64,000 bases of DNA from a virus: positions 1 through 64,000 of IMG/VR virus record IMGVR_UViG_3300031999_000005; one strand, written 5' to 3'. Made by a program: the position numbers and the translations under genes. The notes under the pieces were generated by a model. It searched no databases and was not told the DNA's origin. It saw only the letters and a list, made by a program, of their open reading frames with translations. Below are positions 1-64,000 of the stretch, piece by piece; the stretch's first letter is position 1; each line of letters begins with the position of its first letter.

Positions 1-705
1 GTCGTTTTCGTGTGCCCACAAGCCGACTTGTTCCATGAAGCTGTACCAATTGAGACGATAGCGCAAATCTTCGACGTGATGTCTTGCGTCACCACCGACT
101 GCGGCAAGCGGCATGAGCATGAAGCCGAGTGTTACCAGGGCGATCCTCACCAATTCCTCATTTTGACGAAGCGGGCCGATCGGATGAGGCGGGTAATGGA
201 GTCGGAACTGGCGGACTACGCTGGCAACTATCTGCCTGGAGATTGCGCCCTGAACATCGGTTTCGAGGGGAAGTGGCCGCCGGATAACTGGTGGTTCGGC
301 GTCTCTGTCTGCGGGCCGGAGGATGACGAGAAAATATCGGTGGTCCTCAATGTTCCCGCCGCACATCGCTGGCTGTCGCTTGAACCCTTGCTCGGTCCCA
401 TAGATTTTACGGAATACGGCCCGGAGATTTGCTTCAATCGGTTGCGCGGATATGATGGAAGCGATCCGCCGATTCCTGGAATCGACGCGGTAGTGGCCGG
501 TTGCGAATCCAGCCCCGGCGCTCGGCCGACCGGACCCAATTGGTTCCGAGACATCCGCGATGCCTGCGCAGAAGCGAACGTGCCGTTCTATTTAAAACAA
601 ATGATGGTGGACGGGAAACTGGTCCACCTGCCGTACCTGGACGGGCGGCAGTACACCGAACTGCCGTGGAGGAAAGAACACAGACAGAAACTTGAAAGGA
701 GGTGA
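1..705 (+). CDS. DUF5131 (phage Gp37/Gp68-like) protein, 5' end outside window
   Basis: The frame is open from the first base, so the N-terminus lies outside the window; GTG at 10 is only an internal codon. Family-type features visible are DLFHE, FLILTKRADRM, WFGVSV, HRWLSLEPLLGP and a C-terminal VPFYLKQ, which match the phage Gp37/Gp68 (DUF5131) family from memory. Biochemical role is not known. The Cys-rich N-terminal part expected in the family would be upstream. The stop overlaps the ribosome binding site of the next gene, so the two are probably cotranscribed. Confidence 0.75.
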   Translation, partial: VVFVCPQADLFHEAVPIETIAQIFDVMSCVTTDCGKRHEHEAECYQGDPHQFLILTKRADRMRRVMESELADYAGNYLPGDCALNIGFEGKWPPDNWWFGVSVCGPEDDEKISVVLNVPAAHRWLSLEPLLGPIDFTEYGPEICFNRLRGYDGSDPPIPGIDAVVAGCESSPGARPTGPNWFRDIRDACAEANVPFYLKQMMVDGKLVHLPYLDGRQYTELPWRKEHRQKLERR

Positions 706-707
706 GT

Positions 708-971
708 ATGGGTGGAAGAACGATCCAATCTCAGATGGTTGAGTGGTTCAACGAAACAACGGTGCCGGAGTTGAAATTGCTCTACCCGATTCTCCGGGAC
801 ATCTACAAGCGGCGGACAGCGGAGGAAGACCGTGCCGGTGCTATCCCGGCCAAGAAAGCAGCCCCGAAGAAACGGCACCGGAGAACCAACGCCGAAATCG
901 AAGCGGCGAAGAAGGCAACGGGGACAGCGGGGACAGCGGGGACAGCGGGCTCCGCAGCCTTTGATGGATAA
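708..971 (+). CDS. small basic protein with GTA tail repeats
   Basis: ATG 708 sits 6 nt behind a strong GAAAGGAGG. The product is about 87 residues: an N-terminal helical part (MVEWFNETTVPELK), then a Lys/Arg/Ala-rich stretch and a threefold Gly-Thr-Ala repeat encoded by three copies of a 9-bp unit (GGGGACAGC) around 918-947. No recognised domain. The basic low-complexity tail suggests nucleic acid contact, but this is inference. Confidence 0.6.
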   Translation: MGGRTIQSQMVEWFNETTVPELKLLYPILRDIYKRRTAEEDRAGAIPAKKAAPKKRHRRTNAEIEAAKKATGTAGTAGTAGSAAFDG

Positions 972-993
972 TGCCCGCAAAGGAGAGAGGAGC

Positions 994-1560
994 ATGAAGA
1001 TTTTTACCGAACGAAAAACACAATTCCGGTACGAACTACCGGTTCTCAGGCCCTTCAACTCGCGGCGGGATCGCCGGCCGATAAACCTGAACTTCAGCGT
1101 GGCAGTTCCCGAGTTATCGGGGATTGCTGCCCTGGGCAAGCGGTTCCAAACCGCGTGGGCGGCGGTCGAGGCCGGCGTAAGCTCCTGCAACCTGAAGGGT
1201 GAGGCCATCATGGGGCAGAACGTGCGGTTCTTCTCGTTCATCGACCAGAAGAACCCAACACAGTTCCTGCACAATGTTGACCTCAAGGGGTTCTCATTGG
1301 TGCGGGACAAAACGGGTGCCCCGGTTCTGCACTTCTCCATCCGGGCCAAGGTGGACAAGGACAGCGCAACATGGTTCCTCACCCAATACGGCACGGATGT
1401 CTATATGGAGATCGAGGACGTTCAGCCGTCACTCCTGGCCGAGGAAGCGGCCATCGAGGAAGCGGCTGAAGTGAAGGCCAAGGAGAAGAAGGCCCCGGCC
1501 AAACCCAAGGCACCCCCGAAGGTCCCGAAAAAGAAAGCGGCCAAACCTGAAAAGAAGTAA
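994..1560 (+). CDS. hypothetical protein with Lys/Pro-rich tail
   Basis: ATG 994 follows AAGGAGAGAGGAGC. The 188-residue product has a folded-looking first 140 residues (FRYELPVLRPF, MGQNVRFFSFI, LHFSIRAKV) and a strongly basic AKKAPAKPKAPPK-type tail of about 40 residues. I do not recognise the family. The tail resembles the flexible tails of DNA-binding phage proteins. It lies in the same run as the flanking genes and is followed by a dispersed palindrome. Confidence 0.7.
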   Translation: MKIFTERKTQFRYELPVLRPFNSRRDRRPINLNFSVAVPELSGIAALGKRFQTAWAAVEAGVSSCNLKGEAIMGQNVRFFSFIDQKNPTQFLHNVDLKGFSLVRDKTGAPVLHFSIRAKVDKDSATWFLTQYGTDVYMEIEDVQPSLLAEEAAIEEAAEVKAKEKKAPAKPKAPPKVPKKKAAKPEKK

Positions 1561-1592
1561 CGTGGCGGCGGGTTGCAGGCGCCCGCCTTCCA

Positions 1593-1608
1593 CATCCAAA
1601 TTTGGACC
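1593..1608. repeat. dispersed palindrome copy 1
   Basis: Perfect TCCAAATTTGGA core at 1595-1606, extended as CATCC...GGACC. It lies between the stop at 1560 and the AAGGAG of the gene starting at 1629. First of about 15 copies in the window. Confidence 0.85.
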
Positions 1609-1628
1609 CTTAGCGAAAGGAGCCATCC

Positions 1629-2162
1629 GTGCCCATGTACCAACCACTGACTGGTAATTTTTCTGCGCTCCGTCCTTTTGGCGTTTCATGGGTAACTCTG
1701 CGCGGTGGGATAATCCCTGGTGTCAGAACGCCAGTGAAGGCCGTTACCGTTTGCGCCATCTATGGGGATGGTGAGCGTCCCCTAGCCATGGGCTTTGCCT
1801 ATTGCTCGGCAAGTGACAAATTCGACCAAGCAGAAGCTGAGGATCGTTCGTTTAAACAAGCAGTCTCCGGGCCGCACGGTGATCCCGCTGTTCTTCGGCG
1901 CATCGGCAGAGTGTTCACCAAGGCAGAACGACACGCCCTGCGGGAGGCGGTGTGGAAGTTGCGGAATCCACAGGGCTGGAAAAAGGATGCGGTCGATGTC
2001 AGCACTGCGGATAGGGACCATCCGGCTTCATCTCCCGGCCCGGTTGAAACCTTGGTTCTCCAACGGATGAAAGATGCGGGGGCTTATCCCAATCGTTATG
2101 ACCATCCCACACCCAAAGAAACGGAGAAGTTGAATGTCAGAGAAGAAGACCAAGGTTTCTGA
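1629..2162 (+). CDS. hypothetical protein
   Basis: GTG 1629 is 6 nt after AAGGAG and is preferred; ATG 1635 is an alternative. 177 residues without a recognised domain; it contains KAVTVCAIYGDGERPLAMGF, a helical middle (FTKAERHALREAVWKL) and a polar C-terminus. It overlaps the next gene by 29 nt. Function unknown. Confidence 0.65.
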   Translation: MPMYQPLTGNFSALRPFGVSWVTLRGGIIPGVRTPVKAVTVCAIYGDGERPLAMGFAYCSASDKFDQAEAEDRSFKQAVSGPHGDPAVLRRIGRVFTKAERHALREAVWKLRNPQGWKKDAVDVSTADRDHPASSPGPVETLVLQRMKDAGAYPNRYDHPTPKETEKLNVREEDQGF

Positions 2163-3192
2163 ACCGGCGAACCTGGAATGCCTGCATTGCCACCGGACGG
2201 ACTTCAAAGATTCGGCCGGCCTGAAGCGCCACATCACCCGTGCACACACGCATCTCAATGTGGAATTGCCAACTCCGGTCGATGACCTACAGAAAAAGCC
2301 GATCATCTACACCTCGTATTCCGGCTTTGAGGTGCGGGATTTCAGCTATTCGATGGCGAACGACATTGCAGAATGCGGCTGGCGCGCACGGGCAAAGCGC
2401 ATCTACGGGTGGACATCTATAAAGGATAAGGCCGCACTGCACTTCGGGGATTGCATTGAAGAGGCTCTCATGTGGCACTTCGATGATGAGCGGCGCATGG
2501 AGATGCCCGCAGCGTTCGAGTTTCTCTGGAAAGAATACAAGGATGCCGACCTGATCTATACAGAGAAGGACGGCAACTGGCAGGAAATGATGGACATGGG
2601 TATGCGGCTCTCCGACCAGTTTGTGTCGGATTTCAAGAGCGGCGAATTCACCCGCGATACTGTGGGATTCGTGAATCCGCGATTCGGGATGGAATTTCCC
2701 AAGCCGAGCGAACCTCACGAGTGGTACAACGGAACGACGCTGCGTTACAAGGCCGACGCTGTGTGTTGCCCAAGCGAACTTGCCGGGTTCGTGCGAACCC
2801 TGGTTGACGTGAAGACCTCGGCATCATCCTACCCAGAGAAAGAAAAGAATGCAGGAATCATCGCGCTGGACCGGCAGCTTCGCGTGGGTGCTCTTGCGAG
2901 TGGTCTCCGCAATGTGGGGTTCCTGGTCTTCGTGAAGAGCAAGAAACCGAAGGTCCAATGGCTGACAGGATTCATAACGGATGAACTGTTGCGGGACATT
3001 GACCTGTGGCTGCGTGAACAGTACCACAAGTGGTTGAACCGCCGATTCCACCGTTCACCCGGCATCCGGTTTCCGCAGGAACAGTGCATGGCCTGTGAAT
3101 TTTTCCCGTTGTGCATCGGCCGACCAGACTTGGCGGGGGGTCTGCGGCAGAAGGAATCGAAGAAGACGGGTTCGCTGAACGTGCTGGATTGA
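2134..3192 (+). CDS. C2H2 zinc finger fused to PD-(D/E)XK nuclease
   Basis: 352 residues. Residues about 16-37 form a classic C2H2 finger (CLHCH...LKRHITRAH). The rest looks like a Cas4/RecB-type PD-(D/E)XK exonuclease: GDCIEEAL, LRYKADAV, LVDVKTSASSY (Asp...Asp-x-Lys) and a helix beginning with a Gln-containing DRQLRVGALASG. A late CMACEFFPLCIG could bind metal or an Fe-S cluster. Likely a DNA-end-processing nuclease in the recombination block, near the single-strand and RecA functions downstream. Start ATG 2134 follows CGGAGAAG. Family-level call is fairly secure; the substrate is inferred. Confidence 0.75.
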   Translation: MSEKKTKVSEPANLECLHCHRTDFKDSAGLKRHITRAHTHLNVELPTPVDDLQKKPIIYTSYSGFEVRDFSYSMANDIAECGWRARAKRIYGWTSIKDKAALHFGDCIEEALMWHFDDERRMEMPAAFEFLWKEYKDADLIYTEKDGNWQEMMDMGMRLSDQFVSDFKSGEFTRDTVGFVNPRFGMEFPKPSEPHEWYNGTTLRYKADAVCCPSELAGFVRTLVDVKTSASSYPEKEKNAGIIALDRQLRVGALASGLRNVGFLVFVKSKKPKVQWLTGFITDELLRDIDLWLREQYHKWLNRRFHRSPGIRFPQEQCMACEFFPLCIGRPDLAGGLRQKESKKTGSLNVLD

Positions 3193-3205
3193 AAGGAGTA
3201 GTGAA

Positions 3206-3559
3206 ATGAGCTTATTCAAAATCGGCCCCGTTGTTAACGAAGTCCCACCCTGTTTCGCTCAGGCTAGTTCTGGGTTTGGTCCCATTCTGAAGCGACTCCG
3301 TGCCCTATACAAAGGGCAATGGCTGACCATCGAGTTCAAGGATTCCAAAACGGCAGAAAAAGCATGCGATTTCCTAGTCGGGGAACTCGCTCTTGAACAG
3401 GCGAAGTTAATGAATGATTCCATGGCTGACTTTAATGCCTGCGCAGAGACAATCTCTGGAGATTTCAAGATGAACTATGGGCGGGATCAAGATGGCGAAT
3501 TGACTACTCTATATGCTCAGGGAATCAAGCGGGGGACACCACCCAAAGCGGACCTGTAG
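3206..3559 (+). CDS. hypothetical protein
   Basis: ATG 3206 behind GAAAGGAG; 117 residues. Predicted mixed alpha/beta with KQWLTIEF-like strands and helices; no domain recognised. It follows the nuclease gene by 13 nt and probably shares its transcript. Role unknown. Confidence 0.6.
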   Translation: MSLFKIGPVVNEVPPCFAQASSGFGPILKRLRALYKGQWLTIEFKDSKTAEKACDFLVGELALEQAKLMNDSMADFNACAETISGDFKMNYGRDQDGELTTLYAQGIKRGTPPKADL

Positions 3560-3660
3560 GCGTCGGCCGGACACTCATTGGATGTTACGTGAAGGGCGCC
3601 TTGCAACTTTACCGCCTTCGCATCCAGGAACCAAAGATTGAGCACGATACGAGGTGAACG

Positions 3661-3903
3661 ATGTGGGACGCTAACCAGTGGCAGGAATTCTTCAACGGCC
3701 ACGGCAGCAATTTCGACAATCTGGCCGCGGCGCTGACCAAGGGTGAGATCGCCGATTCGGATGCCATCGTGGAATCCCTTGTCAGGCTTCAGGCCGGTAC
3801 CGTACTTCGGGTGGCCATGGAGAATACCTATACGATGGTCCGGCTGATGGGGAGAATGATCGGGGAGAAAACGGTGTTCCCGATTGGAGGGAAGCCGTCG
3901 TGA
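3661..3903 (+). CDS. small hypothetical protein, IGGKPS tail
   Basis: ATG 3661 behind GAGGTGAAC; 80 residues, largely helical, ending in FPIGGKPS. The last 20 nt including the stop recur almost exactly at the end of the next gene (4135-4155), suggesting a partial duplication or recombination there. No recognised domain. Confidence 0.6.
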   Translation: MWDANQWQEFFNGHGSNFDNLAAALTKGEIADSDAIVESLVRLQAGTVLRVAMENTYTMVRLMGRMIGEKTVFPIGGKPS

Positions 3904-3921
3904 GAAAGGAGCGTGAGAACA

Positions 3922-4155
3922 ATGAGAAAAACTAGAGCCTTTTTATCAATGGTCTGGTGGATGTGGGGTTACCATTTCCGTTCTAAGTACGGCAGTGCAG
4001 TACGCTCTGCGTGGTTTTCGGCCTTTGGGCAGAAGGCCATTGAAAATCCGAAGTTGTCCCCTCCACGATGGCTATACCGTTTGGTGACAGCGAAGCGCCA
4101 TCGCCCGTTTGCGACGTTTTCTTTGGATATCGGATTTGGAGGGAAACCGTCGTGA
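3922..4155 (+). CDS. small aromatic-rich protein, FGGKPS tail
   Basis: ATG 3922 lies 10 nt after AAAGGAG; GTG 3913 is too close to that site. 77 residues, Trp/Arg rich (MVWWMWGYHFRSKYG), no clear membrane segment. Its terminal codons repeat the end of the preceding gene. Function unknown. Confidence 0.5.
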   Translation: MRKTRAFLSMVWWMWGYHFRSKYGSAVRSAWFSAFGQKAIENPKLSPPRWLYRLVTAKRHRPFATFSLDIGFGGKPS

Positions 4156-4165
4156 GGGATTTGTG

Positions 4166-4194
4166 TTGACATTTACACCGCTGGTGTAAAATAC
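4166..4194 (+). promoter_or_regulatory. promoter with inverted-repeat operator
   Basis: TTGACA at 4166-4171 is followed by a perfect 8-bp inverted repeat TTTACACC gct GGTGTAAA (4172-4190) that would cover the spacer and -10 region; TAAAAT (4187-4192) or AATACT (4190-4195) may serve as -10. The layout is that of a repressor-controlled promoter for the replication block downstream. Confidence 0.6.
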
Positions 4195-4220
4195 TTGCGG
4201 TGCCATGAAACGAGGAAGCG

Positions 4221-4367
4221 ATGCGGGCAAGGAAAAAGACAATAACCCAACTGCACTGCCTGCGCTGCGGGGGCTGGTGGACACCCGAAACAGCCAACCC
4301 AAAACGCTGTGGCCGCTGTAAATCATGGTGTTGGAACAAGCCGAGGAAACCAAAGAAAGGGAAGTGA
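4221..4367 (+). CDS. 48-residue zinc ribbon protein
   Basis: A small frame starting at ATG 4221 behind CGAGGAAG. The product carries two knuckles, CLRCGGWW and CGRCKSWC, in a basic context, so it probably binds zinc and perhaps nucleic acid. It is the first gene after the operator-bearing promoter and ends 1 nt before the start of the replication initiator, suggesting translational coupling. No family assigned. Confidence 0.6.
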   Translation: MRARKKTITQLHCLRCGGWWTPETANPKRCGRCKSWCWNKPRKPKKGK

Positions 4368-4368
4368 C

Positions 4369-5400
4369 ATGCCCCGGATGCGCACCATCAAACCAGAGTT
4401 TTACACGGATGAGAAAATCTGCCGGCTCTCCCATTCCGAGAGGCTACTATTCATCGGAATGTGGAATGCGGCCGACGATAACGGTGTTGGGCAAGCTGAC
4501 CCAACCCTTTTACGGGTAGCTATTTTCCCAAAAGACAAGCCAGTAAATGCGATCCTGCCAGAAGAAAACGTCGAAATTCTGCAAGAACCCGTTACAAAAG
4601 TGGAAAAAGGCGTTACAAAAGTGGAAAAAGGCGTTACTCGATCGGAAAAAGGCGTGAAAAAAGCGCCTGATCCACAGTGCAATCATGCCCCATGTGTCAC
4701 AGATGAAATAGTGGCAACTTGGGTGACATTCCTAGCAAAACTTCGGCTTATCCGCCTTTTTCAGTCCAAGGGAGAGATTTTGTACTACGTCACTAACTGG
4801 AAGAAACATCAGAGGATAGATCACCCTGGAAGGTCCCGATTCGTGGTTCCTGAGAAGTTTCTTCGGACGAGAGAATCTATCGAGGGCGAACGAGAGGGCG
4901 AACGAGAGGGCGAACGAGAGGGCGAACGAGAGCCATTCGCGCCTGATTTAAAGAGGATTAGAAGGGAAGGGATTAGAGGGGATTGTAAGGGGAGAACCGC
5001 CGGGGACACCAGCCCGGCAGAAGAAAATCTTTCTCAAGGCACCGCCACTACAGACCTCGACCTCGGCAGGGATGTGATCGCCTGGATGGAAGCAGTGGCG
5101 AACGGGCAGCGGTTTAGGAAGCACTGGCCGCATAAGGGCAAGGCCAGCCGGGGACCGACCGACAACATGAGGGATGCCCTCCGGGAGAAGGAGCGCACCA
5201 TCGGGGCCGAGAACTTCCGGCAGGCGTGGGTGGACTTCCTGCTCGGGGATGAATGCACCGCCCGGTGGCCGTACCGGAAGTTTATGGACACGGCGCTTGA
5301 TCGCCGGATGGAGGAATTGGTGGACGCCCAGGTGCAGGAAAGGCATGCTGCGGAGGTGGCTCAGGAGGCCGAGGAACGGAACTTGGGGTTGCCAGGGTGA
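4369..5400 (+). CDS. phage replication initiator-like protein
   Basis: ATG 4369 follows AAAGGGAAGTGAC. The N-terminus (MRTIKPEFYTDEKICRLS, RLLFIGMWNAADDNG, YYVTNWKKHQRIDHP) matches winged-helix DnaD/replisome-organiser-like phage proteins usually encoded next to the primase-helicase. About 343 residues. Between the conserved parts sit two low-complexity inserts: KVEKGVT repeats (about residues 75-95) and four copies of EGER (about 172-187). The C-terminal half (RKHWPHKGKASRGPT, FLLGDECTARWPY) may be a DnaB/DnaD-interaction region. Role in origin recognition or helicase loading is inferred from family and neighbours. Confidence 0.65.
   Translation: MPRMRTIKPEFYTDEKICRLSHSERLLFIGMWNAADDNGVGQADPTLLRVAIFPKDKPVNAILPEENVEILQEPVTKVEKGVTKVEKGVTRSEKGVKKAPDPQCNHAPCVTDEIVATWVTFLAKLRLIRLFQSKGEILYYVTNWKKHQRIDHPGRSRFVVPEKFLRTRESIEGEREGEREGEREGEREPFAPDLKRIRREGIRGDCKGRTAGDTSPAEENLSQGTATTDLDLGRDVIAWMEAVANGQRFRKHWPHKGKASRGPTDNMRDALREKERTIGAENFRQAWVDFLLGDECTARWPYRKFMDTALDRRMEELVDAQVQERHAAEVAQEAEERNLGLPG
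4590..4653 (+). repeat. 21-bp tandem repeat inside initiator gene
   Basis: Unit GTTACAAAAGTGGAAAAAGGC occurs twice exactly and a third time diverged (GTTACTCGATCGG...), encoding VTKVEKG repeats. It is in frame and probably a flexible linker. Confidence 0.8.
4882..4931 (+). repeat. 12-bp tandem repeat inside initiator gene
   Basis: Four copies of GAGGGCGAACGA encode alternating EGER. Copy number could vary by slippage without shifting the frame. Confidence 0.85.
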
Positions 5401-5535
5401 AAAAGCGGGGTGGGGTAGGTGCGTAGACCTATTAACGGCGAACCCTGACACTACCAAGGCTGGTCCAAAAGCCTTCTAGGCAAGGAAAGGGACGTTCAGG
5501 GATTGGCAGGGGCTTTAAAACGCCTCCTGCGGCAA

Positions 5536-5551
5536 TGTCCAAATTTGGACG
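5536..5551. repeat. dispersed palindrome copy 2
   Basis: Perfect core at 5538-5549 (TGTCC...GGACG), 18 nt upstream of ATG 5567 and just 5' of its AAAGGAAA ribosome binding site. The 137-nt gap before it also holds a small hairpin (AAGGCT...AAGCCTT, 5458-5476). Confidence 0.85.
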
Positions 5552-5566
5552 CAGAAAGGAAAAAAG

Positions 5567-5794
5567 ATGGAATTGAAAGAAATTCAAGCGCTCGTTTCAT
5601 CGTGCTTGGAGATTGACCCAACCAAGCGGCACGTACTGGTGGTTGACAGTAGCTATATAACCGAGGCAGCAACCTGCACCCTCATGAGAGTTTGGAAGGA
5701 TCTGACTGGGTACGGGCCGATAATTCTGGCCACAAAAGGCGGCGAGGGCCTTCGCATTTTCGAGATCAAAAAGGAGGACAACCATGAAGGCTGA
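5567..5794 (+). CDS. hypothetical protein
   Basis: ATG 5567 behind GAAAGGAAAA; 75 residues with alternating strands and helices (KRHVLVVDSSYIT, YGPIILATKGGEG). Not recognised. It overlaps the next small gene by 11 nt and stands directly behind a dispersed palindrome. Confidence 0.65.
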   Translation: MELKEIQALVSSCLEIDPTKRHVLVVDSSYITEAATCTLMRVWKDLTGYGPIILATKGGEGLRIFEIKKEDNHEG

Positions 5795-5957
5795 AGAGAT
5801 TCGCAAACTGTTCGAGACGAAATCAATGACAGACGCCGCAGAGCAAGAGCCGAAGATCGTCGCGGTTATGCAACTCGTGGCCCTTGGAGAGATCGCGGCA
5901 CAGCTTGCCGAGTTGAACGATTACCTGAAAAACAGCAGGTTGGGTAAGGAGTTTTGA
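5784..5957 (+). CDS. 57-residue helical protein
   Basis: Short frame from ATG 5784 with AAGGAGG 5-11 nt upstream, ending TGA 5955-5957. The peptide is almost wholly helical (KAEEIRKLFETK, GEIAAQLAELNDYLK) and may form a coiled coil. It overlaps the preceding gene and precedes the primase-helicase, so a helper role in replication is possible but unproven. Confidence 0.6.
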   Translation: MKAEEIRKLFETKSMTDAAEQEPKIVAVMQLVALGEIAAQLAELNDYLKNSRLGKEF

Positions 5958-6005
5958 CACGTCAGGATTTCGGTCGCACTGTAAGTGAAAGGTGTGTCTC
6001 CAAGG

Positions 6006-8036
6006 ATGATCGAGAAATCCGAAGTCGAGCGAATCAAATCCCAAGTAGACTTGGCGCACATCATCGGCCCGTACATTGATGGCGGCCTGCGGAGAATGGG
6101 CGCTGACCTGAAGGGGCTGTGCCCGTTCCATGAGGAAAAGACGGCATCGTTCATCGTTCATCCCGAATACTGGAAGTGCCACGGCTGCGGTGAGGGAGGT
6201 GATGTTTTCAAGTTCTTCCAGAAACTTGAAACCTTGCCGTTTCCCCAAGCCGTAAAGCGCGTGGCAGAATTGGCGGGCCTCACGGTGAATGAATCCAGAT
6301 CATACCGACTAGCGCCAGCCAATCGAAGGACGGAACCTCCACCGCAGACGCCCGATGATCCAGAATTGGAAGCGCGGGTTGACCGCAGTTTCCAGAAATT
6401 CGGCGGGAAGCGTGAGATGACGCTGGAGCAGTGGCGACCCTACGCGGAGGCCCTGATGGATTCCGGCGCGGAAGTGATAGGCCAGTTCCCGGCACTCCGC
6501 GGCATAACCGGCACGACGGTGGAGAAATTCAAGCTCGGCTATGCAGCGACGGGGGAGAAGATCGTGGGTAGCAATCCTGAATACGCAGAGTACCGCGACA
6601 AGCCCTGGATCGGATTCCCGTACATCTACGGTGACCGGGTGCGGATGGTGAAATGGCGGACGCTGTTCTCAGTCGGGAAGAAGTTCGCTCGGCCAGCAAG
6701 CATGGCGGAGTGCCTCTACATCGACGGAGAACCGGACCCATTTGACGACGTGGTACTCCAAGAGGGTGAATTAGATGCCTTGACTTTATGGCAAGTCGGA
6801 ATCCGGGCGGCATCGCTACCTTCCGGAAGCAATTCACGAATCACAAAAGAGATGCGCGACTGGCTGTTGGGTTTCCGGCGAATCCTGATTGGGATGGACA
6901 ACGATGAAGCTGGCCAACTGGCGCTACGCAAGATTCTGATGGACCTCCCGGTTGACCGCACGGCGATCCTGACGCTGCCTGATGGCTGGAAAGACGCAAA
7001 CGAAATGCTGGTGAAGGGTTGCGGTCGGGACAAGGATAAATTCCGCGAGGAAGTCCAAAAGGCATTGGCAGCAGCGGCGCGGCCGACCTCGGTGGCATTC
7101 TCTTCGCTGGATCAAGCATTCGATGCCTACCTGCGGAAGTTGATGAAGGCGGACGGGAAGGAAGAGGTGTTCTTCCAGTTCCCCTGGAGATCGGTGGACC
7201 GAATGATTCGGGTGATTCCAGGGGAGGTGATTGCGCTCAGTTCAACAACTTCCGGCCAGGGGAAGACGACCTTCGCGGTTCAGTGTGCCTTACATAACGC
7301 TCGGCACCTGCGCAAGCATGTGGGCTACTATACCGCAGAGATGGATGCGGTTGAGGAACTTGTCCCGATGGTTACCGCACAACTTGTAAAGCAGAACCGT
7401 CTGGACCTGGACGTAGGCCACGTAGAAGAAGCCAAGATGAGATGTGAAGGTGCCGAGTTTTACTTCGGCTATGACCGGGAAGCGGAAAACTGGACAGAGA
7501 CGCAGCGAGTCTTGGACTTGGCGGTGCGCCGGTTGGGCCTCGACATCCTGATTATTGACCACTTGGATTACATCATCCGCGTTCAGGATTTTCGTGAAGA
7601 GATTCAGCAGAAGGCGATGGCAATGAAGTGGCTGACAGAGAATCTTGCAAAAAAATACGGGATCGTTGTGGTAGTGTTGCGGCAACCCACGAAAATTAAA
7701 TCAGACACACGGCGTAAGGATGAGCCAATGGCGGCCGAGAATATCCAAGGCGGTGTGGCCGGCATCACGGACGCACAGCATGTGATCCTAATTCACCGCA
7801 AGCGGGTGTCAACGAACGAAGAACAGGAAGACGGCGGCGACATTTACGAACGAGAGACGAGCGTAATCCGGGGGAAGACGCGGCACGCCGGACCAGGTGG
7901 TGCGGTGGTGAAGCTGATTCTTCTCGGGCAGTACGCCTGTTTTGAGCGGCTGGAGCGGGAGGACCAGAAGAAGGCCGAACCAAAGAAACCGAAGGCGAAA
8001 GCGGCCACAATGGGGAACCTGCCATATAAAGATTAA
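6006..8036 (+). CDS. fused DNA primase-helicase (T7 gp4-like)
   Basis: About 676 residues from ATG 6006 (GTG 5985 is an in-frame alternative). N-terminal CHC2 zinc motif: GLCPFHEEKTASF ... WKCHGCGEGGDVF (about residues 37-68). TOPRIM: LQEGELDALT (about 250) and GMDNDEAG. C-terminal RecA-fold DnaB-type helicase: Walker A TTSGQGKTTF (about 415), Walker B ILIIDHLDY (about 513), then VVVLRQP and the IQGGVAGITDAQ region. Such fusions synthesise primers and unwind DNA at the fork. It is the core replication enzyme of this phage and sits with the initiator-like gene and recA. Confidence 0.93.
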   Translation: MIEKSEVERIKSQVDLAHIIGPYIDGGLRRMGADLKGLCPFHEEKTASFIVHPEYWKCHGCGEGGDVFKFFQKLETLPFPQAVKRVAELAGLTVNESRSYRLAPANRRTEPPPQTPDDPELEARVDRSFQKFGGKREMTLEQWRPYAEALMDSGAEVIGQFPALRGITGTTVEKFKLGYAATGEKIVGSNPEYAEYRDKPWIGFPYIYGDRVRMVKWRTLFSVGKKFARPASMAECLYIDGEPDPFDDVVLQEGELDALTLWQVGIRAASLPSGSNSRITKEMRDWLLGFRRILIGMDNDEAGQLALRKILMDLPVDRTAILTLPDGWKDANEMLVKGCGRDKDKFREEVQKALAAAARPTSVAFSSLDQAFDAYLRKLMKADGKEEVFFQFPWRSVDRMIRVIPGEVIALSSTTSGQGKTTFAVQCALHNARHLRKHVGYYTAEMDAVEELVPMVTAQLVKQNRLDLDVGHVEEAKMRCEGAEFYFGYDREAENWTETQRVLDLAVRRLGLDILIIDHLDYIIRVQDFREEIQQKAMAMKWLTENLAKKYGIVVVVLRQPTKIKSDTRRKDEPMAAENIQGGVAGITDAQHVILIHRKRVSTNEEQEDGGDIYERETSVIRGKTRHAGPGGAVVKLILLGQYACFERLEREDQKKAEPKKPKAKAATMGNLPYKD

Positions 8037-8053
8037 AAACTTGGAGGCGTAGA

Positions 8054-8434
8054 ATGCGCATCACCATCAGTGACGTTCCGAACGCAGAGTATTTTGCGCT
8101 GCTCAAGGAAATGAGTCATGCGCTGCATGAGGCTTTACAGAAACCCCGGCAACTGGATAATGAAAGGGGACTTCCGGGGATCAAAATGAGTCCCTTCCAA
8201 CTTGCCACCTCGATAGAGGAGGCAATCATCCCGATCTTGAAACGAAAGGGATGGCTTGTAACTAAAAAGGAGATCAACGATGGCAACAGAAACGACGACC
8301 AAAAAGGAATCAGCAGCGAAGACCACCAAGGCGGTGGTCAAGAAACCAGTGACAGCAATAGCGAAGCCTCCGCTACCCAAGACGGCGGTGGTGAAGATCA
8401 GCAAGGACACAGCCCGCGAGATCATCAAGCGTGA
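8054..8434 (+). CDS. hypothetical protein with overprinted polar tail
   Basis: ATG 8054 behind TTGGAGG. The first 75 residues look folded and helical (YFALLKEMSHALHEALQ, SIEEAIIPILKRKGWLV). The last 50 residues are low complexity (GGGQETSDSNSEASATQ) and lie in a second frame over the start of the next gene (8280-8434). The tail may be genuine or a chance extension. Function unknown. Confidence 0.55.
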   Translation: MRITISDVPNAEYFALLKEMSHALHEALQKPRQLDNERGLPGIKMSPFQLATSIEEAIIPILKRKGWLVTKKEINDGNRNDDQKGISSEDHQGGGQETSDSNSEASATQDGGGEDQQGHSPRDHQA

Positions 8435-9077
8435 TCTGCGCTGGCTCCAACAGACGATTGGGGAAGGTGAACGTCGCTGGATGCGCCTTGCCAGCGCGGT
8501 GACCATGGTGAAGACCCAAGGATGGTGGCGCGGTTGGGAAGACGCGAAGGGCGAAGCGTTCAAAACGTTCGACGACTGGCTGGCCGTAGACTGTGCTGAT
8601 CTGGCTCGGTCAAAGGTTTACGCTTTGATTGGCGTGGTCGAGAACTTAGCTGGAGAAGTGTCCGAAAAGCGACTCGAAGAGATCGGGCGCTCTAGGGCCT
8701 ACGAACTTTCCCGGTTAGCGAAGGAGAAACCAAAGGCGCTGCCAGCGCTCCTGGAGCAACTGAAGAAAGACCCCGAGATGTCGGTCGCGCAGGTGAAGGG
8801 CGCCGTGGCCGCGGCGCTGGAAGGCCGGCACATGGACTCAGGCAAGTACCAGCAGTTCGAACTCTCGGTACCAATCGAAGACGTGCCCACCGTGAAGAAA
8901 TGCTTCGCGCTGATGCAGGCGCAACACGGCGGGAAGAACCCGGACGGGGCATCAGCGCTCGGCCGGCGCTTGGTGGACCTGTGCATGTACTACCTCAGCG
9001 CGCCAGCGCACAAGGACCTGCTAAAGCAAATGGAGGCTAAGGAAGAGGGCAAGGCGGCCTTCGCGGTGGAAGCGTGA
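8280..9077 (+). CDS. hypothetical protein, DNA-binding-like
   Basis: ATG 8280 behind AAAAAGGAGATC. 265 residues: a Lys/Thr/Ala-rich linker (1-45), then helices with WLQQTIGEGERRWMRLA and DWLAVDCADLARSKVYALI, and a region RAYELSRLAKEKPKAL ... EMSVAQVKGAV that resembles ParB-like helix-turn-helix or phage regulator segments. I cannot assign a family firmly. It sits between primase-helicase and recA. Confidence 0.6.
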   Translation: MATETTTKKESAAKTTKAVVKKPVTAIAKPPLPKTAVVKISKDTAREIIKRDLRWLQQTIGEGERRWMRLASAVTMVKTQGWWRGWEDAKGEAFKTFDDWLAVDCADLARSKVYALIGVVENLAGEVSEKRLEEIGRSRAYELSRLAKEKPKALPALLEQLKKDPEMSVAQVKGAVAAALEGRHMDSGKYQQFELSVPIEDVPTVKKCFALMQAQHGGKNPDGASALGRRLVDLCMYYLSAPAHKDLLKQMEAKEEGKAAFAVEA

Positions 9078-9340
9078 CGGTGCTGGGGCAGGGTCTCTCC
9101 CGCTTCTGCTATCACTGTGGGGCATACTTGGGGGACAAATGCCAGAAGTGCGGAGAGACCCAGCACCGGTTCATCTTCGCCTACGATTACTGGACTGGCG
9201 TGGCGATGTACGTGCTGTGCCAGTGCGTGTGTGGGAACGTGTGGGAGCGGCTGAAGGGCGAGAAAACTAGCGGGGCTTGCCAACCGTGCTTTAAGCGATT
9301 TCTAGAAGAGAATCGGCCGAGAGAGGCGGTAGCGGTATGA
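9074..9340 (+). CDS. multi-CxxC zinc ribbon protein
   Basis: GTG 9074 overlaps the preceding stop (GTGA). 88 residues with CYHCG, CQKCGE, CQCVCG and CQPC, enough for two zinc sites; the aromatic segment RFIFAYDYWTGVAMYVL lies between. Probably a structural Zn ribbon binding nucleic acid or protein. Overlaps the next gene as ATGA. Confidence 0.65.
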   Translation: MTVLGQGLSRFCYHCGAYLGDKCQKCGETQHRFIFAYDYWTGVAMYVLCQCVCGNVWERLKGEKTSGACQPCFKRFLEENRPREAVAV

Positions 9341-9561
9341 GTAAACGAGAGTGTCCAGGTTTTTTTCTTCAGTGGTTGCGAGAACAAACTCTTGTTGCTC
9401 GGACCAAAATGCGATTATTGCAAGAGCAAGACCCTTGTTCCGTTCCGGCTGAGTTTGAAACCCTCATAAACCAGTTGGACGACTTTTGGGATCAAGTCAG
9501 GGATTGTGATGTGAGGATAACCGCCACGCCCAAGAAAGTGAAACGTTCGTGCCCTGCGTGA
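9337..9561 (+). CDS. small helical protein
   Basis: ATG 9337 overlaps the previous stop. 74 residues, helical (FFLQWLREQTLVARTKMRLLQ), no domain recognised. Ends in a GTGA overlap with the HNH gene. Confidence 0.55.
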   Translation: MSKRECPGFFLQWLREQTLVARTKMRLLQEQDPCSVPAEFETLINQLDDFWDQVRDCDVRITATPKKVKRSCPA

Positions 9562-9788
9562 TTCTCGGTCCAGCGGAGTACCGTAAGCTGCGCTGGCAGA
9601 AATACGTGGAGCAAGGCGGGCGCTGCGCCCACTGCGGGAATGGCATGAGTTTCACCGAGATGGGGCTGCACCACAAGATTGCGAGATCGGCTGGCGGAGG
9701 TTTTCGGATGGACACGAAAGAGAACACAGAGGGTTTGTGTAAGGAGTGTCATGGGAAGGCGAAAAACAGGTCCAAATTTGGACGTTGA
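9558..9788 (+). CDS. HNH endonuclease
   Basis: Start GTG 9558 overlaps the previous stop; GTG 9549 is an alternative. The 76-residue protein has the compact HNH fold: CAHCG, LHHKIARSAGG (HH), and NTEGLCKECH. Small free HNH proteins act as homing or nicking nucleases. Its 3' end overlaps the recA start by 38 nt, which places it exactly where homing genes often settle, next to a conserved recombination gene. Confidence 0.8.
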   Translation: MILGPAEYRKLRWQKYVEQGGRCAHCGNGMSFTEMGLHHKIARSAGGGFRMDTKENTEGLCKECHGKAKNRSKFGR

Positions 9789-10839
9789 GAAAAAGCCGAA
9801 GGGCACCGGCCACGCCGGATTGGATGAAGTCATTGCGCGGGTGGAGAAGAAGCACGGTACCGGTGCCGTGATGCAACCTGGCCGGAAGCCACTACCGAAG
9901 GTGAACTTCATCCCTTCCGCATCGCTGACATTCGACCTGACGATAGGCGGGTTTGCCCGCGGGATGATTACCGAGTTGTGGGGGCCGGAAGGATGCGGCA
10001 AGTCGAGTTTCATGTTGCAGACGATTGCTGCGGCGCAAGCGGCTGGTTTGCGTGCGCTCTTTACCGATGCCGAACAAGCCTTGAATTTCCCATACGCCAA
10101 ACAACTCGGGGTGCAGATGGAAGACCTACTGATCTGCCAGCCAAATTCCGGGGAAGAGGCCCTGGACACCCTGGAAGAGATGATCGGCTCTGGAGCCATT
10201 GACCTTGCCGTGTTTGATTCTGTGGCGGCCATTGTGCCGCAGGCCGAGTTGGATGGAGAAATAGGAGACAGCATAGTGGGCGTGGTGCCGCGGTTGATGG
10301 GCCAGTTCGTGCGCAAAGTGGTTTCTTCGGGCATCCTCCGCAAGAGCAATACTGCCTTGGTTTTCATCAACCAGATTCGGGAAAAGATTGGCATTCTTTT
10401 CGGGAACCCCGAAACGCAGCCCGGCGGTCGGGCGTTGAAGTTCACTGCCTCATTGCGAGTTGACATGCGGCGCATCGCGGCGCTGAAAGCAGGAGAAAAG
10501 ATCATCGGTGCCAGGACGAGATTCAAGGTTCCCAAGAGCCGGGTGTGTGCTCCATACGTGGACGGTGAGTTTGACTTGATCTACGGGGAAGGCGTCAACC
10601 GTGCCGGCGAGATCGTGGATCTGGGCGTGGACCTAGGCGTGGTGGAAAAGTCCGGGTCCTGGTACAGCCACGGCGGGGAACGTTTAGGTGCTGGTCGGTT
10701 CAAGGCATGTGCTATCCTGCGGGAGAACACGGAATGGGCCGAACGAATCGAAGGGGAGATCAGGGAAGCATGGACCAAGCGGGCAGAGGGCAAGACGGAA
10801 GAGGCAGCAGAAGCGGTAGGAGCAGAGGCCGAAGAATGA
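9751..10839 (+). CDS. recA: RecA/UvsX-like recombinase
   Basis: ATG 9751 with AAGGAG 9741-9746. 362 residues. Walker A GPEGCGKSS (about residue 77), Walker B LAVFDSVAA (about 152), the VFINQIREKIG segment with PETQPGGRALKF, and a C-terminal acidic tail. Strand exchange and repair or replication-coupled recombination are expected. One dispersed palindrome lies inside codons 7-11 (GPNLDVE), so the N-terminus tolerates it. The final ATGA overlaps the sigma factor gene. Confidence 0.95.
   Translation: MGRRKTGPNLDVEKKPKGTGHAGLDEVIARVEKKHGTGAVMQPGRKPLPKVNFIPSASLTFDLTIGGFARGMITELWGPEGCGKSSFMLQTIAAAQAAGLRALFTDAEQALNFPYAKQLGVQMEDLLICQPNSGEEALDTLEEMIGSGAIDLAVFDSVAAIVPQAELDGEIGDSIVGVVPRLMGQFVRKVVSSGILRKSNTALVFINQIREKIGILFGNPETQPGGRALKFTASLRVDMRRIAALKAGEKIIGARTRFKVPKSRVCAPYVDGEFDLIYGEGVNRAGEIVDLGVDLGVVEKSGSWYSHGGERLGAGRFKACAILRENTEWAERIEGEIREAWTKRAEGKTEEAAEAVGAEAEE
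9769..9784. repeat. dispersed palindrome copy 3 (inside recA)
   Basis: Perfect core at 9771-9782, in frame near the recA start, encoding PNLDV. Same reading of the palindrome as in the genes at 26750, 45333 and 48643. Confidence 0.85.
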
Positions 10840-11417
10840 TCGCTCAGGAAAATATGGCGTTGATCGACCGTGCTCGACAGAGGGACAGCGAAGCCTTTTC
10901 CTCCCTCTGTGTGCCCTGCATCACGCGCCTGAAGTTCTTCCTGATGAGCCGTGGTGCCGAAGAACAAGATTGCGAGGATTTGATCCAGGATACTTTCCTG
11001 CGGGCTTGGCGGGGCATCAAACACTTCCGCGGGGATGCGGCGGTTTCCAGTTGGCTGACGAAGATCGCCTACAACGTATTGGTGGAAGATGCCCGCAGAA
11101 AGAAATGCCGCATCCAGGCGGTTTCCTTAGATACGCCAGAGTTCGAAAATGGGCAGACACTTTCCGGTCTACCAGATCCCGAGGTGGACATTCACGCCGA
11201 TGCCGAGAATCGGGAGTTGGTGGTGTTGATTTCCCGGTGGGTGCATCCCAAGAGATTTCGCCTTCTCTGGATGCGCTTTGCCGAAGGGATGAGCGTGAAA
11301 GATGTTATGCGGAAAACCGGGGAGAACCGGACCACCGTAAAAAGCGCGACCGTATGTGCTCGGCTGAACGCCCAGCAGGTGCTGGAACAAAAAGCCAACA
11401 TCTGCATTTGGATGTGA
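10836..11417 (+). CDS. ECF-type RNA polymerase sigma factor
   Basis: ATG 10836 overlaps the recA stop. 193 residues. Region 2: EDLIQDTFLRAWRGIKHF, SSWLTKIAYNVLVEDARR. Region 4: RLLWMRFAEGMSVKDVM ... NRTTVKSATVCARL. This is the ECF (group 4) architecture with no region 1 or 3. A phage-encoded ECF factor could redirect host polymerase to phage promoters. The last codons (NICIWM) are a degenerate palindrome copy. Confidence 0.88.
   Translation: MIAQENMALIDRARQRDSEAFSSLCVPCITRLKFFLMSRGAEEQDCEDLIQDTFLRAWRGIKHFRGDAAVSSWLTKIAYNVLVEDARRKKCRIQAVSLDTPEFENGQTLSGLPDPEVDIHADAENRELVVLISRWVHPKRFRLLWMRFAEGMSVKDVMRKTGENRTTVKSATVCARLNAQQVLEQKANICIWM
11399..11414. repeat. dispersed palindrome copy 4 (degenerate)
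   Basis: ACATCTGCATTTGGATGT: left half altered (TCTGCA), right half intact. It overlaps the 3' end of the sigma gene and lies upstream of the gene at 11447. The same variant type recurs at 34045. Confidence 0.7.
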
Positions 11418-11446
11418 TAAAGTAAAACATGGAAGGAACAACACAC

Positions 11447-11998
11447 ATGCTCAAGAAAGCCACTGCTGCTACTGAAGCGGCGCACCCTTTGCTACTGGCC
11501 ACGCTTTGCCCGCAGTGTCTCAAGGAGATTGAACTACTCCCCGGCATTGAGATACCCACTTTGCAACTGGCCGACGACGGCAGATTCGCTTGCAAGAACG
11601 GCCACGCCTACGACACTCTGCCGGAAGAGGCCGCAGTCGAGGAACCTGCGATTTCTGACGAGACACCCCCGTGGGAACTACCTGACCTGGAAACTCCACC
11701 TCCAAAGGCTCCGCCCCTGGCAACGATAGCGCCAGAAGCGATTCCACCCGTGGGAGTGCCGGTTGTGGAAGTTCCTCTGCCAGAGGCCGTTGCTTTCGAG
11801 AAACCACGGGGAACATCAGCCCCCGGCGATGACGGAGCGCCGCGTGAACTTCCTGGAGGAGACGTGATTTTCACCGTTCGTGTTTCCGAAACCCACGTCA
11901 CGAATCTGCGGGCAGAAGCAGAAGTGAAAGAGATGACGCTGAAGGGCTACTTCGATGCCTGGGTCGATTATTGTCTCAGTACCGGGCTGTATTTCTGA
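11447..11998 (+). CDS. Zn-ribbon protein with Pro-rich linker
   Basis: ATG 11447 follows GGAAGGA by 10 nt. 183 residues: N-terminal CPQC ... CKNGHAY half, a long acidic/Pro-rich linker (EVPLPEAV-type), and a C-terminal helical domain VTNLRAEAEVKEMTLKGY. The same architecture and C-terminal pattern recur in the gene at 55246, so the two are probably distant paralogues. Function unknown. Confidence 0.6.
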   Translation: MLKKATAATEAAHPLLLATLCPQCLKEIELLPGIEIPTLQLADDGRFACKNGHAYDTLPEEAAVEEPAISDETPPWELPDLETPPPKAPPLATIAPEAIPPVGVPVVEVPLPEAVAFEKPRGTSAPGDDGAPRELPGGDVIFTVRVSETHVTNLRAEAEVKEMTLKGYFDAWVDYCLSTGLYF

Positions 11999-12008
11999 GG
12001 ACCACCGG

Positions 12009-12239
12009 ATGAAACGCAGATCATTCTTTGCATTGTTACTCGGGGCCTTGGGGTTGAAGTCTGTACCGAAAGCGGAAGAGATCTGTTGGCTTTGCAAAAA
12101 GCCGGGACATCACCCGAACGTCGGCACTCTGGTGCCTATTTATCAGAATTGGCCGGTTTCGATGGGAGACCTTACCGCTTGGTGCCCAAACTTCCCGGTC
12201 AATTGGTCGGTTTACCGGCACCTAAAGCCAACGGGTTAA
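12009..12239 (+). CDS. small protein with twin-Arg leader
   Basis: ATG 12009. The N-terminus MKRRSFFALLLGALGL has the RRxFF pattern and hydrophobic core of a Tat or Sec-type signal, followed by a mature part with ICWLCKKPGHHP (Cys/His, possible zinc site). 76 residues. The second such leader in the window is at 49494. Export to the envelope is inferred. Confidence 0.6.
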   Translation: MKRRSFFALLLGALGLKSVPKAEEICWLCKKPGHHPNVGTLVPIYQNWPVSMGDLTAWCPNFPVNWSVYRHLKPTG

Positions 12240-12253
12240 CGGAGGTTGTGAAG

Positions 12254-12547
12254 ATGACCTTTGACGATATAGACAAGGCCATGCTGGACCGGTTCTTGCG
12301 CGAACCTGAATGGCTCGAAGAGGCAATTAGGATTGCTGGCTTGGTCGAGCACCCGGCTGCCGCACTGAACAGACTGCGCGAACAGTGCGAGTCCAGGGGC
12401 ATCGACTTTGGCGCTGCGGTGGTGAGGTCATTCAACAACAGCGAAAAGAAAATGTCGGCCTTGCGCAGCAAGGAACTGCTGAGGTTTGACGGTGGGACAA
12501 CCATCGAGGTGTCCCATCACTTTTTCTTGAGGACGTCCCGAAAGTGA
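12254..12547 (+). CDS. hypothetical protein, paralogue A
   Basis: ATG 12254 behind CGGAGGTTGTG. 97 residues, helical. The segment RGIDFGAAVVRSF ... MSALRSKELLRFDGG is closely repeated in the gene at 12982, so these are paralogues that flank an unrelated gene. Function unknown. Confidence 0.65.
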   Translation: MTFDDIDKAMLDRFLREPEWLEEAIRIAGLVEHPAAALNRLREQCESRGIDFGAAVVRSFNNSEKKMSALRSKELLRFDGGTTIEVSHHFFLRTSRK

Positions 12548-12556
12548 GGTAAAAAA

Positions 12557-12988
12557 ATGACAACGACTGGAAAGCTGCCGAAGCCTGTGGGCTTGTGCTA
12601 CTTTACGCTTGGCCCCTTCTTGCAGAATGACCGCGAGATTGTGCTGGATGACGGAACTACGTATCCTCCAACGTACAACTGGATATCAAACCTAACCGCC
12701 GTGCGCGTTAAGGACCAGCAGAGTTTTTTCGTCAAGGTCACAATTCCTGATGGTCGAAAAAACGATTTGCAATTCTTCGCGCAGGTGATTGAGAACGGGC
12801 TTTCATCTCTGGAACACTACGCAATGAAGACCCCGCTGAGTAGAAAGAAGAAAACCCGCAGGGCCATCAGCGTGAAGAAGGCGCTTGAAAATTATGGCGC
12901 TGGCATGGGTAAACTTCTATTCAAGACGCTTCCGAGATCACCTGTGCACAAGTTGATGCAGAAGATCAAAAAGGAGAAGCAATGCTGA
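12557..12988 (+). CDS. hypothetical protein
   Basis: ATG 12557 behind GAGGTAAAAA. 143 residues: a beta-rich first half (GLCYFTLGPFLQNDREIVL) and a basic helical C-terminus ending in Lys-rich KIKKEKQC. Not recognised. Between two paralogous genes. Confidence 0.6.
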   Translation: MTTTGKLPKPVGLCYFTLGPFLQNDREIVLDDGTTYPPTYNWISNLTAVRVKDQQSFFVKVTIPDGRKNDLQFFAQVIENGLSSLEHYAMKTPLSRKKKTRRAISVKKALENYGAGMGKLLFKTLPRSPVHKLMQKIKKEKQC

Positions 12989-13275
12989 CCATGGAAGACC
13001 TGGACAGGACTTTGCTGAATGATCTGGTCTCGCGACCTGAAGCCCTGCAACACGTACTTGAACTGCTCCAGATGTCGGACGATCCTGATGCTGCGATGGT
13101 GTGCTTTGAGGCTTTGCACAAAGCCTGCAAAGAGAAAGGCATTGATTTTGGGATCGCCGTTGCCAAGTCTGTCAAGAACGTGAATGAGAAACTGTCGGCT
13201 TTGCGTAGCAAGGAACCGCTGAAGTTTGACGGTGGTAAAACCTTGCGATCTGCGATTATTTTTAGTAGCGGGTGA
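12982..13275 (+). CDS. hypothetical protein, paralogue B
   Basis: ATG 12982 behind AAAAAGGAGAAGC. 97 residues. KGIDFGIAVAKSV and KLSALRSKEPLKFDGG match paralogue A at 12254. Its 3' end overlaps the 3' end of a tRNA-like element on the other strand. Confidence 0.65.
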   Translation: MLTMEDLDRTLLNDLVSRPEALQHVLELLQMSDDPDAAMVCFEALHKACKEKGIDFGIAVAKSVKNVNEKLSALRSKEPLKFDGGKTLRSAIIFSSG

Positions 13276-13356
13276 GGGACTCGGACCCTCCGGGGCACCC
13301 CGATCTAGGGCGGCTTCAGGTTTATAGGACCCGCCTGCACACCCGTGCTACCCGCT
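13266..13356 (-). tRNA. tRNA-like element, possibly degenerate
   Basis: On the minus strand a perfect 7-bp acceptor (AGCGGGT/ACCCGCT) closes 91 nt. There is a T-arm-like GAGGG TCCGAGT CCCTC and a possible anticodon arm CGGGT CCTATAA ACCTG (anticodon UAU), with a long variable region. Against a normal tRNA: C instead of U at position 33, a D-arm with only a 4-nt loop, and no encoded CCA. It overlaps the stop codon of the adjacent minus gene and lies between convergent transcripts, so a structured terminator is an alternative. Confidence 0.3.
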
Positions 13357-14083
13357 ATTTGGAAGGAAAGAGACCACGTAACCAGGACCAGACCTTGGCG
13401 CCCTCACTCAACACCAGCCCACCAATCCGCACCGCAAACGAACCCGGCCGCGTGGCACGGTGAACAGCGTCCTTCAAATCAGTGCTCACCTGCACACCGT
13501 TGTCGGCAATCGTGATTCCGTCCCGGCTGATGGTTTCCAGGTGCTTGCTGCTTTCAGCGATGGCCTGCAATGCCACAGGGATGTTGGGATCGGCCAGCAC
13601 CTTCCGCAGGTCCTGAAGGGCAAGAGTGGCATTTTCGGCCAGGGGCTTCACATCCGCAGCAGTCTGTTGGATAGCCTTGGCTGAGGCATCGGAGACTTTG
13701 CCGATGTCGTTGGAAGTATTCAGCACGGATCGCGTTATGGCAGGAATCAGTGCCCCGTTGACGGCTTGGTCGGTATTCTCCACCAGTTGGGTCAATTGAG
13801 ATTCAAGCACGATCAGCTTGTCGAGCGATTCCTTGGTCTTCTGGAGGGATTCCGTGGTGGCCTTGGCTTGTACGACCGATGCCTTCTTCCATTCTTCGGT
13901 AGCTTTGCGCAGGTCTGCTGAGACTCCCCCAATGGATAACACCACGCGCCGAGTGTCGGTTAGGAGAGGGCGAAGACCTTCGGTGAGCGTCCAAGCCAGC
14001 CGAGCGATTGAAAGGCAAGTGAGAATCCCCGCGACCAAGAGCAGGTCGCGGAGGATTTCACGAAGAGATGGACGGATGTTCAC
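13355..14083 (-). CDS. membrane-anchored coiled-coil protein
   Basis: 242 residues: N-terminal transmembrane segment (LLLVAGILTCLSIARLAW), a long coiled-coil (KKASVVQAKATTESLQKTKE ...) with mostly small and polar residues, and a short hydrophobic C-terminus. Last gene of the minus-strand lysis cassette. Could be a spanin-like or accessory lysis protein; no family recognised. Confidence 0.65.
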   Translation of the reverse strand: MNIRPSLREILRDLLLVAGILTCLSIARLAWTLTEGLRPLLTDTRRVVLSIGGVSADLRKATEEWKKASVVQAKATTESLQKTKESLDKLIVLESQLTQLVENTDQAVNGALIPAITRSVLNTSNDIGKVSDASAKAIQQTAADVKPLAENATLALQDLRKVLADPNIPVALQAIAESSKHLETISRDGITIADNGVQVSTDLKDAVHRATRPGSFAVRIGGLVLSEGAKVWSWLRGLFPSK

Positions 14084-14346
14084 TTGGGCCAGCCGACCTT
14101 ATTGAACAGGCTGACAATTCTGCTGACGATGCTCACCACGGCAGAGATGAGCGCCGACAGGCTGAGGGTTTTCTGCTGTTCAGCGTCAAGAACGCCGTAG
14201 GCATCCTCAACGATGCCTTTGACCACCGCCAGTTTTTCGCTGCCGATGCCGTTCATCGGTATGGCGTCTTCCAGTGTGCGAACCACTTGAACGATTGCCG
14301 GCAACAGACTCACGATGATGCGAAGCACATTCAAGAACGCAGTCAT
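14080..14346 (-). CDS. holin-like small membrane protein
   Basis: 88 residues with hydrophobic helices at both ends (VLRIIVSLLPAIVQVV; LISAVVSIVSRIVSLF) and a central soluble helix. Overlaps its neighbour as ATGA. Position in the lysis cassette suggests a holin or antiholin role; this is inference. Confidence 0.6.
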   Translation of the reverse strand: MTAFLNVLRIIVSLLPAIVQVVRTLEDAIPMNGIGSEKLAVVKGIVEDAYGVLDAEQQKTLSLSALISAVVSIVSRIVSLFNKVGWPK

Positions 14347-14537
14347 TTTGATGTTTCCTTTCTGAAGCGGGGCGCGTAGGTACCAGCCACGAAGTCCTCC
14401 AGCGCCCGGTGGAGAACGGTGGACAGAGTGATGTGAAGCCTGTGCGCCCGGAGATGGCCGGCCCGCCGGAGGGCGGCGGTCGCACGAAATGCGCAGATTT
14501 GCTTTCTGTCTTTAGTGGGTAACGGTTTGCGGCCCAT
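14343..14537 (-). CDS. small basic protein
   Basis: ATG 14537 behind AGAAGGGA. 64 residues, basic, with FRATAALRRAGHLRAH and ITLSTVLHRALEDFV, reminiscent of ribbon-helix-helix spacing, but unassigned. It is the first gene after the minus promoter at 14568-14597. Confidence 0.5.
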   Translation of the reverse strand: MGRKPLPTKDRKQICAFRATAALRRAGHLRAHRLHITLSTVLHRALEDFVAGTYAPRFRKETSK

Positions 14538-14567
14538 GGTCTTGGTCCCTTCTCGCCTGGCACTTGG

Positions 14568-14597
14568 ATTATCGGATTATTGTAAAACCAGAGTCAA
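14568..14597 (-). promoter_or_regulatory. minus-strand promoter of lysis sub-operon
   Basis: Minus strand: TTGACT (14597-14592), 18-nt spacer, GATAAT (14573-14568). The spacer holds GTTTTAC, the recurrent TGTAAAAC-type element. It drives 14537 to 13355. Confidence 0.6.
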
Positions 14598-14708
14598 GGA
14601 CAATTATGCGGGCGTGGACGTATCGGTGGTGATGAACGGCACTTGGCGGTATCTGCCAGCATTATGGAATTCGCCAAGCAGGGCCATCTGGCGGGGTACA
14701 CCAATTGC

Positions 14709-15140
14709 CTAACGGAAAAACTCATGCTGTCCGATGACAGCTACGCGAGGGTGTTCTGCTGGCTTTTGAAGCACTTCGCGGTCGAACCATCCGTCCTTGT
14801 CGATATGTTTGGGGTTGCAGTACAATACTGCTCCATCAGTGATGTCCGGGTCTGAACCATCATAGATTTGATCGGCCAGCGACATGGCTGTCTCAAACGA
14901 CGGGTCGGGCGAATCCGGCCATTTGACCAACATCGGATCGCCGGGAGCGGTCAAAGATGAAAATTGCCACTTGGCCGTGATGACATGATCCCAGTCGCCC
15001 CATTTGGCATTCACCCGATTGCGGATAACGTGGCCTACGGCTCGCATTCCGGTTCTGCCCTCGCCGGAAGCTTCGCGCCATATTGTCAGCGCAAGTGCGA
15101 TTTTGTACCAGTCCTGCCATGAAAGCGGTTGATGATCCAT
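14709..15140 (-). CDS. SleB/CwlJ-type cell wall hydrolase (endolysin)
   Basis: 143 residues from ATG 15140 behind TAGGAGGC. Typical Hydrolase_2 features: IWREASGEGRTGMRAVGHVIRNRV with the catalytic Glu in REASGE, then DWDHVITAKWQFS and a late GAVLYCNP. No signal peptide, so release through a holin is expected. Cleaves peptidoglycan at the end of infection. Confidence 0.88.
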   Translation of the reverse strand: MDHQPLSWQDWYKIALALTIWREASGEGRTGMRAVGHVIRNRVNAKWGDWDHVITAKWQFSSLTAPGDPMLVKWPDSPDPSFETAMSLADQIYDGSDPDITDGAVLYCNPKHIDKDGWFDREVLQKPAEHPRVAVIGQHEFFR

Positions 15141-15155
15141 GGTCTTATTTGCCTC

Positions 15156-15239
15156 CTACGGATATTTGCTTTGCCCTCTCGTCTTGCCGACATAAATCTT
15201 GTCGTTGACGATGTTCCGAATGAGGTAGATGGCCGGCAT
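15156..15239 (-). pseudogene. GIY-YIG endonuclease N-terminal remnant
   Basis: A 27-codon frame on the minus strand begins MPAIYLIRNIVNDKIYVGKT, the first beta-hairpin and GIY...YVG signature of GIY-YIG nucleases, then stops after a few residues. The stop overlaps the ribosome binding site of the endolysin gene. Best read as a truncated homing nuclease; a functional micro-peptide is less likely. Confidence 0.5.
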
Positions 15240-15247
15240 GGTGCGCT

Positions 15248-15517
15248 TCAGTGTCGCCAGAAGTAATACGCCAATCCGAAAATGACTCCTCCGCCACCTG
15301 CTCCTCGCCAGAACCAAGATTCCAGTCTTGTCACCCGCGCCTTCAATGCTGAAATCTCACCGGGTTGACCGTTGCCAAATAGTCGCTGATTCATTTGGGT
15401 GAGCACCGCTTCGATAACGCCTAGCCGGGTGGCAATCTCTGATTGTGACAATTCGGGTGTTGCCATTACGATCCTCCGCAGTTTTTCGGCCTGCCTTTGC
15501 AAGTCGTGGTAGTCCAT
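15248..15517 (-). CDS. XhlA-like holin/haemolysin
   Basis: 89 residues: an amphipathic coiled-coil (VLTQMNQRLFGNGQ, ISALKARVTRLESWFWR) followed by one C-terminal membrane helix (GGVIFGLAYYFW). This matches the XhlA-type arrangement next to phage endolysins. First gene of the cassette; start ATG 15517 has a weak ribosome binding site. Confidence 0.6.
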   Translation of the reverse strand: MDYHDLQRQAEKLRRIVMATPELSQSEIATRLGVIEAVLTQMNQRLFGNGQPGEISALKARVTRLESWFWRGAGGGGVIFGLAYYFWRH

Positions 15518-15549
15518 GTCGTCTCATCCATGGTCGTTATCTTTCGTTC

Positions 15550-15655
15550 TTGACTCTAGAACACAGAGATGGTACGTTGCAAGCACCTTTCGCTAAAAGG
15601 TCGTCGTCGGATAGGGGCCGGTTCCATCCCAGGGGAATCGGCCCTGTCTTTTTTT
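15550..15655 (+). ncRNA. candidate small RNA 1 (promoter to terminator)
   Basis: TTGACT 15550-15555, 17-nt spacer, TACGTT 15573-15578. Only about 35 nt later comes an intrinsic terminator: GGGCCGGTTCC (15615-15625), loop, GGAATCGGCCC (15634-15644) and a T run to 15655. The expected transcript is about 70 nt, antisense in direction to the lysis cassette but not overlapping it. It may also insulate the gene at 15797. Confidence 0.5.
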
Positions 15656-15796
15656 CCCTTGCTTTCAGTGAGTATCGGGCTGAGAATGTGACTGCGGGCC
15701 GGCGAGGCGGGCCAGCGTGTTGAGCGTTTCCCCCCGGATTCGACCCAGCATCCGTGCTTTGCGCCTTGACGGCCCGTTTAAGCGAAAGGGCAAGCG

Positions 15797-16135
15797 ATGC
15801 CAGCCGTAGTCGGCGAAATCTATAAACCCGAATCAGGTTACCCGACAGCCACGCAACCGGCTGGCCCTGGAACCGCTACCACCTTCGGCGGCAATCCGAA
15901 CCGTTACATTGATCCCACCTACCGACCGGAATGGCAATTGCAGCCGGAGGAAAAGCAGGGGCTATTCGCGCCGGGTTGCGGGCACGCAATCAATTTCTGG
16001 AGGATCTTCAAGGACACGGTGGGGGGGATTGCTGTCGCAGTGGTTTGTTGCCCATATTGCTTATTCGTCCAGAAGATCATCACGCCATACGAGGATGTGC
16101 TGGACACTGAAAAATTTCCTATCATCACAGGGTAG
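15797..16135 (+). CDS. small protein with CPYC motif
   Basis: ATG 15797 behind GAAAGGGCAAG. 112 residues: Pro/Gly/Thr-rich first half, then GCGHAINFWRIFKDTVGG and VVCCPYCLFVQ, a possible Zn site with a short hydrophobic stretch. Seen in phage genomes from memory, function unknown. Confidence 0.65.
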   Translation: MPAVVGEIYKPESGYPTATQPAGPGTATTFGGNPNRYIDPTYRPEWQLQPEEKQGLFAPGCGHAINFWRIFKDTVGGIAVAVVCCPYCLFVQKIITPYEDVLDTEKFPIITG

Positions 16136-16157
16136 CCGCTTGGGAGGGCGGTAGGAG

Positions 16158-16346
16158 ATGGCGAAAAAATGGATAGCTGGCGCGATTCGGCACCCTGGCG
16201 CCTTCCGCGAGGAAGCTAAACGCGCTGGCAAGGGCACGATGGAATACGCCCGTGAGAAAGCGAGTGCCGGTGGGAGAACCGGAAAGCGAGCGCGGTTGGC
16301 GCTGGCGTTGCGGGGATTGTCTCACCGCAAGAGTTCGGGCAGATAA
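16158..16346 (+). CDS. small basic phage protein (MAKKWI type)
   Basis: ATG 16158 behind GTAGGAG. 62 residues beginning MAKKWIAGAIRHPGAFR, Lys/Arg/Ala-rich, ending RARLALALRGLSHRK. Such short basic proteins beginning with KKWI..AI..PGA are common in phage structural neighbourhoods. Role unknown. Confidence 0.65.
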   Translation: MAKKWIAGAIRHPGAFREEAKRAGKGTMEYAREKASAGGRTGKRARLALALRGLSHRKSSGR

Positions 16347-16554
16347 CATCCAAATGCGGATGCTGCAAACAGCGGAGATTGCCGAACCCCCGAAGCGGCC
16401 TCACAAGCCCCGCGTTGGATTCGCTCCCCGCATCAACAAGTCTTGCCAGGATGGCCGGCACAGCAGGTGCTTGTCGCTTCATTGTACTTGCGAATGCCAC
16501 ACCCAATGGGCCAGGGCCATCGGGGTCTCAGCCCCCCCATCTTCTCCTTGCTGA
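16252..16554 (+). CDS. Cys/His-rich small protein
   Basis: Overlaps the previous gene in another frame. The C-terminal part SCQDGRHSRCLSLHCTCECH is a typical metal-binding cluster. The start is uncertain: ATG 16252, or ATG 16354 or 16360, which lie inside a palindrome copy. Ends just before a terminator. Moderate confidence that it is translated. Confidence 0.5.
   Translation: MRKRVPVGEPESERGWRWRCGDCLTARVRADNIQMRMLQTAEIAEPPKRPHKPRVGFAPRINKSCQDGRHSRCLSLHCTCECHTQWARAIGVSAPPSSPC
16347..16362. repeat. dispersed palindrome copy 5
   Basis: CATCCAAATGCGGATG: outer CATCC/GGATG arms kept, centre changed to AAATGC. Same variant as the copy at 28984. Overlaps possible start codons of the Cys/His-rich gene. 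Confidence 0.75.
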
Positions 16555-16560
16555 GGCCCC

Positions 16561-16606
16561 CAGGGGCGCGTGTCGCAACCCACGCGCCCCCTGCCTTTAA
16601 AGTTTT
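16561..16606 (+). terminator. intrinsic terminator
   Basis: CAGGGGCGCGTG (16561-16572) pairs with CACGCGCCCCCTG (16581-16593) with a one-base bulge, followed by CCTTTAAAGTTTT. Ends the 15.8-16.5 kb transcript. Confidence 0.75.
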
Positions 16607-16647
16607 ACAAGAAAAGACTTGACATCCATTCTCCCGGTGCGATAGAA
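16601..16647 (+). promoter_or_regulatory. promoter with TTTTACAAG element
   Basis: TTGACA 16619-16624, 17-nt spacer, ATAGAA 16642-16647. GTTTTACAAG lies directly upstream at about 16602-16611. Confidence 0.6.
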
Positions 16648-16653
16648 CAGGGA

Positions 16654-16724
16654 AGCAGAGCAACACAGCCAACCAAACAAAGAAGGCCGCCCAGCCCAAC
16701 GAGTTGAGCGGCCTTTGATTTTTG
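16654..16724 (+). ncRNA. candidate small RNA 2
   Basis: From the predicted start near 16654 to the terminator AAGGCCGC (16683-16690) / GCGGCCTT (16708-16715) with trailing GATTTTT. About 70 nt with no start codon or credible frame. Repeats the promoter-short RNA-terminator layout of the unit at 15550. Confidence 0.5.
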
Positions 16725-16771
16725 TGCGGGCGGTAGACGTGATTTTTATTTCCGTTTTACGTTTTTTCCTC

Positions 16772-16800
16772 TTGACAAGAACTTTTCCATGGTGTAAAAC
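16772..16800 (+). promoter_or_regulatory. promoter between two TTTTAC elements
   Basis: TTGACA 16772-16777, 17-nt spacer, TAAAAC 16795-16800. GTTTTAC upstream (about 16755) and TGTAAAAC over the -10 form an inverted pair flanking the -35. Drives 16856. Confidence 0.6.
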
Positions 16801-16855
16801 AGCAAGACATGCTTTTCTTGGACGACGACCGACGATTAGTGAAAGGAGTGTGCTG

Positions 16856-17620
16856 ATGGCGGATCAAGACTTTTGCCCCTTCGATACTATTGCTCCCTCG
16901 GTTCTCCTTGCCGAAGTGCAGCAGGTTTTCATCCCTCAAGCAGTTCCCCCGCAGGTGGGTACGGAACTCGAAAAAATCGCTCCAACCTGGGCGCAAACGG
17001 CGCTGGCCATGCCAGCGCGGATCACCACCGAAACCGAATACCTGAAGGTCGTGGACCTCGTAAAGCAGGGTCGGCAGTTGGAGCGCGATATCGAAGAACA
17101 TCACGACCCGATCATCAAATCCGCCCACCACACCCACAAGGTGGCGTGTGAACAAAAACAAAAACTACTGGGGCCGGTTGCCAGGGCCGTGCTGTTTCTC
17201 AAAGGCTTGATCGGCACATGGGATGTCGAACAAGAACAGAAGCGCCGGAAAGAGCAGCAGCGATTGCAAGCGGAGGCCGACCGGCTGGCGCTGGAAGATC
17301 GTCAGCGGCAGATTGAGGAAGCGAAGGCTGCTGGCCAGAAGAAAGAGGCCCGCGAACTGGCGAAGGCGCCGGTGATGGTTGTGCCGGTTGCGGCGCCCCC
17401 GCCAGCGGCGAAGGCTGCGGGGGTGTCCGTCTCGCGGCCATGGAAGGCGCGGGTGGTGAACATCAAGGCGCTGTGCCAGGCAATCGGGGAAGGCAAGGTT
17501 CCTGAGCATTACGTCGAGGCGAACTTGTCGGCCCTAAACTCGGAGGCCAAGGCAAAACAGGCACGGCTGGCCATTCCGGGCGTTGAGGCGTACCAAGATG
17601 TCGGTGTGTCAGTGAGGTGA
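16856..17620 (+). CDS. coiled-coil phage protein
   Basis: ATG 16856 with GAAAGGAG 8 nt upstream. 254 residues: ITTETEYLKVVDLVKQGRQLERDIEEHHDPIIKSAHHTHK, a long coiled-coil (EQEQKRRKEQQRLQAEADRL ...), an Ala/Pro linker, and a small C-terminal domain (VSRPWKARVVNIKALCQAI). The arrangement is common in phage early regions near recombination genes. Function not established. Confidence 0.7.
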   Translation: MADQDFCPFDTIAPSVLLAEVQQVFIPQAVPPQVGTELEKIAPTWAQTALAMPARITTETEYLKVVDLVKQGRQLERDIEEHHDPIIKSAHHTHKVACEQKQKLLGPVARAVLFLKGLIGTWDVEQEQKRRKEQQRLQAEADRLALEDRQRQIEEAKAAGQKKEARELAKAPVMVVPVAAPPPAAKAAGVSVSRPWKARVVNIKALCQAIGEGKVPEHYVEANLSALNSEAKAKQARLAIPGVEAYQDVGVSVR

Positions 17621-17652
17621 ATTGTGAAAGTGGGAACGGAGGAAAAGAAACC

Positions 17653-18249
17653 ATGAAGAGATTTATCGGCTATATCATGCTGGTCTTGGTGCCGGTAGTG
17701 GTCTTTTGGTCACTGGACTGCATTGTCAATCGTCACCTGTATGCCCAGACTGTGACGCAAGACCTTATCTCCGGTCGATTCGACGGTATCTGCCCGATCT
17801 GCAAAAAGGGAGCCAAGACATCGACGGTTCAGGTTGGATACAGCACCGGAACGTTGCTGGCCAACATGCCCTACTATGACGAGAAAGGGGTGTTGCGGGG
17901 CACCGAAGACCCCAATACGTACACCACTCACTATCGTTGCAGTCGTGGCCATGAGTTTCTGCAAACCTGCGGAGGCTCGAAGTGCTGGGTAACAATCACC
18001 AAAACGACTGAGGATGCGCCGATTGCTAGGTCTGAGGAAGTGAACATTTCTGGAACGGCCACCATCTCATCTGGAGTGAGCTTCGCATCTACAGGGACAT
18101 TGGGCCATCAGGTATTTTCGTACCGATGCCCTGAACCCGAAAAGTACCAGTTTGAGTGTCTGGTCAAGTTGATGGTCGAACTAGATAATCTAAAAGATTC
18201 CCACGTCAAGCGCGTATTCAAAAAGTACGACGTGCGGGTCGGGAAGTAG
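17653..18249 (+). CDS. membrane-anchored or secreted Cys protein
   Basis: ATG 17653 behind CGGAGGAAAAG. 198 residues with an N-terminal hydrophobic segment (IGYIMLVLVPVVVFWSLDCI), then CPICKKG, YRCSRGHEF, CGGSKCW. The Cys pairs could hold zinc or form disulfides outside the membrane. Not recognised. Confidence 0.65.
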   Translation: MKRFIGYIMLVLVPVVVFWSLDCIVNRHLYAQTVTQDLISGRFDGICPICKKGAKTSTVQVGYSTGTLLANMPYYDEKGVLRGTEDPNTYTTHYRCSRGHEFLQTCGGSKCWVTITKTTEDAPIARSEEVNISGTATISSGVSFASTGTLGHQVFSYRCPEPEKYQFECLVKLMVELDNLKDSHVKRVFKKYDVRVGK

Positions 18250-18267
18250 CGTAAGAAAGGAGACGCA

Positions 18268-18486
18268 ATGGTGAAATACCAAGTGAGATTTCAGGACAAC
18301 GAAAAGGCGGTAATAAAGGAAGTCGAAATCGAGGCCGCCGCCTACCTTGTGGAGAACGGTGACTTGACCTTTTTCTCCACGGTGGAAGGAACCACCTACA
18401 GCAACCGAGTGGCCAGCTTCAGAACGTGGGAATCGGTGTTCGCCAGCACTGTGGTTGTTCGTGGTGAGCCGCGAAAGAGAAAGTAG
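18268..18486 (+). CDS. small hypothetical protein
   Basis: ATG 18268 behind AAAGGAGACGC. 72 residues, beta-rich (KYQVRFQDNEKAVIKEVEIE ... GDLTFFSTV), basic tail. Followed at once by the long hairpin at 18493. Confidence 0.65.
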   Translation: MVKYQVRFQDNEKAVIKEVEIEAAAYLVENGDLTFFSTVEGTTYSNRVASFRTWESVFASTVVVRGEPRKRK

Positions 18487-18492
18487 GTCGGC

Positions 18493-18602
18493 ACCACCAA
18501 GACATCCGGGTGAGGAGCCGCCGTATAGTCACTCGGCTGAAATCGCCTGCGGTCGGCCGGTGGATTCTCCCAGGCGGCTTCTCACTGGAATGTCTTGGTG
18601 GT
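18493..18602 (+). ncRNA. long intergenic hairpin 1
   Basis: A perfect 13-bp outer stem (ACCACCAAGACAT 18493-18505 with ATGTCTTGGTGGT 18590-18602) continues into a second, nearly perfect stem (GGTGAGGAGCCGCC with GGCGGCTTCTCAC), capped by a third (CGGCTGA 18534-18540 with TCGGCCG 18553-18559). No T run follows. It fills the gap between two genes. Likely a folded RNA or DNA hairpin; function unknown. Confidence 0.6.
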
Positions 18603-18632
18603 AGCGGCTAATGACACTGAACGGAGGAACCC

Positions 18633-18860
18633 ATGTGCGATTCTGCTCTTTGCGTCCGTGATCGAGAAAGGGATGCCCTCGTTGAACGCGGTCAGCCGGA
18701 AGAACTGAGGAAACTCATCACAGAATTGCGAAACGATGAGTGCTGCATGGGTGAGGAATTGTCGGTCTATAAGGCCATCATGGATGGTTCCTGGCCGTCG
18801 GCGATGAAGCAATTGACCGAAGCGCTGGAAAGAGCGAAAGCTAAAAATCCGGCGGCGTAG
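18633..18860 (+). CDS. small Cys-containing helical protein
   Basis: ATG 18633 behind AACGGAGG. 75 residues, helical and charged (EELRKLITELRNDECCMGEEL, LTEALERAKAK). Flanked on both sides by long perfect hairpins, which is unusual. Function unknown. Confidence 0.6.
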   Translation: MCDSALCVRDRERDALVERGQPEELRKLITELRNDECCMGEELSVYKAIMDGSWPSAMKQLTEALERAKAKNPAA

Positions 18861-18874
18861 GATAAATGTTCAAA

Positions 18875-18979
18875 AGGCCACTCCGCACGTGGCCGGCTTT
18901 CAGGGCTTGTCTTCCCACCGCCTTCCAAGCAACGGGCAAGCCACGGTGCGCGAATAGCCGGCCACGTGCGGAGTGGCCT
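18875..18979 (+). ncRNA. long intergenic hairpin 2
   Basis: A perfect 24-bp inverted repeat (18875-18898 with 18956-18979; core GGCCACTCCGCACGTGGCC) encloses a 57-nt loop with an inner GGCTTG/CAAGCC stem. It fills the gap between genes at 18860 and 18999. No T run on the plus strand; a short T run follows on the minus strand. Function unknown. Confidence 0.65.
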
Positions 18980-18998
18980 ACAAAAAGGGGGGTGAGGT

Positions 18999-19307
18999 AT
19001 GAAATCACTTTGCGTAAAGTGCAACGTTGAACTCCAAGTGAAAACGAACGATGTGACCGTGATCCGCATGCACACCAATCCGCCGACCCCGTGGCAGGTG
19101 TGGAACGCTGATTTACTGGCCTGCCCGAAGTGTGGCGTGGAGATCGTCACTGGGTTTGGTACAGGGCCGTTTGTCGAGTTGGGCGAGATGAACTTTCCCA
19201 ACGCTTTGGAGCAAGTCCAAAGCCGATTGCACATCCGCAGTTATGAATCTATCGAGGATGCCGACCGGCTGCGGGACAAGCCCCTGGATTTTAACGAGGT
19301 TACATGA
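18999..19307 (+). CDS. zinc ribbon protein
   Basis: ATG 18999 behind GGGGGGTGAGG. 102 residues: CVKCNVEL ... CPKCGVEIVTGFG form a four-Cys zinc ribbon; C-terminal helix with charged residues. Overlaps the next gene as ATGA. Confidence 0.65.
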   Translation: MKSLCVKCNVELQVKTNDVTVIRMHTNPPTPWQVWNADLLACPKCGVEIVTGFGTGPFVELGEMNFPNALEQVQSRLHIRSYESIEDADRLRDKPLDFNEVT

Positions 19308-19534
19308 GCGAATTCTTGTGGTACCTCATTGACTTCTTCCTCGGGTGCTCCCATCCGAGGACAAGCTGGCCGCAATCCCCTCGCGGCGGTGGGCGCATGT
19401 GGGTCTGCTGTTTGGAATGCGGCGCGGAGTTCGACTACGATTGGGACCGCATGAAAATTATTTGGAGACCACGCCGACAGCAATCTGTTGTTTCAACCCT
19501 GCTCGCTTCTGACCTGTGCGGCCCGCCCGAATAG
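19304..19534 (+). CDS. small Cys-rich phage protein
   Basis: ATG 19304 overlaps the previous stop. 76 residues: hydrophobic start (FLWYLIDFFLG), CSHPRTSWPQ, and MWVCCLECGAEFDYDW, a Zn-ribbon pattern I recall from many phage genomes. Its 3' end overlaps a possible convergent gene. Confidence 0.65.
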   Translation: MSEFLWYLIDFFLGCSHPRTSWPQSPRGGGRMWVCCLECGAEFDYDWDRMKIIWRPRRQQSVVSTLLASDLCGPPE

Positions 19535-19748
19535 CGGCCTTCATGTCCTGCTGGCATCCCCAGCAGTGCTCAATCCCACCTTCGTGAATCCCTGATTGAG
19601 AAACGGTGTGCGTCCTGATTCCCCTTTCAATGCGGATTTGACTGGCCTGTTCTTCGGCTGTGCGCTTGGGGAGATTGTGCGCCAGGATCTCAGTGAGGTC
19701 AGTGAGAGGATTGCGCCACAGGAGCATTCGGATCTTCGGAGGCTTCAT
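19458..19748 (-). CDS. doubtful minus-strand protein
   Basis: ATG 19748 (MKPPKIRMLLWRNPL), 96 residues with HCWGCQQ near the C-terminus. No ribosome binding site is visible and it overlaps the convergent plus gene by 77 nt. It could be a real downstream gene of the minus membrane pair. Confidence 0.3.
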   Translation of the reverse strand: MKPPKIRMLLWRNPLTDLTEILAHNLPKRTAEEQASQIRIERGIRTHTVSQSGIHEGGIEHCWGCQQDMKAAIRAGRTGQKRAGLKQQIAVGVVSK

Positions 19749-19833
19749 GCGGGCATGGTAGCACGGAATGAAACATGGGGCGAAGCAGGGAGGTCTTATT
19801 TTACAGGACGGGCGTTTGGTGAAACAAGCGGCC

Positions 19834-20076
19834 TTATCGAGTTTCCTCGGTGCGGTAGAGCCTTTCCAGTTCGGACACCTGATCGGCAGGTGCATCGGGT
19901 ACGATCTGCTGGCCTTTTTTGCGGGACATTTTCTCAATGTCAACCTCAAAGTGGCGATAGTCTCGGTAGTCTATGATCTCTGCTGCAATGCGTGCCAGCA
20001 CGTAGAGGAAGAAGAAATACCCGCAGATATGCAGCAGACCGTGGAAGGCGTGATAGAACCAGTCGAGGTAGATCAT
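19834..20076 (-). CDS. small membrane protein
   Basis: 80 residues with an N-terminal hydrophobic, aromatic segment (HGLLHICGYFFFLYVLARIA) and a charged C-terminal tail. Start overlaps the stop of the upstream 49-residue membrane gene (ATGA), so the two are coupled. Confidence 0.6.
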   Translation of the reverse strand: MIYLDWFYHAFHGLLHICGYFFFLYVLARIAAEIIDYRDYRHFEVDIEKMSRKKGQQIVPDAPADQVSELERLYRTEETR

Positions 20077-20222
20077 GGCCGCACCATCAGGTAGATCAGG
20101 AAGATCGCTGCGGTTGCAACAGACAGCCAGCCGACAGCGTTCTTCAACTTGCGCGCTCGGCGGTCGGTGACCAATCGCCGAAGGAATGGATCAGCCTTCC
20201 AGCCGCCTTGTTGAAACTCCAT
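20073..20222 (-). CDS. 49-residue single-span membrane protein
   Basis: Starts MEFQQGGWKADPFLRRLV and ends with one hydrophobic helix (VGWLSVATAAIFLIYLM). Its start codon lies 7 nt from the predicted right end of the TnpB element, so the element has inserted against the 5' end of this gene and probably replaced its original leader. Confidence 0.55.
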   Translation of the reverse strand: MEFQQGGWKADPFLRRLVTDRRARKLKNAVGWLSVATAAIFLIYLMVRP

Positions 20223-20228
20223 CGGCAC

Positions 20229-20360
20229 GTGACCACTCCGTCGCTTTTAGGCGACGGCTTCTCGGGTTACGCATGAGCTTACTGCCTCTACGTTAGCGCC
20301 CGAAAGCCTGATCCAGGCTCGTTGCAAAATGACCATGGCGGACGCATGATCGCGTCCCAA
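20229..20360 (-). ncRNA. putative TnpB omega-RNA / element right end
   Basis: At the end of tnpB the minus strand has a stable hairpin GCCGTCGC ctaaaa GCGACGG followed by AGTGGTCAC, ending about 20229. This arrangement is the usual right end and guide junction of IS200/IS605 TnpB loci. The guide would be the next bases, starting GTGCCGATGGAGTTTC, the start of the adjacent membrane gene. The 5' boundary is approximate. Confidence 0.5.
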
Positions 20361-21386
20361 AGACAACCCGCAAGAGGGGCAGTGGTGCCAGCGGTCCTTC
20401 AACCGCTTTGGCACATTCGCACCGCACACGCACACTTGGCTCGTTCCCCGTGGGTCCACCTTCACAAAACACCTATCAGCATCCTCCGCTTTATAAGCGA
20501 TTTTGCTCAGGAATTCAGACCAGCCTGCGTCATTCACGGACTTCGCCAGTCGGCTCGCCGCAAGGCCCTTTACGTTCAAATCTTCAACGGCAATCGTGCC
20601 GTACCCGTTCACAATCCGCCGGGAAACTTTGTGGTGGAAATCCGCCCGCTGATTACGCACATGGGCGTGGGCACGCTGGAGCAGCAGCACCGCTTTGCGG
20701 CGACGGTGGCCACCTTTTTTCCGTCGTGCCACGCGGCGCTGCGCCCGCCGCAACTTGGCTTGCGCTTTGCGATAGCACCGGGGATTCTTGATCTCCGTTC
20801 CATCAGAAAGCGTAGCGAAGGCTGTCAACCCCACATCAATTCCAGCAACGTTGCTGTTCGGCTCAAGTGGTTTAGGGTCTCTCTCCACGGTGAAGCACAC
20901 GAACCACCGCCCCGCCTCTCGTTTAATCGTGGTGGTTTTGATTTTACCTTCTACTGGACGATGCAATTTGATTTTGATTTCGCCTGTCCCTTGGACATAT
21001 AGTTTATCAATCTTGAGGAGTTTACAACCATTGCCGTATATCGGGAATGTGATGCTGTCATAGCGACGGCTGGAGCGATAGCGTGGGAACCCTGGCGTCT
21101 GCCCTCTCTTAATACGATGAAAGAAATCCTTAAAAGCTCTGTCCAACCGCCGCAGTACGTTTTGAGCACAATGGTGATTGGCCAGCCGAAGCAATTCCTC
21201 ATCTCGCATGGGCTTCAATTGCCTTGCTTGATCGTAATAGCTGATCGACTTGCGGCAGGTCTTCCAGGCCCCGATGCGCTCTTGAAGCGCGCAGTTGTAA
21301 AGGTCACAGGCTTCGCGGAGTTGTTCCTCCAGGAAAACTCCTTGCGCTTTGGTCGGGTAGAGCCGGTATTTGAATGCCAGCCGCAT
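20247..21386 (-). CDS. tnpB: TnpB RNA-guided nuclease (IS200/IS605 type)
   Basis: 379 residues from ATG 21386 (MRLAFKYRLYPTKAQ). RuvC residues all present: Asp184 in AGIDVGLTAF, Glu268 in IAVEDLNV, Asp346 in LGRDHASAMV. Zinc finger CVCG ... CPSCG (319-339). No TnpA transposase is nearby, so the element is non-autonomous or acts as a homing nuclease. Its start is 1 nt from the stop of a ribbon-helix-helix gene (TGAGATG), indicating coupling. Cleaves DNA guided by the right-end RNA; target-adjacent motif not determined. Confidence 0.93.
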   Translation of the reverse strand: MRLAFKYRLYPTKAQGVFLEEQLREACDLYNCALQERIGAWKTCRKSISYYDQARQLKPMRDEELLRLANHHCAQNVLRRLDRAFKDFFHRIKRGQTPGFPRYRSSRRYDSITFPIYGNGCKLLKIDKLYVQGTGEIKIKLHRPVEGKIKTTTIKREAGRWFVCFTVERDPKPLEPNSNVAGIDVGLTAFATLSDGTEIKNPRCYRKAQAKLRRAQRRVARRKKGGHRRRKAVLLLQRAHAHVRNQRADFHHKVSRRIVNGYGTIAVEDLNVKGLAASRLAKSVNDAGWSEFLSKIAYKAEDADRCFVKVDPRGTSQVCVCGANVPKRLKDRWHHCPSCGLSLGRDHASAMVILQRAWIRLSGANVEAVSSCVTREAVA

Positions 21387-21387
21387 C

Positions 21388-21528
21388 TCACTCGACCTTG
21401 CGCTTTTTTGCCAGATCACGAATCCCTATTTCCAGGGCGGCGGCTTGGCTTATCCCGAGTTTCGACGCCAGCAACTTCAACAGTCGAAGTGCCTCTGGCG
21501 TCAATCGAAAACCGGCTGCATGTTTCAT
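21388..21528 (-). CDS. ribbon-helix-helix partner of TnpB
   Basis: 46 residues: MKHAAGFRLTPEALRLL ... GISQAAALEIGIRDLAK, the beta-strand plus two helices of a CopG/RHH DNA-binding protein. No Shine-Dalgarno site precedes ATG 21528, and the predicted transcription start lies only a few nt upstream, so the mRNA may be leaderless. Probably represses the element's own promoter. Confidence 0.65.
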   Translation of the reverse strand: MKHAAGFRLTPEALRLLKLLASKLGISQAAALEIGIRDLAKKRKVE

Positions 21529-21534
21529 GTAAGC

Positions 21535-21564
21535 AGTGTACGGCTGAACGCAATACAATGTCAA
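21535..21564 (-). promoter_or_regulatory. promoter of RHH-tnpB unit
   Basis: Minus strand: TTGACA (21564-21559), 18-nt spacer, TACACT (21540-21535). The imperfect inverted TGTATTG...CGTACA lies across the spacer and could be the RHH operator. Confidence 0.6.
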
Positions 21565-21611
21565 GAGGAAAAATACAGGGCAACGCACTAATCTGCGCTT
21601 GCCCTTCGGCA

Positions 21612-21627
21612 CATCCAAATTTGGATG
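21612..21627. repeat. dispersed palindrome copy 6
   Basis: Fully symmetric ACATCCAAATTTGGATGT, core 21614-21625, between the sigma-like gene (ends 21629) and the TnpB element. Confidence 0.85.
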
Positions 21628-21628
21628 T

Positions 21629-22264
21629 TTAAGCGAATTCCTCCAGTTGTTTGCTTCTCTGTGGATGGCGGAGGTTGCACATTGCTCTGGCTTCGATCTG
21701 TTTGATTCGTTCTTTTGACACCCCCATCTCAGCGCCGATTTCTTTGAGAGTTTTTTCTTCTCCTTCTAATCCAAATCGTTCCCGTATGACTCGTTGCTGT
21801 CGTGAGTCGAGACTCGACACCACACTATCGAGGGTCGCCTTCAGCCTTTCGTTCTCCCCTCCCTCCATTTCGTAAACTGGCAATAGTTTCATCGCCCGTG
21901 CTTCCTGGAAAGATAAAATGCGCTCGGACTCGACCTCTTTGATTGCTACCTTTGGGAGCCGAAGCTGATATAGGGACTGCGGGAAAATTGTTTCAGGCAA
22001 GGTATTGAAGAAGGTGGCCACCTTTTTCGCGCTCCTTCTGTATTGGTAGTAGCCCTCGCTCGTCTTTTTGGACCTGTCGAACGGGGAGATCCTTAAGCTC
22101 AACAGGCCCATGAGCACGCCGTAACAAACCCCGATGATGCCTGCCGCTGTCCCTACGCCGGTCCATCTTGCCCGGCAGGCGTCCTCTGGACAGGGGAAAT
22201 GCTCCTGGATCAGATTCCAAAGGAGCGCGTTCTTAAACCGCAATTCAAGACGCAAATCCTTCAT
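21629..22264 (-). CDS. sigma-70 region 4-like regulator
   Basis: 211 residues from ATG 22264 behind TAGGAGG. The C-terminal third, LDSRQQRVIRERFGLEGEE ... LKEIGAEMGVSKERIKQIEARAMCNLRHP, is a textbook sigma-70 region 4 (-35 recognition). The N-terminus (MKDLRLELRFKNALLW ...) has no region 2 and recalls a phage family that joins an Xre-like part to region 4. It may therefore be a transcription factor that binds host RNA polymerase rather than a full sigma factor. Confidence 0.8.
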   Translation of the reverse strand: MKDLRLELRFKNALLWNLIQEHFPCPEDACRARWTGVGTAAGIIGVCYGVLMGLLSLRISPFDRSKKTSEGYYQYRRSAKKVATFFNTLPETIFPQSLYQLRLPKVAIKEVESERILSFQEARAMKLLPVYEMEGGENERLKATLDSVVSSLDSRQQRVIRERFGLEGEEKTLKEIGAEMGVSKERIKQIEARAMCNLRHPQRSKQLEEFA

Positions 22265-22273
22265 GCTATCCTC

Positions 22274-22534
22274 CTACCAACCCTCTCCGATGTCCCTGGC
22301 CCGCTCGTCAAGAACGAGGTACGTGCGGATCACGCCTTTCTCATCATACCGCTCCTCCGCGATCATGGGTGCCGGCCGCCGTGGGAGATTGCCGCGAAGT
22401 TGCTGCATAAACCGGCGATGCCGCCAGAGGCGCAGCGCCCTCCGCAGTCGGCAATGCCAGGGGCAGTGCTCAAGGCAGCGCCGACAGATAACGCAGAAGG
22501 CGGCGAACCGGACAGCGCAGATAGGGCACTCCAT
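22274..22534 (-). CDS. Cys-rich small protein
   Basis: ATG 22534 behind GGAGGTTAACC. 86 residues, N-terminal CPIC ... CVICRRCLEHC (zinc-binding pattern), Arg-rich middle, acidic end. Lies between the helicase and the sigma-like gene; possibly a DNA-binding partner. Confidence 0.6.
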   Translation of the reverse strand: MECPICAVRFAAFCVICRRCLEHCPWHCRLRRALRLWRHRRFMQQLRGNLPRRPAPMIAEERYDEKGVIRTYLVLDERARDIGEGW

Positions 22535-22536
22535 GG

Positions 22537-24156
22537 TTAACCTCCGTTCATTGCCTTGATAACGTCCTCACCAAGCTGGCGGCCGTATTTCTTGAGCAGC
22601 TTTCGGCCGAGGGCCGCAGCTTTTGCCGAAAGAGTGGGCGCCGCCGCCAGGGAATGTCCGATCCTCGCGTCCATGCGGTTAAATCCGTGCCCGTCGAGTA
22701 GCCGGGCACCGTCGCACACGCCGGCCAGGGTCCGCAGCGCGGAATGGACGGCTTGGATCTGCGCGGCGGTGATCGTCTCGGCCTCTTTCTCCACCGTGGC
22801 ACGGGAGACATTCCTTGTAGCTGCCTGTTCCTTTGCAGGGGTGATTGGTACGGTGGATTCGATCTTGTCGTCCAGGGCGGCGTCGAAGACCTTTTGTTTT
22901 TCCACCAGCGTCCACGCCATCTTTGCGTCGAGCGAACCGTCCAGCACTAGGTATTGAACCAGCACCGGGTTGACAGTGCCAATCCGGTGACACCGAGCGA
23001 TAGCCTGCGAGATATTGGTCGGCACATAGTCAAGCTCGGCGAAGATTTCGTGGCTGCTGGCCGTTAAGGTGATTCCTATGCCTGATGCCTGGATGGAGCC
23101 GACGAATAGTTTAATCTCGGGATCATTCTGAAAGCGGTGGATCGCCTCGTCCTTCTGTGTCTCGCTGAGGCCGCCGCGATGCAGGACTGCCACGCCGGGG
23201 AACTCGGCTATCAGCGCATTTCCTACATCGTGATGGTGACACCAAAGCACCACCTTCCCCCCCTCCTCCAAGGCATTGCGCACATGCTCGGTAACCAGAG
23301 GCACCTTGCAGACAGCGGTATCATGGCGCAACTTGGCGATCTCGGTAAAGGCGGCGTTCACTCCCTTGGTGAGTTTCGCTATGGCCTTCCGGTAATCCTC
23401 AGGGTCCTCGGATGCTTTCGCCAGTTCGACGGCAACGCGCAGTTCTTCTATGGCCTCTTCATGGCGCTGGTAACCTTCTTCCTCAGCGGCTATGAACCGT
23501 GCCATCTCTGCTGTTGGTGGGATTTCAATTACCTGATGCAGGATGGGCGGTAGTTCACGGAGGACATCTTGCTTCAGTCGGCGGATCATGCAAACTTTTC
23601 TCAGCAGTTCTTGCAACTCAGGAAGATTGCTTGCGCCGGAAAAGTCCCAAACCATTTTGCCGCGTCGGTTCACGACCTTTTGGTGCGCGTTGCAGAATCG
23701 TCGCAGGAATTTCCAGGTGCCGCCGAACTGCTCAATCACTCCAAGAATCTCCAGCGGGAAGGCCAACTCTTGCGGTCTGTTTAGAAAAGGTGTGCCACTA
23801 AGAGCCATGATCCGCTTGCCATTCCCTTCGCAGAGTCCCTTGACGGCTTTCGACCTGGCCGCCTTCGAGGACTTAGCCATGTGGATTTCGTCAATGATGA
23901 TTGTCTGCGGAGCAACCTGTTTGATAGCTGGTAACCATGCGTGCAATATATCGTAGTTACAGATAATGAGGGCCTTCGGTGGCAGCGGCCAGAGTTCCGA
24001 TTGTTTCCGGGTGGAGAGGGGAACTGGAGTGCAATCAGGGATGAGCCTTCGGGCTTCCCGAGCCCAGTTCAACTTCAAACTGGCCGGCGTAATCACGATA
24101 GCAGGCCATTCCTGAGTCACAGCAAGCACGCCAAGCGCCTCCCAAGTTTTACCCAA
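22537..24156 (-). CDS. SNF2-type helicase, C-terminal ORF
   Basis: Reads from TTG 24156 as LGKTWEALGVLA, that is, from inside Walker A. Then TIIIDEIHMAKS (DEAH-like box), RIMALSGTPFLNRP (motif III), LWCHHHDVGNALI, LFVGSIQASGIGITLTAS (motif V) and AIARCHRIGT (motif VI). 539 residues. The N-terminal half of the same helicase, ending in DEMG, lies in the ORF at 24162-25115, in another frame 8 nt away. It is functional only if the two parts are joined, or if it is a relic. Confidence 0.85.
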   Translation of the reverse strand: MGKTWEALGVLAVTQEWPAIVITPASLKLNWAREARRLIPDCTPVPLSTRKQSELWPLPPKALIICNYDILHAWLPAIKQVAPQTIIIDEIHMAKSSKAARSKAVKGLCEGNGKRIMALSGTPFLNRPQELAFPLEILGVIEQFGGTWKFLRRFCNAHQKVVNRRGKMVWDFSGASNLPELQELLRKVCMIRRLKQDVLRELPPILHQVIEIPPTAEMARFIAAEEEGYQRHEEAIEELRVAVELAKASEDPEDYRKAIAKLTKGVNAAFTEIAKLRHDTAVCKVPLVTEHVRNALEEGGKVVLWCHHHDVGNALIAEFPGVAVLHRGGLSETQKDEAIHRFQNDPEIKLFVGSIQASGIGITLTASSHEIFAELDYVPTNISQAIARCHRIGTVNPVLVQYLVLDGSLDAKMAWTLVEKQKVFDAALDDKIESTVPITPAKEQAATRNVSRATVEKEAETITAAQIQAVHSALRTLAGVCDGARLLDGHGFNRMDARIGHSLAAAPTLSAKAAALGRKLLKKYGRQLGEDVIKAMNGG

Positions 24157-24213
24157 GCCGGTCAGCCCATCTCATCGCCGAACAGGACTCCTGTTTTGGC
24201 GTGAGATGGGCTT
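24157..24213 (-). other. frame break at Walker A: possible translational bypass site
   Basis: Minus strand reads GATGAGATGGGC, then TGACC, then GGC, then TTGGGTAAAACT. GGC-stop-gap-GGC would let peptidyl-tRNA-Gly hop 8 nt and restore DEMG-LGKT exactly. A strong inverted repeat (AGCCCATCTCA 24203-24213 region with TGAGATGGGCT, inner AACAGG/CCTGTT) has its 3' arm over the take-off codon. Sequence facts are direct; hopping is a hypothesis. Confidence 0.4.
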
Positions 24214-25115
24214 GCACCTCCTTTCAGTGCTTGAAGCGAATGACTTTCCAACCCAAAGCTTCGAGCACTTCGGTTTTTTTCTGATCTTTCTCCGCTTGCC
24301 ACCGGCACCTGTGGGACGCCCCGTCTAACTCGATCACGATTCTGAGGGACGGATGGGCAAAGTCCGCCTTGTAACTGCGTGGCGGTTGGTGTTCCGTCCC
24401 GTGGCCCTTCGTTCTGATGATGTATTCCTGGATGCAACCAAGAGGTTGGAGCATTCTCGACATTGCTTGAGACATCGGTGTCGGAGGTTGCCCGTTGCCC
24501 CCGCTGAAGTAGCTTGGATTTTTGGCTAAAGCTCGAAGATGTTTCTCTCGCACCTCCGGCCGGTGCATCGCCTTGCGTGTAGCTTCGGAAACCCTCATTC
24601 GCCATTCCGGGTTTGCAGCTATGGTTCTGAGGGCCTGTCTGGCCTTGCGTCTGGCAGCAGGGCCGTGTCCCAAGGCTAGATTCTGGCGGGCTGCTTCCAG
24701 TTGCTCTTTCGTTCTCCGGTATACCCCTGTTGGCATTGACTTCCTCCCTAACCCCATTATGGGTCTTGAGAGAACTGAAATCAAAGCCAAATTTCTCCAA
24801 AGCGTATTTGATAGCGGCTTTCTGGAACCCGAAGTAATTGATGCCGTTCGGTGCCGGGATCTCAATATCGGCATCGGTGGCTCGGCTGGCGGCCATGGAT
24901 TGCTCTCGGGCGTCGGCCGCGCCCTGGAGCACTGCGCGGGTTTCATCGTCGGCGTACTGAATCAGCCGGGAAGCGGTTTCGATGGATTCGGTGTACCAGC
25001 CGCGGCGTTCTCCAAGAAGGCCAGCCGACCACCGAAATCCGGCGGACTTGGGCACCGTGCGTTCGTCATAGGAGCACACGCAGTAGAACCGCTTTCCATC
25101 GGTGATGAGTGTCAA
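24162..25115 (-). CDS. SNF2-type helicase, N-terminal ORF spanning a nested nuclease
   Basis: TTG 25115 overlaps the previous stop (TTGA). Residues 1-112 are the helicase N-terminal region (KRFYCVCSYDERTVPKSAGF, FGFQKAAIKYALEKFG). Next come about 190 codons that are open but encode low-complexity sequence, because a homing nuclease uses another frame there. The last residues KTGVLFGDEMG are again helicase, in the original frame, followed by TGA. So the insertion kept the frame, and only the 8-nt gap at the end breaks it. Confidence 0.65.
   Translation of the reverse strand: MTLITDGKRFYCVCSYDERTVPKSAGFRWSAGLLGERRGWYTESIETASRLIQYADDETRAVLQGAADAREQSMAASRATDADIEIPAPNGINYFGFQKAAIKYALEKFGFDFSSLKTHNGVREEVNANRGIPENERATGSSPPESSLGTRPCCQTQGQTGPQNHSCKPGMANEGFRSYTQGDAPAGGARETSSSFSQKSKLLQRGQRATSDTDVSSNVENAPTSWLHPGIHHQNEGPRDGTPTATQLQGGLCPSVPQNRDRVRRGVPQVPVASGERSEKNRSARSFGLESHSLQALKGGASPSHAKTGVLFGDEMG
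24224..24736 (-). CDS. Vsr/DUF559-like homing endonuclease nested in helicase gene
   Basis: ATG 24736 behind GGAGGAAG. 170 residues: MPTGVYRRTKEQLEAARQN and repeated basic helices (NUMOD-like DNA-binding), then YKADFAHPSLRIVIELDGASH ... KDQKKTEVLEALGWKVIRF, the EDxHD/Vsr-type PD-(D/E)XK core. This class includes phage homing nucleases. It is entirely contained in the helicase N-terminal ORF but read in a different frame. Confidence 0.8.
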   Translation of the reverse strand: MPTGVYRRTKEQLEAARQNLALGHGPAARRKARQALRTIAANPEWRMRVSEATRKAMHRPEVREKHLRALAKNPSYFSGGNGQPPTPMSQAMSRMLQPLGCIQEYIIRTKGHGTEHQPPRSYKADFAHPSLRIVIELDGASHRCRWQAEKDQKKTEVLEALGWKVIRFKH

Positions 25116-25300
25116 GCCGCAACCACCTTTCGTAGCTGTCGAGATCCCCGCGAGTAGAGCCGTGCGCAGTCAGGGCAGATCACCCAGTTGCTTACCGCCA
25201 TGCACCGCGGCAGATCATGGGTCCATGGTTTTCTGCACCGAGGGCAGACATGCGGGTGCGGCACGCTGGTGGATGGTGCCTTCAATCCTTCACCTTCCAT
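25112..25300 (-). CDS. small zinc ribbon protein
   Basis: 62 residues with CPRCRKPW ... CPDCARLY, a four-Cys zinc ribbon, and a basic C-terminus. Overlaps the end of the deformylase gene upstream and the start of the helicase gene downstream. Confidence 0.6.
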   Translation of the reverse strand: MEGEGLKAPSTSVPHPHVCPRCRKPWTHDLPRCMAVSNWVICPDCARLYSRGSRQLRKVVAA

Positions 25301-25785
25301 CTCACGTCATCCCACTTCCGCAGGACCTCTCTCCGCATCTGTCGGCTGAGATGGACAAAGAACATACGCCCATCGAGATGGTCTAGCTCATGGGCCGCTG
25401 TCCGGGCGTCCAGGTCGAGCAGGACGGATTCGTGGGCGACTCCGTAAACGTCCAGGTAGAACATGCGCACCCACCGGGGGCGCTGAACCTGTGCGCGGAT
25501 ACCCGGCAGGGACAGGCAACCCTCTTCCATCAGGGCAGTATCGTGCTCCTTCACTTCCAAGCGTGGATTGCAGACTGCCAAGGGCGCCCCGACCCGCCGC
25601 TCCATGACGAAGACGCACCGAGCAACACCCACTTGCGGGCCGGCCAAGCCGACACCGTGGCGTTCTTGCATCGTGGCGATCATGTCTTCGGCCAACCGAA
25701 TCAGCCAGGGTTTACCAAACGCCGCTTCTGCGACTGGCAGGCAGCGAGCGGTAAGGATTGGATTGGGCCAGAGGATGATTTTCAA
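25282..25785 (-). CDS. def: peptide deformylase
   Basis: TTG 25785 overlaps the previous stop (TTGA), with AAAGGTG upstream. 167 residues with all three motifs: GVGLAGPQVG (44-53), EGCLSLPG (88-95) and HELDH (132-136), the last supplying metal ligands and catalytic Glu. Removes N-formyl groups from nascent proteins. Phage deformylases are known, for example in cyanophages, where they are thought to favour processing of particular proteins. Confidence 0.93.
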   Translation of the reverse strand: MKIILWPNPILTARCLPVAEAAFGKPWLIRLAEDMIATMQERHGVGLAGPQVGVARCVFVMERRVGAPLAVCNPRLEVKEHDTALMEEGCLSLPGIRAQVQRPRWVRMFYLDVYGVAHESVLLDLDARTAAHELDHLDGRMFFVHLSRQMRREVLRKWDDVRWKVKD

Positions 25786-25940
25786 AGTTCACCTTTCTGC
25801 TTTCGGGCTTTGCGGGGAAGCAAACTGCGAATCTCTCTCTGTAACTGCCGACGCTTGGCGAAATAGTTGAACCGCTCAATCGCCGGCGATAATTTTTCCA
25901 AAGAACGGATTGTGCGGTCTAGTCCCTTGATCTTTCGCAT
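25782..25940 (-). CDS. 52-residue basic helical protein
   Basis: ATG 25940 behind AAAGGAGAAG. Strongly basic and helical (LDRTIRSLEKLSPAIERFN, KRRQLQREIRSLLPRKARK). Stop overlaps the deformylase start. Unknown role. Confidence 0.55.
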   Translation of the reverse strand: MRKIKGLDRTIRSLEKLSPAIERFNYFAKRRQLQREIRSLLPRKARKQKGEL

Positions 25941-26161
25941 TAGACTTCTCCTTTCTCTTCCAGGCAGCGGGCCAGGAAGGACGACGACTTCTCGATGCTG
26001 CGGACACCAGAGCCGTCCAGCATAGTGATGTGTGCCCACGCGCGGCATCGCTTGCAGCAGACGGTGTACCGCATGGCGGAGCGCTTGAACCGGCCAGGGG
26101 TGTGTCCCTGCGCGAGAGCCATCGCTGTGATATCGGTCTTGGCTGTGAGCAGTTCGTTCAT
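25940..26161 (-). CDS. small Cys-containing protein
   Basis: ATG 26161; 73 residues. YTVCCKRCRAWAHI suggests half a zinc site. Stop TAA overlaps the next start (TAATG). Not recognised. Confidence 0.55.
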   Translation of the reverse strand: MNELLTAKTDITAMALAQGHTPGRFKRSAMRYTVCCKRCRAWAHITMLDGSGVRSIEKSSSFLARCLEEKGEV

Positions 26162-26757
26162 ATCTGCCCCGTCTCTTTTGCGGCTTTGATGGTATTGACC
26201 GCCCGAATATCGGCGTGCGTGATGGCGTAGCGGTGCAGAAGTTTCGTCTCGCCGTTCCACAGACAACGATGGCAAGTCTTGCAATCGTCAGATGGCGTGT
26301 GCATGGAGGAACAGGCGACGACAACCTGTTTTTCATCATTGAAACTCGTAACCGAGACTTGTTCTCCCTTCCACTTGAACTCTGCGCCGATGACTAAACG
26401 CGGCAGGTCGCCGTCCATCCGACCACCGCCGAACTCGCAGGTGCGTGGCAGTTTCGCGCCCTTAATGATGAACGCCTTCCGGCCCCATGCGTTTTCGCAA
26501 GCCTTCCAGGCAGACGCATTGCGGTAGGCGACGGCGCGGCGATAGAACATCTCGCCGTGGAACCAGTAGCCGGGCCGGAACTGGCCGAGGTTGGTGTCCT
26601 TCAGATCATCGGGACCGAACCTCATGCCCGCTTCAACTGCGAGGTTGAGCGCTGACTGCATCGCTTGGTTCAGGCGCAGCCAAGAATGACCGGTGGCCTC
26701 TTGCTTGTGTTGCCAGACTAGAGTTAATAGCTGTAAGGCAGGTGACTTTTCACTCAT
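26158..26757 (-). CDS. hypothetical protein
   Basis: 199 residues, mixed fold: helical first part (LQLLTLVWQHKQEA), a middle with FRPGYWFHGEMFYRRAVAYRN, and a late CKTCHRCLWNGE zinc-like knuckle. No family assigned. Confidence 0.6.
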   Translation of the reverse strand: MSEKSPALQLLTLVWQHKQEATGHSWLRLNQAMQSALNLAVEAGMRFGPDDLKDTNLGQFRPGYWFHGEMFYRRAVAYRNASAWKACENAWGRKAFIIKGAKLPRTCEFGGGRMDGDLPRLVIGAEFKWKGEQVSVTSFNDEKQVVVACSSMHTPSDDCKTCHRCLWNGETKLLHRYAITHADIRAVNTIKAAKETGQI

Positions 26758-26935
26758 CTAATTCCTCCAATTCTAGCGGCGATGGCTGTGCAACATCCAA
26801 ATTTGGACGTAGCGCCTCGACCGTCTCGCCGCAGTTGGTACACGTGGCCGTACCGTCCTCGGTGGATGCTGTGAACCAATCATCCGAGACACCGCAGGAC
26901 GGGCACCGCTCGGGCATGTTGTAGAACTCGGGCAT
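26750..26935 (-). CDS. zinc ribbon protein containing palindrome
   Basis: 61 residues: RCPSCGVSDDWF ... ATCTNCGETVEAL is a clear four-Cys ribbon. The palindrome copy at 26794 follows in frame as RPNLDVAQ. Acidic C-terminus. Overlaps the next gene start. Confidence 0.65.
   Translation of the reverse strand: MPEFYNMPERCPSCGVSDDWFTASTEDGTATCTNCGETVEALRPNLDVAQPSPLELEELDE
26794..26809. repeat. dispersed palindrome copy 7 (inside coding)
   Basis: Perfect core 26796-26807 (ACATCC...GGACGT), coding for PNLDV on the minus strand. Confidence 0.85.
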
Positions 26936-26943
26936 GGCGCTCC

Positions 26944-27357
26944 TTACGGCATCAGGGCCAGAACCAGAGCCATCTGCCGCATGATCTCGCGGTGGAAAGA
27001 CAGGCGCTCAGAGCATTGGCCCTGAAATTCGACTATCTCTTCTGCGATGATTTCAAGTCTCGCTGCTCTGTGGGCAGTTTCCCGGTTCAGGCTTTCTTGA
27101 TACGCCTGGACCATCGCTGCGAGTTTTTGCTTCTCATCTTTCAGCAGCATGGTAATTTCCAGGGTGCGTGACTGCCGCTCGGCCGATTCGAAACTGATGA
27201 CCTGCTTCCGGGCCTCCAGAAGATCCCTGACCAGCGCCTCTACGATGTGGCCTGCATGCAGAAAATGTCGGCCCTTGGGCATACCTCCGCGACCGATCAG
27301 GCGGATCTCCGCCAAGGTCAACCGGCGCATAGAGGCTTTCTTGTTTTTCGATGTCAT
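26944..27357 (-). CDS. coiled-coil protein
   Basis: ATG 27357 behind AAAGGAGGTTGTC. 137 residues, N-terminal basic segment then long helices (LLEARKQVISFESAERQ, LLKDEKQKLAAMVQAYQESL). No family recognised. Confidence 0.6.
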   Translation of the reverse strand: MTSKNKKASMRRLTLAEIRLIGRGGMPKGRHFLHAGHIVEALVRDLLEARKQVISFESAERQSRTLEITMLLKDEKQKLAAMVQAYQESLNRETAHRAARLEIIAEEIVEFQGQCSERLSFHREIMRQMALVLALMP

Positions 27358-27369
27358 GACAACCTCCTT

Positions 27370-28263
27370 TCACTTTTCTAACATTGCGTAGCCCAATTCC
27401 TGCGGCCCAGTTGGGAGCGCAATAACCAAGCCAGCGGCGTAAGCATCGCGGATTCCGACCGTCAGTAGATCAGGAGGATGCTGTATCCATTGCATCAGAC
27501 TGGCGTAGTAGACCGTTAGCGCGGCCCAAGCGTCCCGAGCGTCCCAAGCGTCCCGAGCGTCCCGAGCGGCCCAAGCGGCCCGAGCGGCCTGAGCGGCCCA
27601 AGCGTCCTGAGCGTCCCAAGCGGCCCGAGCGGCCTGAGCGGCCCGAGCGGCCTGAGCGGCCCAAGCGGCCTGAGCGTCCCAAGCGGCCCGAGCGTTCCGA
27701 GCGGCCCAAGCGGCCCGAGCGTTCCGAGCGGCCTGAGCGTCCTGAGCGTCCCAAGCGGCCCGAGCGTTCCAAGCGGCCCCAAATTTCTTCACCGTCCAGT
27801 CAAGGCTGCGAACATTGAGCGCCGTTTTCAGCCCAGCTAGAACCAATACTGGATCACGTTGCGGGCGTGCCAACGCACCCCGCCATGCCATCTGTTCGCG
27901 GCACATGGTTTCGGCGTGTGTGCCGAACGCGGCAGACAGTTCGAGGACTGCGATAGAGACTTCCTCCGCTGTTGCCGCCCGCACCAGTCTTAGAGATGAA
28001 GCCCGGTGCTTATCATCCCGCTGGATCATGTCAGCAGACGGCTCAACCTCGAATGCGGTTGACGGCCATCCATCCGGCCACAACCCGCCGATGCGGAGCG
28101 CCGTTGCGAGATTGTCGGTGAAATTCCACCCGGCGGCGCACTCGGCAGGTCCCACATCGAGCCTGACCACAGGCAATCGATATGGCAGCGTGCCGTTGAA
28201 CAATGGTTCTCCGCCCTGGATAGGCGGACGGTAATCGTGGGTCAAAACCTTCCAGTACATCAC
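27370..28263 (-). CDS. DUF-type protein with pentapeptide Ala repeats
   Basis: 297 residues. First 160 residues look globular (YRPPIQGGEPLFNG, YRLPVVRLDVGPAECAAG). Residues about 165-250 are tandem five-residue units of the AWDAQ/AARAA type, encoded by 15-bp repeats. A short C-terminal domain follows (YYASLMQWIQHPPDLL). Similar proteins with AxDA repeats occur in phages; function unknown. Confidence 0.7.
   Translation of the reverse strand: MMYWKVLTHDYRPPIQGGEPLFNGTLPYRLPVVRLDVGPAECAAGWNFTDNLATALRIGGLWPDGWPSTAFEVEPSADMIQRDDKHRASSLRLVRAATAEEVSIAVLELSAAFGTHAETMCREQMAWRGALARPQRDPVLVLAGLKTALNVRSLDWTVKKFGAAWNARAAWDAQDAQAARNARAAWAARNARAAWDAQAAWAAQAARAAQAARAAWDAQDAWAAQAARAAWAARDARDAWDARDAWAALTVYYASLMQWIQHPPDLLTVGIRDAYAAGLVIALPTGPQELGYAMLEK
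27516..27785 (-). repeat. 15-bp minisatellite
   Basis: About 18 in-frame copies of 15-bp units built from GCGTCCCAAGC/GCGGCCCGAGC. Alternating Trp/Asp and Ala/Arg units are intermixed, suggesting repeated expansion. All six frames stay open, which explains long shadow ORFs here. Confidence 0.9.
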
Positions 28264-28272
28264 ACCCTCCTT

Positions 28273-28410
28273 TTATTTCCGCCATCCGTAGTGGATGGCG
28301 AACCACAGAAACAGAAACCAGCAGACGTACAGCATGATCTCTTCAATGATGGCCCAACCCCGCCAGCGTCGACCGACGGGGTTCGAGTACAAGTGGATAA
28401 TGACGCGCAT
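28273..28410 (-). CDS. 45-residue membrane protein
   Basis: Starts MRVIIHLYSNPVGRRWRG, then one hydrophobic helix (LYVCWFLFLWFAIHY). Ends TAA at 28273-28275. Lies between two coupled small genes and the repeat protein. Role unknown. Confidence 0.5.
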   Translation of the reverse strand: MRVIIHLYSNPVGRRWRGWAIIEEIMLYVCWFLFLWFAIHYGWRK

Positions 28411-28412
28411 CG

Positions 28413-28691
28413 TCAGACCCGCACCGCGAAAAAATGCCGGCCACACGCAATGATGACCTGCCGGCCAGTCTCGGCCTCCCGCAATTCGGACAACTCTTGC
28501 TGGATTTGCTGGCGCCCTTCCTCCCGCTCCCGGTTGGCAACCTGTCGAAAGTTGCCGGGGCGTTCGCGGTTCTTCTTGCGATTGCGCTGTTCAAGCTCAT
28601 ATGCGGATTCCTCCGCGTTGTGTTCCTCGACGGTCCTCAGAATAGCCATTTGCGCGTCCTCCAAGGGCATCAGGACAGCCCGACGCCTCAC
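28413..28691 (-). CDS. charged coiled-coil protein
   Basis: 92 residues, highly charged helix (AYELEQRNRKKNRERPGNF, GRQQIQQELSELREAETG) ending in a short strand (QVIIACGRHFFAV). Start overlaps the previous stop (ATGA). Confidence 0.55.
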   Translation of the reverse strand: MRRRAVLMPLEDAQMAILRTVEEHNAEESAYELEQRNRKKNRERPGNFRQVANREREEGRQQIQQELSELREAETGRQVIIACGRHFFAVRV

Positions 28692-28969
28692 CTGCCGAAT
28701 ATCTTCTTCCTTGCCGCAGCCAAGAGAGTCCGTAGCGGCGACCTGGGGGCCTTTTGCTGGGGCACCACCCGCAGCGCGATCTTGCGGGCCAGGAACTCCG
28801 CCTCATGCCGGTGCCGGTCCTTTGCGATCTTGGCGGTTTCCTTGGCGTGTTCCCGCCCAAGGCGGCGGTTTCGGGCGTTGGGAAGCCCGCGGTACCGTTC
28901 AATGGTGCGGCGAATCTGGCGTAGACTGGTGCCGAATCCTCGGATGCTGCCGGGGCTTGGAATCTTCAT
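28688..28969 (-). CDS. basic helical protein
   Basis: ATG 28969 behind GAAAGGAAAGG. 93 residues, Arg/Lys-rich (LRQIRRTIERYRGL, LARKIALRVV). Preceded 17 nt upstream by a palindrome copy. Unknown role. Confidence 0.6.
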   Translation of the reverse strand: MKIPSPGSIRGFGTSLRQIRRTIERYRGLPNARNRRLGREHAKETAKIAKDRHRHEAEFLARKIALRVVPQQKAPRSPLRTLLAAARKKIFGR

Positions 28970-28983
28970 AACCTTTCCTTTCA

Positions 28984-28999
28984 CGTCCAAATGCGGATG
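28984..28999. repeat. dispersed palindrome copy 8
   Basis: CGTCCAAATGCGGATG, centre variant AAATGC as in copy 5, 17 nt upstream of the minus start 28969 and just 5' of its GAAAGG. Confidence 0.75.
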
Positions 29000-29004
29000 T
29001 TGGG

Positions 29005-29349
29005 TTACTTCATGGCCTCTTCCAGGTCTTTGTAGTCGAACGGCTTGCTCAGAATCCGCACATCCGAAATACCCCGCGCTTCCAAATCCCTTTGCGCCTC
29101 AGCGGGATTCCCGGTCATCAGGATGATCCACTGGGCAGGCTTGCGCTGGCGGATCTCGGCGGCCATTTTCACGCCGTCCATATTCGGCATCTGGTAGTCA
29201 GAAAGAATCAGATCAATCCAGTGGCGGGACCAGACAGCAACTCCCTCCATGCCATCACAGGCGGTTAAAACTCCGTAGCCCTTCGAGTTGAGCCGCTTCG
29301 TCAAAAGCCCACGGATTGCGGCATCATCGTCAACAAGCAAAATCGTCAT
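29005..29349 (-). CDS. stand-alone response-regulator receiver domain
   Basis: 114 residues from ATG 29349 behind GGAGGGATT. CheY-like fold: ILLVDDDAAIRG (acidic pocket), LILSDYQMPNMDG with the phospho-acceptor Asp, LMTGNP (switch Thr) and LSKPF (conserved Lys). There is no output domain. A phage receiver domain could tap or block host two-component signalling; this is inference. Confidence 0.85.
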   Translation of the reverse strand: MTILLVDDDAAIRGLLTKRLNSKGYGVLTACDGMEGVAVWSRHWIDLILSDYQMPNMDGVKMAAEIRQRKPAQWIILMTGNPAEAQRDLEARGISDVRILSKPFDYKDLEEAMK

Positions 29350-29534
29350 AATCCCTCCGTCTTGTATTTGCCGGCTTGGTAGAGCCGTCCGCCGAGTTCG
29401 CACGCCGCTCGGCCCACATCTGCCGCTTCAGCAAAAATCTTCCGTCGCTTTGTGTCGTCCTTCTCGCGCCAAGCTCGGTTACTAAGCCGACGTTGCTTGG
29501 CAAGCAAAGCGTAAAAGCGTGGAGTCATTTCCAT
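29346..29534 (-). CDS. small helical protein
   Basis: 62 residues from ATG 29534 (TTG 29543 also possible), charged helices (FYALLAKQRRLSNRAWREK). Overlaps the response-regulator gene by ATGA. Unknown. Confidence 0.5.
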   Translation of the reverse strand: MEMTPRFYALLAKQRRLSNRAWREKDDTKRRKIFAEAADVGRAACELGGRLYQAGKYKTEGL

Positions 29535-29539
29535 GTTGC

Positions 29540-29791
29540 TCAAAATCCCTCAAGGTGATTCATCAACCAGCGCCGCAACTTTGGATCTCGGATCGCTTCC
29601 TGATTCCGCGCCCCAATTTCCGGCGTCACCGGGTAAGTCCAGTCGAGCGGCAGGGATTGAAGCACTCTCAAGACAATCTCGGCACCCCGCTTGCTAACGG
29701 GATTGGGGCCAGCCCTTTTCCCAGTGCTGAGGTTTTCCACCGCGTAGCGTAGACGGCCCCGTGAATTGTAATCCTTGCCAACAACAAGCAT
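29540..29791 (-). CDS. small hypothetical protein
   Basis: 83 residues; YAVENLSTGKRAGPNPVS and a Trp-containing helical end. No domain recognised. Coupled to its neighbours by short spacings. Confidence 0.55.
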   Translation of the reverse strand: MLVVGKDYNSRGRLRYAVENLSTGKRAGPNPVSKRGAEIVLRVLQSLPLDWTYPVTPEIGARNQEAIRDPKLRRWLMNHLEGF

Positions 29792-29794
29792 GTC

Positions 29795-29959
29795 TTACCC
29801 CCTCGCCAGTCGGCGTTGCCTCAAGGTTGCCACGGCCAACCGCAGCGTGTGTTCCGCTTGGTAGGCCAGGAGCACAGTCAATTCCCCGCCACCGATAGCC
29901 TGCCCGCTGGCCATAGCGCGGGCAGCCCGCCAAGCCAAGGCCCAAAGTGTTCGCTTCAT
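29795..29959 (-). CDS. 54-residue Ala/Arg-rich protein
   Basis: Starts MKRTLWALAWRAARAMASGQ, one helix plus basic tail. The stop lies 4 nt from the next start. Function unknown; may associate with membrane or nucleic acid. Confidence 0.45.
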   Translation of the reverse strand: MKRTLWALAWRAARAMASGQAIGGGELTVLLAYQAEHTLRLAVATLRQRRLARG

Positions 29960-29960
29960 G

Positions 29961-30410
29961 TCAGGCCCCTTTCTTCTCGCCGGCCAACTTTACCGCGAGC
30001 GCTTCGACTTCGGCAGTGGTCAAGCTGGTCATACTGAGTTCCCAGGTTCCTTTCACACCCTCATGCACCCAAGCATCCTCAGGAAAGAGTCTGGAGAGCC
30101 GTTCACATTCCTGTTGCCGGTGGGCCTGGTCAGCTTGCCGTGCCTGTTCGGCCTGGTGCTCGGTGGCTTGCTTGGCGTCCCATTCGGCGCGCTCGGCTGG
30201 AGTGGCGATCCCCACGATGGACGGTGAGTTTCCGAAGCGTCCTATCTTGTAACCGTTCTGCCGGTAGTAGCGGTCGGACTGCCCTCCGCTACCCAAAACA
30301 ATTTGAGTGGCGGTGATCCGACGAACAGTTTCAATGTGCCGACGGTTGCGCCATTGTTCCATCCACACCCGGTTGCCAGCCTTGATGTCTTCGAGAAAGT
30401 TGTCGCTCAT
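29961..30410 (-). CDS. hypothetical protein with charged coiled-coil
   Basis: 149 residues: N-terminal strand-rich part (RRITATQIVLGSGGQSDRYY) then a Gln/Ala coiled-coil (AKQATEHQAEQARQADQAHR) and an acidic/basic end. No family recognised. Confidence 0.6.
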   Translation of the reverse strand: MSDNFLEDIKAGNRVWMEQWRNRRHIETVRRITATQIVLGSGGQSDRYYRQNGYKIGRFGNSPSIVGIATPAERAEWDAKQATEHQAEQARQADQAHRQQECERLSRLFPEDAWVHEGVKGTWELSMTSLTTAEVEALAVKLAGEKKGA

Positions 30411-30778
30411 GGTTCCTCTGCAGACTTCCGGCGGGGATCGTTAACCCGCAGGTGGATGGAGTCGCGCAGGTCCAGGCCACACTGAGCGCAAGTGTCCGCG
30501 TCGTCGCTGCCCTGTATGCGGACGTGAACATGGGGCATCCCTGTCTCCGTTGCGGACTTGATTGCGGCCATCGCAGTTGCCTCGATTAAGGCCCCGGTTT
30601 GCTGGGCTGCTTCAATTGCGGCAGCAGGTAGCTGGATACGGTTCAATTCTCTGAATGCGGTTGCTTGCCCTAGAATTACCAGCAAAGCATCCCGCAGCCT
30701 TCGATTGATGCGCCCCAGCTCGTTCACTTTGCTCAACTGCCGTTCGCGGGCGGTGGGATGGTTAGTAACGTTGGTCAT
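30407..30778 (-). CDS. hypothetical protein with CxxC
   Basis: ATG 30778; 123 residues, helical with CAQCGLDLRDSIHLR near the C-terminus. Overlaps neighbours by ATGA on both sides. Confidence 0.55.
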   Translation of the reverse strand: MTNVTNHPTARERQLSKVNELGRINRRLRDALLVILGQATAFRELNRIQLPAAAIEAAQQTGALIEATAMAAIKSATETGMPHVHVRIQGSDDADTCAQCGLDLRDSIHLRVNDPRRKSAEEP

Positions 30779-30936
30779 TTCAACCTCTCTTCCGGCTTGG
30801 CTGTCCAAGCTCCGCAAACAGAGCAATACCAGCCGGGGCCGTCGTTATCGTACAGAAGCCGAACATTACGCTCACAGAGATGGCAGTAGCCGACAATTGG
30901 CGACCGAACCGGCGGTTGCTTCCTCGTCTTGCTCAT
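30775..30936 (-). CDS. 53-residue zinc ribbon protein
   Basis: MSKTRKQPPV then YCHLCERN ... WYCSVCGAW: a compact four-Cys ribbon. Start ATG 30936 behind GAAAGGAGAATTGCC. Confidence 0.6.
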   Translation of the reverse strand: MSKTRKQPPVRSPIVGYCHLCERNVRLLYDNDGPGWYCSVCGAWTAKPEERLK

Positions 30937-31136
30937 GGCAATTCTCCTTTCGCCTTCAGCAGCACAGCGTCTACGCGGTTGGCCCAGGGACGGCCCGCAC
31001 CGTACTGCTGGTATTCGGCCTCTTTTGTCGCTCTTTGCGGCCAGTGGGTGTGACATACCTGGCAAACCATCACGCCCTCGTATAGCCGGTGTAGTGTTGT
31101 AGCAGTGCATCTTTTGCAATACTCGAAGACAGTCAC
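30933..31136 (-). CDS. zinc ribbon protein
   Basis: Start GTG 31136 overlaps the previous stop; AAGGGGAATTGCC precedes it. 67 residues: CKRCTATTLHRL ... VCQVCHTHW. One of a series of tiny Zn proteins in this operon. Confidence 0.6.
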   Translation of the reverse strand: MTVFEYCKRCTATTLHRLYEGVMVCQVCHTHWPQRATKEAEYQQYGAGRPWANRVDAVLLKAKGELP

Positions 31137-31399
31137 GGCAATTCCCCTTTCGCCTTGGCTACAGCGGATTGAACTTGCTGCCGCCATTTGTCCGGCTCAA
31201 ACGGCACATCCGCTACCCGCTGGCACGCCTCCAGCAGTTCCGGCGCGGCGGCGATTAGGCTGGCGTTGGCCTCGTTCTCTGCCGATTTGCCTTGGCCCCT
31301 ATCTACTATCCGTGCGGTGGCTGTTTCACCCGCCATAATCTGCGGAGTGCTAAGTTTGCCACGGTCCAGAATAGTCCACGGTCCAGGTGTGTGTTTCAT
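31133..31399 (-). CDS. MKHTPGPW-family phage protein
   Basis: 88 residues beginning MKHTPGPWTILDRG, with ANASLIAAAPELLEACQRV. This is a very common small phage and prophage protein family whose role is unknown to me. Confidence 0.8.
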   Translation of the reverse strand: MKHTPGPWTILDRGKLSTPQIMAGETATARIVDRGQGKSAENEANASLIAAAPELLEACQRVADVPFEPDKWRQQVQSAVAKAKGELP

Positions 31400-31411
31400 C
31401 GCTTCATCCTT

Positions 31412-31621
31412 TTAGCGGTTGACCCGCTCCCAAATGAGCCGCAGCTTGTCGGCCTCGATTCCCTGCCGGATCACGTTCGGCTGGCGGCACATCTTCCAGG
31501 TAGCTGAGGAATAATTCCCGTTGAGCAGGACCTCGCCGGTATCCCGCAGGCTGTAGAGGGTGCCACTGTTGCGGTTCTTCCAGCGTGCGGTTTCCGTGCC
31601 GTGCTTGTAAAGTGCTGCCAC
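31412..31621 (-). CDS. small hypothetical protein
   Basis: 69 residues, beta-rich start (YKHGTETARWKNRNSGTLY), helical end. ATG 31621 follows AAAGGAGCGTGAAC. Not recognised. Confidence 0.6.
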   Translation of the reverse strand: MAALYKHGTETARWKNRNSGTLYSLRDTGEVLLNGNYSSATWKMCRQPNVIRQGIEADKLRLIWERVNR

Positions 31622-31624
31622 TGT

Positions 31625-31897
31625 TCACGCTCCTTTACTCGTCGCTCTGCGGGTCTTTTTCTTGGCCTTCGTTTCTTCCTGCCGCTCCTGTTCTTCGGAG
31701 CGTCGGCAGAACGGGCAAACGCTCGGTATCGGGTGCAATTGGTGATTCGCCACAGTGCCGCCCTCCTGGTAATAGTGAGAAACAGCATTGTGAACGTCCC
31801 GCAGATCCGCAACATACACCGAATAGCTACGCCAGCCCATACCCGGCGCACTGACCTTTATCTTGAACCCGTTTCCATGCCGTGAGATTGTCAGCAT
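31625..31897 (-). CDS. small protein with CPFC
   Basis: ATG 31897 behind GGGAGC. 90 residues: MLTISRHGNGFKIKVSAPG strand-rich part, VCPFCRRSEE, and a Lys-rich tail. Function unknown. Confidence 0.55.
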   Translation of the reverse strand: MLTISRHGNGFKIKVSAPGMGWRSYSVYVADLRDVHNAVSHYYQEGGTVANHQLHPIPSVCPFCRRSEEQERQEETKAKKKTRRATSKGA

Positions 31898-31949
31898 TGA
31901 TTTAGCTCCCATCCGAAGGCGCGCCGCTCAGGCACGCCCTCGGTCGAAG

Positions 31950-32651
31950 CTAAAGCGCGTCCGCCTCCTTCTTGGTAATCTCCCCGGCTGCCGCTCGGTG
32001 TGCCAGAGCAATAGCGGCACCTCGGCTCAACTTATTGAACGGGCCGAAGGTGTCGATGCTGGCGTTTTTGGGATCGAACTGGCGAACAGTGAAACGCCGC
32101 CCAGCCGCGTCGAATCCGCTATCTTCGGAACTGACAAAGAACACGCCGCCCGGCCCGTTGTAGACCTTCGGCAGAATGCGCGAACGGAAAGATTTCATGT
32201 TGGAGCGGTCGAACCAATGGCCGCCGGCTTCCCAGTTCACTTGTTTGATCGCGGCCATGCAGGTAAACCGTGCTTCTGGCTCCGGGGCCTTCTTCGGGCG
32301 TACCAAATCAACGTACCGCTCCAGGACGACCGCAGCGGCAAGAGCAAACTCGGTCGGGTAATACTGGCCGGTGGTGTACTTCAGGCTCTTGCCGTTCCAT
32401 TGCAGGCGCCCGGAAAACGCCTCGAAAGCCTCGGTGAGAGCCTGTGCGTTGTGAAGGTATGCGTTAGCTTGGCTCCAGGCTGCCCGCGCCCGCTCCCGCT
32501 GTTTCAGAATTGAGCGGTACTCACTCCGGTATGCTGTGCCATCGCTGTCGTAGTTGGCAGGGTCAAGGCTAATCCGCTGGTTGATCCACTTGGCAAGCGC
32601 CGCTAATACCGGCGCTACGTCTGCGGCTACTTTGATTGTCGTTTCGTTCAT
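31950..32651 (-). CDS. hypothetical phage protein
   Basis: 233 residues. Helical N-terminal half (VLAALAKWINQRISLDP), then SNMKSFRSRILPKVYNGPGGVFFVSSE and FTVRQFDPKNASIDTFG, which resemble a phage family of unknown function. Well-defined start at ATG 32651 behind GAATGAAGAG. Confidence 0.65.
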   Translation of the reverse strand: MNETTIKVAADVAPVLAALAKWINQRISLDPANYDSDGTAYRSEYRSILKQRERARAAWSQANAYLHNAQALTEAFEAFSGRLQWNGKSLKYTTGQYYPTEFALAAAVVLERYVDLVRPKKAPEPEARFTCMAAIKQVNWEAGGHWFDRSNMKSFRSRILPKVYNGPGGVFFVSSEDSGFDAAGRRFTVRQFDPKNASIDTFGPFNKLSRGAAIALAHRAAAGEITKKEADAL

Positions 32652-32739
32652 CTCTTCATTCTCCGTTTTTCTCGGCGTGGTTCCCGCCGGTTGTGGGACG
32701 GTTTAAGCCGTCCGGCTTGCCGGGTTGCTTGTGCCAAGG

Positions 32740-32946
32740 TCATCTTTTGCCCCCGCGCCGTGATGCCCACCGTTCCAATTCCACCAGCCGGTGCCGCTGC
32801 CAGAACGTGAGCAATCCGGCCTTTTCCATCCCAAGTAGGTCCTTATATTCACCCGCCAGGTTGCGTTGTACGAGCCACGCAACCGCAGCCGGGAAAGCCT
32901 TGGCGAATTCTTCCCAATCGCTACCGTGGATGAATTGAGTTTCCAT
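32740..32946 (-). CDS. small hypothetical protein
   Basis: 68 residues, METQFIHGSDWEEFAKAFP and an amphipathic helical remainder. First gene of the 33-19 kb minus run, just downstream of the repeated leader at 32985. Confidence 0.6.
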   Translation of the reverse strand: METQFIHGSDWEEFAKAFPAAVAWLVQRNLAGEYKDLLGMEKAGLLTFWQRHRLVELERWASRRGGKR

Positions 32947-32984
32947 GCGTCCACCTTACGCCTGTCCTTTTTATTCGCCTAACA

Positions 32985-33052
32985 CTTTCCATCGAACGGT
33001 CAAAAATAGCAGGTGAACGGCGAGAATCCGGGGTCGAATGGCAAATCTGTGC
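32985..33052 (-). promoter_or_regulatory. repeated leader with minus promoter (copy A)
   Basis: TTTCCATCGAACGG and GGCGAGAATCCGGGGTCGAA here recur in near-identical form at 37771-37830 (TTTCCATTGAACGG; GGCGAGAATCACGGGTCGAA). On the minus strand TTGACC stands 16-17 nt before TAGGCG. Both copies precede minus-strand operons, so this is probably a shared promoter and operator. Confidence 0.55.
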
Positions 33053-33064
33053 ATTAAAGCCCAT

Positions 33065-33093
33065 TTGACACCTGCCAAAAGTCGCCTTATAGT
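33065..33093 (+). promoter_or_regulatory. near-consensus promoter for recombinase genes
   Basis: TTGACA 33065-33070, 17-nt spacer, TATAGT 33088-33093. One of the best sigma-70-type promoters in the window; start predicted near 33100, so the first mRNA may be almost leaderless. Confidence 0.75.
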
Positions 33094-33099
33094 TTCGAC

Positions 33100-33300
33100 A
33101 TGCGCCGGAAAGGCTGGACGAGACCGAAGCGGCGGCCGGCAGCACTCGGGCCGCCTTGCCCCGCATGTGGTAAGCGCATGGAATTGCGCTGCTGGTCCTG
33201 CGAAGGCAAGGCCGGCGGTCGCGGGCATAGAAAATATGCCGCTGCCCCTCCAGAGCAGGAACTTTACCGGCAGAAGCCCGGTTTTATTGTGGAGGATTGA
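33100..33300 (+). CDS. zinc-binding small protein
   Basis: ATG 33100, 66 residues: basic start (RRKGWTRPKRRPA), CPACGKRMELRCWSC (two CxxC), basic tail. Promoter -10 lies 7 nt upstream, so a Shine-Dalgarno site is absent. Stop overlaps the ribosome binding region of the recombinase gene. Confidence 0.6.
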   Translation: MRRKGWTRPKRRPAALGPPCPACGKRMELRCWSCEGKAGGRGHRKYAAAPPEQELYRQKPGFIVED

Positions 33301-33305
33301 ATTTT

Positions 33306-34034
33306 ATGGATGCCCTATACTTTCGCGTGTCCAGCGTTCGCCAGACAGCAGAAAACCAGTTTGAGGATCTGCTTGAAGTGGCTGAAAAGGACGGCTCCGC
33401 CCGTGACTGGTCAGCTATCCGCGCCGGGCTCGCTGCCGCCGTCTACACTGAGGACAAAGGCGCTGGCCGTATCGTGTACCATGTCCGCCCTGAGGTGGTC
33501 GCCACGCTCGCTGGCCAGTGCGTTTACGTGGAGCAAGGCAAATCGGGAAAGGTGGGTGCCGCCGCCCGACCGCTATTCGAGCGCATGAAGCGGGATGCCG
33601 CTGCCCGGCGTTTTGACAGGCTCCTGGTGTGGAAGGTGAGCCGGTTGGGGCGCGACATGCGGGAGGTGATTTCGACTGTTTACGAGCTCGCGGATCTCGG
33701 TGTTACGGTCGTACCTGTCAAAAGCGCAACCGGCCCGATCTCATCCACCATGGGTAAACTGCTGTGGGCAATTCAAGCTTGGTTTGCCGAATATGAGAAC
33801 AGTGAACGCTCTGAGACGATCAAAGCTGGCCAGTCACGCGCCCGCGCCAGTGGGAAGCACATGGGCCGACCACGTACAGCGGTCAACGCTGAGGCTGTAG
33901 CGGCCCGCCGTGCCCTCGGTGAGTCCTTTGTGGCCATCTCTGCCGCCCTGGATATCTCGCAGGCTACAGCACGGCGGCTACACCGTGCCGCCAAGCTCCC
34001 CCCGGACCTGCCCACCACCGCGCCGGTCGTCTGA
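33306..34034 (+). CDS. serine recombinase (resolvase/invertase type)
   Basis: ATG 33306, 10 nt after GGAGG. 242 residues. ALYFRVSSVRQTAENQ gives the YxRVS signature with catalytic Ser, then RLLVWKVSRLGRDMREV (conserved Arg pair), AWFAEYENSERSETIKAG and a C-terminal HTH (ESFVAISAALDISQATARRLHR). An unusual insertion of about 35 residues follows the first motif. Short enough for a resolvase or invertase rather than a large integrase, so it may act in integration, dimer resolution or phase switching. Confidence 0.88.
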   Translation: MDALYFRVSSVRQTAENQFEDLLEVAEKDGSARDWSAIRAGLAAAVYTEDKGAGRIVYHVRPEVVATLAGQCVYVEQGKSGKVGAAARPLFERMKRDAAARRFDRLLVWKVSRLGRDMREVISTVYELADLGVTVVPVKSATGPISSTMGKLLWAIQAWFAEYENSERSETIKAGQSRARASGKHMGRPRTAVNAEAVAARRALGESFVAISAALDISQATARRLHRAAKLPPDLPTTAPVV

Positions 34035-34044
34035 ACCCGCTCAA

Positions 34045-34060
34045 CATCTGTATTTGGATG
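34045..34060. repeat. dispersed palindrome copy 9 (degenerate)
   Basis: ACATCTGTATTTGGATGT: left half TCTGTA, right half intact; same variant class as copy 4. 11 nt after the recombinase stop. Confidence 0.7.
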
Positions 34061-34148
34061 TAGTAGGGTATCGAAAGCCCTCAGGCGTTGCGTCCTGGTG
34101 CCTTCTATGCCCTTGTTTTTGTGTGGATTGCAGGAATTGGGGTTTTCT

Positions 34149-34379
34149 TCAGTAGCCCTCGGTGGTTCCCAGCGGTACACAAGCCTTCCAGCCCCGTGCA
34201 AAGTCCACTCCCCGCTCCTGCATACGGATCGAGCGCGCCATTGACGCCCGGTTCGGCCATACCTGGAATAAAACATCAAAGTCCATAATCCCACAACCGG
34301 CGCGTTTACGTGCGGTACGTTCCGGGTGTTCTGGGACGTGCCCGCTGGTCTCGGCCCCCGACAGGATATAACGCTGCAT
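34149..34379 (-). CDS. small hypothetical protein
   Basis: 76 residues; FDVLFQVWPNRASMARSIRM and KACVPLGTTEGY. The start is uncertain (ATG 34379 or 34286) because no good ribosome binding site is visible. Last gene of the 37.6-34.1 kb minus run. Confidence 0.45.
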   Translation of the reverse strand: MQRYILSGAETSGHVPEHPERTARKRAGCGIMDFDVLFQVWPNRASMARSIRMQERGVDFARGWKACVPLGTTEGY

Positions 34380-34452
34380 GTCTTGATTCCAACCCCCGCC
34401 TGCTGCCCTCTGTGCAGAGCCGCAGGCCGGGGCTGGTCTCCCCGGCCGCGAT

Positions 34453-34755
34453 TCATTCCATAGGCACCCCCCTTTCTACGGCCATGCTGCCGTCTGTTGC
34501 GATGGCCTCGGGAAACTGCGCGGTCCACGGACACCGGCCCTTTACCACCTCCAGCGACACCAAGCTAAGAGATGTGGTGTCCTCCATGTCGTGATTAAAG
34601 CCGCGATTCTCCCCGTGCTGGATCGCCTCTCTGACCGCCTCACCAGCAGATTCTTTCATCCGCAGTTCCAGGGGATCGTCGGCCTCGGGTTCACGAATGC
34701 CGAAAAACTCGTCTACCAGTTCAATGGACATCACGAGCTTCAATTCAACCTGCAT
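34453..34755 (-). CDS. hypothetical acidic protein
   Basis: ATG 34755 directly behind GGGCGGGAGGTACC. 100 residues: MQVELKLVMSIELVDEFF, an acidic middle and a MEDTTSLSLVSLEVVKGRC strand. Not recognised. Its upstream boundary carries the recurring cassette sequences. Confidence 0.6.
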   Translation of the reverse strand: MQVELKLVMSIELVDEFFGIREPEADDPLELRMKESAGEAVREAIQHGENRGFNHDMEDTTSLSLVSLEVVKGRCPWTAQFPEAIATDGSMAVERGVPME

Positions 34756-34802
34756 CGGTGGTACCTCCCGCCCAAGCCAAACAAGGGCCTGGGGGCGGGG
34801 CG

Positions 34803-35180
34803 CTACGCTGCCCGCGGTAGGCCGATCTTGTTCCATGCCTCGTCGGGGACAAAGGCCACGCGGCTCTTGAGGATGTCCGCCAGTAATTCCGTCGGCTGCA
34901 CGATCCGCCGCACAGCCTCTTCTTTCACCACCACCCACCCCCCGGTACGGTAGGGGTTGGCGCCCTGCTCCCCCTCCCGGACGCTGATAAAGATAACCCC
35001 TTGCTGCATCAGTTCCTTGCACTTGTCGCATGGGCGCTTGTCCCATACCGCTGCGTGGGGAGCTTCTTGATCGCCTTGCAGTTGGCCGGCCAAGATGATC
35101 TCGTTCTTGGCCTCATTGCAAAAGAAGCACACTGGGATAGCTGGGTTAACACCGTGTTTCGGGCTAAGTTTTATGCTCAC
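34803..35180 (-). CDS. widespread phage protein (SIKLSPKHGVNP family)
   Basis: GTG 35180 follows GGCAGGAGGTACTATCAA. 125 residues: SIKLSPKHGVNPAIPVCFFC, then CDKCKELM and TGGWVVVKEEAVRRI. Family common in phages with two Cys pairs; function unknown. The frame is open upstream to ATG 35348 behind TAAAGGGGG, an alternative start. Confidence 0.75.
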   Translation of the reverse strand: MSIKLSPKHGVNPAIPVCFFCNEAKNEIILAGQLQGDQEAPHAAVWDKRPCDKCKELMQQGVIFISVREGEQGANPYRTGGWVVVKEEAVRRIVQPTELLADILKSRVAFVPDEAWNKIGLPRAA

Positions 35181-35321
35181 TTGATAGTACCTCCTGCCCG
35201 GCTCGACCTGGAGCCCGGCGCGAGCCACTACCCGCCTACCTGCCGCCCAAGTAGCCTGTCCTGGTCCCTTTGCCCTTGGTGAAGATTTGCTCCCCGTAAG
35301 TCCAGTAGAATTAACGCGTGA

Positions 35322-35361
35322 CTGCCGTAAACCCCCTTTACCTGCCATAAACCCCCTTTAT
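35322..35361. repeat. 20-bp direct repeat
   Basis: CTGCC(G/A)TAAACCCCCTTTA occurs twice in tandem. On the minus strand each copy reads TAAAGGGGGTTTA, a Shine-Dalgarno-like core. Confidence 0.7.
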
Positions 35362-35414
35362 CCCTCCATAGCGCCACCTGGAATCCTCTGAGTTGGACAG
35401 CGTGATGTGCGGCG

Positions 35415-35771
35415 CTAGAAATCCTCCCGGCCCGTAAACCTCCCTGGAATCCGCTTCATCAACAAGCCGCGCCAGTTACCAAGCTCGTTTTCCCTGACTA
35501 TGACACGGCTATTGACTCTCTCAGCGAGCTGGCACAGGTGACGGTAGCCATAATCACCAGCAGATTTACGCGGGTACTTGCCGTTCACGGGCATACAAGA
35601 GCCGCGTGAGCATGTAGGATCATCCGGCCAGCCTGCCCGCCGATTGACAGCCATATTAACAAGCCATGCGGGATCGTCGGTATAGCCGACAGATTTACCG
35701 CTGGCACGCAATCCCTGACAGTGCTTCAGTAAAGCGATTGTCCCAAGTACCTGCGCATGGGTGTGCTTCAC
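35415..35771 (-). CDS. hypothetical phage protein
   Basis: GTG 35771 behind GCGGGAGGTACTACAAA. 118 residues: KHTHAQVLGTIALLKHCQG, AWLVNMAVNRRAGWPDDP, CSRGSCMPVNGKYPRK, GLLMKRIPGRF. A recognisable phage pattern but of unknown role. Confidence 0.65.
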   Translation of the reverse strand: MKHTHAQVLGTIALLKHCQGLRASGKSVGYTDDPAWLVNMAVNRRAGWPDDPTCSRGSCMPVNGKYPRKSAGDYGYRHLCQLAERVNSRVIVRENELGNWRGLLMKRIPGRFTGREDF

Positions 35772-35916
35772 TTTGTAGTACCTCCCGCTCACTACTCCAT
35801 CCGGGAGCAGTCAGCGGGAGGGGCGACCCTATCGCGTTCGCCCCTTGGTGATTCGCGGGTCGCCCGCTCCCCTCTGGCCCGCTGCTGCGACAGTGGGCCG
35901 GAGGCAATGGCTGCGA

Positions 35917-36261
35917 TTACCTGCGCAGATCGAATCCCTGTGTATGGCAGTAGCTGTCGTCAATGGCCGCAGGGAACGCGGCCCGCAACGCTGCGAGTAC
36001 CGCCCGGCCCTCATCGCTGTGGTCGATGACGCCGACTAGGTACTGCCCGCTACGACGATGCATATATCCCCAGGTACGCCTAGCATCGGTCTGCCCGAGC
36101 AAATATATATCGCGTCCGTCGATGGTCAGCCCGCCCTCGTTGTCGTGGCGCTCCTCCTCGTCACTCGATAGCTCGATCAGAGTGTAGCGCGAGTACCCGG
36201 CTGCGATAGCGCGGCTGATTAGTTTCGCTCGTTTCGTTCGCCCTATTTTTTGAGTGTCCAT
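35917..36261 (-). CDS. hypothetical protein
   Basis: ATG 36261 beh. AACGAGGAAACGCTA. 114 residues: basic start, RYTLIELSSDEEERHDNEGG, GRDIYLLGQTDARRTW, helical end. Similar short proteins occur in phages; function unknown. Confidence 0.6.
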   Translation of the reverse strand: MDTQKIGRTKRAKLISRAIAAGYSRYTLIELSSDEEERHDNEGGLTIDGRDIYLLGQTDARRTWGYMHRRSGQYLVGVIDHSDEGRAVLAALRAAFPAAIDDSYCHTQGFDLRR

Positions 36262-36316
36262 TAGCGTTTCCTCGTTTCGTGTCTGGCCCGCCAGCCTGCC
36301 GGGCTGGCGCGGGGCG

Positions 36317-36517
36317 CTACGTGTACTTGGCCACCTCGCTGGGCGTGCAACCATGTACCTCGATCAGGTGGTACGCGGAGCCGCGCCACGGTTGGCGGTG
36401 GTCGCAGAGAGGACATTGCCACTCGGTTTCCCCGAGTATGCGGCCCTCTGTCGCCAGGATCTGGATGTGTTCATTGGGATTGTCACACGTCAAAAACGAA
36501 GGGCACTGGTGTGTCAT
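36317..36517 (-). CDS. C2H2-like zinc finger protein
   Basis: ATG 36517 behind GGGAGGAGAAACATT. 66 residues: MTHQCPSFLTCDN, WQCPLCDHRQ and AYHLIEVHGC form a CxxC...HxxxxH-type finger. The stop lies in the recurring GGGGCGCTAC boundary. Confidence 0.65.
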   Translation of the reverse strand: MTHQCPSFLTCDNPNEHIQILATEGRILGETEWQCPLCDHRQPWRGSAYHLIEVHGCTPSEVAKYT

Positions 36518-36592
36518 AATGTTTCTCCTCCCCGCGTTGAATCGCGGTGCCAGCGGTCGCAACCGCCCGCGTCGGGACTCAGGCCGCTATCC

Positions 36593-36844
36593 TTAGAAGA
36601 TGAGCAGGAGCCGGAAGGCACACTCCCCGGCCTGGTCCTCAGTGGCGCCCAGATATACCGCGATGTGAGAGCCGCCGCAGTAGACCCACCGGCCGGGAAA
36701 CGCATCATGGGCACGACTGGCAAGATTGCCGGGGTTGTCTTCGGGGCGTGCCGTGGTGCGGAGCCGGTCGTATTCGGCCTCTTCTGCCCGAGTGAGGCTG
36801 TCAAAGCCCTTGTCGGGTTCGCCTATCCATTGTTTATAGAGCAT
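36593..36844 (-). CDS. small hypothetical protein
   Basis: ATG 36844 behind GAAAGGATCAC. 83 residues: MLYKQWIGEPDKGF, a helical segment and GRWVYCGGSHIAVYLG. Not recognised. Confidence 0.55.
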   Translation of the reverse strand: MLYKQWIGEPDKGFDSLTRAEEAEYDRLRTTARPEDNPGNLASRAHDAFPGRWVYCGGSHIAVYLGATEDQAGECAFRLLLIF

Positions 36845-36866
36845 GTGATCCTTTCTGGTGCGTTAA

Positions 36867-37061
36867 TTAACGCAGTTGCGGGCCTAAAAGCAAGCTGGTG
36901 GCCGCCAATTTGTGCGCTGGAATAAACCAGCGCAGGCCCAGGTTGCGCTCTTCCAGCATAGTCGCTCTTAGCGGTACCGCACGGGCATCGTTGGGTCGCC
37001 GAGTCCATGCCGGCACGAGTCTGTCAGTATCCCATATCGCGTACTTGCTGCGTACCCGCAT
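36867..37061 (-). CDS. small hypothetical protein
   Basis: ATG 37061 behind GAGCGGGAGGTACTGGCA. 64 residues: KYAIWDTDRLVPAWTRRP then LGLRWFIPAHKLAATSL. Recurring cassette leader upstream. Unknown. Confidence 0.55.
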   Translation of the reverse strand: MRVRSKYAIWDTDRLVPAWTRRPNDARAVPLRATMLEERNLGLRWFIPAHKLAATSLLLGPQLR

Positions 37062-37119
37062 TGCCAGTACCTCCCGCTCACGGTCAGAACCTCCAGGTCT
37101 GGCCGTGGTGCGCGGGGCG

Positions 37120-37254
37120 CTACGCGTTGCGCTTGCGCGGGGCTGGGATGATCCTGCCTCGCCGGATATCCTGTCGCCGCTCTATAGCGGCCTTCTCTGC
37201 ACGAGCTGCTATAGCATCCGCTCGGTCGGCTGCCTTGGCTTGTCCTCTCGTCAT
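37120..37254 (-). CDS. 44-residue basic helical protein
   Basis: ATG 37254 behind AGGAGGAGGATGAGACA. Ala/Arg-rich helix (KAADRADAIAARAEKAAIE). The TAG stop is part of GTAGCGCCCC. Confidence 0.5.
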   Translation of the reverse strand: MTRGQAKAADRADAIAARAEKAAIERRQDIRRGRIIPAPRKRNA

Positions 37255-37357
37255 TGTCTCATCCTCCTCCTCCTGCCAGCGGGTTGCGCCGGCACGGGCG
37301 GCTGAACGCCTCCCATGCGCCGCCCGAATCCCCCGAGTCGGACGGCGGAGCGGGGCG

Positions 37358-37600
37358 CTACAAGGCCACAGAGACAACCGTGTCGGGCTGGCCTACGGGG
37401 TTCATGGCGTACTGAACCGTTCGCCTGTGGTGTCGGCGTAAGGGATAATCGCCGGGGTTGTCCTTGAGGTATTGCCGACGCCACTTCCTCCATTCGTGCT
37501 CGATCCGGCGTGCCTCCTCGACCGTGGCACCGGTCGCCTCCGCTGATCCTGCGTGGTTCAAGGTGCCTTCGCAGTCGAAGGCGTAAATCTGGTATTTCAT
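37358..37600 (-). CDS. hypothetical protein
   Basis: ATG 37600 behind GAAAGGAGCGCAACC. 80 residues: KYQIYAFDCEGTLNHAGSAE then a charged helix (EEARRIEHEWRKWRRQY). First gene of this minus run; its stop sits in the recurring boundary 10-mer. Confidence 0.6.
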   Translation of the reverse strand: MKYQIYAFDCEGTLNHAGSAEATGATVEEARRIEHEWRKWRRQYLKDNPGDYPLRRHHRRTVQYAMNPVGQPDTVVSVAL

Positions 37601-37770
37601 TGGTTGCGCTCCTTTCAAAACTACCGTTCGCCCGTGGCCCTTAAGCCCTTTGCTTTCTTCTGCTGTGCTGGTGTTTTCGGCTCTTCCAGAAGTGGTTACT
37701 TTTGGTTGCCGTGCCTGGTGAGCCGCGTTCATGCTCTCAGCCTACACCCGCCCTTTCCAGCCTCCAAGCC

Positions 37771-37830
37771 TTTTCCATTGAACGGCTGCAAATCGGGGTC
37801 GAATGGCGAGAATCACGGGTCGAACTGCTA
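37771..37830 (-). promoter_or_regulatory. repeated leader with minus promoter (copy B)
   Basis: Second copy of the leader at 32985. Here GGGTCGAAYKGC occurs twice, 22 nt apart, as iteron-like direct repeats. On the minus strand TTGCAG takes the -35 position. Confidence 0.5.
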
Positions 37831-37848
37831 ATGTACGGAAAGCGTCCA

Positions 37849-37864
37849 CGTCCAAATTTGGATG
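37849..37864. repeat. dispersed palindrome copy 10
   Basis: Perfect core 37851-37862 (ACGTCC...GGATGT), in non-coding sequence upstream of the minus run starting at 37600. Confidence 0.85.
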
Positions 37865-38266
37865 TTGGGCGCCGCTGGTCGTCGGCCTGGTGGTGTCGCC
37901 CCTGGTGCGTGTCGGCGTTGAAGACCAGGCGCCTCCAGTCGCCGGCAGAGCCGCCCCCGCCTGCCTTCGGTGGTGAGCATGGGCGCCGCCTCTGCCCTTC
38001 CAGGTGCAGCGGTGGAGGCGGGTACAAGGGCCTCGATCCGCCCCCGGCAGAGCCTCGCGCCCTTTCTGCGTCCCCGCTTCCGCCTGCCTTCGACCCCTGC
38101 CGCCGCCCCGTGCCAGCCCCGCCAGCCTGCCGCCTTGCCTGCCTTTGCCCCCTGCCTGCACTCGCCACCGGCCCGGTAAGGGGTAAAGGGGTAGCGGTGG
38201 TAATCGCCGCGCGCGGGAGGGACTCATTGGAGGGCCAGCGCACAAAAAATTCAAAAAGTTTTTTAG

Positions 38267-38295
38267 TTGTAAAACGAAAAGTGATAGGATAGGCA
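38267..38295 (+). promoter_or_regulatory. AT-rich promoter with TGTAAAAC element (a)
   Basis: TTGTAA 38267-38272, 17 nt, TAGGCA 38290-38295, with TGTAAAAC over the -35 and GATAGG downstream of it. Shares about 40 nt of aligned leader with 39015-39062 and 42910-42940. Confidence 0.5.
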
Positions 38296-38299
38296 GGAG

Positions 38300-39004
38300 A
38301 TGGAGCATATAGTGGCATTATCAGGGGGGAAGGATTCGACGGCGATGGCGCTGAGGTTAGCAGAGGTAGAGGGACGGGGATACGAATACATCTGCACGCC
38401 GACAGGGGATGAATTACCAGAGATGGAGGGACACTGGAAGAGACTTGAGGGGATACTGGGGAAGGAGTTAATCCGACTGAAGAACCACGATCTTGATTTT
38501 TGGATAGAGGAATTCAAGGCTTTACCAAACTGGCGGCAGAGGTGGTGCACGAGGTTGCTAAAGATAACACCTTGCCTTGCGTTTTTACGGGTGCATCAAC
38601 CGGCAACGCTTTACGTAGGACTCCGGGCGGATGAGGAGGAGAGGAAGGGGCTGTATTCGACGGAAGTTTTAACTGACTTCCCGTTACGGCGGTGGGGGTG
38701 GGGGATAAAGGAGGTGCGGGAATATCTAAAGGTGCGGGGCGTTTGCATCCCACGGCGGACGGACTGTGCTCGGTGCTACGACCAGCGGCTGATCGAGTGG
38801 AAGCGCTTGTGGCAATTGCATCCTGAGATTTACGCGAAAGCAGAGGCACAGGAGCAAAGATTGGGCTGCACTTTCCGCGGCCCTGGAAGGGATAATTGGC
38901 CGGCGCCGCTTGTAGAACTGCGCGTGGCATTTGCAAGCGGTCGAAAGGTGCGTGGAGAAGCACAGTATGAGGAATACGAGCGTTGCCGAGTGTGCAGGAT
39001 GTAA
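38300..39004 (+). CDS. PAPS reductase-like PP-loop protein
   Basis: ATG 38300 behind GGCAGGAG. 234 residues: IVALSGGKDSTAMALRLAE is the PP-loop (SGGKDS); later WCTRLLKITPCLAFL, LYVGLRADEEERKG, CIPRRTDCARCYDQRL and a terminal CRVC. Matches the phage phosphoadenosine phosphosulfate reductase/DndC-like group. Neighbouring methyltransferases suggest a role in sulfur or nucleotide-linked DNA modification rather than sulfate assimilation, but that is inference. Confidence 0.85.
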   Translation: MEHIVALSGGKDSTAMALRLAEVEGRGYEYICTPTGDELPEMEGHWKRLEGILGKELIRLKNHDLDFWIEEFKALPNWRQRWCTRLLKITPCLAFLRVHQPATLYVGLRADEEERKGLYSTEVLTDFPLRRWGWGIKEVREYLKVRGVCIPRRTDCARCYDQRLIEWKRLWQLHPEIYAKAEAQEQRLGCTFRGPGRDNWPAPLVELRVAFASGRKVRGEAQYEEYERCRVCRM

Positions 39005-39053
39005 AGTGTCCATTCGAGGGCCGACTGGCAAAAAATAAATTCAAATTTTATAG

Positions 39054-39082
39054 ATGTAAAACAGGAAGAGGGTGGTGATAGG
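39054..39082 (+). promoter_or_regulatory. AT-rich promoter with TGTAAAAC element (b)
   Basis: ATGTAA 39054-39059, 17 nt, GATAGG 39077-39082, TGTAAAAC at 39055-39062 and GTGATAGGATAGG as in copy a. Confidence 0.5.
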
Positions 39083-39093
39083 ATAGGGGGCGG

Positions 39094-40896
39094 ATGGAAA
39101 AGGCATACTACAACGAAAATGACGGTTTCGCGGCTGCATGGCTGCGGGAACTGATAAAGGAGGGAGTAATTGCCCATGGTGAAGTCGATGAACGAGACAT
39201 TTGGGATGTTCGGCCAGAGGAGCTTGCTGGATTTACCCAATGTCATTTCTTCGCCGGAATCGGAACTTGGTCCTACGCCCTGCGTTGTGCCGGTTGGGCC
39301 GATGATAGACCCTGCTGGACTGGCTCCTGCCCTTGCCAGCCTTTCAGCGCGAGCGGCAAAAGAAAAGGGTTTGCTGACGAGCGGCACTTATGGCCGGCGT
39401 GGTTCCATCTCATCCGCGTCTGCCGACCTCCAGTGGTCTATGGCGAGCAGGTTGCGGGAGGTGACGGCGAAACTTGGCTCGACCTTGTTCAGGCTGATTT
39501 GGAAGGAGAAGGTTACGCAGTCCCACCGTTTGATCTACCGGCTGCGGGCTTCGGCGCGCCGCACATCAGGCAGCGATTGTACTTCGTGGCCGACGCCGAA
39601 GACCCCAACCGGAGGGCCGGAAAGCGCGGAGAGAAAACAGGAATTGGGACGAACAGAAAGCGGGGGCGGGGATTTGCAGGCAGTAGCGCAAATGGCGGCA
39701 TGGCCGACGCCGCAGAGTCACGACGAACGGGAGCGCGGGAACACGGAAGCGGACCATCACTATTTCCCCCACGACCTGAGCAATGCGGCGAAGATGGCCG
39801 CATGGTGCAGCCCCTCAGTTGCGGACGGAACCGGAGGGCATTTGAGTCGCGGCGGGAATCGGAGGAACGAACCGTTGCTTCCGGGACAGGCGAAACTGGC
39901 GAGTTGGGCCACGCCGCGAAGCACGGACGGCCAGAAGGGCGGGCCGAATCAGCACGGCAGCAAGGGCGATCTGATGCTGCCGAGCCAGGCGGCGAGGGCT
40001 TCCTGGGCCACGCCAGCAGGGCGAGATTTTCGGGACGGGCGAGCCAGCCAGAAAACAATGGAGAAGAACGCACGGCCCCTGAACGAACAGGCGGTCCAAC
40101 TAACGGCTTCTGGGCCAACGCCGAATGGCTCCACTGCCGAGACCAGAAATACCGGGCAGTTGAACCCAAGTTTATCTCGCTATTTGCAGGGTCTTCCGGT
40201 AGAATGGGACTTGGCGGCTACAAGGGTAGAAAAGAAGCCGTCAAGGAGGAAGTGAATGCCAATCCCAGCGAAGCCGGACCCTGTAAGATTCTGCGCACTG
40301 TGCGGAAAGCAAATGCAGCGCCAGCGATACAACGGAGTCTTGGAGTCAAACCTGAACTTCCGGCGGCGGAAATACTGCAATCGAAACTGTATGGCCGTGG
40401 GGCAAATCCGCGAAGTAGTAATGAGCGTGAGCCACAGTCGGATCAAATCGCACCGCAAGGCCAAGGCGGAGTGCGAGATATGCCGGAAGTCCGACAAGAT
40501 CCATGTTCACCATCGCGACGGAAACCCCCTGAACAACGCGACCGACAATTTGCAGACTTTGTGCGCCTCGTGCCATCGTCTTACGCACTCGCCCAACTAC
40601 ATGGGGACACCGTTACTGCCGAAGCCATGTTCACACTGCTCAAAGCCAGTGGCGCGGAAAGGCTTGTGCAATACCCACCTTACCAGGTTGAAGCGGTATG
40701 GCGATCCCTTGGTCAAGAAGTTCAAGATCGGCTCCGAATGGGTTTTGATGCGGGTAACTTCGTGAGAATAACGGAACCGCCCCTCATCAAGGGAACCGTG
40801 AACAGAGTGGGACGCCTGCGCGGTTACGGCAACGCGCTCACGGCACCGGTTGCCGAGGCTTTCATCAGATGTTATCTTGAAATCCATGGGAGATAA
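39094..40896 (+). CDS. C5-cytosine DNA methyltransferase with nested genes
   Basis: ATG 39094; the frame stays open for 600 codons. Motif I CHFFAGIGTWSYALRCAGW (about 50-68), motif IV GSCPCQPFSASGKRKGF, motif VI-like YGEQV, motif VIII GAPHIRQRLYFVAD, then GPTNGFWANAEWLHCRD and only at 571-592 the motif IX/X end RVGRLRGYGNALTAPVAEAFI. Between them about 200 extra residues (370-568) coincide with an HNH gene in another frame, and much of the middle coincides with a second gene. Methylates cytosine to protect phage DNA from host restriction, if the long form is made. Confidence 0.85.
   Translation: MEKAYYNENDGFAAAWLRELIKEGVIAHGEVDERDIWDVRPEELAGFTQCHFFAGIGTWSYALRCAGWADDRPCWTGSCPCQPFSASGKRKGFADERHLWPAWFHLIRVCRPPVVYGEQVAGGDGETWLDLVQADLEGEGYAVPPFDLPAAGFGAPHIRQRLYFVADAEDPNRRAGKRGEKTGIGTNRKRGRGFAGSSANGGMADAAESRRTGAREHGSGPSLFPPRPEQCGEDGRMVQPLSCGRNRRAFESRRESEERTVASGTGETGELGHAAKHGRPEGRAESARQQGRSDAAEPGGEGFLGHASRARFSGRASQPENNGEERTAPERTGGPTNGFWANAEWLHCRDQKYRAVEPKFISLFAGSSGRMGLGGYKGRKEAVKEEVNANPSEAGPCKILRTVRKANAAPAIQRSLGVKPELPAAEILQSKLYGRGANPRSSNEREPQSDQIAPQGQGGVRDMPEVRQDPCSPSRRKPPEQRDRQFADFVRLVPSSYALAQLHGDTVTAEAMFTLLKASGAERLVQYPPYQVEAVWRSLGQEVQDRLRMGFDAGNFVRITEPPLIKGTVNRVGRLRGYGNALTAPVAEAFIRCYLEIHGR
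39170..40255 (+). CDS. overprinted protein with WPTP/WATP repeats
   Basis: In another frame, entirely inside the methyltransferase. ATG 39170 (or 39176); GSTLFRLIWKEKVTQSHR, RLRASARRTSGSDCTSWPTPKT, then repeated W(P/A)TP units and LNPSLSRYLQGLPVEWD. I recall the same protein beside or over dcm genes in other phages, so it is likely a real product. It ends in TGA directly followed by ATG of the HNH gene. Confidence 0.65.
   Translation: MPMVKSMNETFGMFGQRSLLDLPNVISSPESELGPTPCVVPVGPMIDPAGLAPALASLSARAAKEKGLLTSGTYGRRGSISSASADLQWSMASRLREVTAKLGSTLFRLIWKEKVTQSHRLIYRLRASARRTSGSDCTSWPTPKTPTGGPESAERKQELGRTESGGGDLQAVAQMAAWPTPQSHDERERGNTEADHHYFPHDLSNAAKMAAWCSPSVADGTGGHLSRGGNRRNEPLLPGQAKLASWATPRSTDGQKGGPNQHGSKGDLMLPSQAARASWATPAGRDFRDGRASQKTMEKNARPLNEQAVQLTASGPTPNGSTAETRNTGQLNPSLSRYLQGLPVEWDLAATRVEKKPSRRK
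40256..40765 (+). CDS. HNH homing endonuclease nested in methyltransferase gene
   Basis: ATG 40256 immediately after TGA, with AAGGAGG upstream. 169 residues: CALCGKQM ... CNRNCM N-terminal zinc part, then CEICRKSDKIHVHHRDGNPLNN and LCASCHRLTH, the HNH core, and a Cys-rich end. It uses the same frame as the WPTP protein and another than the methyltransferase, whose frame runs open through it. Placed just before the methyltransferase motif IX/X. Confidence 0.8.
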   Translation: MPIPAKPDPVRFCALCGKQMQRQRYNGVLESNLNFRRRKYCNRNCMAVGQIREVVMSVSHSRIKSHRKAKAECEICRKSDKIHVHHRDGNPLNNATDNLQTLCASCHRLTHSPNYMGTPLLPKPCSHCSKPVARKGLCNTHLTRLKRYGDPLVKKFKIGSEWVLMRVTS

Positions 40897-40904
40897 ATAA
40901 ATAG

Positions 40905-41363
40905 ATGAGAAGTCCATCAAGGCAGGCACTCTCAAATCAGCAGAAAAAAGCCGCACTTGTGGCGTACAAGGGCGGCAGGTGTACAGATTGCGGAGGAACG
41001 TTTCCGCAGTGCTGTTATGACTTCGACCATAAGGACCGGACTCAAAAGCGATTCCACGTTGGTAGTCATATAGGAGGGGCGCTTCCAGCACTGATGCTGG
41101 AAGCCGACAAGTGCGATCTCATCTGTGCAAACTGTCATCGCATCCGAACGGCTGCGGATGCTGGAATAGCAGAACATCTTTCTCGGATAAGGAAGGGCAA
41201 ACCCGGCAGGCCGATGTCCGAAGAAAACAAGAAGCGGTTAAGCATCGCCACCAAGGGCAGGCGGCTGTCACAAGAACACAAGGAAAAACTCAGTGAGGCC
41301 AACAGGGGCAAGGTTCCCTGGAACAAGGGATTCTCTGCGCGCCGGTCGCGCAAGCCTTCATAG
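40905..41363 (+). CDS. HNH endonuclease with NUMOD3 repeats
   Basis: ATG 40905. 152 residues: KGGRCTDCGGTFPQ, CYDFDHKDRTQKRF, LICANCHRIRT (HNH core), then GKPGRPMSEENKKRLSIA and LSQEHKEKLSEANRG, two NUMOD3 DNA-binding units. Free-standing homing nuclease between two methyltransferase genes. Confidence 0.85.
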   Translation: MRSPSRQALSNQQKKAALVAYKGGRCTDCGGTFPQCCYDFDHKDRTQKRFHVGSHIGGALPALMLEADKCDLICANCHRIRTAADAGIAEHLSRIRKGKPGRPMSEENKKRLSIATKGRRLSQEHKEKLSEANRGKVPWNKGFSARRSRKPS

Positions 41364-41382
41364 AGGCGTACATGGGGTGCAG

Positions 41383-42108
41383 ATGAACGGATTGCCGAAG
41401 GCGTACTACGATGACGGGAGGGGGATCAGGATATACCTGGGAGACTGCCGTAAAATTCTTTTCTTGCTTGAGCAGCATGATGCCTGCCTAACGAGCCCGC
41501 CGTACAATCTCAGGAAGGGATATCCATGCGATGATTGGCCGACATGGAATAATTATTACGGGTTCCTGCGAGGTGTGTACGGAGCGGTTCCGGCGCCGAT
41601 CCAGGCGTGGTTATTTCCATTTTCGCTGAATGACGAGGACTCAGGATTGATCCGCGCAACATGGAATGAATGTGCCCTCCCATGGAAGCGGCTAAGACTT
41701 GTCCTGCGGCATCCTTCCGTGGACGACAGCAAAAGCCTAATCGCAATGCCGCCACGAGCGGAAATCCTCTGCATCAATACTTGGGCTGAAGAGAACGGGC
41801 CGAAGATCTGGTGGGTGCCACACGCGAAGTTCGCGGCAAGTAGATTATCTATGCGGGTTGGTCATCCGGCCAGTTTCCATGAACGGTTGCCAGCAGAGTT
41901 CTTCGCAGCCTTCCCAACCGTTAAGTCGGTGATTGATCCATTCATGGGTACGGGGACGACGCTTGTGGTCGCAAAGCAGCGTGGGATACAAGCGACCGGG
42001 ATCGAGATTGTTGAGGAATTTGCCGAACTTGCAGTGAAGCGTTTGGCGCAGGAGATGTTGCCGCTTCGAGCACCTGCTTTGGAGCCAGAGCAGGGGAGTC
42101 TGATCTGA
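41383..42108 (+). CDS. N4-cytosine/N6-adenine DNA methyltransferase
   Basis: ATG 41383. 241 residues: catalytic TSPPYNLR (motif IV) near the N-terminus and FxGxG-type DPFMGTGTTLVVAKQRG near the C-terminus, the order of beta-class enzymes. SPPYN favours N4-cytosine or N6-adenine. Second modification enzyme of the locus. Start ribosome binding site is weak. Confidence 0.88.
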   Translation: MNGLPKAYYDDGRGIRIYLGDCRKILFLLEQHDACLTSPPYNLRKGYPCDDWPTWNNYYGFLRGVYGAVPAPIQAWLFPFSLNDEDSGLIRATWNECALPWKRLRLVLRHPSVDDSKSLIAMPPRAEILCINTWAEENGPKIWWVPHAKFAASRLSMRVGHPASFHERLPAEFFAAFPTVKSVIDPFMGTGTTLVVAKQRGIQATGIEIVEEFAELAVKRLAQEMLPLRAPALEPEQGSLI

Positions 42109-42123
42109 TTGCCAGGAGGGAAG

Positions 42124-42411
42124 ATGGTGCCATGGGGCGAATGCAGCCAGTGCGGGTTGTGCTGTTTGAGCAAGGGCGGACGGTATATCTGCGAACACCT
42201 GGAGGTGATTACCGCGGTGGGGGAGGCTGGGGGGACGCGGTGCAAGGTTTACGGGGAGCGGTGGCACTTAATGACGATTCGGATGCTAGACCGAGAGCGG
42301 GGGCGGGCGTCGTATGTGACAGAGTGCTTGATTTCCGAGCAGATGCCGTTTGAGGAGCGGAGGAGGAATTTGCCGGCGGGGTGTACGCTGGTGAATCCGG
42401 TGCTGGGGTGA
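42124..42411 (+). CDS. YkgJ-like CxxCGxCC protein
   Basis: ATG 42124 behind AGGAGGG. 95 residues: CSQCGLCCLSKGG and later CKVYG, C..., the metal-binding CxxCxxCC arrangement of the YkgJ family (zinc or Fe-S). Role in phage unknown. Confidence 0.65.
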   Translation: MVPWGECSQCGLCCLSKGGRYICEHLEVITAVGEAGGTRCKVYGERWHLMTIRMLDRERGRASYVTECLISEQMPFEERRRNLPAGCTLVNPVLG

Positions 42412-42412
42412 A

Positions 42413-42428
42413 TGTCCAAATTTGGATG
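42413..42428. repeat. dispersed palindrome copy 11
   Basis: Perfect core 42415-42426 (TGTCC...GGATGT), 14 nt before ATG 42440 of a Zn/HTH regulator, overlapping the start of its ribosome binding leader. Confidence 0.85.
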
Positions 42429-42439
42429 TTGGAGGGGGC

Positions 42440-42913
42440 ATGGAGGAAAGGATCACGGTCAGGTGCCCACGGTGCAAGCTGGTGCAGTACGTGGCTGCGG
42501 CCAAGCGTTGTCGGCGGTGCTGGTTTGCCGGTGTGATTGTTCCGTTGGGTGCTGATCCTCTGGCCGCAGTGAGTAAAGTGCAACCTGCAAGCCCCGACGA
42601 GGCAGTGGATTTTCTTGAAGCGTTGCGATACTGGCGAAATATCGCTGGAATGAACAGAGCACAATTGGGCACCCGCATGGGCAGATACCGCCGGACGTAT
42701 ATCTATAGATGGGGAAGAGCGCGCCGTTCTCCGAATGTTGAGAACATCATGTCTGTGGCAAAGGCGCTTGGCATCCCGGCGAGGTGGCTGCTGGTTCCCT
42801 GGCCCACCGACGGAACATCCCGGATGATCTTGTGGGAGGCGAGCAAGTTGCCAGCCAAGCGCCGCTGGGAGTTGATGGGGAAGGTGCGGGGCATGGCTGA
42901 GGGGCGGGCATAA
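42440..42913 (+). CDS. zinc ribbon plus Xre-type HTH regulator
   Basis: ATG 42440 behind GGAGGGGGC. 157 residues: N-terminal CPRCKLV ... CRRCWF ribbon, then a helix-turn-helix (WRNIAGMNRAQLGTRMG RYRRTYIYRWGRARR is interrupted by a Gly turn) and a C-terminal helical part. Likely a transcription regulator. A dispersed palindrome lies directly upstream, so it is one candidate to bind that repeat. Confidence 0.75.
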   Translation: MEERITVRCPRCKLVQYVAAAKRCRRCWFAGVIVPLGADPLAAVSKVQPASPDEAVDFLEALRYWRNIAGMNRAQLGTRMGRYRRTYIYRWGRARRSPNVENIMSVAKALGIPARWLLVPWPTDGTSRMILWEASKLPAKRRWELMGKVRGMAEGRA

Positions 42914-42932
42914 AAAAATCCGCAGAATTTAC

Positions 42933-42961
42933 TTGTAAAACGTAAAACAGGCAGGTACGAT
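42933..42961 (+). promoter_or_regulatory. promoter with TGTAAAAC element (c)
   Basis: TTGTAA 42933-42938, 17 nt, TACGAT 42956-42961; two GTAAAAC copies in the spacer. Drives the 43-44.9 kb genes. Confidence 0.6.
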
Positions 42962-42991
42962 AGGCAGCGGCTATAAAGGAGGCCGACAAGG

Positions 42992-43390
42992 ATGAAACTG
43001 AGATGGCGAGGAATTCTGGTTTTGGTGATGGCGTGCGCGGTGGGCTTGGCGGGGCAGGTGAAGCCGGGTGCTGAGAAAGCGAAGGCCAGCGCCGACTCGA
43101 TGGTTCTGAGCGAGGTGGAGACCCTCAAAGGCAAAAACCTGGACTTGAAAATCCTCACAGCGCGGCAGGAGCAGGAACTTCTTCAAGTGCGCTTCCAGCA
43201 GATGCAGCAACGCTTCCAGTTGCTTGAGAAAGAGATCGAACTGCTAGATGCCGATATTAAGCAGCATGAAAAGGACGTGCTGGCCGCGCACAAGGCACCG
43301 AAAGGTAGCAGGGTGGACACAAGCACCGGTCGGATTGTGCCGCCGCCCCCGGAGGCCAAACCGACAGAGAAACCACCTGAGTCGAAGTAG
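42992..43390 (+). CDS. secreted coiled-coil protein
   Basis: ATG 42992 behind AAAGGAGGCCGACAAGG. 132 residues with signal-like N-terminus (RGILVLVMACAVGLAG), a coiled-coil (QQMQQRFQLLEKEIELLDA) and a Pro-rich tail. Exported or periplasmic; role unknown, possibly envelope remodelling or superinfection exclusion. Confidence 0.6.
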   Translation: MKLRWRGILVLVMACAVGLAGQVKPGAEKAKASADSMVLSEVETLKGKNLDLKILTARQEQELLQVRFQQMQQRFQLLEKEIELLDADIKQHEKDVLAAHKAPKGSRVDTSTGRIVPPPPEAKPTEKPPESK

Positions 43391-43397
43391 AGAGATC

Positions 43398-43589
43398 ATG
43401 CCGGCAAGACGCAACGACAAACTGATGACCCCTGAGCGGCGTCGGGAACGCTGGAAGGAATGCGCGGAATATCTGCGCCGACATGGGAACCTGTCGGCTG
43501 CCAGGGCGGCAGCCAAGAAAGACGGGAAGAACCAGAACGTTAGCGTGTGGATCTCGGCCCTGGGGAAGATGCTGGAAGGGAAACTATGA
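43398..43589 (+). CDS. small basic protein
   Basis: ATG 43398. 63 residues: PERRRERWKECAEYLRRHG then SAARAAAKKDGKN, helical. Possible HTH but not assigned. Overlaps the next gene start. Confidence 0.55.
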   Translation: MPARRNDKLMTPERRRERWKECAEYLRRHGNLSAARAAAKKDGKNQNVSVWISALGKMLEGKL

Positions 43590-44077
43590 AACTTCAGGAA
43601 TGGTGGACGAAGGCGACACCGGCAGAGCGGAATGCGCTGGTGGCCGAGAAGATCATAGGCATCACCGATTTCCGTAAGGACTGGCCGTGCTACATCTCGC
43701 CGGAAGACGGAAAGTTGGTGCCTTGGCTTGAAGAATGGGGTGACTTCACGGAAGGAGAACGTGATCGTGACCTCTTTACAGAACGTGGCCTTTTCTTCCG
43801 CAATGAATACGGTATCCTTGAGGCTGTTCCTGATTATCAAGGGGACATCGCAGCCGTATGGCAGGTGGTGGAGAAATTGCGGGATATGTGGACCATTGCT
43901 ACGGCTAAAAGCGATGGAATCCATGGCGACTTTGAACACCCCTTTGACGACCTTCGATTCTTTGAGCATCTACACCGTGCGGCAGACCGACGTTGGCCCT
44001 GGGCATTTTTGTATGTAACGCCTGAAATAATCTGCCTTGCGGCGCTGGAAGCCCTCGGCGTCGAGGAAGTCGGATAA
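43586..44077 (+). CDS. phage ABA-sandwich domain protein
   Basis: ATG 43586 overlaps the previous stop. 163 residues: NALVAEKIIGITDF at the start and IAAVWQVVEKLRDM, with IICLAALEALGVEEV at the end, matching the Phage_ABA_S family from memory. A second member is at 44978. Function unknown. Confidence 0.6.
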   Translation: MKLQEWWTKATPAERNALVAEKIIGITDFRKDWPCYISPEDGKLVPWLEEWGDFTEGERDRDLFTERGLFFRNEYGILEAVPDYQGDIAAVWQVVEKLRDMWTIATAKSDGIHGDFEHPFDDLRFFEHLHRAADRRWPWAFLYVTPEIICLAALEALGVEEVG

Positions 44078-44268
44078 TGGGCAAAGAGCCAACAGGGGCG
44101 GAATCCCGCTGGATTGAACTCAAGGAGCGGGATTTCATTTCAGAAGATCGGCAAGGGCGGATTGCGCGCTCCCTGGAAGCATTGTGCGGGGGAACGGGGA
44201 TACGGTTATCGGCCGAGGAATGGAAGCGGGTTGCGGAAGATTCAGACCTGGAGGATGAAGAAAGATGA
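44077..44268 (+). CDS. small hypothetical protein
   Basis: ATG 44077 overlaps the previous stop (TAATG). 63 residues, charged and helical (LKERDFISEDRQGRI). Overlaps the next start (ATGA). Unknown. Confidence 0.55.
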   Translation: MGKEPTGAESRWIELKERDFISEDRQGRIARSLEALCGGTGIRLSAEEWKRVAEDSDLEDEER

Positions 44269-44651
44269 AACTTAAGATCATCGTTCCTGAAGGCACGGCG
44301 TTTTTAAAGTGGTACGGCATGGCGTGGTTATGCTGGGACAAAATGGCCTGGGTGGCCTATCCGATTCCGCTGAATCTGGTGATGCGGTTCCTGCACTGCG
44401 TTTGGATCATGTTGCGGAACGGCTTCCGCCCCAGTTGGCTTGACTACTTTATCCGTGAAGTGCGCAAGCGGGAATACGACCGTGGTTATGCGGCTGGCTG
44501 GGCAGATGCGGTCAAGGAGAACTACCAGAAAGGATTTCTCCGTTTGGGGAATCAGATTGGTAACGAGTTTGAAACCCTGCGTCGTGCTCTGGTGGGGAAA
44601 ACAGGAGCACGCGAAGCAGACGAGTCTCTGCCGCCGGAACATCCTGGTTGA
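44265..44651 (+). CDS. aromatic-rich, possibly membrane-associated protein
   Basis: 128 residues: MKLKIIVPEGTAFLKW, WLCWDKMAWVAYPIPLN, HCVWIMLRNGFRPSW; then a charged helix (FIREVRKREYDRGYA). Trp-rich amphipathic part suggests membrane association. Confidence 0.55.
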   Translation: MKLKIIVPEGTAFLKWYGMAWLCWDKMAWVAYPIPLNLVMRFLHCVWIMLRNGFRPSWLDYFIREVRKREYDRGYAAGWADAVKENYQKGFLRLGNQIGNEFETLRRALVGKTGAREADESLPPEHPG

Positions 44652-44668
44652 AGTGGAAGGAGTTGGCC

Positions 44669-44908
44669 ATGAAAAATAATGTTGTCTCAATGCCGAAGGG
44701 ATACCCTACGATGGCGGAGATTGATCTCCAGTATCGGAAGGCGGCAGTAGAATGGCGTTGCTCAGGATTGAATCCTGACCTTTTTGCGTGCAATCGCCCG
44801 TCGCGCAGTTGGCGGAGAACCGTGCTGTGGTTTATCACCGGCTGGCGATTTGTGGTGCTGCTGGGACTGCTGGCCTTTGGGATTACGTGGTTCCTGACGC
44901 GGCGATAA
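44669..44908 (+). CDS. small protein with C-terminal membrane helix
   Basis: ATG 44669 behind GAAGGAGTTGGCC. 79 residues ending in GWRFVVLLGLLAFGITWFL. Soluble N-terminus with YRKAAVEWRC. Unknown. Confidence 0.6.
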   Translation: MKNNVVSMPKGYPTMAEIDLQYRKAAVEWRCSGLNPDLFACNRPSRSWRRTVLWFITGWRFVVLLGLLAFGITWFLTRR

Positions 44909-44924
44909 TGTTTTACTTTTTCCC

Positions 44925-44953
44925 TTGCATTTCACGTAAAACGCGGCTACGCT
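44925..44953 (+). promoter_or_regulatory. promoter with GTAAAAC element (d)
   Basis: TTGCAT 44925-44930, 17 nt, TACGCT 44948-44953; GTAAAAC inside the spacer and GTTTTAC upstream. Drives the 45-49.9 kb genes. Confidence 0.6.
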
Positions 44954-44977
44954 TGTTTTCCTACGGAGGTGAACCCC

Positions 44978-45343
44978 ATGCCAACCGATGAAGTTCTCAA
45001 CCGTCTAATAACCGAAAAAGTTATGGGGCGCGTTCTTCCACGCCTTTCCATTGATGTGTTCGATTTCCAGGGTTTTGTCGAAGGTGCTTGGCTGGTGATC
45101 GAGAAGATGCTGGAACGTGGATTCAGCCCCACGGTGAACCACAACGGCCCTCCAGGGCATTTCACCCACAGTCCCGATTGGGCTGGCCCTTGGCATTGCT
45201 GCTTCCATAACACCAAGGGATGCCTCCACTGTGGGGATGAATCATGCAAGTGCTATTCCCATGCTGAGGCGGACACGCCAGCGCGGGCGATCTGTTTGGC
45301 TGCACTCAAAGCCCGTGGAGTGGAGGTTTCCGATGCTGACTGA
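44978..45343 (+). CDS. phage ABA-sandwich domain protein, second copy
   Basis: ATG 44978 behind ACGGAGGTGAAC. 121 residues: LNRLITEKVMGRVLPR start and AICLAALKARGVEVS end as in the gene at 43586, with a central CCFHNTKGCLHCGDESCKCY Cys cluster absent from the other copy. Confidence 0.6.
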   Translation: MPTDEVLNRLITEKVMGRVLPRLSIDVFDFQGFVEGAWLVIEKMLERGFSPTVNHNGPPGHFTHSPDWAGPWHCCFHNTKGCLHCGDESCKCYSHAEADTPARAICLAALKARGVEVSDAD

Positions 45344-45812
45344 GGTACATCCAAATCTGTACGTTGCGGGCATTGAACATTGCCCCCTGACCTACCGGCG
45401 GAACGAAGATTGGGCCGGCATCGTTCACGCCTGCAAAGACCCCTGCCACGCCCGCGTCGTCGGGCACCGAGTCGCCAAAGACGATCCTCAATACCTGTGG
45501 GCAGAACGACCGGTTGATCTATGGCTCAACATGATTGACCCGCCGGTGCCGCTGTTCAAGGCGGAGTTGTTCAACAAGGCCCTGGACTTCATCTCGGAGC
45601 GCATCCAGAAGGGGCGTGTGCTGGTTCACTGCAACGAGGGGTTGTCGCGGGCGCCGACAATCGCGCTGGTGTGGCTGGCGAAGCGGGCCAGGATGCTTCC
45701 GGTGGAGAATTACCAGGATGCGCGGGTAGCATTCGAATCAAAGATGCCGGACTATGCGCCGGGCCTTGGGATTCAGATTTTCCTGCGGGGGCATTGGGAG
45801 GAGGTCGGATGA
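45333..45812 (+). CDS. dual-specificity/tyrosine protein phosphatase
   Basis: ATG 45333 lies inside the previous gene. 159 residues with LVHCNEGLSRAPTIAL: the HCxxGxSRxP P-loop (Cys nucleophile about residue 100) and an upstream LWLNMIDPP acid-loop candidate. Removes phosphates from Tyr/Ser/Thr proteins or from small phosphates. A palindrome variant near the start is read as VHPNLYVAG. Why the phage carries it is unknown; host signalling is one guess. Confidence 0.85.
   Translation: MLTEVHPNLYVAGIEHCPLTYRRNEDWAGIVHACKDPCHARVVGHRVAKDDPQYLWAERPVDLWLNMIDPPVPLFKAELFNKALDFISERIQKGRVLVHCNEGLSRAPTIALVWLAKRARMLPVENYQDARVAFESKMPDYAPGLGIQIFLRGHWEEVG
45348..45363. repeat. dispersed palindrome copy 12 (degenerate, coding)
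   Basis: ACATCCAAATCTGTACGT: left half intact, right half TCTGTA, the mirror of copies 4 and 9. In frame near the phosphatase start. Confidence 0.65.
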
Positions 45813-46339
45813 TTGTCCTTATCGTTCTCCATGCAGTTATGTTTATGGTTCTCGGCTGGTTTACGGTGGGGTATCTGCGGAATCACCGGAAGTTGGCCGA
45901 AACCGCGCAGTTACTCCACCTACAGAAAGAGCACGAAAACTACCTGAAAGAGCAGATACGTGTACTGACGGGTAGATTGTGCAAGATGGCACCTTTCGGG
46001 AAGCCGGTTCTTGAGCGCTTGCTGAAAGAGGAACCGAGACCCATTACCCTGCATCACCTGAGCACTGGCCGATACGCACGCGGGGAGACATTAGAAATTG
46101 ATCCAGCAGAGATTATTGCGGCTGGCTGGATAGTCCCCCCGCACGAATATGAAGCGCTACGCCAGCATCTGAAGTGTGGCCTCCGGCAGCAACAATCTTT
46201 AGAACCGCGGGCACTGGACATCGGCTATGACGAATTGATGTTGAACAGAAAAATCACGGTGAACGGCCATCCGGTACTTGAAGGGTTGGAAGAACCAGCG
46301 AAGAAGGAGGAATATGACCAAAAAGGCGAAGAAGGATGA
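45809..46339 (+). CDS. membrane-anchored coiled-coil protein
   Basis: ATG 45809 overlaps the previous stop. 176 residues: N-terminal membrane helix (IVLIVLHAVMFMVLGWFTV) then HLQKEHENYLKEQIRVL coiled coil and a soluble C-terminal part. Ends in the leader of the next gene. Confidence 0.6.
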   Translation: MIVLIVLHAVMFMVLGWFTVGYLRNHRKLAETAQLLHLQKEHENYLKEQIRVLTGRLCKMAPFGKPVLERLLKEEPRPITLHHLSTGRYARGETLEIDPAEIIAAGWIVPPHEYEALRQHLKCGLRQQQSLEPRALDIGYDELMLNRKITVNGHPVLEGLEEPAKKEEYDQKGEEG

Positions 46340-46646
46340 CAGGCATCTGATCGGGCAGAAAACCCGAGAGGGGTACATCGTCAAAGACGGGAAGTTCTAC
46401 ATCTCCCTAAGCATGGCCTCCAGGATGAAGAACGTCATGGCGCAGGCGCTTGCACTTAAAAGATTGGCTAAGGAAACCAACACCTTTGTGGCGGCCCGCT
46501 ACACTGAACTGGAAAAGGAAGGCCAGCGTTTTTGGACGGACATCTGCGATGACCTTGGGATTGAGATAGAAGGGCATCGCTGGATGTTTGATCCCTACAA
46601 GGATTGCGTTTTCGAGGCCCTGCCCCCAGAGAAGAAACAGGAATGA
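46314..46646 (+). CDS. hypothetical protein
   Basis: ATG 46314 behind GAAGGAGGAAT, inside the end of the preceding gene. 110 residues: basic start, then LIGQKTREGYIVKDG and GIEIEGHRWMFDP. ATGA overlap with the ATPase gene, suggesting a coupled partner. Confidence 0.6.
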   Translation: MTKKAKKDDRHLIGQKTREGYIVKDGKFYISLSMASRMKNVMAQALALKRLAKETNTFVAARYTELEKEGQRFWTDICDDLGIEIEGHRWMFDPYKDCVFEALPPEKKQE

Positions 46647-48406
46647 GTGTTGCTCTGCACATCGCGGAAGGACTGAACCTGCCGATTGATCTGGCAACGC
46701 AGACCATTCTCATTGTCGGCAAGCGCGGCAGTGGGAAGAGCACCACCTGCGTCCGTCTGGCCGAACAATTTTTCAAGGCGAAGATACCATTCGTCTCGAT
46801 AGACCCGACCGATACATGGTACGGCCTGAAGGCTTCCAAGGATGGAAAGGGACCTGGACTGGGCGTCTACATCTTTGGTGGCCGGCACGCTGATCTCCCA
46901 CTGGAGTCCACCGCAGGGGCGCTTGTAGCTGATGTGGTGGTGGATCATCGCATCTCCGCAGTTCTCTCCATTAAGCACTTCTCTGGCCGGGAGCGCGGTC
47001 GGTTTGTGTCGGACTTCGCTGACCGCCTCTACCACCGGAATACCGAACCTCTGCACCTCTTCTTGGAGGAAGCCCATGAAGTGGCACCTCAGCAACCGTT
47101 CAAGGGCGAAGAAGAAATGCTTGGGCGAGTCACGCGGATCTGGAAACTCGGTCGATCATCTGGCCTTGGTGGTTCAGCCATCACGCAGCGGCCAGCCTCG
47201 TTGTCGAAAAACATCACGACGCAGGCAGAGGTTCTAATAGTCCACCGGATTCTTGGGCCGCAGGATGTTGCGGCCATTCGGGAATGGATCAAATACCACG
47301 GGGAGAGCGACCAAGTTCTTTCACAACTGTCTGGATTGAAAACCGGTGAGGCATGGCTTTGGGCACCGGACTTCCCTGAAGGGTCTCCAATCGGACTTCG
47401 GCGGGTGAAAATCCTCGACCGCGAGACTTTCAATTCTTCGGCAACACCGAAGGCCGGGGAGCGCCAAACCGAACCGAAGGTGCTAGCCCCGGTTGATCTC
47501 GATGCCCTCCGTTCGAAGATGGCGGCTACCATTGAGCGTTCCAAGGCCGACGATCCGAAGGAACTGCGGAAGAAACTTGCGGCCAAGGATGCGGAGATTC
47601 GGAAGTTAACCGCTGGCATCAAGCCGGTCGATCCCGAAGCGCTGGAGCGTGCCCGCCAGGAAGGCGCGGACAATGCGGCCCGGCAGTTTCGCGGAGAGAC
47701 CAAGAAACTCCAGGACAAGATAAAGGATACGGCGCAATTGCTGGCTGGCATCCGGGGGAGTTTCGATAAAGCCTGTGAGATTTTGAATGAGGCGTGCCTG
47801 GGAGAAATCAAGGCTGTGCCGTTCACTGAGGTAATGAGTCGGCCGAACCAGAGATTCAAGGCACCCGCTTTCAGACCCACGCCCCCCATCCTGCCGCGCA
47901 GGAACAAAGTGGTCGTTGAGGATGACGGGAATCTGACCGGCCCGGAGCAACGCATTCTGGACGCTATTGCTTGGATGGAAAGTATTGGAGTGAATCAGCC
48001 AGAGCAACCTGCCGTGGCATTCTTGGCGGGATACAGGATTGGCGGGGGTGCCTGGAATAATCCTCGCGGTCGATTGCGAACCAGGGGACTGGTTGAATAC
48101 GCCGGGAATTGCGTGCTACTGACTGAGGCTGGCCGTGCCCTTGCCAACAAGCCTGATACACCGGCTACCACTGAGGGTCTGCACGCTGCCATCATGGCCC
48201 GGCTTCGCGGCCCTGAGCAGAAAATCCTGCGCGTGATCTTGGAGCGGTATCCTCACAGTATCTCGAACGAGGAATGCGCGGCAGAGGCGGGGTACTCCCT
48301 GGGTGGTGCTTACAATAATCCCCGCGGTCGACTGCGGACACTGGGATTGATTGAATACCCTAGCGGCGGGATGCTGCGGGCGCGGGGCATCCTTTTCTTG
48401 GAGTGA
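46643..48406 (+). CDS. HerA/FtsK-like ATPase with two winged-helix units
   Basis: 587 residues from ATG 46643. Walker A GKRGSGKSTT (26-35), Walker B LHLFLEEAHEV, then GGSAITQRPASLSKN. A middle coiled coil (KKLAAKDAEIRKLTAG) and, at the end, two copies of a winged-helix unit (LTGPEQRILDAIAWM ... RGRLRTRGLVEY; LRGPEQKILRVIL ... RGRLRTLGLIEY). This matches DUF87/HerA-like phage ATPases, perhaps a DNA translocase. The duplicated C-terminus suggests DNA binding. Confidence 0.85.
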   Translation: MSVALHIAEGLNLPIDLATQTILIVGKRGSGKSTTCVRLAEQFFKAKIPFVSIDPTDTWYGLKASKDGKGPGLGVYIFGGRHADLPLESTAGALVADVVVDHRISAVLSIKHFSGRERGRFVSDFADRLYHRNTEPLHLFLEEAHEVAPQQPFKGEEEMLGRVTRIWKLGRSSGLGGSAITQRPASLSKNITTQAEVLIVHRILGPQDVAAIREWIKYHGESDQVLSQLSGLKTGEAWLWAPDFPEGSPIGLRRVKILDRETFNSSATPKAGERQTEPKVLAPVDLDALRSKMAATIERSKADDPKELRKKLAAKDAEIRKLTAGIKPVDPEALERARQEGADNAARQFRGETKKLQDKIKDTAQLLAGIRGSFDKACEILNEACLGEIKAVPFTEVMSRPNQRFKAPAFRPTPPILPRRNKVVVEDDGNLTGPEQRILDAIAWMESIGVNQPEQPAVAFLAGYRIGGGAWNNPRGRLRTRGLVEYAGNCVLLTEAGRALANKPDTPATTEGLHAAIMARLRGPEQKILRVILERYPHSISNEECAAEAGYSLGGAYNNPRGRLRTLGLIEYPSGGMLRARGILFLE

Positions 48407-48409
48407 ACC

Positions 48410-48646
48410 ATGATCGAATGCACCCTTCACGATTTTCACCAATGGCTGGATGAACAGGGTTGGCCGAGTGAAATCATTCTGCATCCAGACGACTTCACGC
48501 TGCTACAAGCCCGCTTTGGACCCGGAGACCGCAAACTGCTGTTCGATGACTGGAGAAACTATTTTATCTGTGGGCCTACGCGCATTCGACCGGGTGCCTC
48601 CAACAAGAAGTTTCTGGACGTGAGCAAGGAGAGACTGTTCAAGTGA
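48410..48646 (+). CDS. small hypothetical protein
   Basis: ATG 48410 behind TTGGAGTGAACC. 78 residues: HDFHQWLDEQGWPSEIIL, then LFDDWRNYFICG. Overlaps the next start. Unknown. Confidence 0.6.
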   Translation: MIECTLHDFHQWLDEQGWPSEIILHPDDFTLLQARFGPGDRKLLFDDWRNYFICGPTRIRPGASNKKFLDVSKERLFK

Positions 48647-49497
48647 AGCGCCAACATCCAAATTTGGACATGCCGAAGGGCAAGCGCAAGTTCCACTGGA
48701 AGAGAGTCAACTACGCCTTGTTCGTCACGATTCGCAAGACGCCGAAGTTGGAAGCCTCTGCCGTCTACGGTCGTGCCATCGGGTTGAGGAAGGACGGCCA
48801 GACGTTTTCTGCGCTGGCCGCGTTGCCCTGGATCATCCCAAGGAAATTCGACTGGCGCCCGATAGCCAAGGCCCGCCTGGATTCTTTTCTTCTCGCAGAT
48901 TGCCGCTGCAAATCGGAGGGTTCCGAAGTCACCACCTGCAAGATGCACCACGGGATACGAGGAAAGTGGTTGGCCGAAGACGCCAAGAGAACCAAAGAAC
49001 TGCCAGCACAGCCAAATCTCTCGCTTGATTCTGGGCCGGTGTCTGGCTTCAGGGTGATGAACAGAAACTATCCCTGGTGCGTGATGATCCTGGAGAAGAA
49101 CGAGTGGTTCTGCGACATCTGCAAGGCCGCACACCCAGCGCATGAGGACAACCCGAGCTACCGGAATCAATTCATCCTGAGACATTCCCATTGCGGATTT
49201 CCGGCGGCGGGATATGCAGAATCGCTGCGGAAGTGCAATCTCAGCACATGGGCAGACGCAGCGGCTGAGGCCAGGAAGCGCATAGATGAAGCTAGAAGGC
49301 GGGCAGACAAGGTTGAGGGAGAAGTGCAAGGTTATCGTCTCTTGGAGGTAGCCTTCAAAGAAATCTCTGCCGGTCGGTGCAATCCATACCTTCCTGAGCG
49401 AATGTCCTTTGAGGAAGTGGTCCAGCATGCTGTAGGGGAAGGGGTGGCGATTCCCGAATCGCTACGCCCGCAACTGTTGGAGGGAAAGAGCCGATGA
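48643..49497 (+). CDS. hypothetical protein, palindrome in N-terminus
   Basis: GTG 48643 overlaps the previous stop; ATG 48670 behind the palindrome is an alternative start. 284 residues: basic N-terminus (KRQHPNLDMPKGKRK), FVTIRKTPKLEASAVYG, LLADCRCKSEGSE, WFCDICKAAH and a coiled C-terminal part. Two Cys pairs may hold zinc. Not recognised. Confidence 0.6.
   Translation: MKRQHPNLDMPKGKRKFHWKRVNYALFVTIRKTPKLEASAVYGRAIGLRKDGQTFSALAALPWIIPRKFDWRPIAKARLDSFLLADCRCKSEGSEVTTCKMHHGIRGKWLAEDAKRTKELPAQPNLSLDSGPVSGFRVMNRNYPWCVMILEKNEWFCDICKAAHPAHEDNPSYRNQFILRHSHCGFPAAGYAESLRKCNLSTWADAAAEARKRIDEARRRADKVEGEVQGYRLLEVAFKEISAGRCNPYLPERMSFEEVVQHAVGEGVAIPESLRPQLLEGKSR
48655..48670. repeat. dispersed palindrome copy 13 (coding)
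   Basis: Perfect core 48657-48668 (ACATCC...GGACAT), read in frame as HPNLDM between two possible start codons. Confidence 0.85.
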
Positions 49498-49919
49498 ACA
49501 GGCGCGAATTCTTCAAGAGCCTTGCCCTTGGTGCTGCGGTGATTGCCATTCCGGGCGCGGCACTGAAGGTGCTTGCTCAGAATCCAGGCAACCCGGCTGC
49601 TACCGCTGCCATCAAGACACAGGCGCCGCTTACGCTTCGTGCCCTCCAGAAAGCATTCTTTGAGTGCTCGGTAGGCAAGGAATGCCCTTCGCAGATTTTT
49701 CTCAGTTCCTCTTGCTGGATCAAATTCGAGGAAATGATGCGCAACCACGATGAACGGCAATTATTCGTCAATCCTAAACGCCCGATCCAGAATCTCACTT
49801 TCCATGGTGCCGATGTCTGCCCCGATCCTGACACCCCGGACGACATGATGGTCTTCATCAACGAAGAACATCCTGATAATCCCAGTCTGAACAAGCGTTT
49901 CCGTCTGGACGAAATCTGA
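49494..49919 (+). CDS. Tat-leader secreted protein
   Basis: ATG 49494 overlaps the previous stop. 141 residues. N-terminus MNRREFFKSLALGAAVIAIP shows RRxFxK plus a hydrophobic core and an AxA-like ALKVLAQ site: a Tat-type signal. The mature part is acidic with CPSQIFLSSSCWIKF. Twin-arginine leaders are rare in phage proteins. Confidence 0.7.
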   Translation: MNRREFFKSLALGAAVIAIPGAALKVLAQNPGNPAATAAIKTQAPLTLRALQKAFFECSVGKECPSQIFLSSSCWIKFEEMMRNHDERQLFVNPKRPIQNLTFHGADVCPDPDTPDDMMVFINEEHPDNPSLNKRFRLDEI

Positions 49920-49921
49920 GA

Positions 49922-49951
49922 TTGACAGGTTCGATGTTTTACAAGTATGCT
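49922..49951 (+). promoter_or_regulatory. promoter with GTTTTACAAG element (e)
   Basis: TTGACA 49922-49927, 18 nt, TATGCT 49946-49951; GTTTTACAAG in the spacer. Drives the 50 kb genes. Confidence 0.65.
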
Positions 49952-49982
49952 GACAATCGCCGCAGCAGAAAGGAACTGACAA

Positions 49983-50216
49983 ATGCCATACCCGAACGAA
50001 AGTCCATTGGTTCTTCTCGACTCCCTGGTTTGCAGCATGTGCTTGCATATCATGCGCCGCGTGTTGGAGATCGATGCGAATGGGAAGTTCAAGAAAGCCA
50101 CCCACTACTGCGACACCTGCAAGTACGGATACGAAATAACCAGGGATAAGGCCCTGCATCCAGCCAATGGCCGTGATGTGCCGTGGGTTGCCGAAGTGAA
50201 GGATGGTGCCAAGTGA
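49983..50216 (+). CDS. zinc ribbon protein
   Basis: ATG 49983 behind GAAAGGAACTGACAA. 77 residues: VCSMCLHIMRRV ... YCDTCKYGY, a four-Cys ribbon. Stop overlaps next start (GTGA). Confidence 0.65.
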   Translation: MPYPNESPLVLLDSLVCSMCLHIMRRVLEIDANGKFKKATHYCDTCKYGYEITRDKALHPANGRDVPWVAEVKDGAK

Positions 50217-50491
50217 TTCGTGACCCGCTCGGAAGAATTTTCAAGCCCGGCCAGAAGGTCATTCTCGCCAAGGGCATCCTGCCGGAGATGATCTTGGCGC
50301 AGGTGATGGAGGTCAACGACAACATCCTCACCACGGGGCCAAACCAGCAGCAGCCGCGGACGGTGGTGTTTGGTCTCGGCAGTTTCACTGTGGCCTTGGG
50401 TGGTCCCGGAGATGTAGTCAACGTTTCGATCATCGTCCAGGAAGCTGACGAGAAGATCCCGCAGATCGAAGGGGAAAGCAAGGTGAACTGA
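50213..50491 (+). CDS. hypothetical protein, beta-rich
   Basis: GTG 50213; 92 residues: IRDPLGRIFKPGQKVIL, VVFGLGSFTVALGGPGD. Mostly strands. Unknown; followed at once by a membrane protein gene. Confidence 0.6.
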   Translation: MIRDPLGRIFKPGQKVILAKGILPEMILAQVMEVNDNILTTGPNQQQPRTVVFGLGSFTVALGGPGDVVNVSIIVQEADEKIPQIEGESKVN

Positions 50492-50973
50492 TGAAGGACG
50501 CATTATACGCCCTTGTTTTGGTGTTGATTGGCCTGCTGGCTGGCGGCATGGTTCTGGCCCTGGCCTTTCTCTTCTACCTTGTCCGCCAAGCAGTGATGAA
50601 CCTCACGGCGGCCTGCGCTGCGCTCCAGAAGGACATCAGCGACTTCCGTGGGGCGATGGAGAGATTGGCGGTAAGCCCTGATTACCAAGGAGCGATTACG
50701 GCCGTCCGCACGATTGCGGTTCTTGGGCCGGCAGTGACGGCGCGGGTGGAGGCCCTTACTGTGGTGATTGGGAACTGGGTCAAGATCATGAACATCAGGG
50801 GAGAAGGGCCAGCGAAGGAAGTGGACTCAGCGGCCTACGGGTACAGCGAACAAATGGCGGCGCAGAACGAAGCAGCAAGGGAACTGGGGAAGCAAGGGAT
50901 CGTTCTTGCGGAGGCGCCGGCGGAGATCCCGGTGGACAAGATGCGGACGCTTTCGCAGGAGCCGCCAGGGTAA
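50491..50973 (+). CDS. membrane-anchored coiled-coil protein
   Basis: ATG 50491 shares a base with the previous stop. 160 residues: N-terminal membrane segment (ALVLVLIGLLAGGMVLALA), a helical stalk and an Ala-rich C-terminus. Followed by a terminator. Unknown function. Confidence 0.6.
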   Translation: MKDALYALVLVLIGLLAGGMVLALAFLFYLVRQAVMNLTAACAALQKDISDFRGAMERLAVSPDYQGAITAVRTIAVLGPAVTARVEALTVVIGNWVKIMNIRGEGPAKEVDSAAYGYSEQMAAQNEAARELGKQGIVLAEAPAEIPVDKMRTLSQEPPG

Positions 50974-51028
50974 AGAATCGGGGCCGGTTGTGGGGAGTTC
51001 GTCGAATAGGAGTAGAATAAGGCGGGCC

Positions 51029-51086
51029 GCAGCGGTGCATGGTATTCGAGGAAACCTCGAACCAGAAACACACCGCTGCGTTTTTA
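51029..51086 (+). terminator. strong intrinsic terminator
   Basis: GCAGCGGTG (51029-51037) pairs with CACCGCTGC (51071-51079), enclosing TTCGAGG/CCTCGAA; followed by GTTTTTAA. Ends the 38-51 kb transcription unit. Confidence 0.85.
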
Positions 51087-51133
51087 AGGCTCCTCCGCTC
51101 AGAAATGAACAGCCGGCCTCCGAACGGCCCTTG

Positions 51134-51210
51134 CGCTCCAGGCTAAGATTCGTGGCACGCCGGTTGCAGCCCGGCGGGATTCTAGGTGACGTGACTCTTA
51201 GCTTGGAGCG
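51134..51210 (+). ncRNA. long stem-loop before tRNA-Pro
   Basis: CGCTCCA g GCTAAGA (51134-51148) pairs with TCTTAGC t TGGAGCG (51196-51210), a 14-bp stem with one unpaired base per side, and encloses CGCCGG/CCGGCG. Conserved pairing suggests a functional RNA or packaging-site structure; no protein is encoded. Confidence 0.45.
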
Positions 51211-51365
51211 GAGCGGCCCGATGCGGCGTGGAAGGACACGCGGGCGCAAGCCAGCACGGGGATTCGGCGGACGGCCCCTGGTGAAACGGCCTAATAGCCA
51301 GGGGTGGCGATTACCGATGAAAGTGCAGCCGGGTTAGAACCGGCCATCGGGTCGCTCCACTACTT

Positions 51366-51442
51366 CGGGGCGTAGCGCAGCCTGGTAGCGCGCTTGCCTT
51401 GGGCGCCGGTAATCCCCGGTTCAAATCCGGGCGCCCCGACCA
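51366..51442 (+). tRNA. tRNA-Pro(UGG)
   Basis: 77 nt with encoded CCA. Acceptor CGGGGCG/CGCCCCG, D-arm GCGC...GCGC, anticodon loop CTTGGGC (UGG), T-arm CCCGG TTCAAAT CCGGG. One U-C mismatch in the anticodon stem. The antisense frame gives the well-known false ORF seen opposite tRNA genes. Confidence 0.88.
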
Positions 51443-51452
51443 ACCTAACGAA

Positions 51453-51468
51453 CGTCCACATTCGGATG
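51453..51468. repeat. dispersed palindrome copy 14 (degenerate)
   Basis: ACGTCCACATTCGGATGT: both arms kept, centre altered. Directly followed by TGTAAAAC, 11 nt after the tRNA. Confidence 0.65.
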
Positions 51469-51521
51469 TAAAACCTACCTCTTGACTCCCTGCCGGTTCT
51501 CGAACCACAATATCAGCGAAT

Positions 51522-52082
51522 ATGCCGCCCAACGTCCTTGCCTCGCCTGTCCACCGATTTCGCTATGCTCGGGCACGAAGCGGGATGACCATTGAGGACA
51601 TCGCCGCACAGGATCATGTGTCCGTCGATACGGTCAGAACCTCCATCAAGGCGGTCGAAATTCGCAAGCAACTGTGCAGCATTCATGAGGTAGAGACGGC
51701 GGAGGCGCAATTGCTGCTCGACACGATTCCCTTGCAACAGAAGGCTCTTACAGAGGCCCTGGTTGCCACGCAGATCGTCATGGGAACGAAGGGAAGGGTC
51801 AAAGAGGTTCCTGACCACACCACCCGGATGCGCGCTGTTGACGTGCTGACACAGAAATCCGCATCGCTCCGACCGCAGGTAAAGATCGCCCCGACCACTC
51901 AGGTGAACGTCAACACCGGGAACCAAACACTGGTAAACGGCATGACGTTTGAAGACCGGGTGCGGCAGATCGTGGAAAAACGCCGAGAAGCTGAGACCGT
52001 GCCTGCGCTGGCCGCCCCAGTTGATTTGGGCGGCTACATCGAGGCTGAACCCGAAGGGGATGTCGATGGCGATAAGCCGTAA
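51522..52082 (+). CDS. terS: terminase small subunit-like protein
   Basis: ATG 51522; 186 residues. N-terminal HTH (MTIEDIAAQDHVSVDTVRTSI), a helical middle (LLLDTIPLQQKALTEALVA) and an acidic C-terminus overlapping the start of terL. DNA-recognising terminase subunit by position and HTH; no other family marks. Confidence 0.65.
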   Translation: MPPNVLASPVHRFRYARARSGMTIEDIAAQDHVSVDTVRTSIKAVEIRKQLCSIHEVETAEAQLLLDTIPLQQKALTEALVATQIVMGTKGRVKEVPDHTTRMRAVDVLTQKSASLRPQVKIAPTTQVNVNTGNQTLVNGMTFEDRVRQIVEKRREAETVPALAAPVDLGGYIEAEPEGDVDGDKP

Positions 52083-55000
52083 AGACCCCTACCTGAACGA
52101 AATCCTCGAAATCCTGGACATGATCTACGATCAGGCAGGGAATGACATCGCTCGGGCCTATTCGAGCCTCGGCACGCACGAACTGAAATTCATCGAGGAA
52201 GAAACCACCCGTTGCGCTGACTGGCGGTACTACGTCGAAAATTATCACATCATCCGCACCGTGGACGGGAATCTTCAGACGCTCTATCCACTGTGGGACA
52301 GCCAGGAAATCTTTTATGAACCGGTGCTTCTAGCGCAGAGAGCACACCTGCCGGTTCGGATAATTACGCTCAAGGCAAGGCGACTCGGCCTCTCGACAGA
52401 ATGTCAATCGCTGATCTTCCATAAAACCATCTTCACCCATAATTGGGATTCGCTGATCGTTGCGCAGGACCCTGACCAGACAGCGTACCTTTTTGAGATG
52501 AGCCGGCTCGCCTACGAGAAATTGCCCTGGTGGATGCGGCCTGAATCGCGGTATGACGTGAAGGGCACCCAATTGGTGTTTGACCGCAAGGACCCGAAGG
52601 AACGTTTGCTGCATCCGGGTTTGCGCTCACAGATCATGGTTGCCTCAGCTAATAAAATGTCAGGAATTTCTGTGGGTAAGGCGCTCATGTCAACGCACCT
52701 GTGCCTGACTAAAGAAAACTATGTGTTGCGACAGGATGGGAAGATAACCCCGATCTCAGAAATAAAGGTTGGTGACAGGGTTGAATCCCGTTGCGGACCT
52801 GTCCCGGTGTCTTTCGTGTCTTTCAGGGAATCAGATGCTAATGTCAGTGTCACGCCTTGGTGCAATTCTGCATTTCCGATCATCGGCACACCGAACCACC
52901 GCATTCTCTGTGGGGAACTCGTCAAGAAGCAAATTGCCGGAAAGCGGGGACCTGCAATAAGGAATATCCGGTGGGTAGAACTGGGCAAGGTGTCGCTGAA
53001 AGATTGTCTAGTGATTCCAGTAAAGAAAATTTCTGACACACGAGAGTTGCCTGTGGCACGTTTGCCCGAGTCATTCCGTCGAAAACATGGAGGAGGCTCG
53101 ATCCCGCTCCCGATCAGTCCACAGAAAACCAGAGAATGGGGATTTGCCATTGGCCTTTATCTGGCCGAGGGAAGCATCGAAAAGGCAAAAGTCATAATCA
53201 GTCTCGACAAAAAAGAGAATGGGTTGGCTAGTCGCTTTTCAAGGGCAATCGGAGTCGCTGAAGGGAAAGTGGGAAAGTCCCGAAAAACAAGGACCAGGGT
53301 GCATCGTTTCTATAATGCTGCGTTGGCTACGTGGCTTGCTGACAATTTCGGGCATCATGGAGAAAAGATCATCCCCGATTGGGCATGGGAGACGGGCCGC
53401 GACTTTTTGCTGGGGATTATCGAAGGTCTGATGCTCGGAGACGGCCACTTCCCGCTCAAAAATAGAGAGTGCATATTTTGCTCCATCTGTCCACAGTTGT
53501 CGATCCGCCTGCGAGACGCCGTAGCGTCATTGGGGATCGGTTACGGTTCGCTGTATCTCAGGAAAGCTGGAATTCGATACGGGAGAAACTGCAAGAATGC
53601 TTGGTTGACCCATTTTGCGATGAAAACAAATGATTCGCTTCGCCTACTCTTTGGGATCAAGCCATCTAGAAAGGTCCAGAGACATCATGGTAAGCACTGG
53701 TATTATTCCTTGAACAGATCAGAGATTTACGTGCGTCTGCGAAAAATAGAAGAGGTCCTCGGTGATACGGTCTATGACATTGAGGTCGATTCCCCAAACC
53801 ACGAATTTTTGCTTCCTGGAGCCGTTACACACAATTCAGAATTGAGCCTCTGGCCTGATCCCAAGAAGCTGGCCGAGTATCTTTTCCCGACGATGGAGAG
53901 CAACCAGGGTTTGTACTTCATGGAATCCACGTCGCGTGGTCGGCATGGATTCTGGCCGCGATTCTGGAAAAAATCGGTGCGGCGGGAAACTAACTGGACC
54001 CCTGTTTTTATTGAGTCATTCCGGGTGAGGAAGTATTCGATCCCAATTGACGCAGGTGAGAATTTCGTGCTGACGGCTGAAGAAAAGGCCATCCGCGACA
54101 AGGTTTTGAGGCAGCGGAAAGTCGAAATCCCCCTGGAGCATTTCAAGTGGCGCCGGAAGACAATCCAGGACTTTGTTGCGGCAAATGGCGATGATTCGAT
54201 GTACTACCAGGAATTCCCGGCCACGAGTCCTTCAGAATCATTCGTGGGCACTGGCTTGTGTGCGTTTGACAAGAAAAAACTTCAGCGGATCAGGGAAGAA
54301 ACGTGTTGCGATCCAATCTGGTTTGGTGAGATTCGCCTGGAAAAGAAAAAGCCGCGAGCCATCCTGTACGAATCTGCCAAGGCTGCACATATTCCTCCGC
54401 AGACAGTGGAAGGTGGTCGGTTATACGTTTGGGAGATGCCCGAGCCGAAGGAAATCTACTATGTGTCAGGTGACGTGGCCGAAGGAATCATCGGAGGTAA
54501 TTTCTCGGATGCGCAGGTGCTTCGCAAGGGGAAGGGACCGGCTCCAGATGTGCAGGTAGCCGAATGGCACGGGTGGATCAGCCCAGAGGAATTCGCTGAA
54601 GTTTTGGCCGCCCTGGGGATGCTCTACAACAATGCTGAAATAGCGCCGGAAACCAACGCGAAGTGTGGTGGACTGATGATCGGGCACCTCTCGCGGGTGG
54701 TTGAATACGAGAACATTTTCCGGTGGAAGCATTACGACAAAGTGAAAAACCAGCGGACGAACTACCTTGGTTGGGCCACGAACACCAAGAGCCGAGCGGA
54801 CATCATTGCTAAGGGAACCCGTGCGGTCAGAGAGGGCCTAGTGATAATCCGCAGCGAGGAGTTGGTCGAGGAAATGTTCGATTTCGCCAGCACTGATGAC
54901 TCGGTGAAGATCGAGGGCCAGGACAACTGGGATGATCGTGTGATGAGTTTCCTAATTGGCTATTTCTGTGCGCACGATTCAGACGAATACACGGACTACG

Positions 55001-55191
55001 GAAAAAGCAGCGAACCAGAAAAGGACAGAGGGCGAGATTTCTACAACACCGAATCCTGTGCGCCTTGTACCAATCGACCACCGAGCCAGACGGTCTTCCA
55101 CGATCAAAAAATGCCATCGGACATGAGCCTGTACTTGGCGAATGCACCGATGCCTGAAGGAGATGACAACGAACTGTGGAAGAGGTTATAA
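52066..55191 (+). CDS. terL: terminase large subunit with intein
   Basis: ATG 52066, 6 nt after AAGGGG. 1041 codons: 663 residues of terminase plus a 378-residue intein at residues 213-590. ATPase part: RIITLKARRLGLST (Walker A, about 100). The intein splits the THL/SELSLW region that carries the Walker B area. After it, GLYFMESTSRG, then the nuclease domain with YYVSGDVAEG and DDRVMSFLIGYF as acidic sites. Packages phage DNA into proheads. Confidence 0.93.
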   Translation: MAISRKDPYLNEILEILDMIYDQAGNDIARAYSSLGTHELKFIEEETTRCADWRYYVENYHIIRTVDGNLQTLYPLWDSQEIFYEPVLLAQRAHLPVRIITLKARRLGLSTECQSLIFHKTIFTHNWDSLIVAQDPDQTAYLFEMSRLAYEKLPWWMRPESRYDVKGTQLVFDRKDPKERLLHPGLRSQIMVASANKMSGISVGKALMSTHLCLTKENYVLRQDGKITPISEIKVGDRVESRCGPVPVSFVSFRESDANVSVTPWCNSAFPIIGTPNHRILCGELVKKQIAGKRGPAIRNIRWVELGKVSLKDCLVIPVKKISDTRELPVARLPESFRRKHGGGSIPLPISPQKTREWGFAIGLYLAEGSIEKAKVIISLDKKENGLASRFSRAIGVAEGKVGKSRKTRTRVHRFYNAALATWLADNFGHHGEKIIPDWAWETGRDFLLGIIEGLMLGDGHFPLKNRECIFCSICPQLSIRLRDAVASLGIGYGSLYLRKAGIRYGRNCKNAWLTHFAMKTNDSLRLLFGIKPSRKVQRHHGKHWYYSLNRSEIYVRLRKIEEVLGDTVYDIEVDSPNHEFLLPGAVTHNSELSLWPDPKKLAEYLFPTMESNQGLYFMESTSRGRHGFWPRFWKKSVRRETNWTPVFIESFRVRKYSIPIDAGENFVLTAEEKAIRDKVLRQRKVEIPLEHFKWRRKTIQDFVAANGDDSMYYQEFPATSPSESFVGTGLCAFDKKKLQRIREETCCDPIWFGEIRLEKKKPRAILYESAKAAHIPPQTVEGGRLYVWEMPEPKEIYYVSGDVAEGIIGGNFSDAQVLRKGKGPAPDVQVAEWHGWISPEEFAEVLAALGMLYNNAEIAPETNAKCGGLMIGHLSRVVEYENIFRWKHYDKVKNQRTNYLGWATNTKSRADIIAKGTRAVREGLVIIRSEELVEEMFDFASTDDSVKIEGQDNWDDRVMSFLIGYFCAHDSDEYTDYGKSSEPEKDRGRDFYNTESCAPCTNRPPSQTVFHDQKMPSDMSLYLANAPMPEGDDNELWKRL
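52702..53835 (+). mobile_element. intein with LAGLIDADG endonuclease
   Basis: Starts with Cys at 52702 (CLTKENYVLRQDG), block B GTPNHRILC, endonuclease motifs GFAIGLYLAEGS and LLGIIEGLMLGDGH, block F VYDIEVDSPNHEFLLPG, and block G VTHN followed by Ser as +1 residue. 378 residues, exactly in frame. Self-splicing and homing competence look intact. Confidence 0.93.
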
Positions 55192-55245
55192 TCTAACCGC
55201 TGGCGCCCCGGCAGGCAGCGTCCAGCGAAGGAGGAAGTTTCAATA

Positions 55246-55887
55246 ATGCTAAAACACAATATCGCCTGCCCTGATTGTTTGCTCACCGGCGTGGAAACCC
55301 CTCTTTGCTCAGACCCTGGGAGAGTCATTGGTTATTTCTGCGGTTCTGGGCACGAGTTTAAGGACACCGAAGCCCTGATGAGAAGGAACGCGCCGAAACT
55401 CTCTCGACCGCCCGTTCCGCTTGCCCCGATTCCTCAAGCTGGCTTGGTGGAGATCCGCATTGCGCTTCCTGGCGTTGTGGACAGCGCCCTGACCCAGCGG
55501 TTTGGCCCGAAGAAAAATCCGACCATCGTGGCTGTATTGCAGGCGCTCTGCGACCCGCAGACTCTACTGATCTCGGCTGAAGACCGGGCACAGATCGTGG
55601 AGAAACTGGGCGAGGAATTCAAGACGGCTGGCGAACTGGCGGGGATGATCTTCTCCTTCAGGGATACGGCCCGCAATCTTGAAAAAGACAAGGAGGACCT
55701 GGAAAAACAGGTGGAGAACCTGCGGCAAGGGAAAATGGCGGAGAGCGGCGGCGGTGGGGGTGTGTTCGTGGTGCTGGAAACCAGTGTCCTGGAACGGTTG
55801 CAGCAGATTGCTGAATTCCGCGAGATGGACCTGGGCAGGATGCTGGCTGAGACGGTTACTGGGGGTCTTGAATCGGGCTGGTTTTAG
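55246..55887 (+). CDS. Zn-ribbon protein with coiled coil
   Basis: ATG 55246 behind GGAGGAAG. 213 residues: CPDCLLTG ... CGSGHEF, a Pro-rich middle, a coiled coil (NLEKDKEDLEKQVENLRQ) and a C-terminal LQQIAEFREMDLGRMLAE helix like the end of the gene at 11447. Between terminase and portal; unknown role. Confidence 0.6.
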   Translation: MLKHNIACPDCLLTGVETPLCSDPGRVIGYFCGSGHEFKDTEALMRRNAPKLSRPPVPLAPIPQAGLVEIRIALPGVVDSALTQRFGPKKNPTIVAVLQALCDPQTLLISAEDRAQIVEKLGEEFKTAGELAGMIFSFRDTARNLEKDKEDLEKQVENLRQGKMAESGGGGGVFVVLETSVLERLQQIAEFREMDLGRMLAETVTGGLESGWF

Positions 55888-55905
55888 TCGCGGGGGCGAA
55901 CACGC

Positions 55906-55934
55906 TTGACAAGCGCTGAGTTTACGTCCAAATT
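55906..55934 (+). promoter_or_regulatory. promoter overlapped by palindrome
   Basis: TTGACA 55906-55911 with a -10 expected at 55929-55934 (CAAATT), which lies inside palindrome copy 15. A protein bound there would cover the -10. Confidence 0.4.
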
Positions 55935-55940
55935 TGGACG
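55925..55940. repeat. dispersed palindrome copy 15
   Basis: Fully symmetric ACGTCCAAATTTGGACGT, core 55927-55938, 16 nt before the portal start. Confidence 0.85.
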
Positions 55941-55953
55941 TGAGGTTTAGTCC

Positions 55954-57801
55954 ATGGCTGCTGCCGCTTCCGCTTATCCTGAACTGAAGCCGAAATACGA
56001 ATTGCATCCGAGTACCGGCCAACCCTACTGGCCCTCTGGCGAAGAGGGAACCGAATACCTCCGCAGCATCCGCGCCTATACAGAAGCGGCTTTTGAGGAA
56101 GCCAGCTACGACAACCGGCAATCCGAGGAAGTCCGCGAGGTCCAGAAGTACATCAACTACATCGTCGGGGACCAATGGCCGGTGGGCCGGCCAACGTACA
56201 AATCCAAGCCAGTGAACAACCGTATCTGGCCGATCTTTTGGGAACTGGTGTCGCTGCTGACGGACATCCGACCGATGTTCGAGGTGCTGACGTACAACAA
56301 GGAATTCCAGCGACATGCGGACATTCTGAACGCGGCCACAAAAAGCTGGTGGTTGGAGAACGACGCCGACCTGAAGTTGGCCTTCATCATTATCTATGCG
56401 TTACTGGGCACCGGCTACGGGAAGTTGACGTGGGACAGGTTTGCCAGGAATGGTCAGGGGGATTTCGATTTGATCCCCTGCGGCCCAAGCGACGTGTTGC
56501 CGCTCAAAGCCCGGTTTCACATTCAGGATGCGCAGGCGGTGATCTACCGGTCGGTGGTGGCGGTTAATTGGGTGAAGAACAAATTCCCGCTTACCAGCGC
56601 AGGGATTGAGGCGGATGCCAAATACTCACGATTCCAGGTCACGGGAGATAAGGGGAACTTCCCTGGATCGAAGATGATGTTTGACATGCTGTCGCCGCAG
56701 ATGCAGTACCGGTATACCGGTGGCACGGCCAACATGAAGCCATCCTCTTTCCCGATGTGTCTGTACCGGGAGTATTGGCTCCGTGATTTTACAGAAAACG
56801 CCTCCAACGCTATCGTGAAAATGGGCCGCGGCGGGTGGTCATATTTTGTGAAACCTGGAGAACGGCTTTATCCGCGGGGCCGACTGATTATCATGGCTGG
56901 AGAGGGTGCGAAGGCAATGCCCATGGATGATTGCCCAAATCCCTACGCTCACGGGATGTACCCATTCGGTTGCCTGCGGATGAACCCGGTGCCCTGGACG
57001 TTTTCGGGCTTGAGTGACCTTCGACCTTTGATGTCCCTGCAAGACATTGTGAACAACATCTTGGCCGGCATTCTGGACATGGTAAAGAAGGCGCTGAATC
57101 CGGTTATGCTGGCGCCACGGAACGCAATCGCGGAAGGATTGTGGAATTCGCTGGACAATTCAATGCCAGGGCTACGGATTGCCTACAATCCAAACGCAGC
57201 GGCTGCTCCGTTTTACCAGCCGACACCCAACATCCCCGGCTACGTGATGATGACCTATGATCGTGCGGCGGCCGAGATGGACCGCACATCAAGCGGAGCA
57301 ACGGCGGCTTCAGCGGCGCGAAAAAAACAGGTGCCCGGTGCTGAGACTCTTGCGGAACTTCAGAACGCACAGCAGACCCCGGTGCGGCTCAAGGGCCGGT
57401 GGACAGAAGTTTTCCTGCGGGATCTTGGGAAAATGGACATCTACAACATTTTCCAGTTTTACGACAAAAAGCGCCGGTTCTTCATGCTGGGGGATAAGGG
57501 AATCACGGTGGAGGATTCAGACCAATCGCCGAACAGCATGGTACCGCACGGGTCAACAGTTGAAGACCATGCCAAGAACTTCGCGTTCTTCATTCGGCCA
57601 GGCACGCTACTGAATCTGGACAAGGCGCAACGAGCAATGACGGTGCTTGCGCTGCGGCGCCAGGGCGACATCGACCGGAGCACGATGTACGACGAACTGG
57701 AAATGGGCGTGGACGTGGGGATGATCGAAAAGAATCTGGAAGCGGAAATGGCCAAGAAATTGGCGCTGGTCGCAAAAGCCCAGCGACCGGGGGGCGGATG
57801 A
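55954..57801 (+). CDS. portal protein
   Basis: ATG 55954; 615 residues. Long helical and strand alternation, RSIRAYTEAAFEEASYDN, PYGCLRMNPVPWTFSGLSD-like PFGCLRMN, MSLQDIVNNILAGILDM, a Met/Thr-rich GYVMMTYDRAAAEMDRTSS and VFLRDLGKMDIYNIFQFYD. This pattern and position after terL fit a phage portal (connector) protein. It forms the ring through which DNA is packaged. Confidence 0.8.
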   Translation: MAAAASAYPELKPKYELHPSTGQPYWPSGEEGTEYLRSIRAYTEAAFEEASYDNRQSEEVREVQKYINYIVGDQWPVGRPTYKSKPVNNRIWPIFWELVSLLTDIRPMFEVLTYNKEFQRHADILNAATKSWWLENDADLKLAFIIIYALLGTGYGKLTWDRFARNGQGDFDLIPCGPSDVLPLKARFHIQDAQAVIYRSVVAVNWVKNKFPLTSAGIEADAKYSRFQVTGDKGNFPGSKMMFDMLSPQMQYRYTGGTANMKPSSFPMCLYREYWLRDFTENASNAIVKMGRGGWSYFVKPGERLYPRGRLIIMAGEGAKAMPMDDCPNPYAHGMYPFGCLRMNPVPWTFSGLSDLRPLMSLQDIVNNILAGILDMVKKALNPVMLAPRNAIAEGLWNSLDNSMPGLRIAYNPNAAAAPFYQPTPNIPGYVMMTYDRAAAEMDRTSSGATAASAARKKQVPGAETLAELQNAQQTPVRLKGRWTEVFLRDLGKMDIYNIFQFYDKKRRFFMLGDKGITVEDSDQSPNSMVPHGSTVEDHAKNFAFFIRPGTLLNLDKAQRAMTVLALRRQGDIDRSTMYDELEMGVDVGMIEKNLEAEMAKKLALVAKAQRPGGG

Positions 57802-57998
57802 GCGCAGCACAACCAATTTTTCAGTCCGCACCGTATAGAATCGTTAGCCCGGATGGCCGTTGGATTCCAGTAACGAAAGAAGTGTTCCATGCCTACGCCC
57901 GATTTATTGAGGGAAAGTCATGCGGGGTGGTTGAGGTTGCCTTCAAGGCAGGCGGAATAGCGGGTGTGATCGCCACCGAGAAGACCACATACAAATGA
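57798..57998 (+). CDS. small hypothetical protein
   Basis: ATG 57798 overlaps the portal stop. 66 residues with WIPVTKEVFHAYARF. Unknown; overlaps next gene (ATGA). Confidence 0.6.
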   Translation: MSAAQPIFQSAPYRIVSPDGRWIPVTKEVFHAYARFIEGKSCGVVEVAFKAGGIAGVIATEKTTYK

Positions 57999-58192
57999 TC
58001 CAGGCTGGCGACAGATGCGACCGGAACCGATGCCGGGGCAAGGTTTGTGCGGTGAAGGACCTGAACCGCAAGCAGATAATCCTCAGATGCAACCAGTGCG
58101 GCGCGGTGCATGGTGTGGAGAAATTGGAAGATCCCAAAGACCTGATCGTCCAGAGCCGACCCGCAATAACCCCTGAAGCGTGGGGGGAGTAA
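57995..58192 (+). CDS. zinc ribbon protein
   Basis: 65 residues: DRCDRNRCRGKVC then RCNQCGAVHG, a zinc-binding pattern. Overlaps its neighbour. Unknown. Confidence 0.6.
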   Translation: MIQAGDRCDRNRCRGKVCAVKDLNRKQIILRCNQCGAVHGVEKLEDPKDLIVQSRPAITPEAWGE

Positions 58193-58291
58193 AAAGAATC
58201 GCTTGACAACGCATACCGCCCTGTTGTTTCCTTAGAGCGGATCAAAGGCCACGGGTTCCCATTCCAGGTGGGACGAACAAATGGGCAACTT

Positions 58292-58331
58292 GGCTCCGAG
58301 GGGGTAAAACCCTTCGGGGCCAATTTGCATT
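58292..58331 (+). terminator. intrinsic terminator or attenuator
   Basis: GGCTCCGAGGGG (58292-58303) pairs with CCCTTCGGGGCC (58310-58321) with loop GTAAAA-like, followed by AATTTGCATTTT. A possible promoter (TTGACA at 58202) lies upstream, so it may attenuate rather than end transcription. Confidence 0.65.
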
Positions 58332-58344
58332 TTAGGGGCCGACA

Positions 58345-58530
58345 ATGCCGCTACTGAAGGGCAAGTCAGACGCGACGGTCAGCAAGAACATCAGGGAGAT
58401 GATGCACGCTGGGCATCCGCAACCCCAAGCTATCGCTGCTTCGATGCGCATGGCTGGAAGACCGAAACCGAAGTGGGGAACCACTGGTCGCAGTTCGAAA
58501 CGACAATCAAACCGGCCAAGCAGCCGGTAA
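58345..58530 (+). CDS. MPLLKGKS-type phage protein
   Basis: ATG 58345 after the hairpin. 61 residues: KSDATVSKNIREMMHAGHPQPQAIAASM, a pattern common in phages. Unknown role. Confidence 0.7.
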   Translation: MPLLKGKSDATVSKNIREMMHAGHPQPQAIAASMRMAGRPKPKWGTTGRSSKRQSNRPSSR

Positions 58531-58543
58531 AGGAGATACGACG

Positions 58544-58690
58544 ATGGCAGGCTATGAGAATCACGAAACCCCAACGAACGCCCCGAAAGTAAGCAAGGGC
58601 GAATTCGTCGGCATCGGCACGTTTATTCCGCTGTCGGAGAAGCCGTTCAGCCCGAACCAAAAGACCGGCGAACCGAAACCGCAGAAGTAG
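58544..58690 (+). CDS. 48-residue phage protein
   Basis: ATG 58544 behind GTAAAGGAG. MAGYENHETPTNAP, a GxFxGIGTF centre and PFSPNQKTGEPKPQK end. Short but well placed between structural genes. Function unknown. Confidence 0.6.
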   Translation: MAGYENHETPTNAPKVSKGEFVGIGTFIPLSEKPFSPNQKTGEPKPQK

Positions 58691-58702
58691 AGGAATCTGA
58701 CC

Positions 58703-59086
58703 ATGCCGCCGCAACCACTTGATGCTCCTCCAATGCTCCCGTCCGAAGTCTCGTCACAGTTGGGGGCCGCCCCTTTTGCCGGGGTGACCGCGAATCTTTC
58801 CGACAGGTTAGGTGCGCCCCCACCTGCCGGCGGGGTCAACCCCACGGGATCAATTGACGCGATGGCGGATGCGGTCAAGACGATCGTGCAACGGATGGCG
58901 TCCATGGCCCCGGTATTTGCCCCGTTCGGGACCCGGATATCTACGGTTCTCGATTTGGGGATGTCTGAAGTCAAATCGCAAGGAGCGCCAGGAATGGGTC
59001 CTCAGCCTGCTGCTGGTCCACCGCCGGGAGTCGGTGGGGCAGCGATGCGGGAAGGACCGCCCCCAGGGGCAAACGTTCCAGCGTAG
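58703..59086 (+). CDS. Pro/Gly-rich structural-region protein
   Basis: ATG 58703; 127 residues, PPPAGGVNPTGSIDAMADAV and a helical core (AMADAVKTIVQRMASM). Typical of head-completion or scaffold-adjacent proteins, but not assigned. Confidence 0.6.
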   Translation: MPPQPLDAPPMLPSEVSSQLGAAPFAGVTANLSDRLGAPPPAGGVNPTGSIDAMADAVKTIVQRMASMAPVFAPFGTRISTVLDLGMSEVKSQGAPGMGPQPAAGPPPGVGGAAMREGPPPGANVPA

Positions 59087-59107
59087 CCGCAGGCGAAGGA
59101 GACTTGT

Positions 59108-60055
59108 GTGGCATTACCGGAAGCAATTGAAGAGATGCTGAAGACCCTTCCCGCAGAGGATCAGGAGGCTCTGCGCCCACGCTTCGAGAAGCACCAACCA
59201 CTCCGCGATGGCTACCTGCGCCAGAACGAATTTGACCGCAAGTTCAACGAGTGGAAAGAGCAGAAGGAGAAAGAGCAGGCCGCGATTGAAGCCCGCAAGG
59301 CGGAGATCGAAAAGGCAATCGCAGAACCCAGGGATTGGCTGAAACGCAATAAGAGCAAACACGACCAACTCCTTACTGAACACAAGGCCCTGGAAACAGC
59401 GAACCAGGAACTGACGGCGCAACTCGAAGCGGCAGAAGCAGCACGAAATAACGGGAGGGAAACGGACATGGACGAAGCAGCAGTGAAAGCAGCGGCGCAA
59501 GCCGTAGTGGACGAGCGCGTGAAGGCGCTCAAGGCAGAGCAGGCTGGCTACATCACGCAGAAGCAGATGGACGATATCGTGAAAAGCACCACGGACCAGT
59601 TCTTCGCGGTGACTCTTCCGAACTCAATGAATTTCGCCTCAGCCGTGTTGGATTGCCAGTTGGAGCATCGGCAGGAATTTGGTGAACGCTTGGACCGCAG
59701 CAAATTTGCGGAGTGGATGCAGAAAAAGTTGGAGGAGACGAAGAACCCCATGTATGGGGACCCCTACGTAGCCTACAACGAATACATGGCACCACGGCGC
59801 GCTGAAGCCACCGAGAAAAAGCGCCAGAAGGACCTGGACGACGCCCGCACTGAGGGTGCCGAAAAGGCCCGCAAAGAATTCGCCGCAACCGCAGGCGTAC
59901 CGGGGAGTGGCGTTCCGCCAGCCCCATCAGAACTTGGTCCAATGCAGAGGCACGTTCTCGGCAAAGACGTACAATTGCCGGCGGGCGTGGAGATCGGCGA
60001 TGGCCGCGCAGCGATGGCGGCTGCCGAATCGCTCCGTGCTGAGGGCAAGTTCTGA
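59108..60055 (+). CDS. scaffold-like coiled-coil protein
   Basis: GTG 59108 behind GCGAAGGAG. 315 residues, mostly coiled coil (RKFNEWKEQKEKEQAAIEAR; HKALETANQELTAQLEA) with a Gly/Pro-rich hinge and a short C-terminal segment. Position before the major capsid gene fits a prohead scaffold. Confidence 0.65.
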   Translation: MALPEAIEEMLKTLPAEDQEALRPRFEKHQPLRDGYLRQNEFDRKFNEWKEQKEKEQAAIEARKAEIEKAIAEPRDWLKRNKSKHDQLLTEHKALETANQELTAQLEAAEAARNNGRETDMDEAAVKAAAQAVVDERVKALKAEQAGYITQKQMDDIVKSTTDQFFAVTLPNSMNFASAVLDCQLEHRQEFGERLDRSKFAEWMQKKLEETKNPMYGDPYVAYNEYMAPRRAEATEKKRQKDLDDARTEGAEKARKEFAATAGVPGSGVPPAPSELGPMQRHVLGKDVQLPAGVEIGDGRAAMAAAESLRAEGKF

Positions 60056-60135
60056 AGTCGTGCCCCGCATGGGGTGCGTGGAAGAAACCGGGTGGGGAAC
60101 CCGCCTTCAGGAGTTAACGTAGAGGTTGTAAACTC

Positions 60136-60252
60136 ATGCGTTTCCTGAGAAGCCCTTTTGGACAGTTCACCACTGCCCATCGGAAGGCCATTCAGCCCCA
60201 GCCGATTGGGGAGCAGCGATTAAGAGGCCCGCAGAGCCGGAAGTCGGAGTGA
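60136..60252 (+). CDS. possible 38-residue protein
   Basis: ATG 60136; MRFLRSPFGQFTTAHRKAIQ with a basic tail. Weak ribosome binding site. May be an untranslated leader of the capsid gene instead. Hairpin TGCCCC/GGGGCA precedes the capsid start. Confidence 0.3.
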   Translation: MRFLRSPFGQFTTAHRKAIQPQPIGEQRLRGPQSRKSE

Positions 60253-60317
60253 ACGCAGCCGGCGGCGGATGATTCTAACCCTCAAAATCCCTGCCCCTTT
60301 GTCGGGGCAAAAGGAGG

Positions 60318-61256
60318 ATGGCCTTCCCGGTGGGAGGGCCAACATACCAAATGGCACTCACTTGGGGTGATTTAACTTCAAAAACCAATAGCCATATCGT
60401 GCCACGCTTGATTGACACGATCTACCGCACGTCCGCTCTGCTGACGCGCATCAGGACGCGCAACACCGAGCGGTTCGAAGGCGGGGATTCTCTCAAGGTT
60501 CCCATCATGCACGCCGAACTGAAGGGCGGTCCCTTCACTCGCGGCGGCACCTTCGATTGCTCGTATGTCGAGTCCGATACGGCCCTCAATTTCTTGATGA
60601 AGCCGTATTACGTCAACGTTTCCATCTACGGCCTGGACTGTGCGCTGAACCGCGGTCCCGAAGCCGCAATGACGATCATTGACTCGAAGATGGCGAACGC
60701 CGGCGGGAAGATGGCGAAGTTGCTGGCAACCGATATGTACCTGGACGGCCAGGGCACCGCTTCTTCGGCCATCGCATTGGATGGATTTTCCGGAGCCCTA
60801 GACGATGGAAGTAATTTTCCAGTTTACGGCCAAATCACCCGGACGGATCTTTCCGCCACGGCGAACACCGGCATCAACGCCTACTACAAGGTGGTGGCCA
60901 CGCTGTCCCTGAAGGAAGTGCAGACGGCCTTCGGAAGCACGTGGTTCGGCGGAGAACACGCGGATCTGCTCACCACCACCCAGGCCGTGTGGGACATCTG
61001 GTGGAACAAACTGCAACCGCAACAGCGGTTCAACGAAGAGTCCAGCGATGTGGGCAAAATCGGCTTTCAATCGTTCAGGTACAATTCCGCTCAGGTAGTG
61101 GTTGACCAGCATTGCCCAGCGGGCAAACTCTGGTTCCTGAACATGAAGTACGTGAACCTGTACCTGAGCACGATGCCGCAATTCCAGTTCGGGTTCACAG
61201 GATCAACTTTCGGTCCCCTTTCAAGCACCGTCAGCGAAGGAATGACGGTAAACTAG
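60318..61256 (+). CDS. major capsid protein, first exon
   Basis: HK97-type capsid: SHIVPRLIDTIYRTSALLTRI, GDSLKVPIMHAEL, ALNFLMKPYYVNVSI, AEGGKMAKLLATDMYLD, KIGFQSFRYNSAQVVVDQHC, YLSTMPQFQFGFTG. ATG 60318 has AAGGAGG directly against it, so ATG 60351 (MALTWGDLTS) may be the true start. The frame stops soon after FGFTG, and the missing C-terminal part is found at 62381 in another frame, so the gene is split by an intron. Confidence 0.9.
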   Translation: MAFPVGGPTYQMALTWGDLTSKTNSHIVPRLIDTIYRTSALLTRIRTRNTERFEGGDSLKVPIMHAELKGGPFTRGGTFDCSYVESDTALNFLMKPYYVNVSIYGLDCALNRGPEAAMTIIDSKMANAGGKMAKLLATDMYLDGQGTASSAIALDGFSGALDDGSNFPVYGQITRTDLSATANTGINAYYKVVATLSLKEVQTAFGSTWFGGEHADLLTTTQAVWDIWWNKLQPQQRFNEESSDVGKIGFQSFRYNSAQVVVDQHCPAGKLWFLNMKYVNLYLSTMPQFQFGFTGSTFGPLSSTVSEGMTVN

Positions 61257-62380
61257 GAAGGAAAATTCTGCTATATGCTGGGACAACAGGTCATGCCGAG
61301 CTACTTACAAGGTAAAAAGGCGACGGATAATCCTGTCAATCAGCAAGGAAGAATCGTTCAAATTGCTCGTCTCGCAGGAATCTTTGATTGCGAGGGATGC
61401 TTCTACCTGAACCGCTATGGTCGGTCTCATGATTGCTATTCCGTGGTTGCGAGAGTCAGCAACTCGAATATGCGGATCATCGAGGAAGTTTGCTCTACAC
61501 TGTCGGTTCTGGGTTTCAAGTACAACAGAACTGATGGTCTGCCGACAGGAATGGGCGGTCGGGTGTCGGAAATTAGGCTGCATGGGACAAAGAGGGCGAA
61601 GCCGCTTATCGAACTCATCGCCCCGTATCTGTCAGCCAAATCCCGCGTTACTGACCTTCTGAAGATGTTTTGGGAACGCAGAGATTCAGTAGCGTATGGG
61701 GCATCCTACACAGAAGAAGATTTCAGAATTCACCGGGCTGTCCGGGCAGTCAATTCCAACGGCACAGCAAAGGACATACCCGTTGGAGATCATCTGGAAT
61801 TGGTTGGACCGTCGAGAGTAGCACGGCTTGGAGAGGTGGAAGCGAAAGCCAAACTTGCAGCCATCGTGGAATGCGATGGTTCTCTCGGCCTGACTAATCT
61901 GAGGAATGGGGAGAACTACATGCCAGCGATTTACATGGTGAACACGAACGAATCTTTGCTTGCAGAGATTCGTCAATCACTGGCTATGCTTGGAATTCCC
62001 TACTACTTCCAGATGAGACCGCCACGAGGCATTTCGATCAAGGCCATCGGTGAATTCCACATTCAGGGAATGAAGCGTGCCAAGCGGTTCCTGGATGCCA
62101 TAGGTGATTATTTCGTAGCCTACGCGGAACGGGCAAAATTGATTCGGCAATTCATCAATCGTCGGCTTTCTCTCCCGGCCAACTATCCGTATTCGGAAGT
62201 TGAGCGGGAGATCAAGAGGGCCTTGGACGAAGAGAAACCGAAGAGCGATTCCCTTCAACGACTGCACGCAGAACCGGGCAAGTCCCGGATGATACAGTCT
62301 GTTCTGCATGGAGACATGCAGACGGCGGCAGAAATGACCGCCGCGCTCGCGTAAGCGAGAGGTAACAGCAAGGGAAGGAA
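61215..62380 (+). mobile_element. group I intron in capsid gene (ends approximate)
   Basis: The catalytic core is visible: P7 5' strand AACGACTGCACGC (about 62257-62269), P8 hairpin CCGGG caagt CCCGG, and P7 3' strand GATGATACAGTCTG (62288-62301) with complementary ACTG/CAGT. Strong P9-like hairpins GCATG gaga CATGC and GGCGG...CCGCC follow. The host frame changes phase across it (frame 3 to frame 2). A direct repeat GGAAGGAAAAT occurs at both ends. Exact splice sites were not resolved. Confidence 0.75.
61275..62354 (+). CDS. LAGLIDADG homing endonuclease of the intron
   Basis: 359 residues in its own frame. Two LAGLIDADG motifs: IARLAGIFDCEGCFYL and KLAAIVECDGSLGL, separated by about 150 residues, so a single-chain enzyme. 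The start is ambiguous (ATG 61275 or 61290 or later). The last 35 codons overlap the intron core, meaning ORF and ribozyme share sequence. Confidence 0.88.
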   Translation: MLGQQVMPSYLQGKKATDNPVNQQGRIVQIARLAGIFDCEGCFYLNRYGRSHDCYSVVARVSNSNMRIIEEVCSTLSVLGFKYNRTDGLPTGMGGRVSEIRLHGTKRAKPLIELIAPYLSAKSRVTDLLKMFWERRDSVAYGASYTEEDFRIHRAVRAVNSNGTAKDIPVGDHLELVGPSRVARLGEVEAKAKLAAIVECDGSLGLTNLRNGENYMPAIYMVNTNESLLAEIRQSLAMLGIPYYFQMRPPRGISIKAIGEFHIQGMKRAKRFLDAIGDYFVAYAERAKLIRQFINRRLSLPANYPYSEVEREIKRALDEEKPKSDSLQRLHAEPGKSRMIQSVLHGDMQTAAEMTAALA

Positions 62381-62482
62381 AATCAATTCTCGATTGATGT
62401 GGCCGGGCAGTACCTGTTCCTTGGCAACATCGTCGTAACCGCGCCTCGGCTGATGGCGCAGATAAGTGGAATAACTGGTTGA
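62381..62482 (+). CDS. major capsid protein, second exon (C-terminus)
   Basis: Reads NQFSIDVAGQYLFLG, then NIVVTAPRLMAQISG, ending TGA: the GxxxFxGNxVxxxPRLxxxxxG end of HK97-type capsids. In frame 2 versus frame 3 of the first exon, so splicing is required. The 5' boundary is approximate. Confidence 0.75.
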   Translation, partial: NQFSIDVAGQYLFLGNIVVTAPRLMAQISGITG

Positions 62483-62512
62483 CATGTATCTGATTCTAAG
62501 GGAGTTAGCCAA

Positions 62513-63193
62513 ATGGCAGCTTGCTTAACACTGGGTCAAGCCGGGGTATATAGAGTGATGGCGGAACTCTTGCTCCGCGGTCACAGGCCGTACATTCCGG
62601 CAGTGGACGATCATGGTGTTGATTTGGCTCTTTCCACTGGAGTCAGAATACAGGTCAAGACGGCTCGTCTCCACACCAGGAAGAATTGGCCGAGAAAGCC
62701 AATCTACCATCTGACATTTGGATGGGCACAGATAGGCCGGACGCACATTCCTATCCGCAGAAAGAAGAATTACAGTTCAGAATGCGATTTTCTCATCATC
62801 TACGGTGTTGATGAAAACCGCTTTTGGATTGTTCCTAGCTTCCTGTTGGACGGGAGAACATGCCTGATGCTTGGACCCCGATGCCGAGTTGTTCGTGGGC
62901 AGATAGAGGAACTTCTCGATGTCGGGGTGACGAGAATCGAGGCAGCGAGGAAACTCGGCGTTGATCGGCATACCATCACAAGGCGGTTGAAGGGCGAGGG
63001 AACGAAAAATGGCGGCTTTGTGAGATCAGTCAGAATGTGCGAAGACCAATGGGGACTTTTGGGTTCTCCAGTTTTCGCTCCATTCGTGGGGAACCCGCCC
63101 AGTCTTCCAGGCGGTGAGACGGCCCAACAGAAAACAAGAGAGGAAACACAATGTCAGTCGCTGTCACTAACAACAATCTGCCATACCTCCTGA
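62513..63193 (+). CDS. PD-(D/E)XK homing endonuclease-like protein
   Basis: ATG 62513 after ATTCTAAGGGAGTTAGCC. 226 residues: LGQAGVYRVMAELLLRGH, PYIPAVDDHGVDLALS and VRIQVKTARLH form the PD-(D/E)XK core of the intron-associated nuclease family (PF11645-like). A C-terminal HTH (VTRIEAARKLGVDRHTITRRL) follows. The last 60 codons enter the next gene and are probably fortuitous. Confidence 0.75.
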   Translation: MAACLTLGQAGVYRVMAELLLRGHRPYIPAVDDHGVDLALSTGVRIQVKTARLHTRKNWPRKPIYHLTFGWAQIGRTHIPIRRKKNYSSECDFLIIYGVDENRFWIVPSFLLDGRTCLMLGPRCRVVRGQIEELLDVGVTRIEAARKLGVDRHTITRRLKGEGTKNGGFVRSVRMCEDQWGLLGSPVFAPFVGNPPSLPGGETAQQKTREETQCQSLSLTTICHTS

Positions 63194-63735
63194 TTCCCGA
63201 GATTTCAACCGGCAACGTTGCGACCGTCAACGATGCCTACAGCACCACAATCAGCGCCGCAAACCCCTACGGGAACGGCGCAAAGAATGCACCTGGCGCA
63301 GCGTTTTACGCAGCCGATTCGGCTGGCCGGGTTGCCAAGTACCGCTACGTGCGGCTTTACCCAGGCACGCCACCGGGGGCCTACATCGTGGGGCCGGTTT
63401 ACTGGAAGGACAACACGTTCACCATCGTGACCACCACGCTGTCCAACGCTGTGACGGCCGAGGCAAGCGCCTTTGCCGGCATCCTGCTGCGGGCAGAGGC
63501 CACACCGGCACTGATGACCGGCAACTGGGTGGTGATCCTGGTTCGCGGGTTCCTTGCTGCTCTCGTTGTCGCGGCCAGCCCTACCGCAGGCGATGAAGTA
63601 TACGGGACGGCTGGTGATCAGATACTTAACGGCAAGGTGACCAGCGGCACGGCGCCGAAATTCCCTGGTCATGACATCCGGGCGCTGACCACCAGTGCCA
63701 CGCCCGATGTCTGGGTTGAAGCCGAGGGTGCGTAA
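63151..63735 (+). CDS. decoration/fibre-like protein, first copy
   Basis: ATG 63151 behind AGAGAGGAAACACA. 194 residues, Gly/Ala/Thr-rich, beta-structured (ISTGNVATVNDAYSTTISAA; AADSAGRVAKYRYVRLYPG). It is followed by a close second copy. Likely a capsid decoration or head-fibre protein. Confidence 0.7.
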   Translation: MSVAVTNNNLPYLLIPEISTGNVATVNDAYSTTISAANPYGNGAKNAPGAAFYAADSAGRVAKYRYVRLYPGTPPGAYIVGPVYWKDNTFTIVTTTLSNAVTAEASAFAGILLRAEATPALMTGNWVVILVRGFLAALVVAASPTAGDEVYGTAGDQILNGKVTSGTAPKFPGHDIRALTTSATPDVWVEAEGA

Positions 63736-63751
63736 ACGGGGTGACCTGATT

Positions 63752-63785
63752 CCAAGGGGTGGGCCTAACTAGCCTTTCCCCTTGG
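63752..63785 (+). terminator. hairpin between duplicated genes
   Basis: CCAAGGGG (63752-63759) pairs with CCCCTTGG (63778-63785), with GGGC...GCC inside. Without a clear T run; perhaps a processing site. Confidence 0.5.
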
Positions 63786-63818
63786 GGCCGGGACACAACC
63801 AAAAGAGAGGACAACACA

Positions 63819-64000
63819 ATGGCAGTAGCAGTGACGAACAACAACATCCCGTACCTCCTCGAACCCGAGATCAGCACCGGCAACATCGCCACCGTCAATG
63901 ACGCTTACAGCACGACCAAGAGCGCGGCCAACCCTTACGGGAATGGCGCGAAGAACCAGCCGGGAGCGGCATTCTACGCTGCTGACTCGGCTGGCCGAAT
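63819..64000 (+). CDS. decoration/fibre-like protein, second copy, cut by window end
   Basis: ATG 63819 behind AAAAGAGAGGACAACACA. The visible 60 residues (NIPYLLEPEISTGNIATVND) match the first copy closely, so this is a tandem duplication. The rest is outside the window. Confidence 0.75.
   Translation, partial: MAVAVTNNNIPYLLEPEISTGNIATVNDAYSTTKSAANPYGNGAKNQPGAAFYAADSAGR

Follow-up and report, generated by a model that had tools for sequence, protein, structure and literature searches.

The SNF2-type helicase gene of this phage raises the question of how a helicase can be encoded in two different reading frames, separated by 8 nt within the Walker A motif, with a homing gene nested in its N-terminal ORF. 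The locus is located on the minus strand of the window, i.e., the 64-kb stretch of DNA that was analyzed, which is part of a 103,756-base IMG/VR virus record. The best explanation, which we regard as probable, is that a homing module that can be read in the host frame inserted into the helicase gene, whose frame was later broken by 8 nt.

Anatomy of the locus

The helicase N-terminal frame extended from 25115 to 24162 (−), encoded 317 aa, and was stop-free across the nested gene, ending with VLFGDEMG (GAT GAG ATG GGC TGA; TGA at 24164–24162). The next residues of the helicase, LGKT, began at 24156 (−) in a different frame, which remained stop-free to 22537 (539 aa), encoded SNF2 (E 6.8e-16) and Helicase_C domains according to Pfam, and possibly starts from TTG. 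Direct reading of the junction gave GGC (24167–24165) TGACC GGC (24159–24157), a shift of 8 nt (TGACCGGC, 24157–24164, −). The split SNF2 helicase of the original prediction was thus recovered with all its details: the N-terminal frame open across the homing gene and ending in DEMG and a stop, LGKT 8 nt further on in another frame, and matched GGC codons, the first followed immediately by TGA.

The N-terminal part of the helicase, up to FQKAAIKYALEKFG (Q motif), occupied positions 24787–25115 (−), its motif order matching that of the intact relatives L018 and L023. It was followed by an inserted, in-frame module of 199 codons (about 597 nt; 24190–24786, −), the boundaries of which were inferred from the flanking helicase motifs and are accurate to within a codon. 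The insert was of 597 nt in L018 (compared with the empty-site allele L023) and of 609 nt in L013. A promoter-like block, TTGATT-17-CATAAT (24756–24784, −), at the 5′ end of the module matched the consensus at 9/12 (mean for shuffles, 0.4); TTGATT-17-TATAAT was found at the equivalent place in L013. The Shine–Dalgarno sequence AGGGAGGA (24742–24749, −) preceded the ATG of the homing gene. As consensus matches, these elements are putative start signals belonging to the module itself.

The nested gene (24736–24224, −; 170 aa, in the +1 frame with respect to the helicase) encoded a protein matching Pfam DUF559 (PF04480, 3.8e-11). For its predicted structure (pLDDT 79), the top PDB match was I-Bth0305I (3r3p), although of weak significance (E 7e-3); Vsr itself (1vsr) ranked seventh, also with a weak E-value. 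These weak fold scores agree with the presence of the invariant residues E136, D138, H142, and D151, and the predicted product is a Vsr-like homing endonuclease, as had been proposed from the sequence.

Directly downstream of the homing gene stop, a strong Shine–Dalgarno sequence, AAGGAGGTG (24215–24223, −), was identified. This word occurred three times in the 64 kb, on both strands, and no start codon was found at a normal distance from it. Next came a hairpin (24164–24212, −) with arms at 24189–24212 and 24164–24187; with the settings applied, no inverted repeat of greater length was detected in the 64 kb, and the fold around the hairpin had z = −5.1. In this hairpin, the module tail repeats the Walker A coding sequence imperfectly and in inverted orientation. 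Both the hairpin and the open frame through the homing gene are beyond chance. The hairpin had been predicted to cover the take-off site of a ribosomal hop: it is indeed strong, and the GGC codon in question lies within its 3′ arm, but the structure as a whole is located 5′ of the gap.

The surroundings of the helicase gene included an IS605 OrfB/TnpB-like gene (20247–21419, −) and, upstream, a phage-borne peptide deformylase gene (25282–25785, −). A protein with a long Ala/Trp/Arg/Asp repeat run was encoded at 27370–28263 (−), and the overlapping frames there were also repetitive.

Relatives and the open host frame

The same type of nuclease gene was found in SNF2 helicase genes, in the same +1 phase, in the IMG/VR loci L013–L015 (one lineage, 51% nuclease identity), L018/L019 (42% identity), and L106. 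The window, L013, L018, and L106 formed one clade (support 100/99) of directly nested, intein-free genes. The helicase frame was continuous to the end of the helicase in L013, L014, L018/L019, and L106; L015 stops at a contig end, so its helicase is incomplete. The homing gene of L014 carried a nonsense change (TGG to TGA, position 3138), one of only two differences from L013 in the nested region, with the helicase frame still open. AlphaFold modeling of the fused L018 helicase was poor (mean pLDDT 45.6), the insert being the lowest-confidence part.

The empty-site relative L023 was more than 90% identical to L018 outside the site, whereas the identity dropped to 50–55% between positions of about −22 and +94 relative to the insertion. 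This sharp dip resembles a co-conversion tract, as expected for co-conversion during homing.

We analyzed stop codons in the host frame over 43 representative homing genes. None was found, against 301 expected when synonymous codons were shuffled within each gene, while the third (control) frame of the same genes contained 543 stops against 511 expected. Host-frame openness is not due to amino-acid composition. Of the 75 loci recovered from IMG/VR by a profile scan, 73 had zero host-frame stops over the homing gene, the frame −1 to the nuclease being part of a long host ORF. For single genes, the probability of a stop-free helicase frame was about 0.001–0.007 in the window (ORF 24162–25115, −) and 0.0005 or less in L013. 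Since the openness is maintained according to these codon statistics, the host frame is very probably translated, and the module of about 600 nt looks selected for readability in it. The original prediction had mentioned the open host frame as a side detail; it is the general and unexpected feature here, and a stronger result than the gap.

In most members of the family, the homing gene was located in an intein of a phage DEAD/DEAH helicase, in a frame other than that of the host. Among the host proteins of 54 representatives of nested genes, 48 matched a Pfam intein splicing domain and 50 matched Helicase_C. Homologous genes were matched under helicase-type CDSs in the cultured Pseudomonas phage MR14 and in about 33 Vibrio phages, and in those that were read (MR14, K391, and 1.194) the homing gene lay out of frame within a DEAD/DEAH helicase intein. 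Between the Vibrio phages K391 and 1.194, 12 of the 789 nt of the homing region differed, as against 213 of the 1190 nt of the 3′ part of the helicase; 8 of the 12 changes fell on codon position 3 of the homing gene. This pattern is consistent with recent spread of a functional nuclease and with a host frame whose main constraint is to remain stop-free.

At the position of the nested gene, only the host CDS is annotated in the deposited records of MR14, K391, and 1.194. Vsr-like homing genes out of frame in DEAD/DEAH helicase inteins were present in L029 (MT104474.1), L030 (OZ196571.1), and L036–L107, and small inteins without a homing gene occupied the same helicase site in Vibrio phages K389 (L032) and K459 (L034); Vibrio phage 1.024 had no intein.

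Origin of the 8-nt gap

In the explanation that we prefer, a homing module of about 600 nt with start signals and a Vsr-like endonuclease gene would have invaded a phage SNF2-type helicase gene, needing neither an intron nor an intein. Because the module, of a length divisible by three, contains no stop in the helicase frame, ribosomes can read straight through; the resulting helicase would carry a linker of about 200 residues, and separate translation of the endonuclease would begin at an internal +1-frame start. The anatomy, the lack of host-frame stops throughout the family, the failure to recognize an intron or intein, and the signs of recent spread in relatives were all observed; the long helicase is presumably made and working, and the endonuclease presumably homes, the co-conversion-like tract and the spread bearing only indirectly on cutting of an empty allele.

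In the window lineage, 8 extra nt at Walker A, beside the inverted copy, would later have disrupted the helicase frame. EMG-LGKT was gapless in L013, L018, and L106, the only other SNF2-nested relatives, and in the empty-site L023. A flexible-pattern search of viral contigs for the gap gave nine matches, all of 23 bases, i.e., gapless. Among the sequences seen, the window alone had the gap; it was absent from the relatives in which it was sought, where the frame was intact at this point. The window helicase had no close relative in phages, IMG/VR, or GTDB genomes (best about 36–42%), so the 8-nt state is not directly polarizable in its own lineage.

The inverted Walker A copy, with which the module ends, resembles a scar left by template switching. 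Its continuation, GGGCTTG, is that expected of the ungapped gene and exceeds the present neighbor by two bases, which is too short for proof. Copying of the 8 nt from nearby sequence was rejected, as no 10-mer copy was found elsewhere in the window. A recent frame break by mutation, or an assembly error, is the likeliest account of the gap; most likely it is a local repair or template-switch scar, or such an error, rather than a programmed hop. As the 539 C-terminal codons are stop-free, either the break is recent or the C-terminal fragment is still used. Also counting against this explanation, the strong Shine–Dalgarno sequence past the homing gene stop was present in the window and not in L013 or L018, and it would suit a restarted C-terminal gene.

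Such a restart, bridged by the hairpin, is a real and serious rival, even if our analysis makes a gene in pieces unlikely. Ribosomes would load at AAGGAGGTG and restart at TTG, giving a separate C-terminal helicase (MGKT...) that pairs with the N-terminal piece, comparable to Aeh1 NrdA and T4 gp39/gp60. With the hairpin folded out, the loading site would stand about 11 nt from TTG; T4 gene 25 uses an equivalent arrangement, in which structure cuts the Shine–Dalgarno spacing from 27 to 11 nt (PMC3014915). The rarity of the loading word is in keeping with this reading, as is the choice of a TTG start in 7 of 47 Shine–Dalgarno-scored window ORFs in a crude scan. However, a split within the Walker A loop is a poor site for two-chain reassembly, the module tail resembles a simple inverted copy of the target, and the layout was absent from the relatives. 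We consider it doubtful that a module selected for host-frame readability acquired, in this phage, an 8-nt gap that ribosomes hop, or cross by hairpin-bridged restart, with the split Walker A rejoined or complemented.

A programmed bypass, the main reading of the original prediction, is improbable. Peptidyl-tRNA-Gly would quit GGC 24167–24165, and the ribosome would slide 8 nt past TGA and land on GGC 24159–24157. This restores DEMGLGKT exactly, and the matched Gly codons, the stop immediately 3′ of take-off, and the neighboring homing gene recall T4 gene 60. A 4-nt repeat (GGCT...GGCT) is a common feature of insertion edges, so the matched GGC codons carry little weight. The gene 60 gap is of 50 nt as against 8 nt here, and its bypass relies on a take-off stem-loop and a KKYK nascent-peptide signal (PMC11194080; PMC5009743). 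The gap with its downstream sequence folded at only −3.1 kcal/mol (z +0.87), and no take-off stem-loop was formed from the gap bases. KKYK was absent 25–30 residues upstream of take-off, where FGLESH was found, and from the whole 317-aa ORF. The strong hairpin, being 5′ of the gap, would by its geometry be melted inside the ribosome with GGC in the P site. Conservation was also lacking, since the relatives carrying the nested gene are gapless, an outcome that the original prediction had itself listed as refuting. The evidence does not favor the hop as the main reading.

A −1 frameshift at GGGC-TGA, yielding DEMG-LTG-LGKT and a helicase with three extra P-loop residues, is very improbable: by direct reading the −1 frame does link both ORFs without a stop past ATG GGC, but no classical slippery heptamer was present, the fold of the gap and downstream sequence gave no stimulator, and the three added residues would disturb the phosphate-binding loop. 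Many phage homing genes reside in introns, which speaks for an undetected intron spliced from the RNA; this is hardly credible here, because about 597 nt with a 513-nt gene leave too little room for a ribozyme core, the window gave no Rfam match for an intron, and the family-wide absence of host-frame stops would be left unexplained. A group I or II intron was rejected on the first two grounds. An intein was likewise rejected: the window N-terminal ORF matched neither a Pfam intein splicing domain nor any other Pfam family, in contrast to the 48 of 54 nested relatives with such a domain.

Comparison with known systems

The nearest published precedent that we found is the ShiLan domain (PMC11855218), a case of an HNH homing gene in a methylase. 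There, too, the homing gene lies in an alternate frame of an open host ORF, no intron or intein was detected, and the product of the host frame is regarded as a loop. The window agrees in having an insert stop-free in the host frame, an endonuclease in another frame, and no self-splicing intron or intein; it departs in the continuity of the whole ORF (8-nt break; continuous in L013, L018, and L106) and in the nuclease type. The ShiLan nuclease is HNH with zinc fingers, a GTG start, and no detectable ribosome-binding site, whereas the window gene is Vsr-like/DUF559 with a Shine–Dalgarno sequence and a promoter-like block, lies in an SNF2 helicase, and belongs to a family found far more often out of frame in inteins.

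The window nuclease shares its fold and catalytic residues with I-Bth0305I and Vsr-like (EDxHD) endonucleases. The I-Bth0305I gene resides in a group I intron, while the window gene is nested out of frame and intron-free. A fractured-gene Vsr-like family was reportedly described by Dassa in 2009. In Aeh1 nrdA with mobE, a homing gene also splits an essential-type enzyme gene; that is a gene in pieces, whereas the window relatives retain one continuous reading frame. No paper on out-of-frame Vsr-like genes within inteins or SNF2 helicases was found among the open-licence papers searched.

Since intein-nested examples are available in cultured phages of Vibrio and Pseudomonas, both expression of the hidden endonuclease and function of the long host protein are directly testable. 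Homing genes are usually said to spare the host gene by means of introns, inteins, or intergenic sites. This Vsr-like family appears to use another way: stop-free readability in the host frame.
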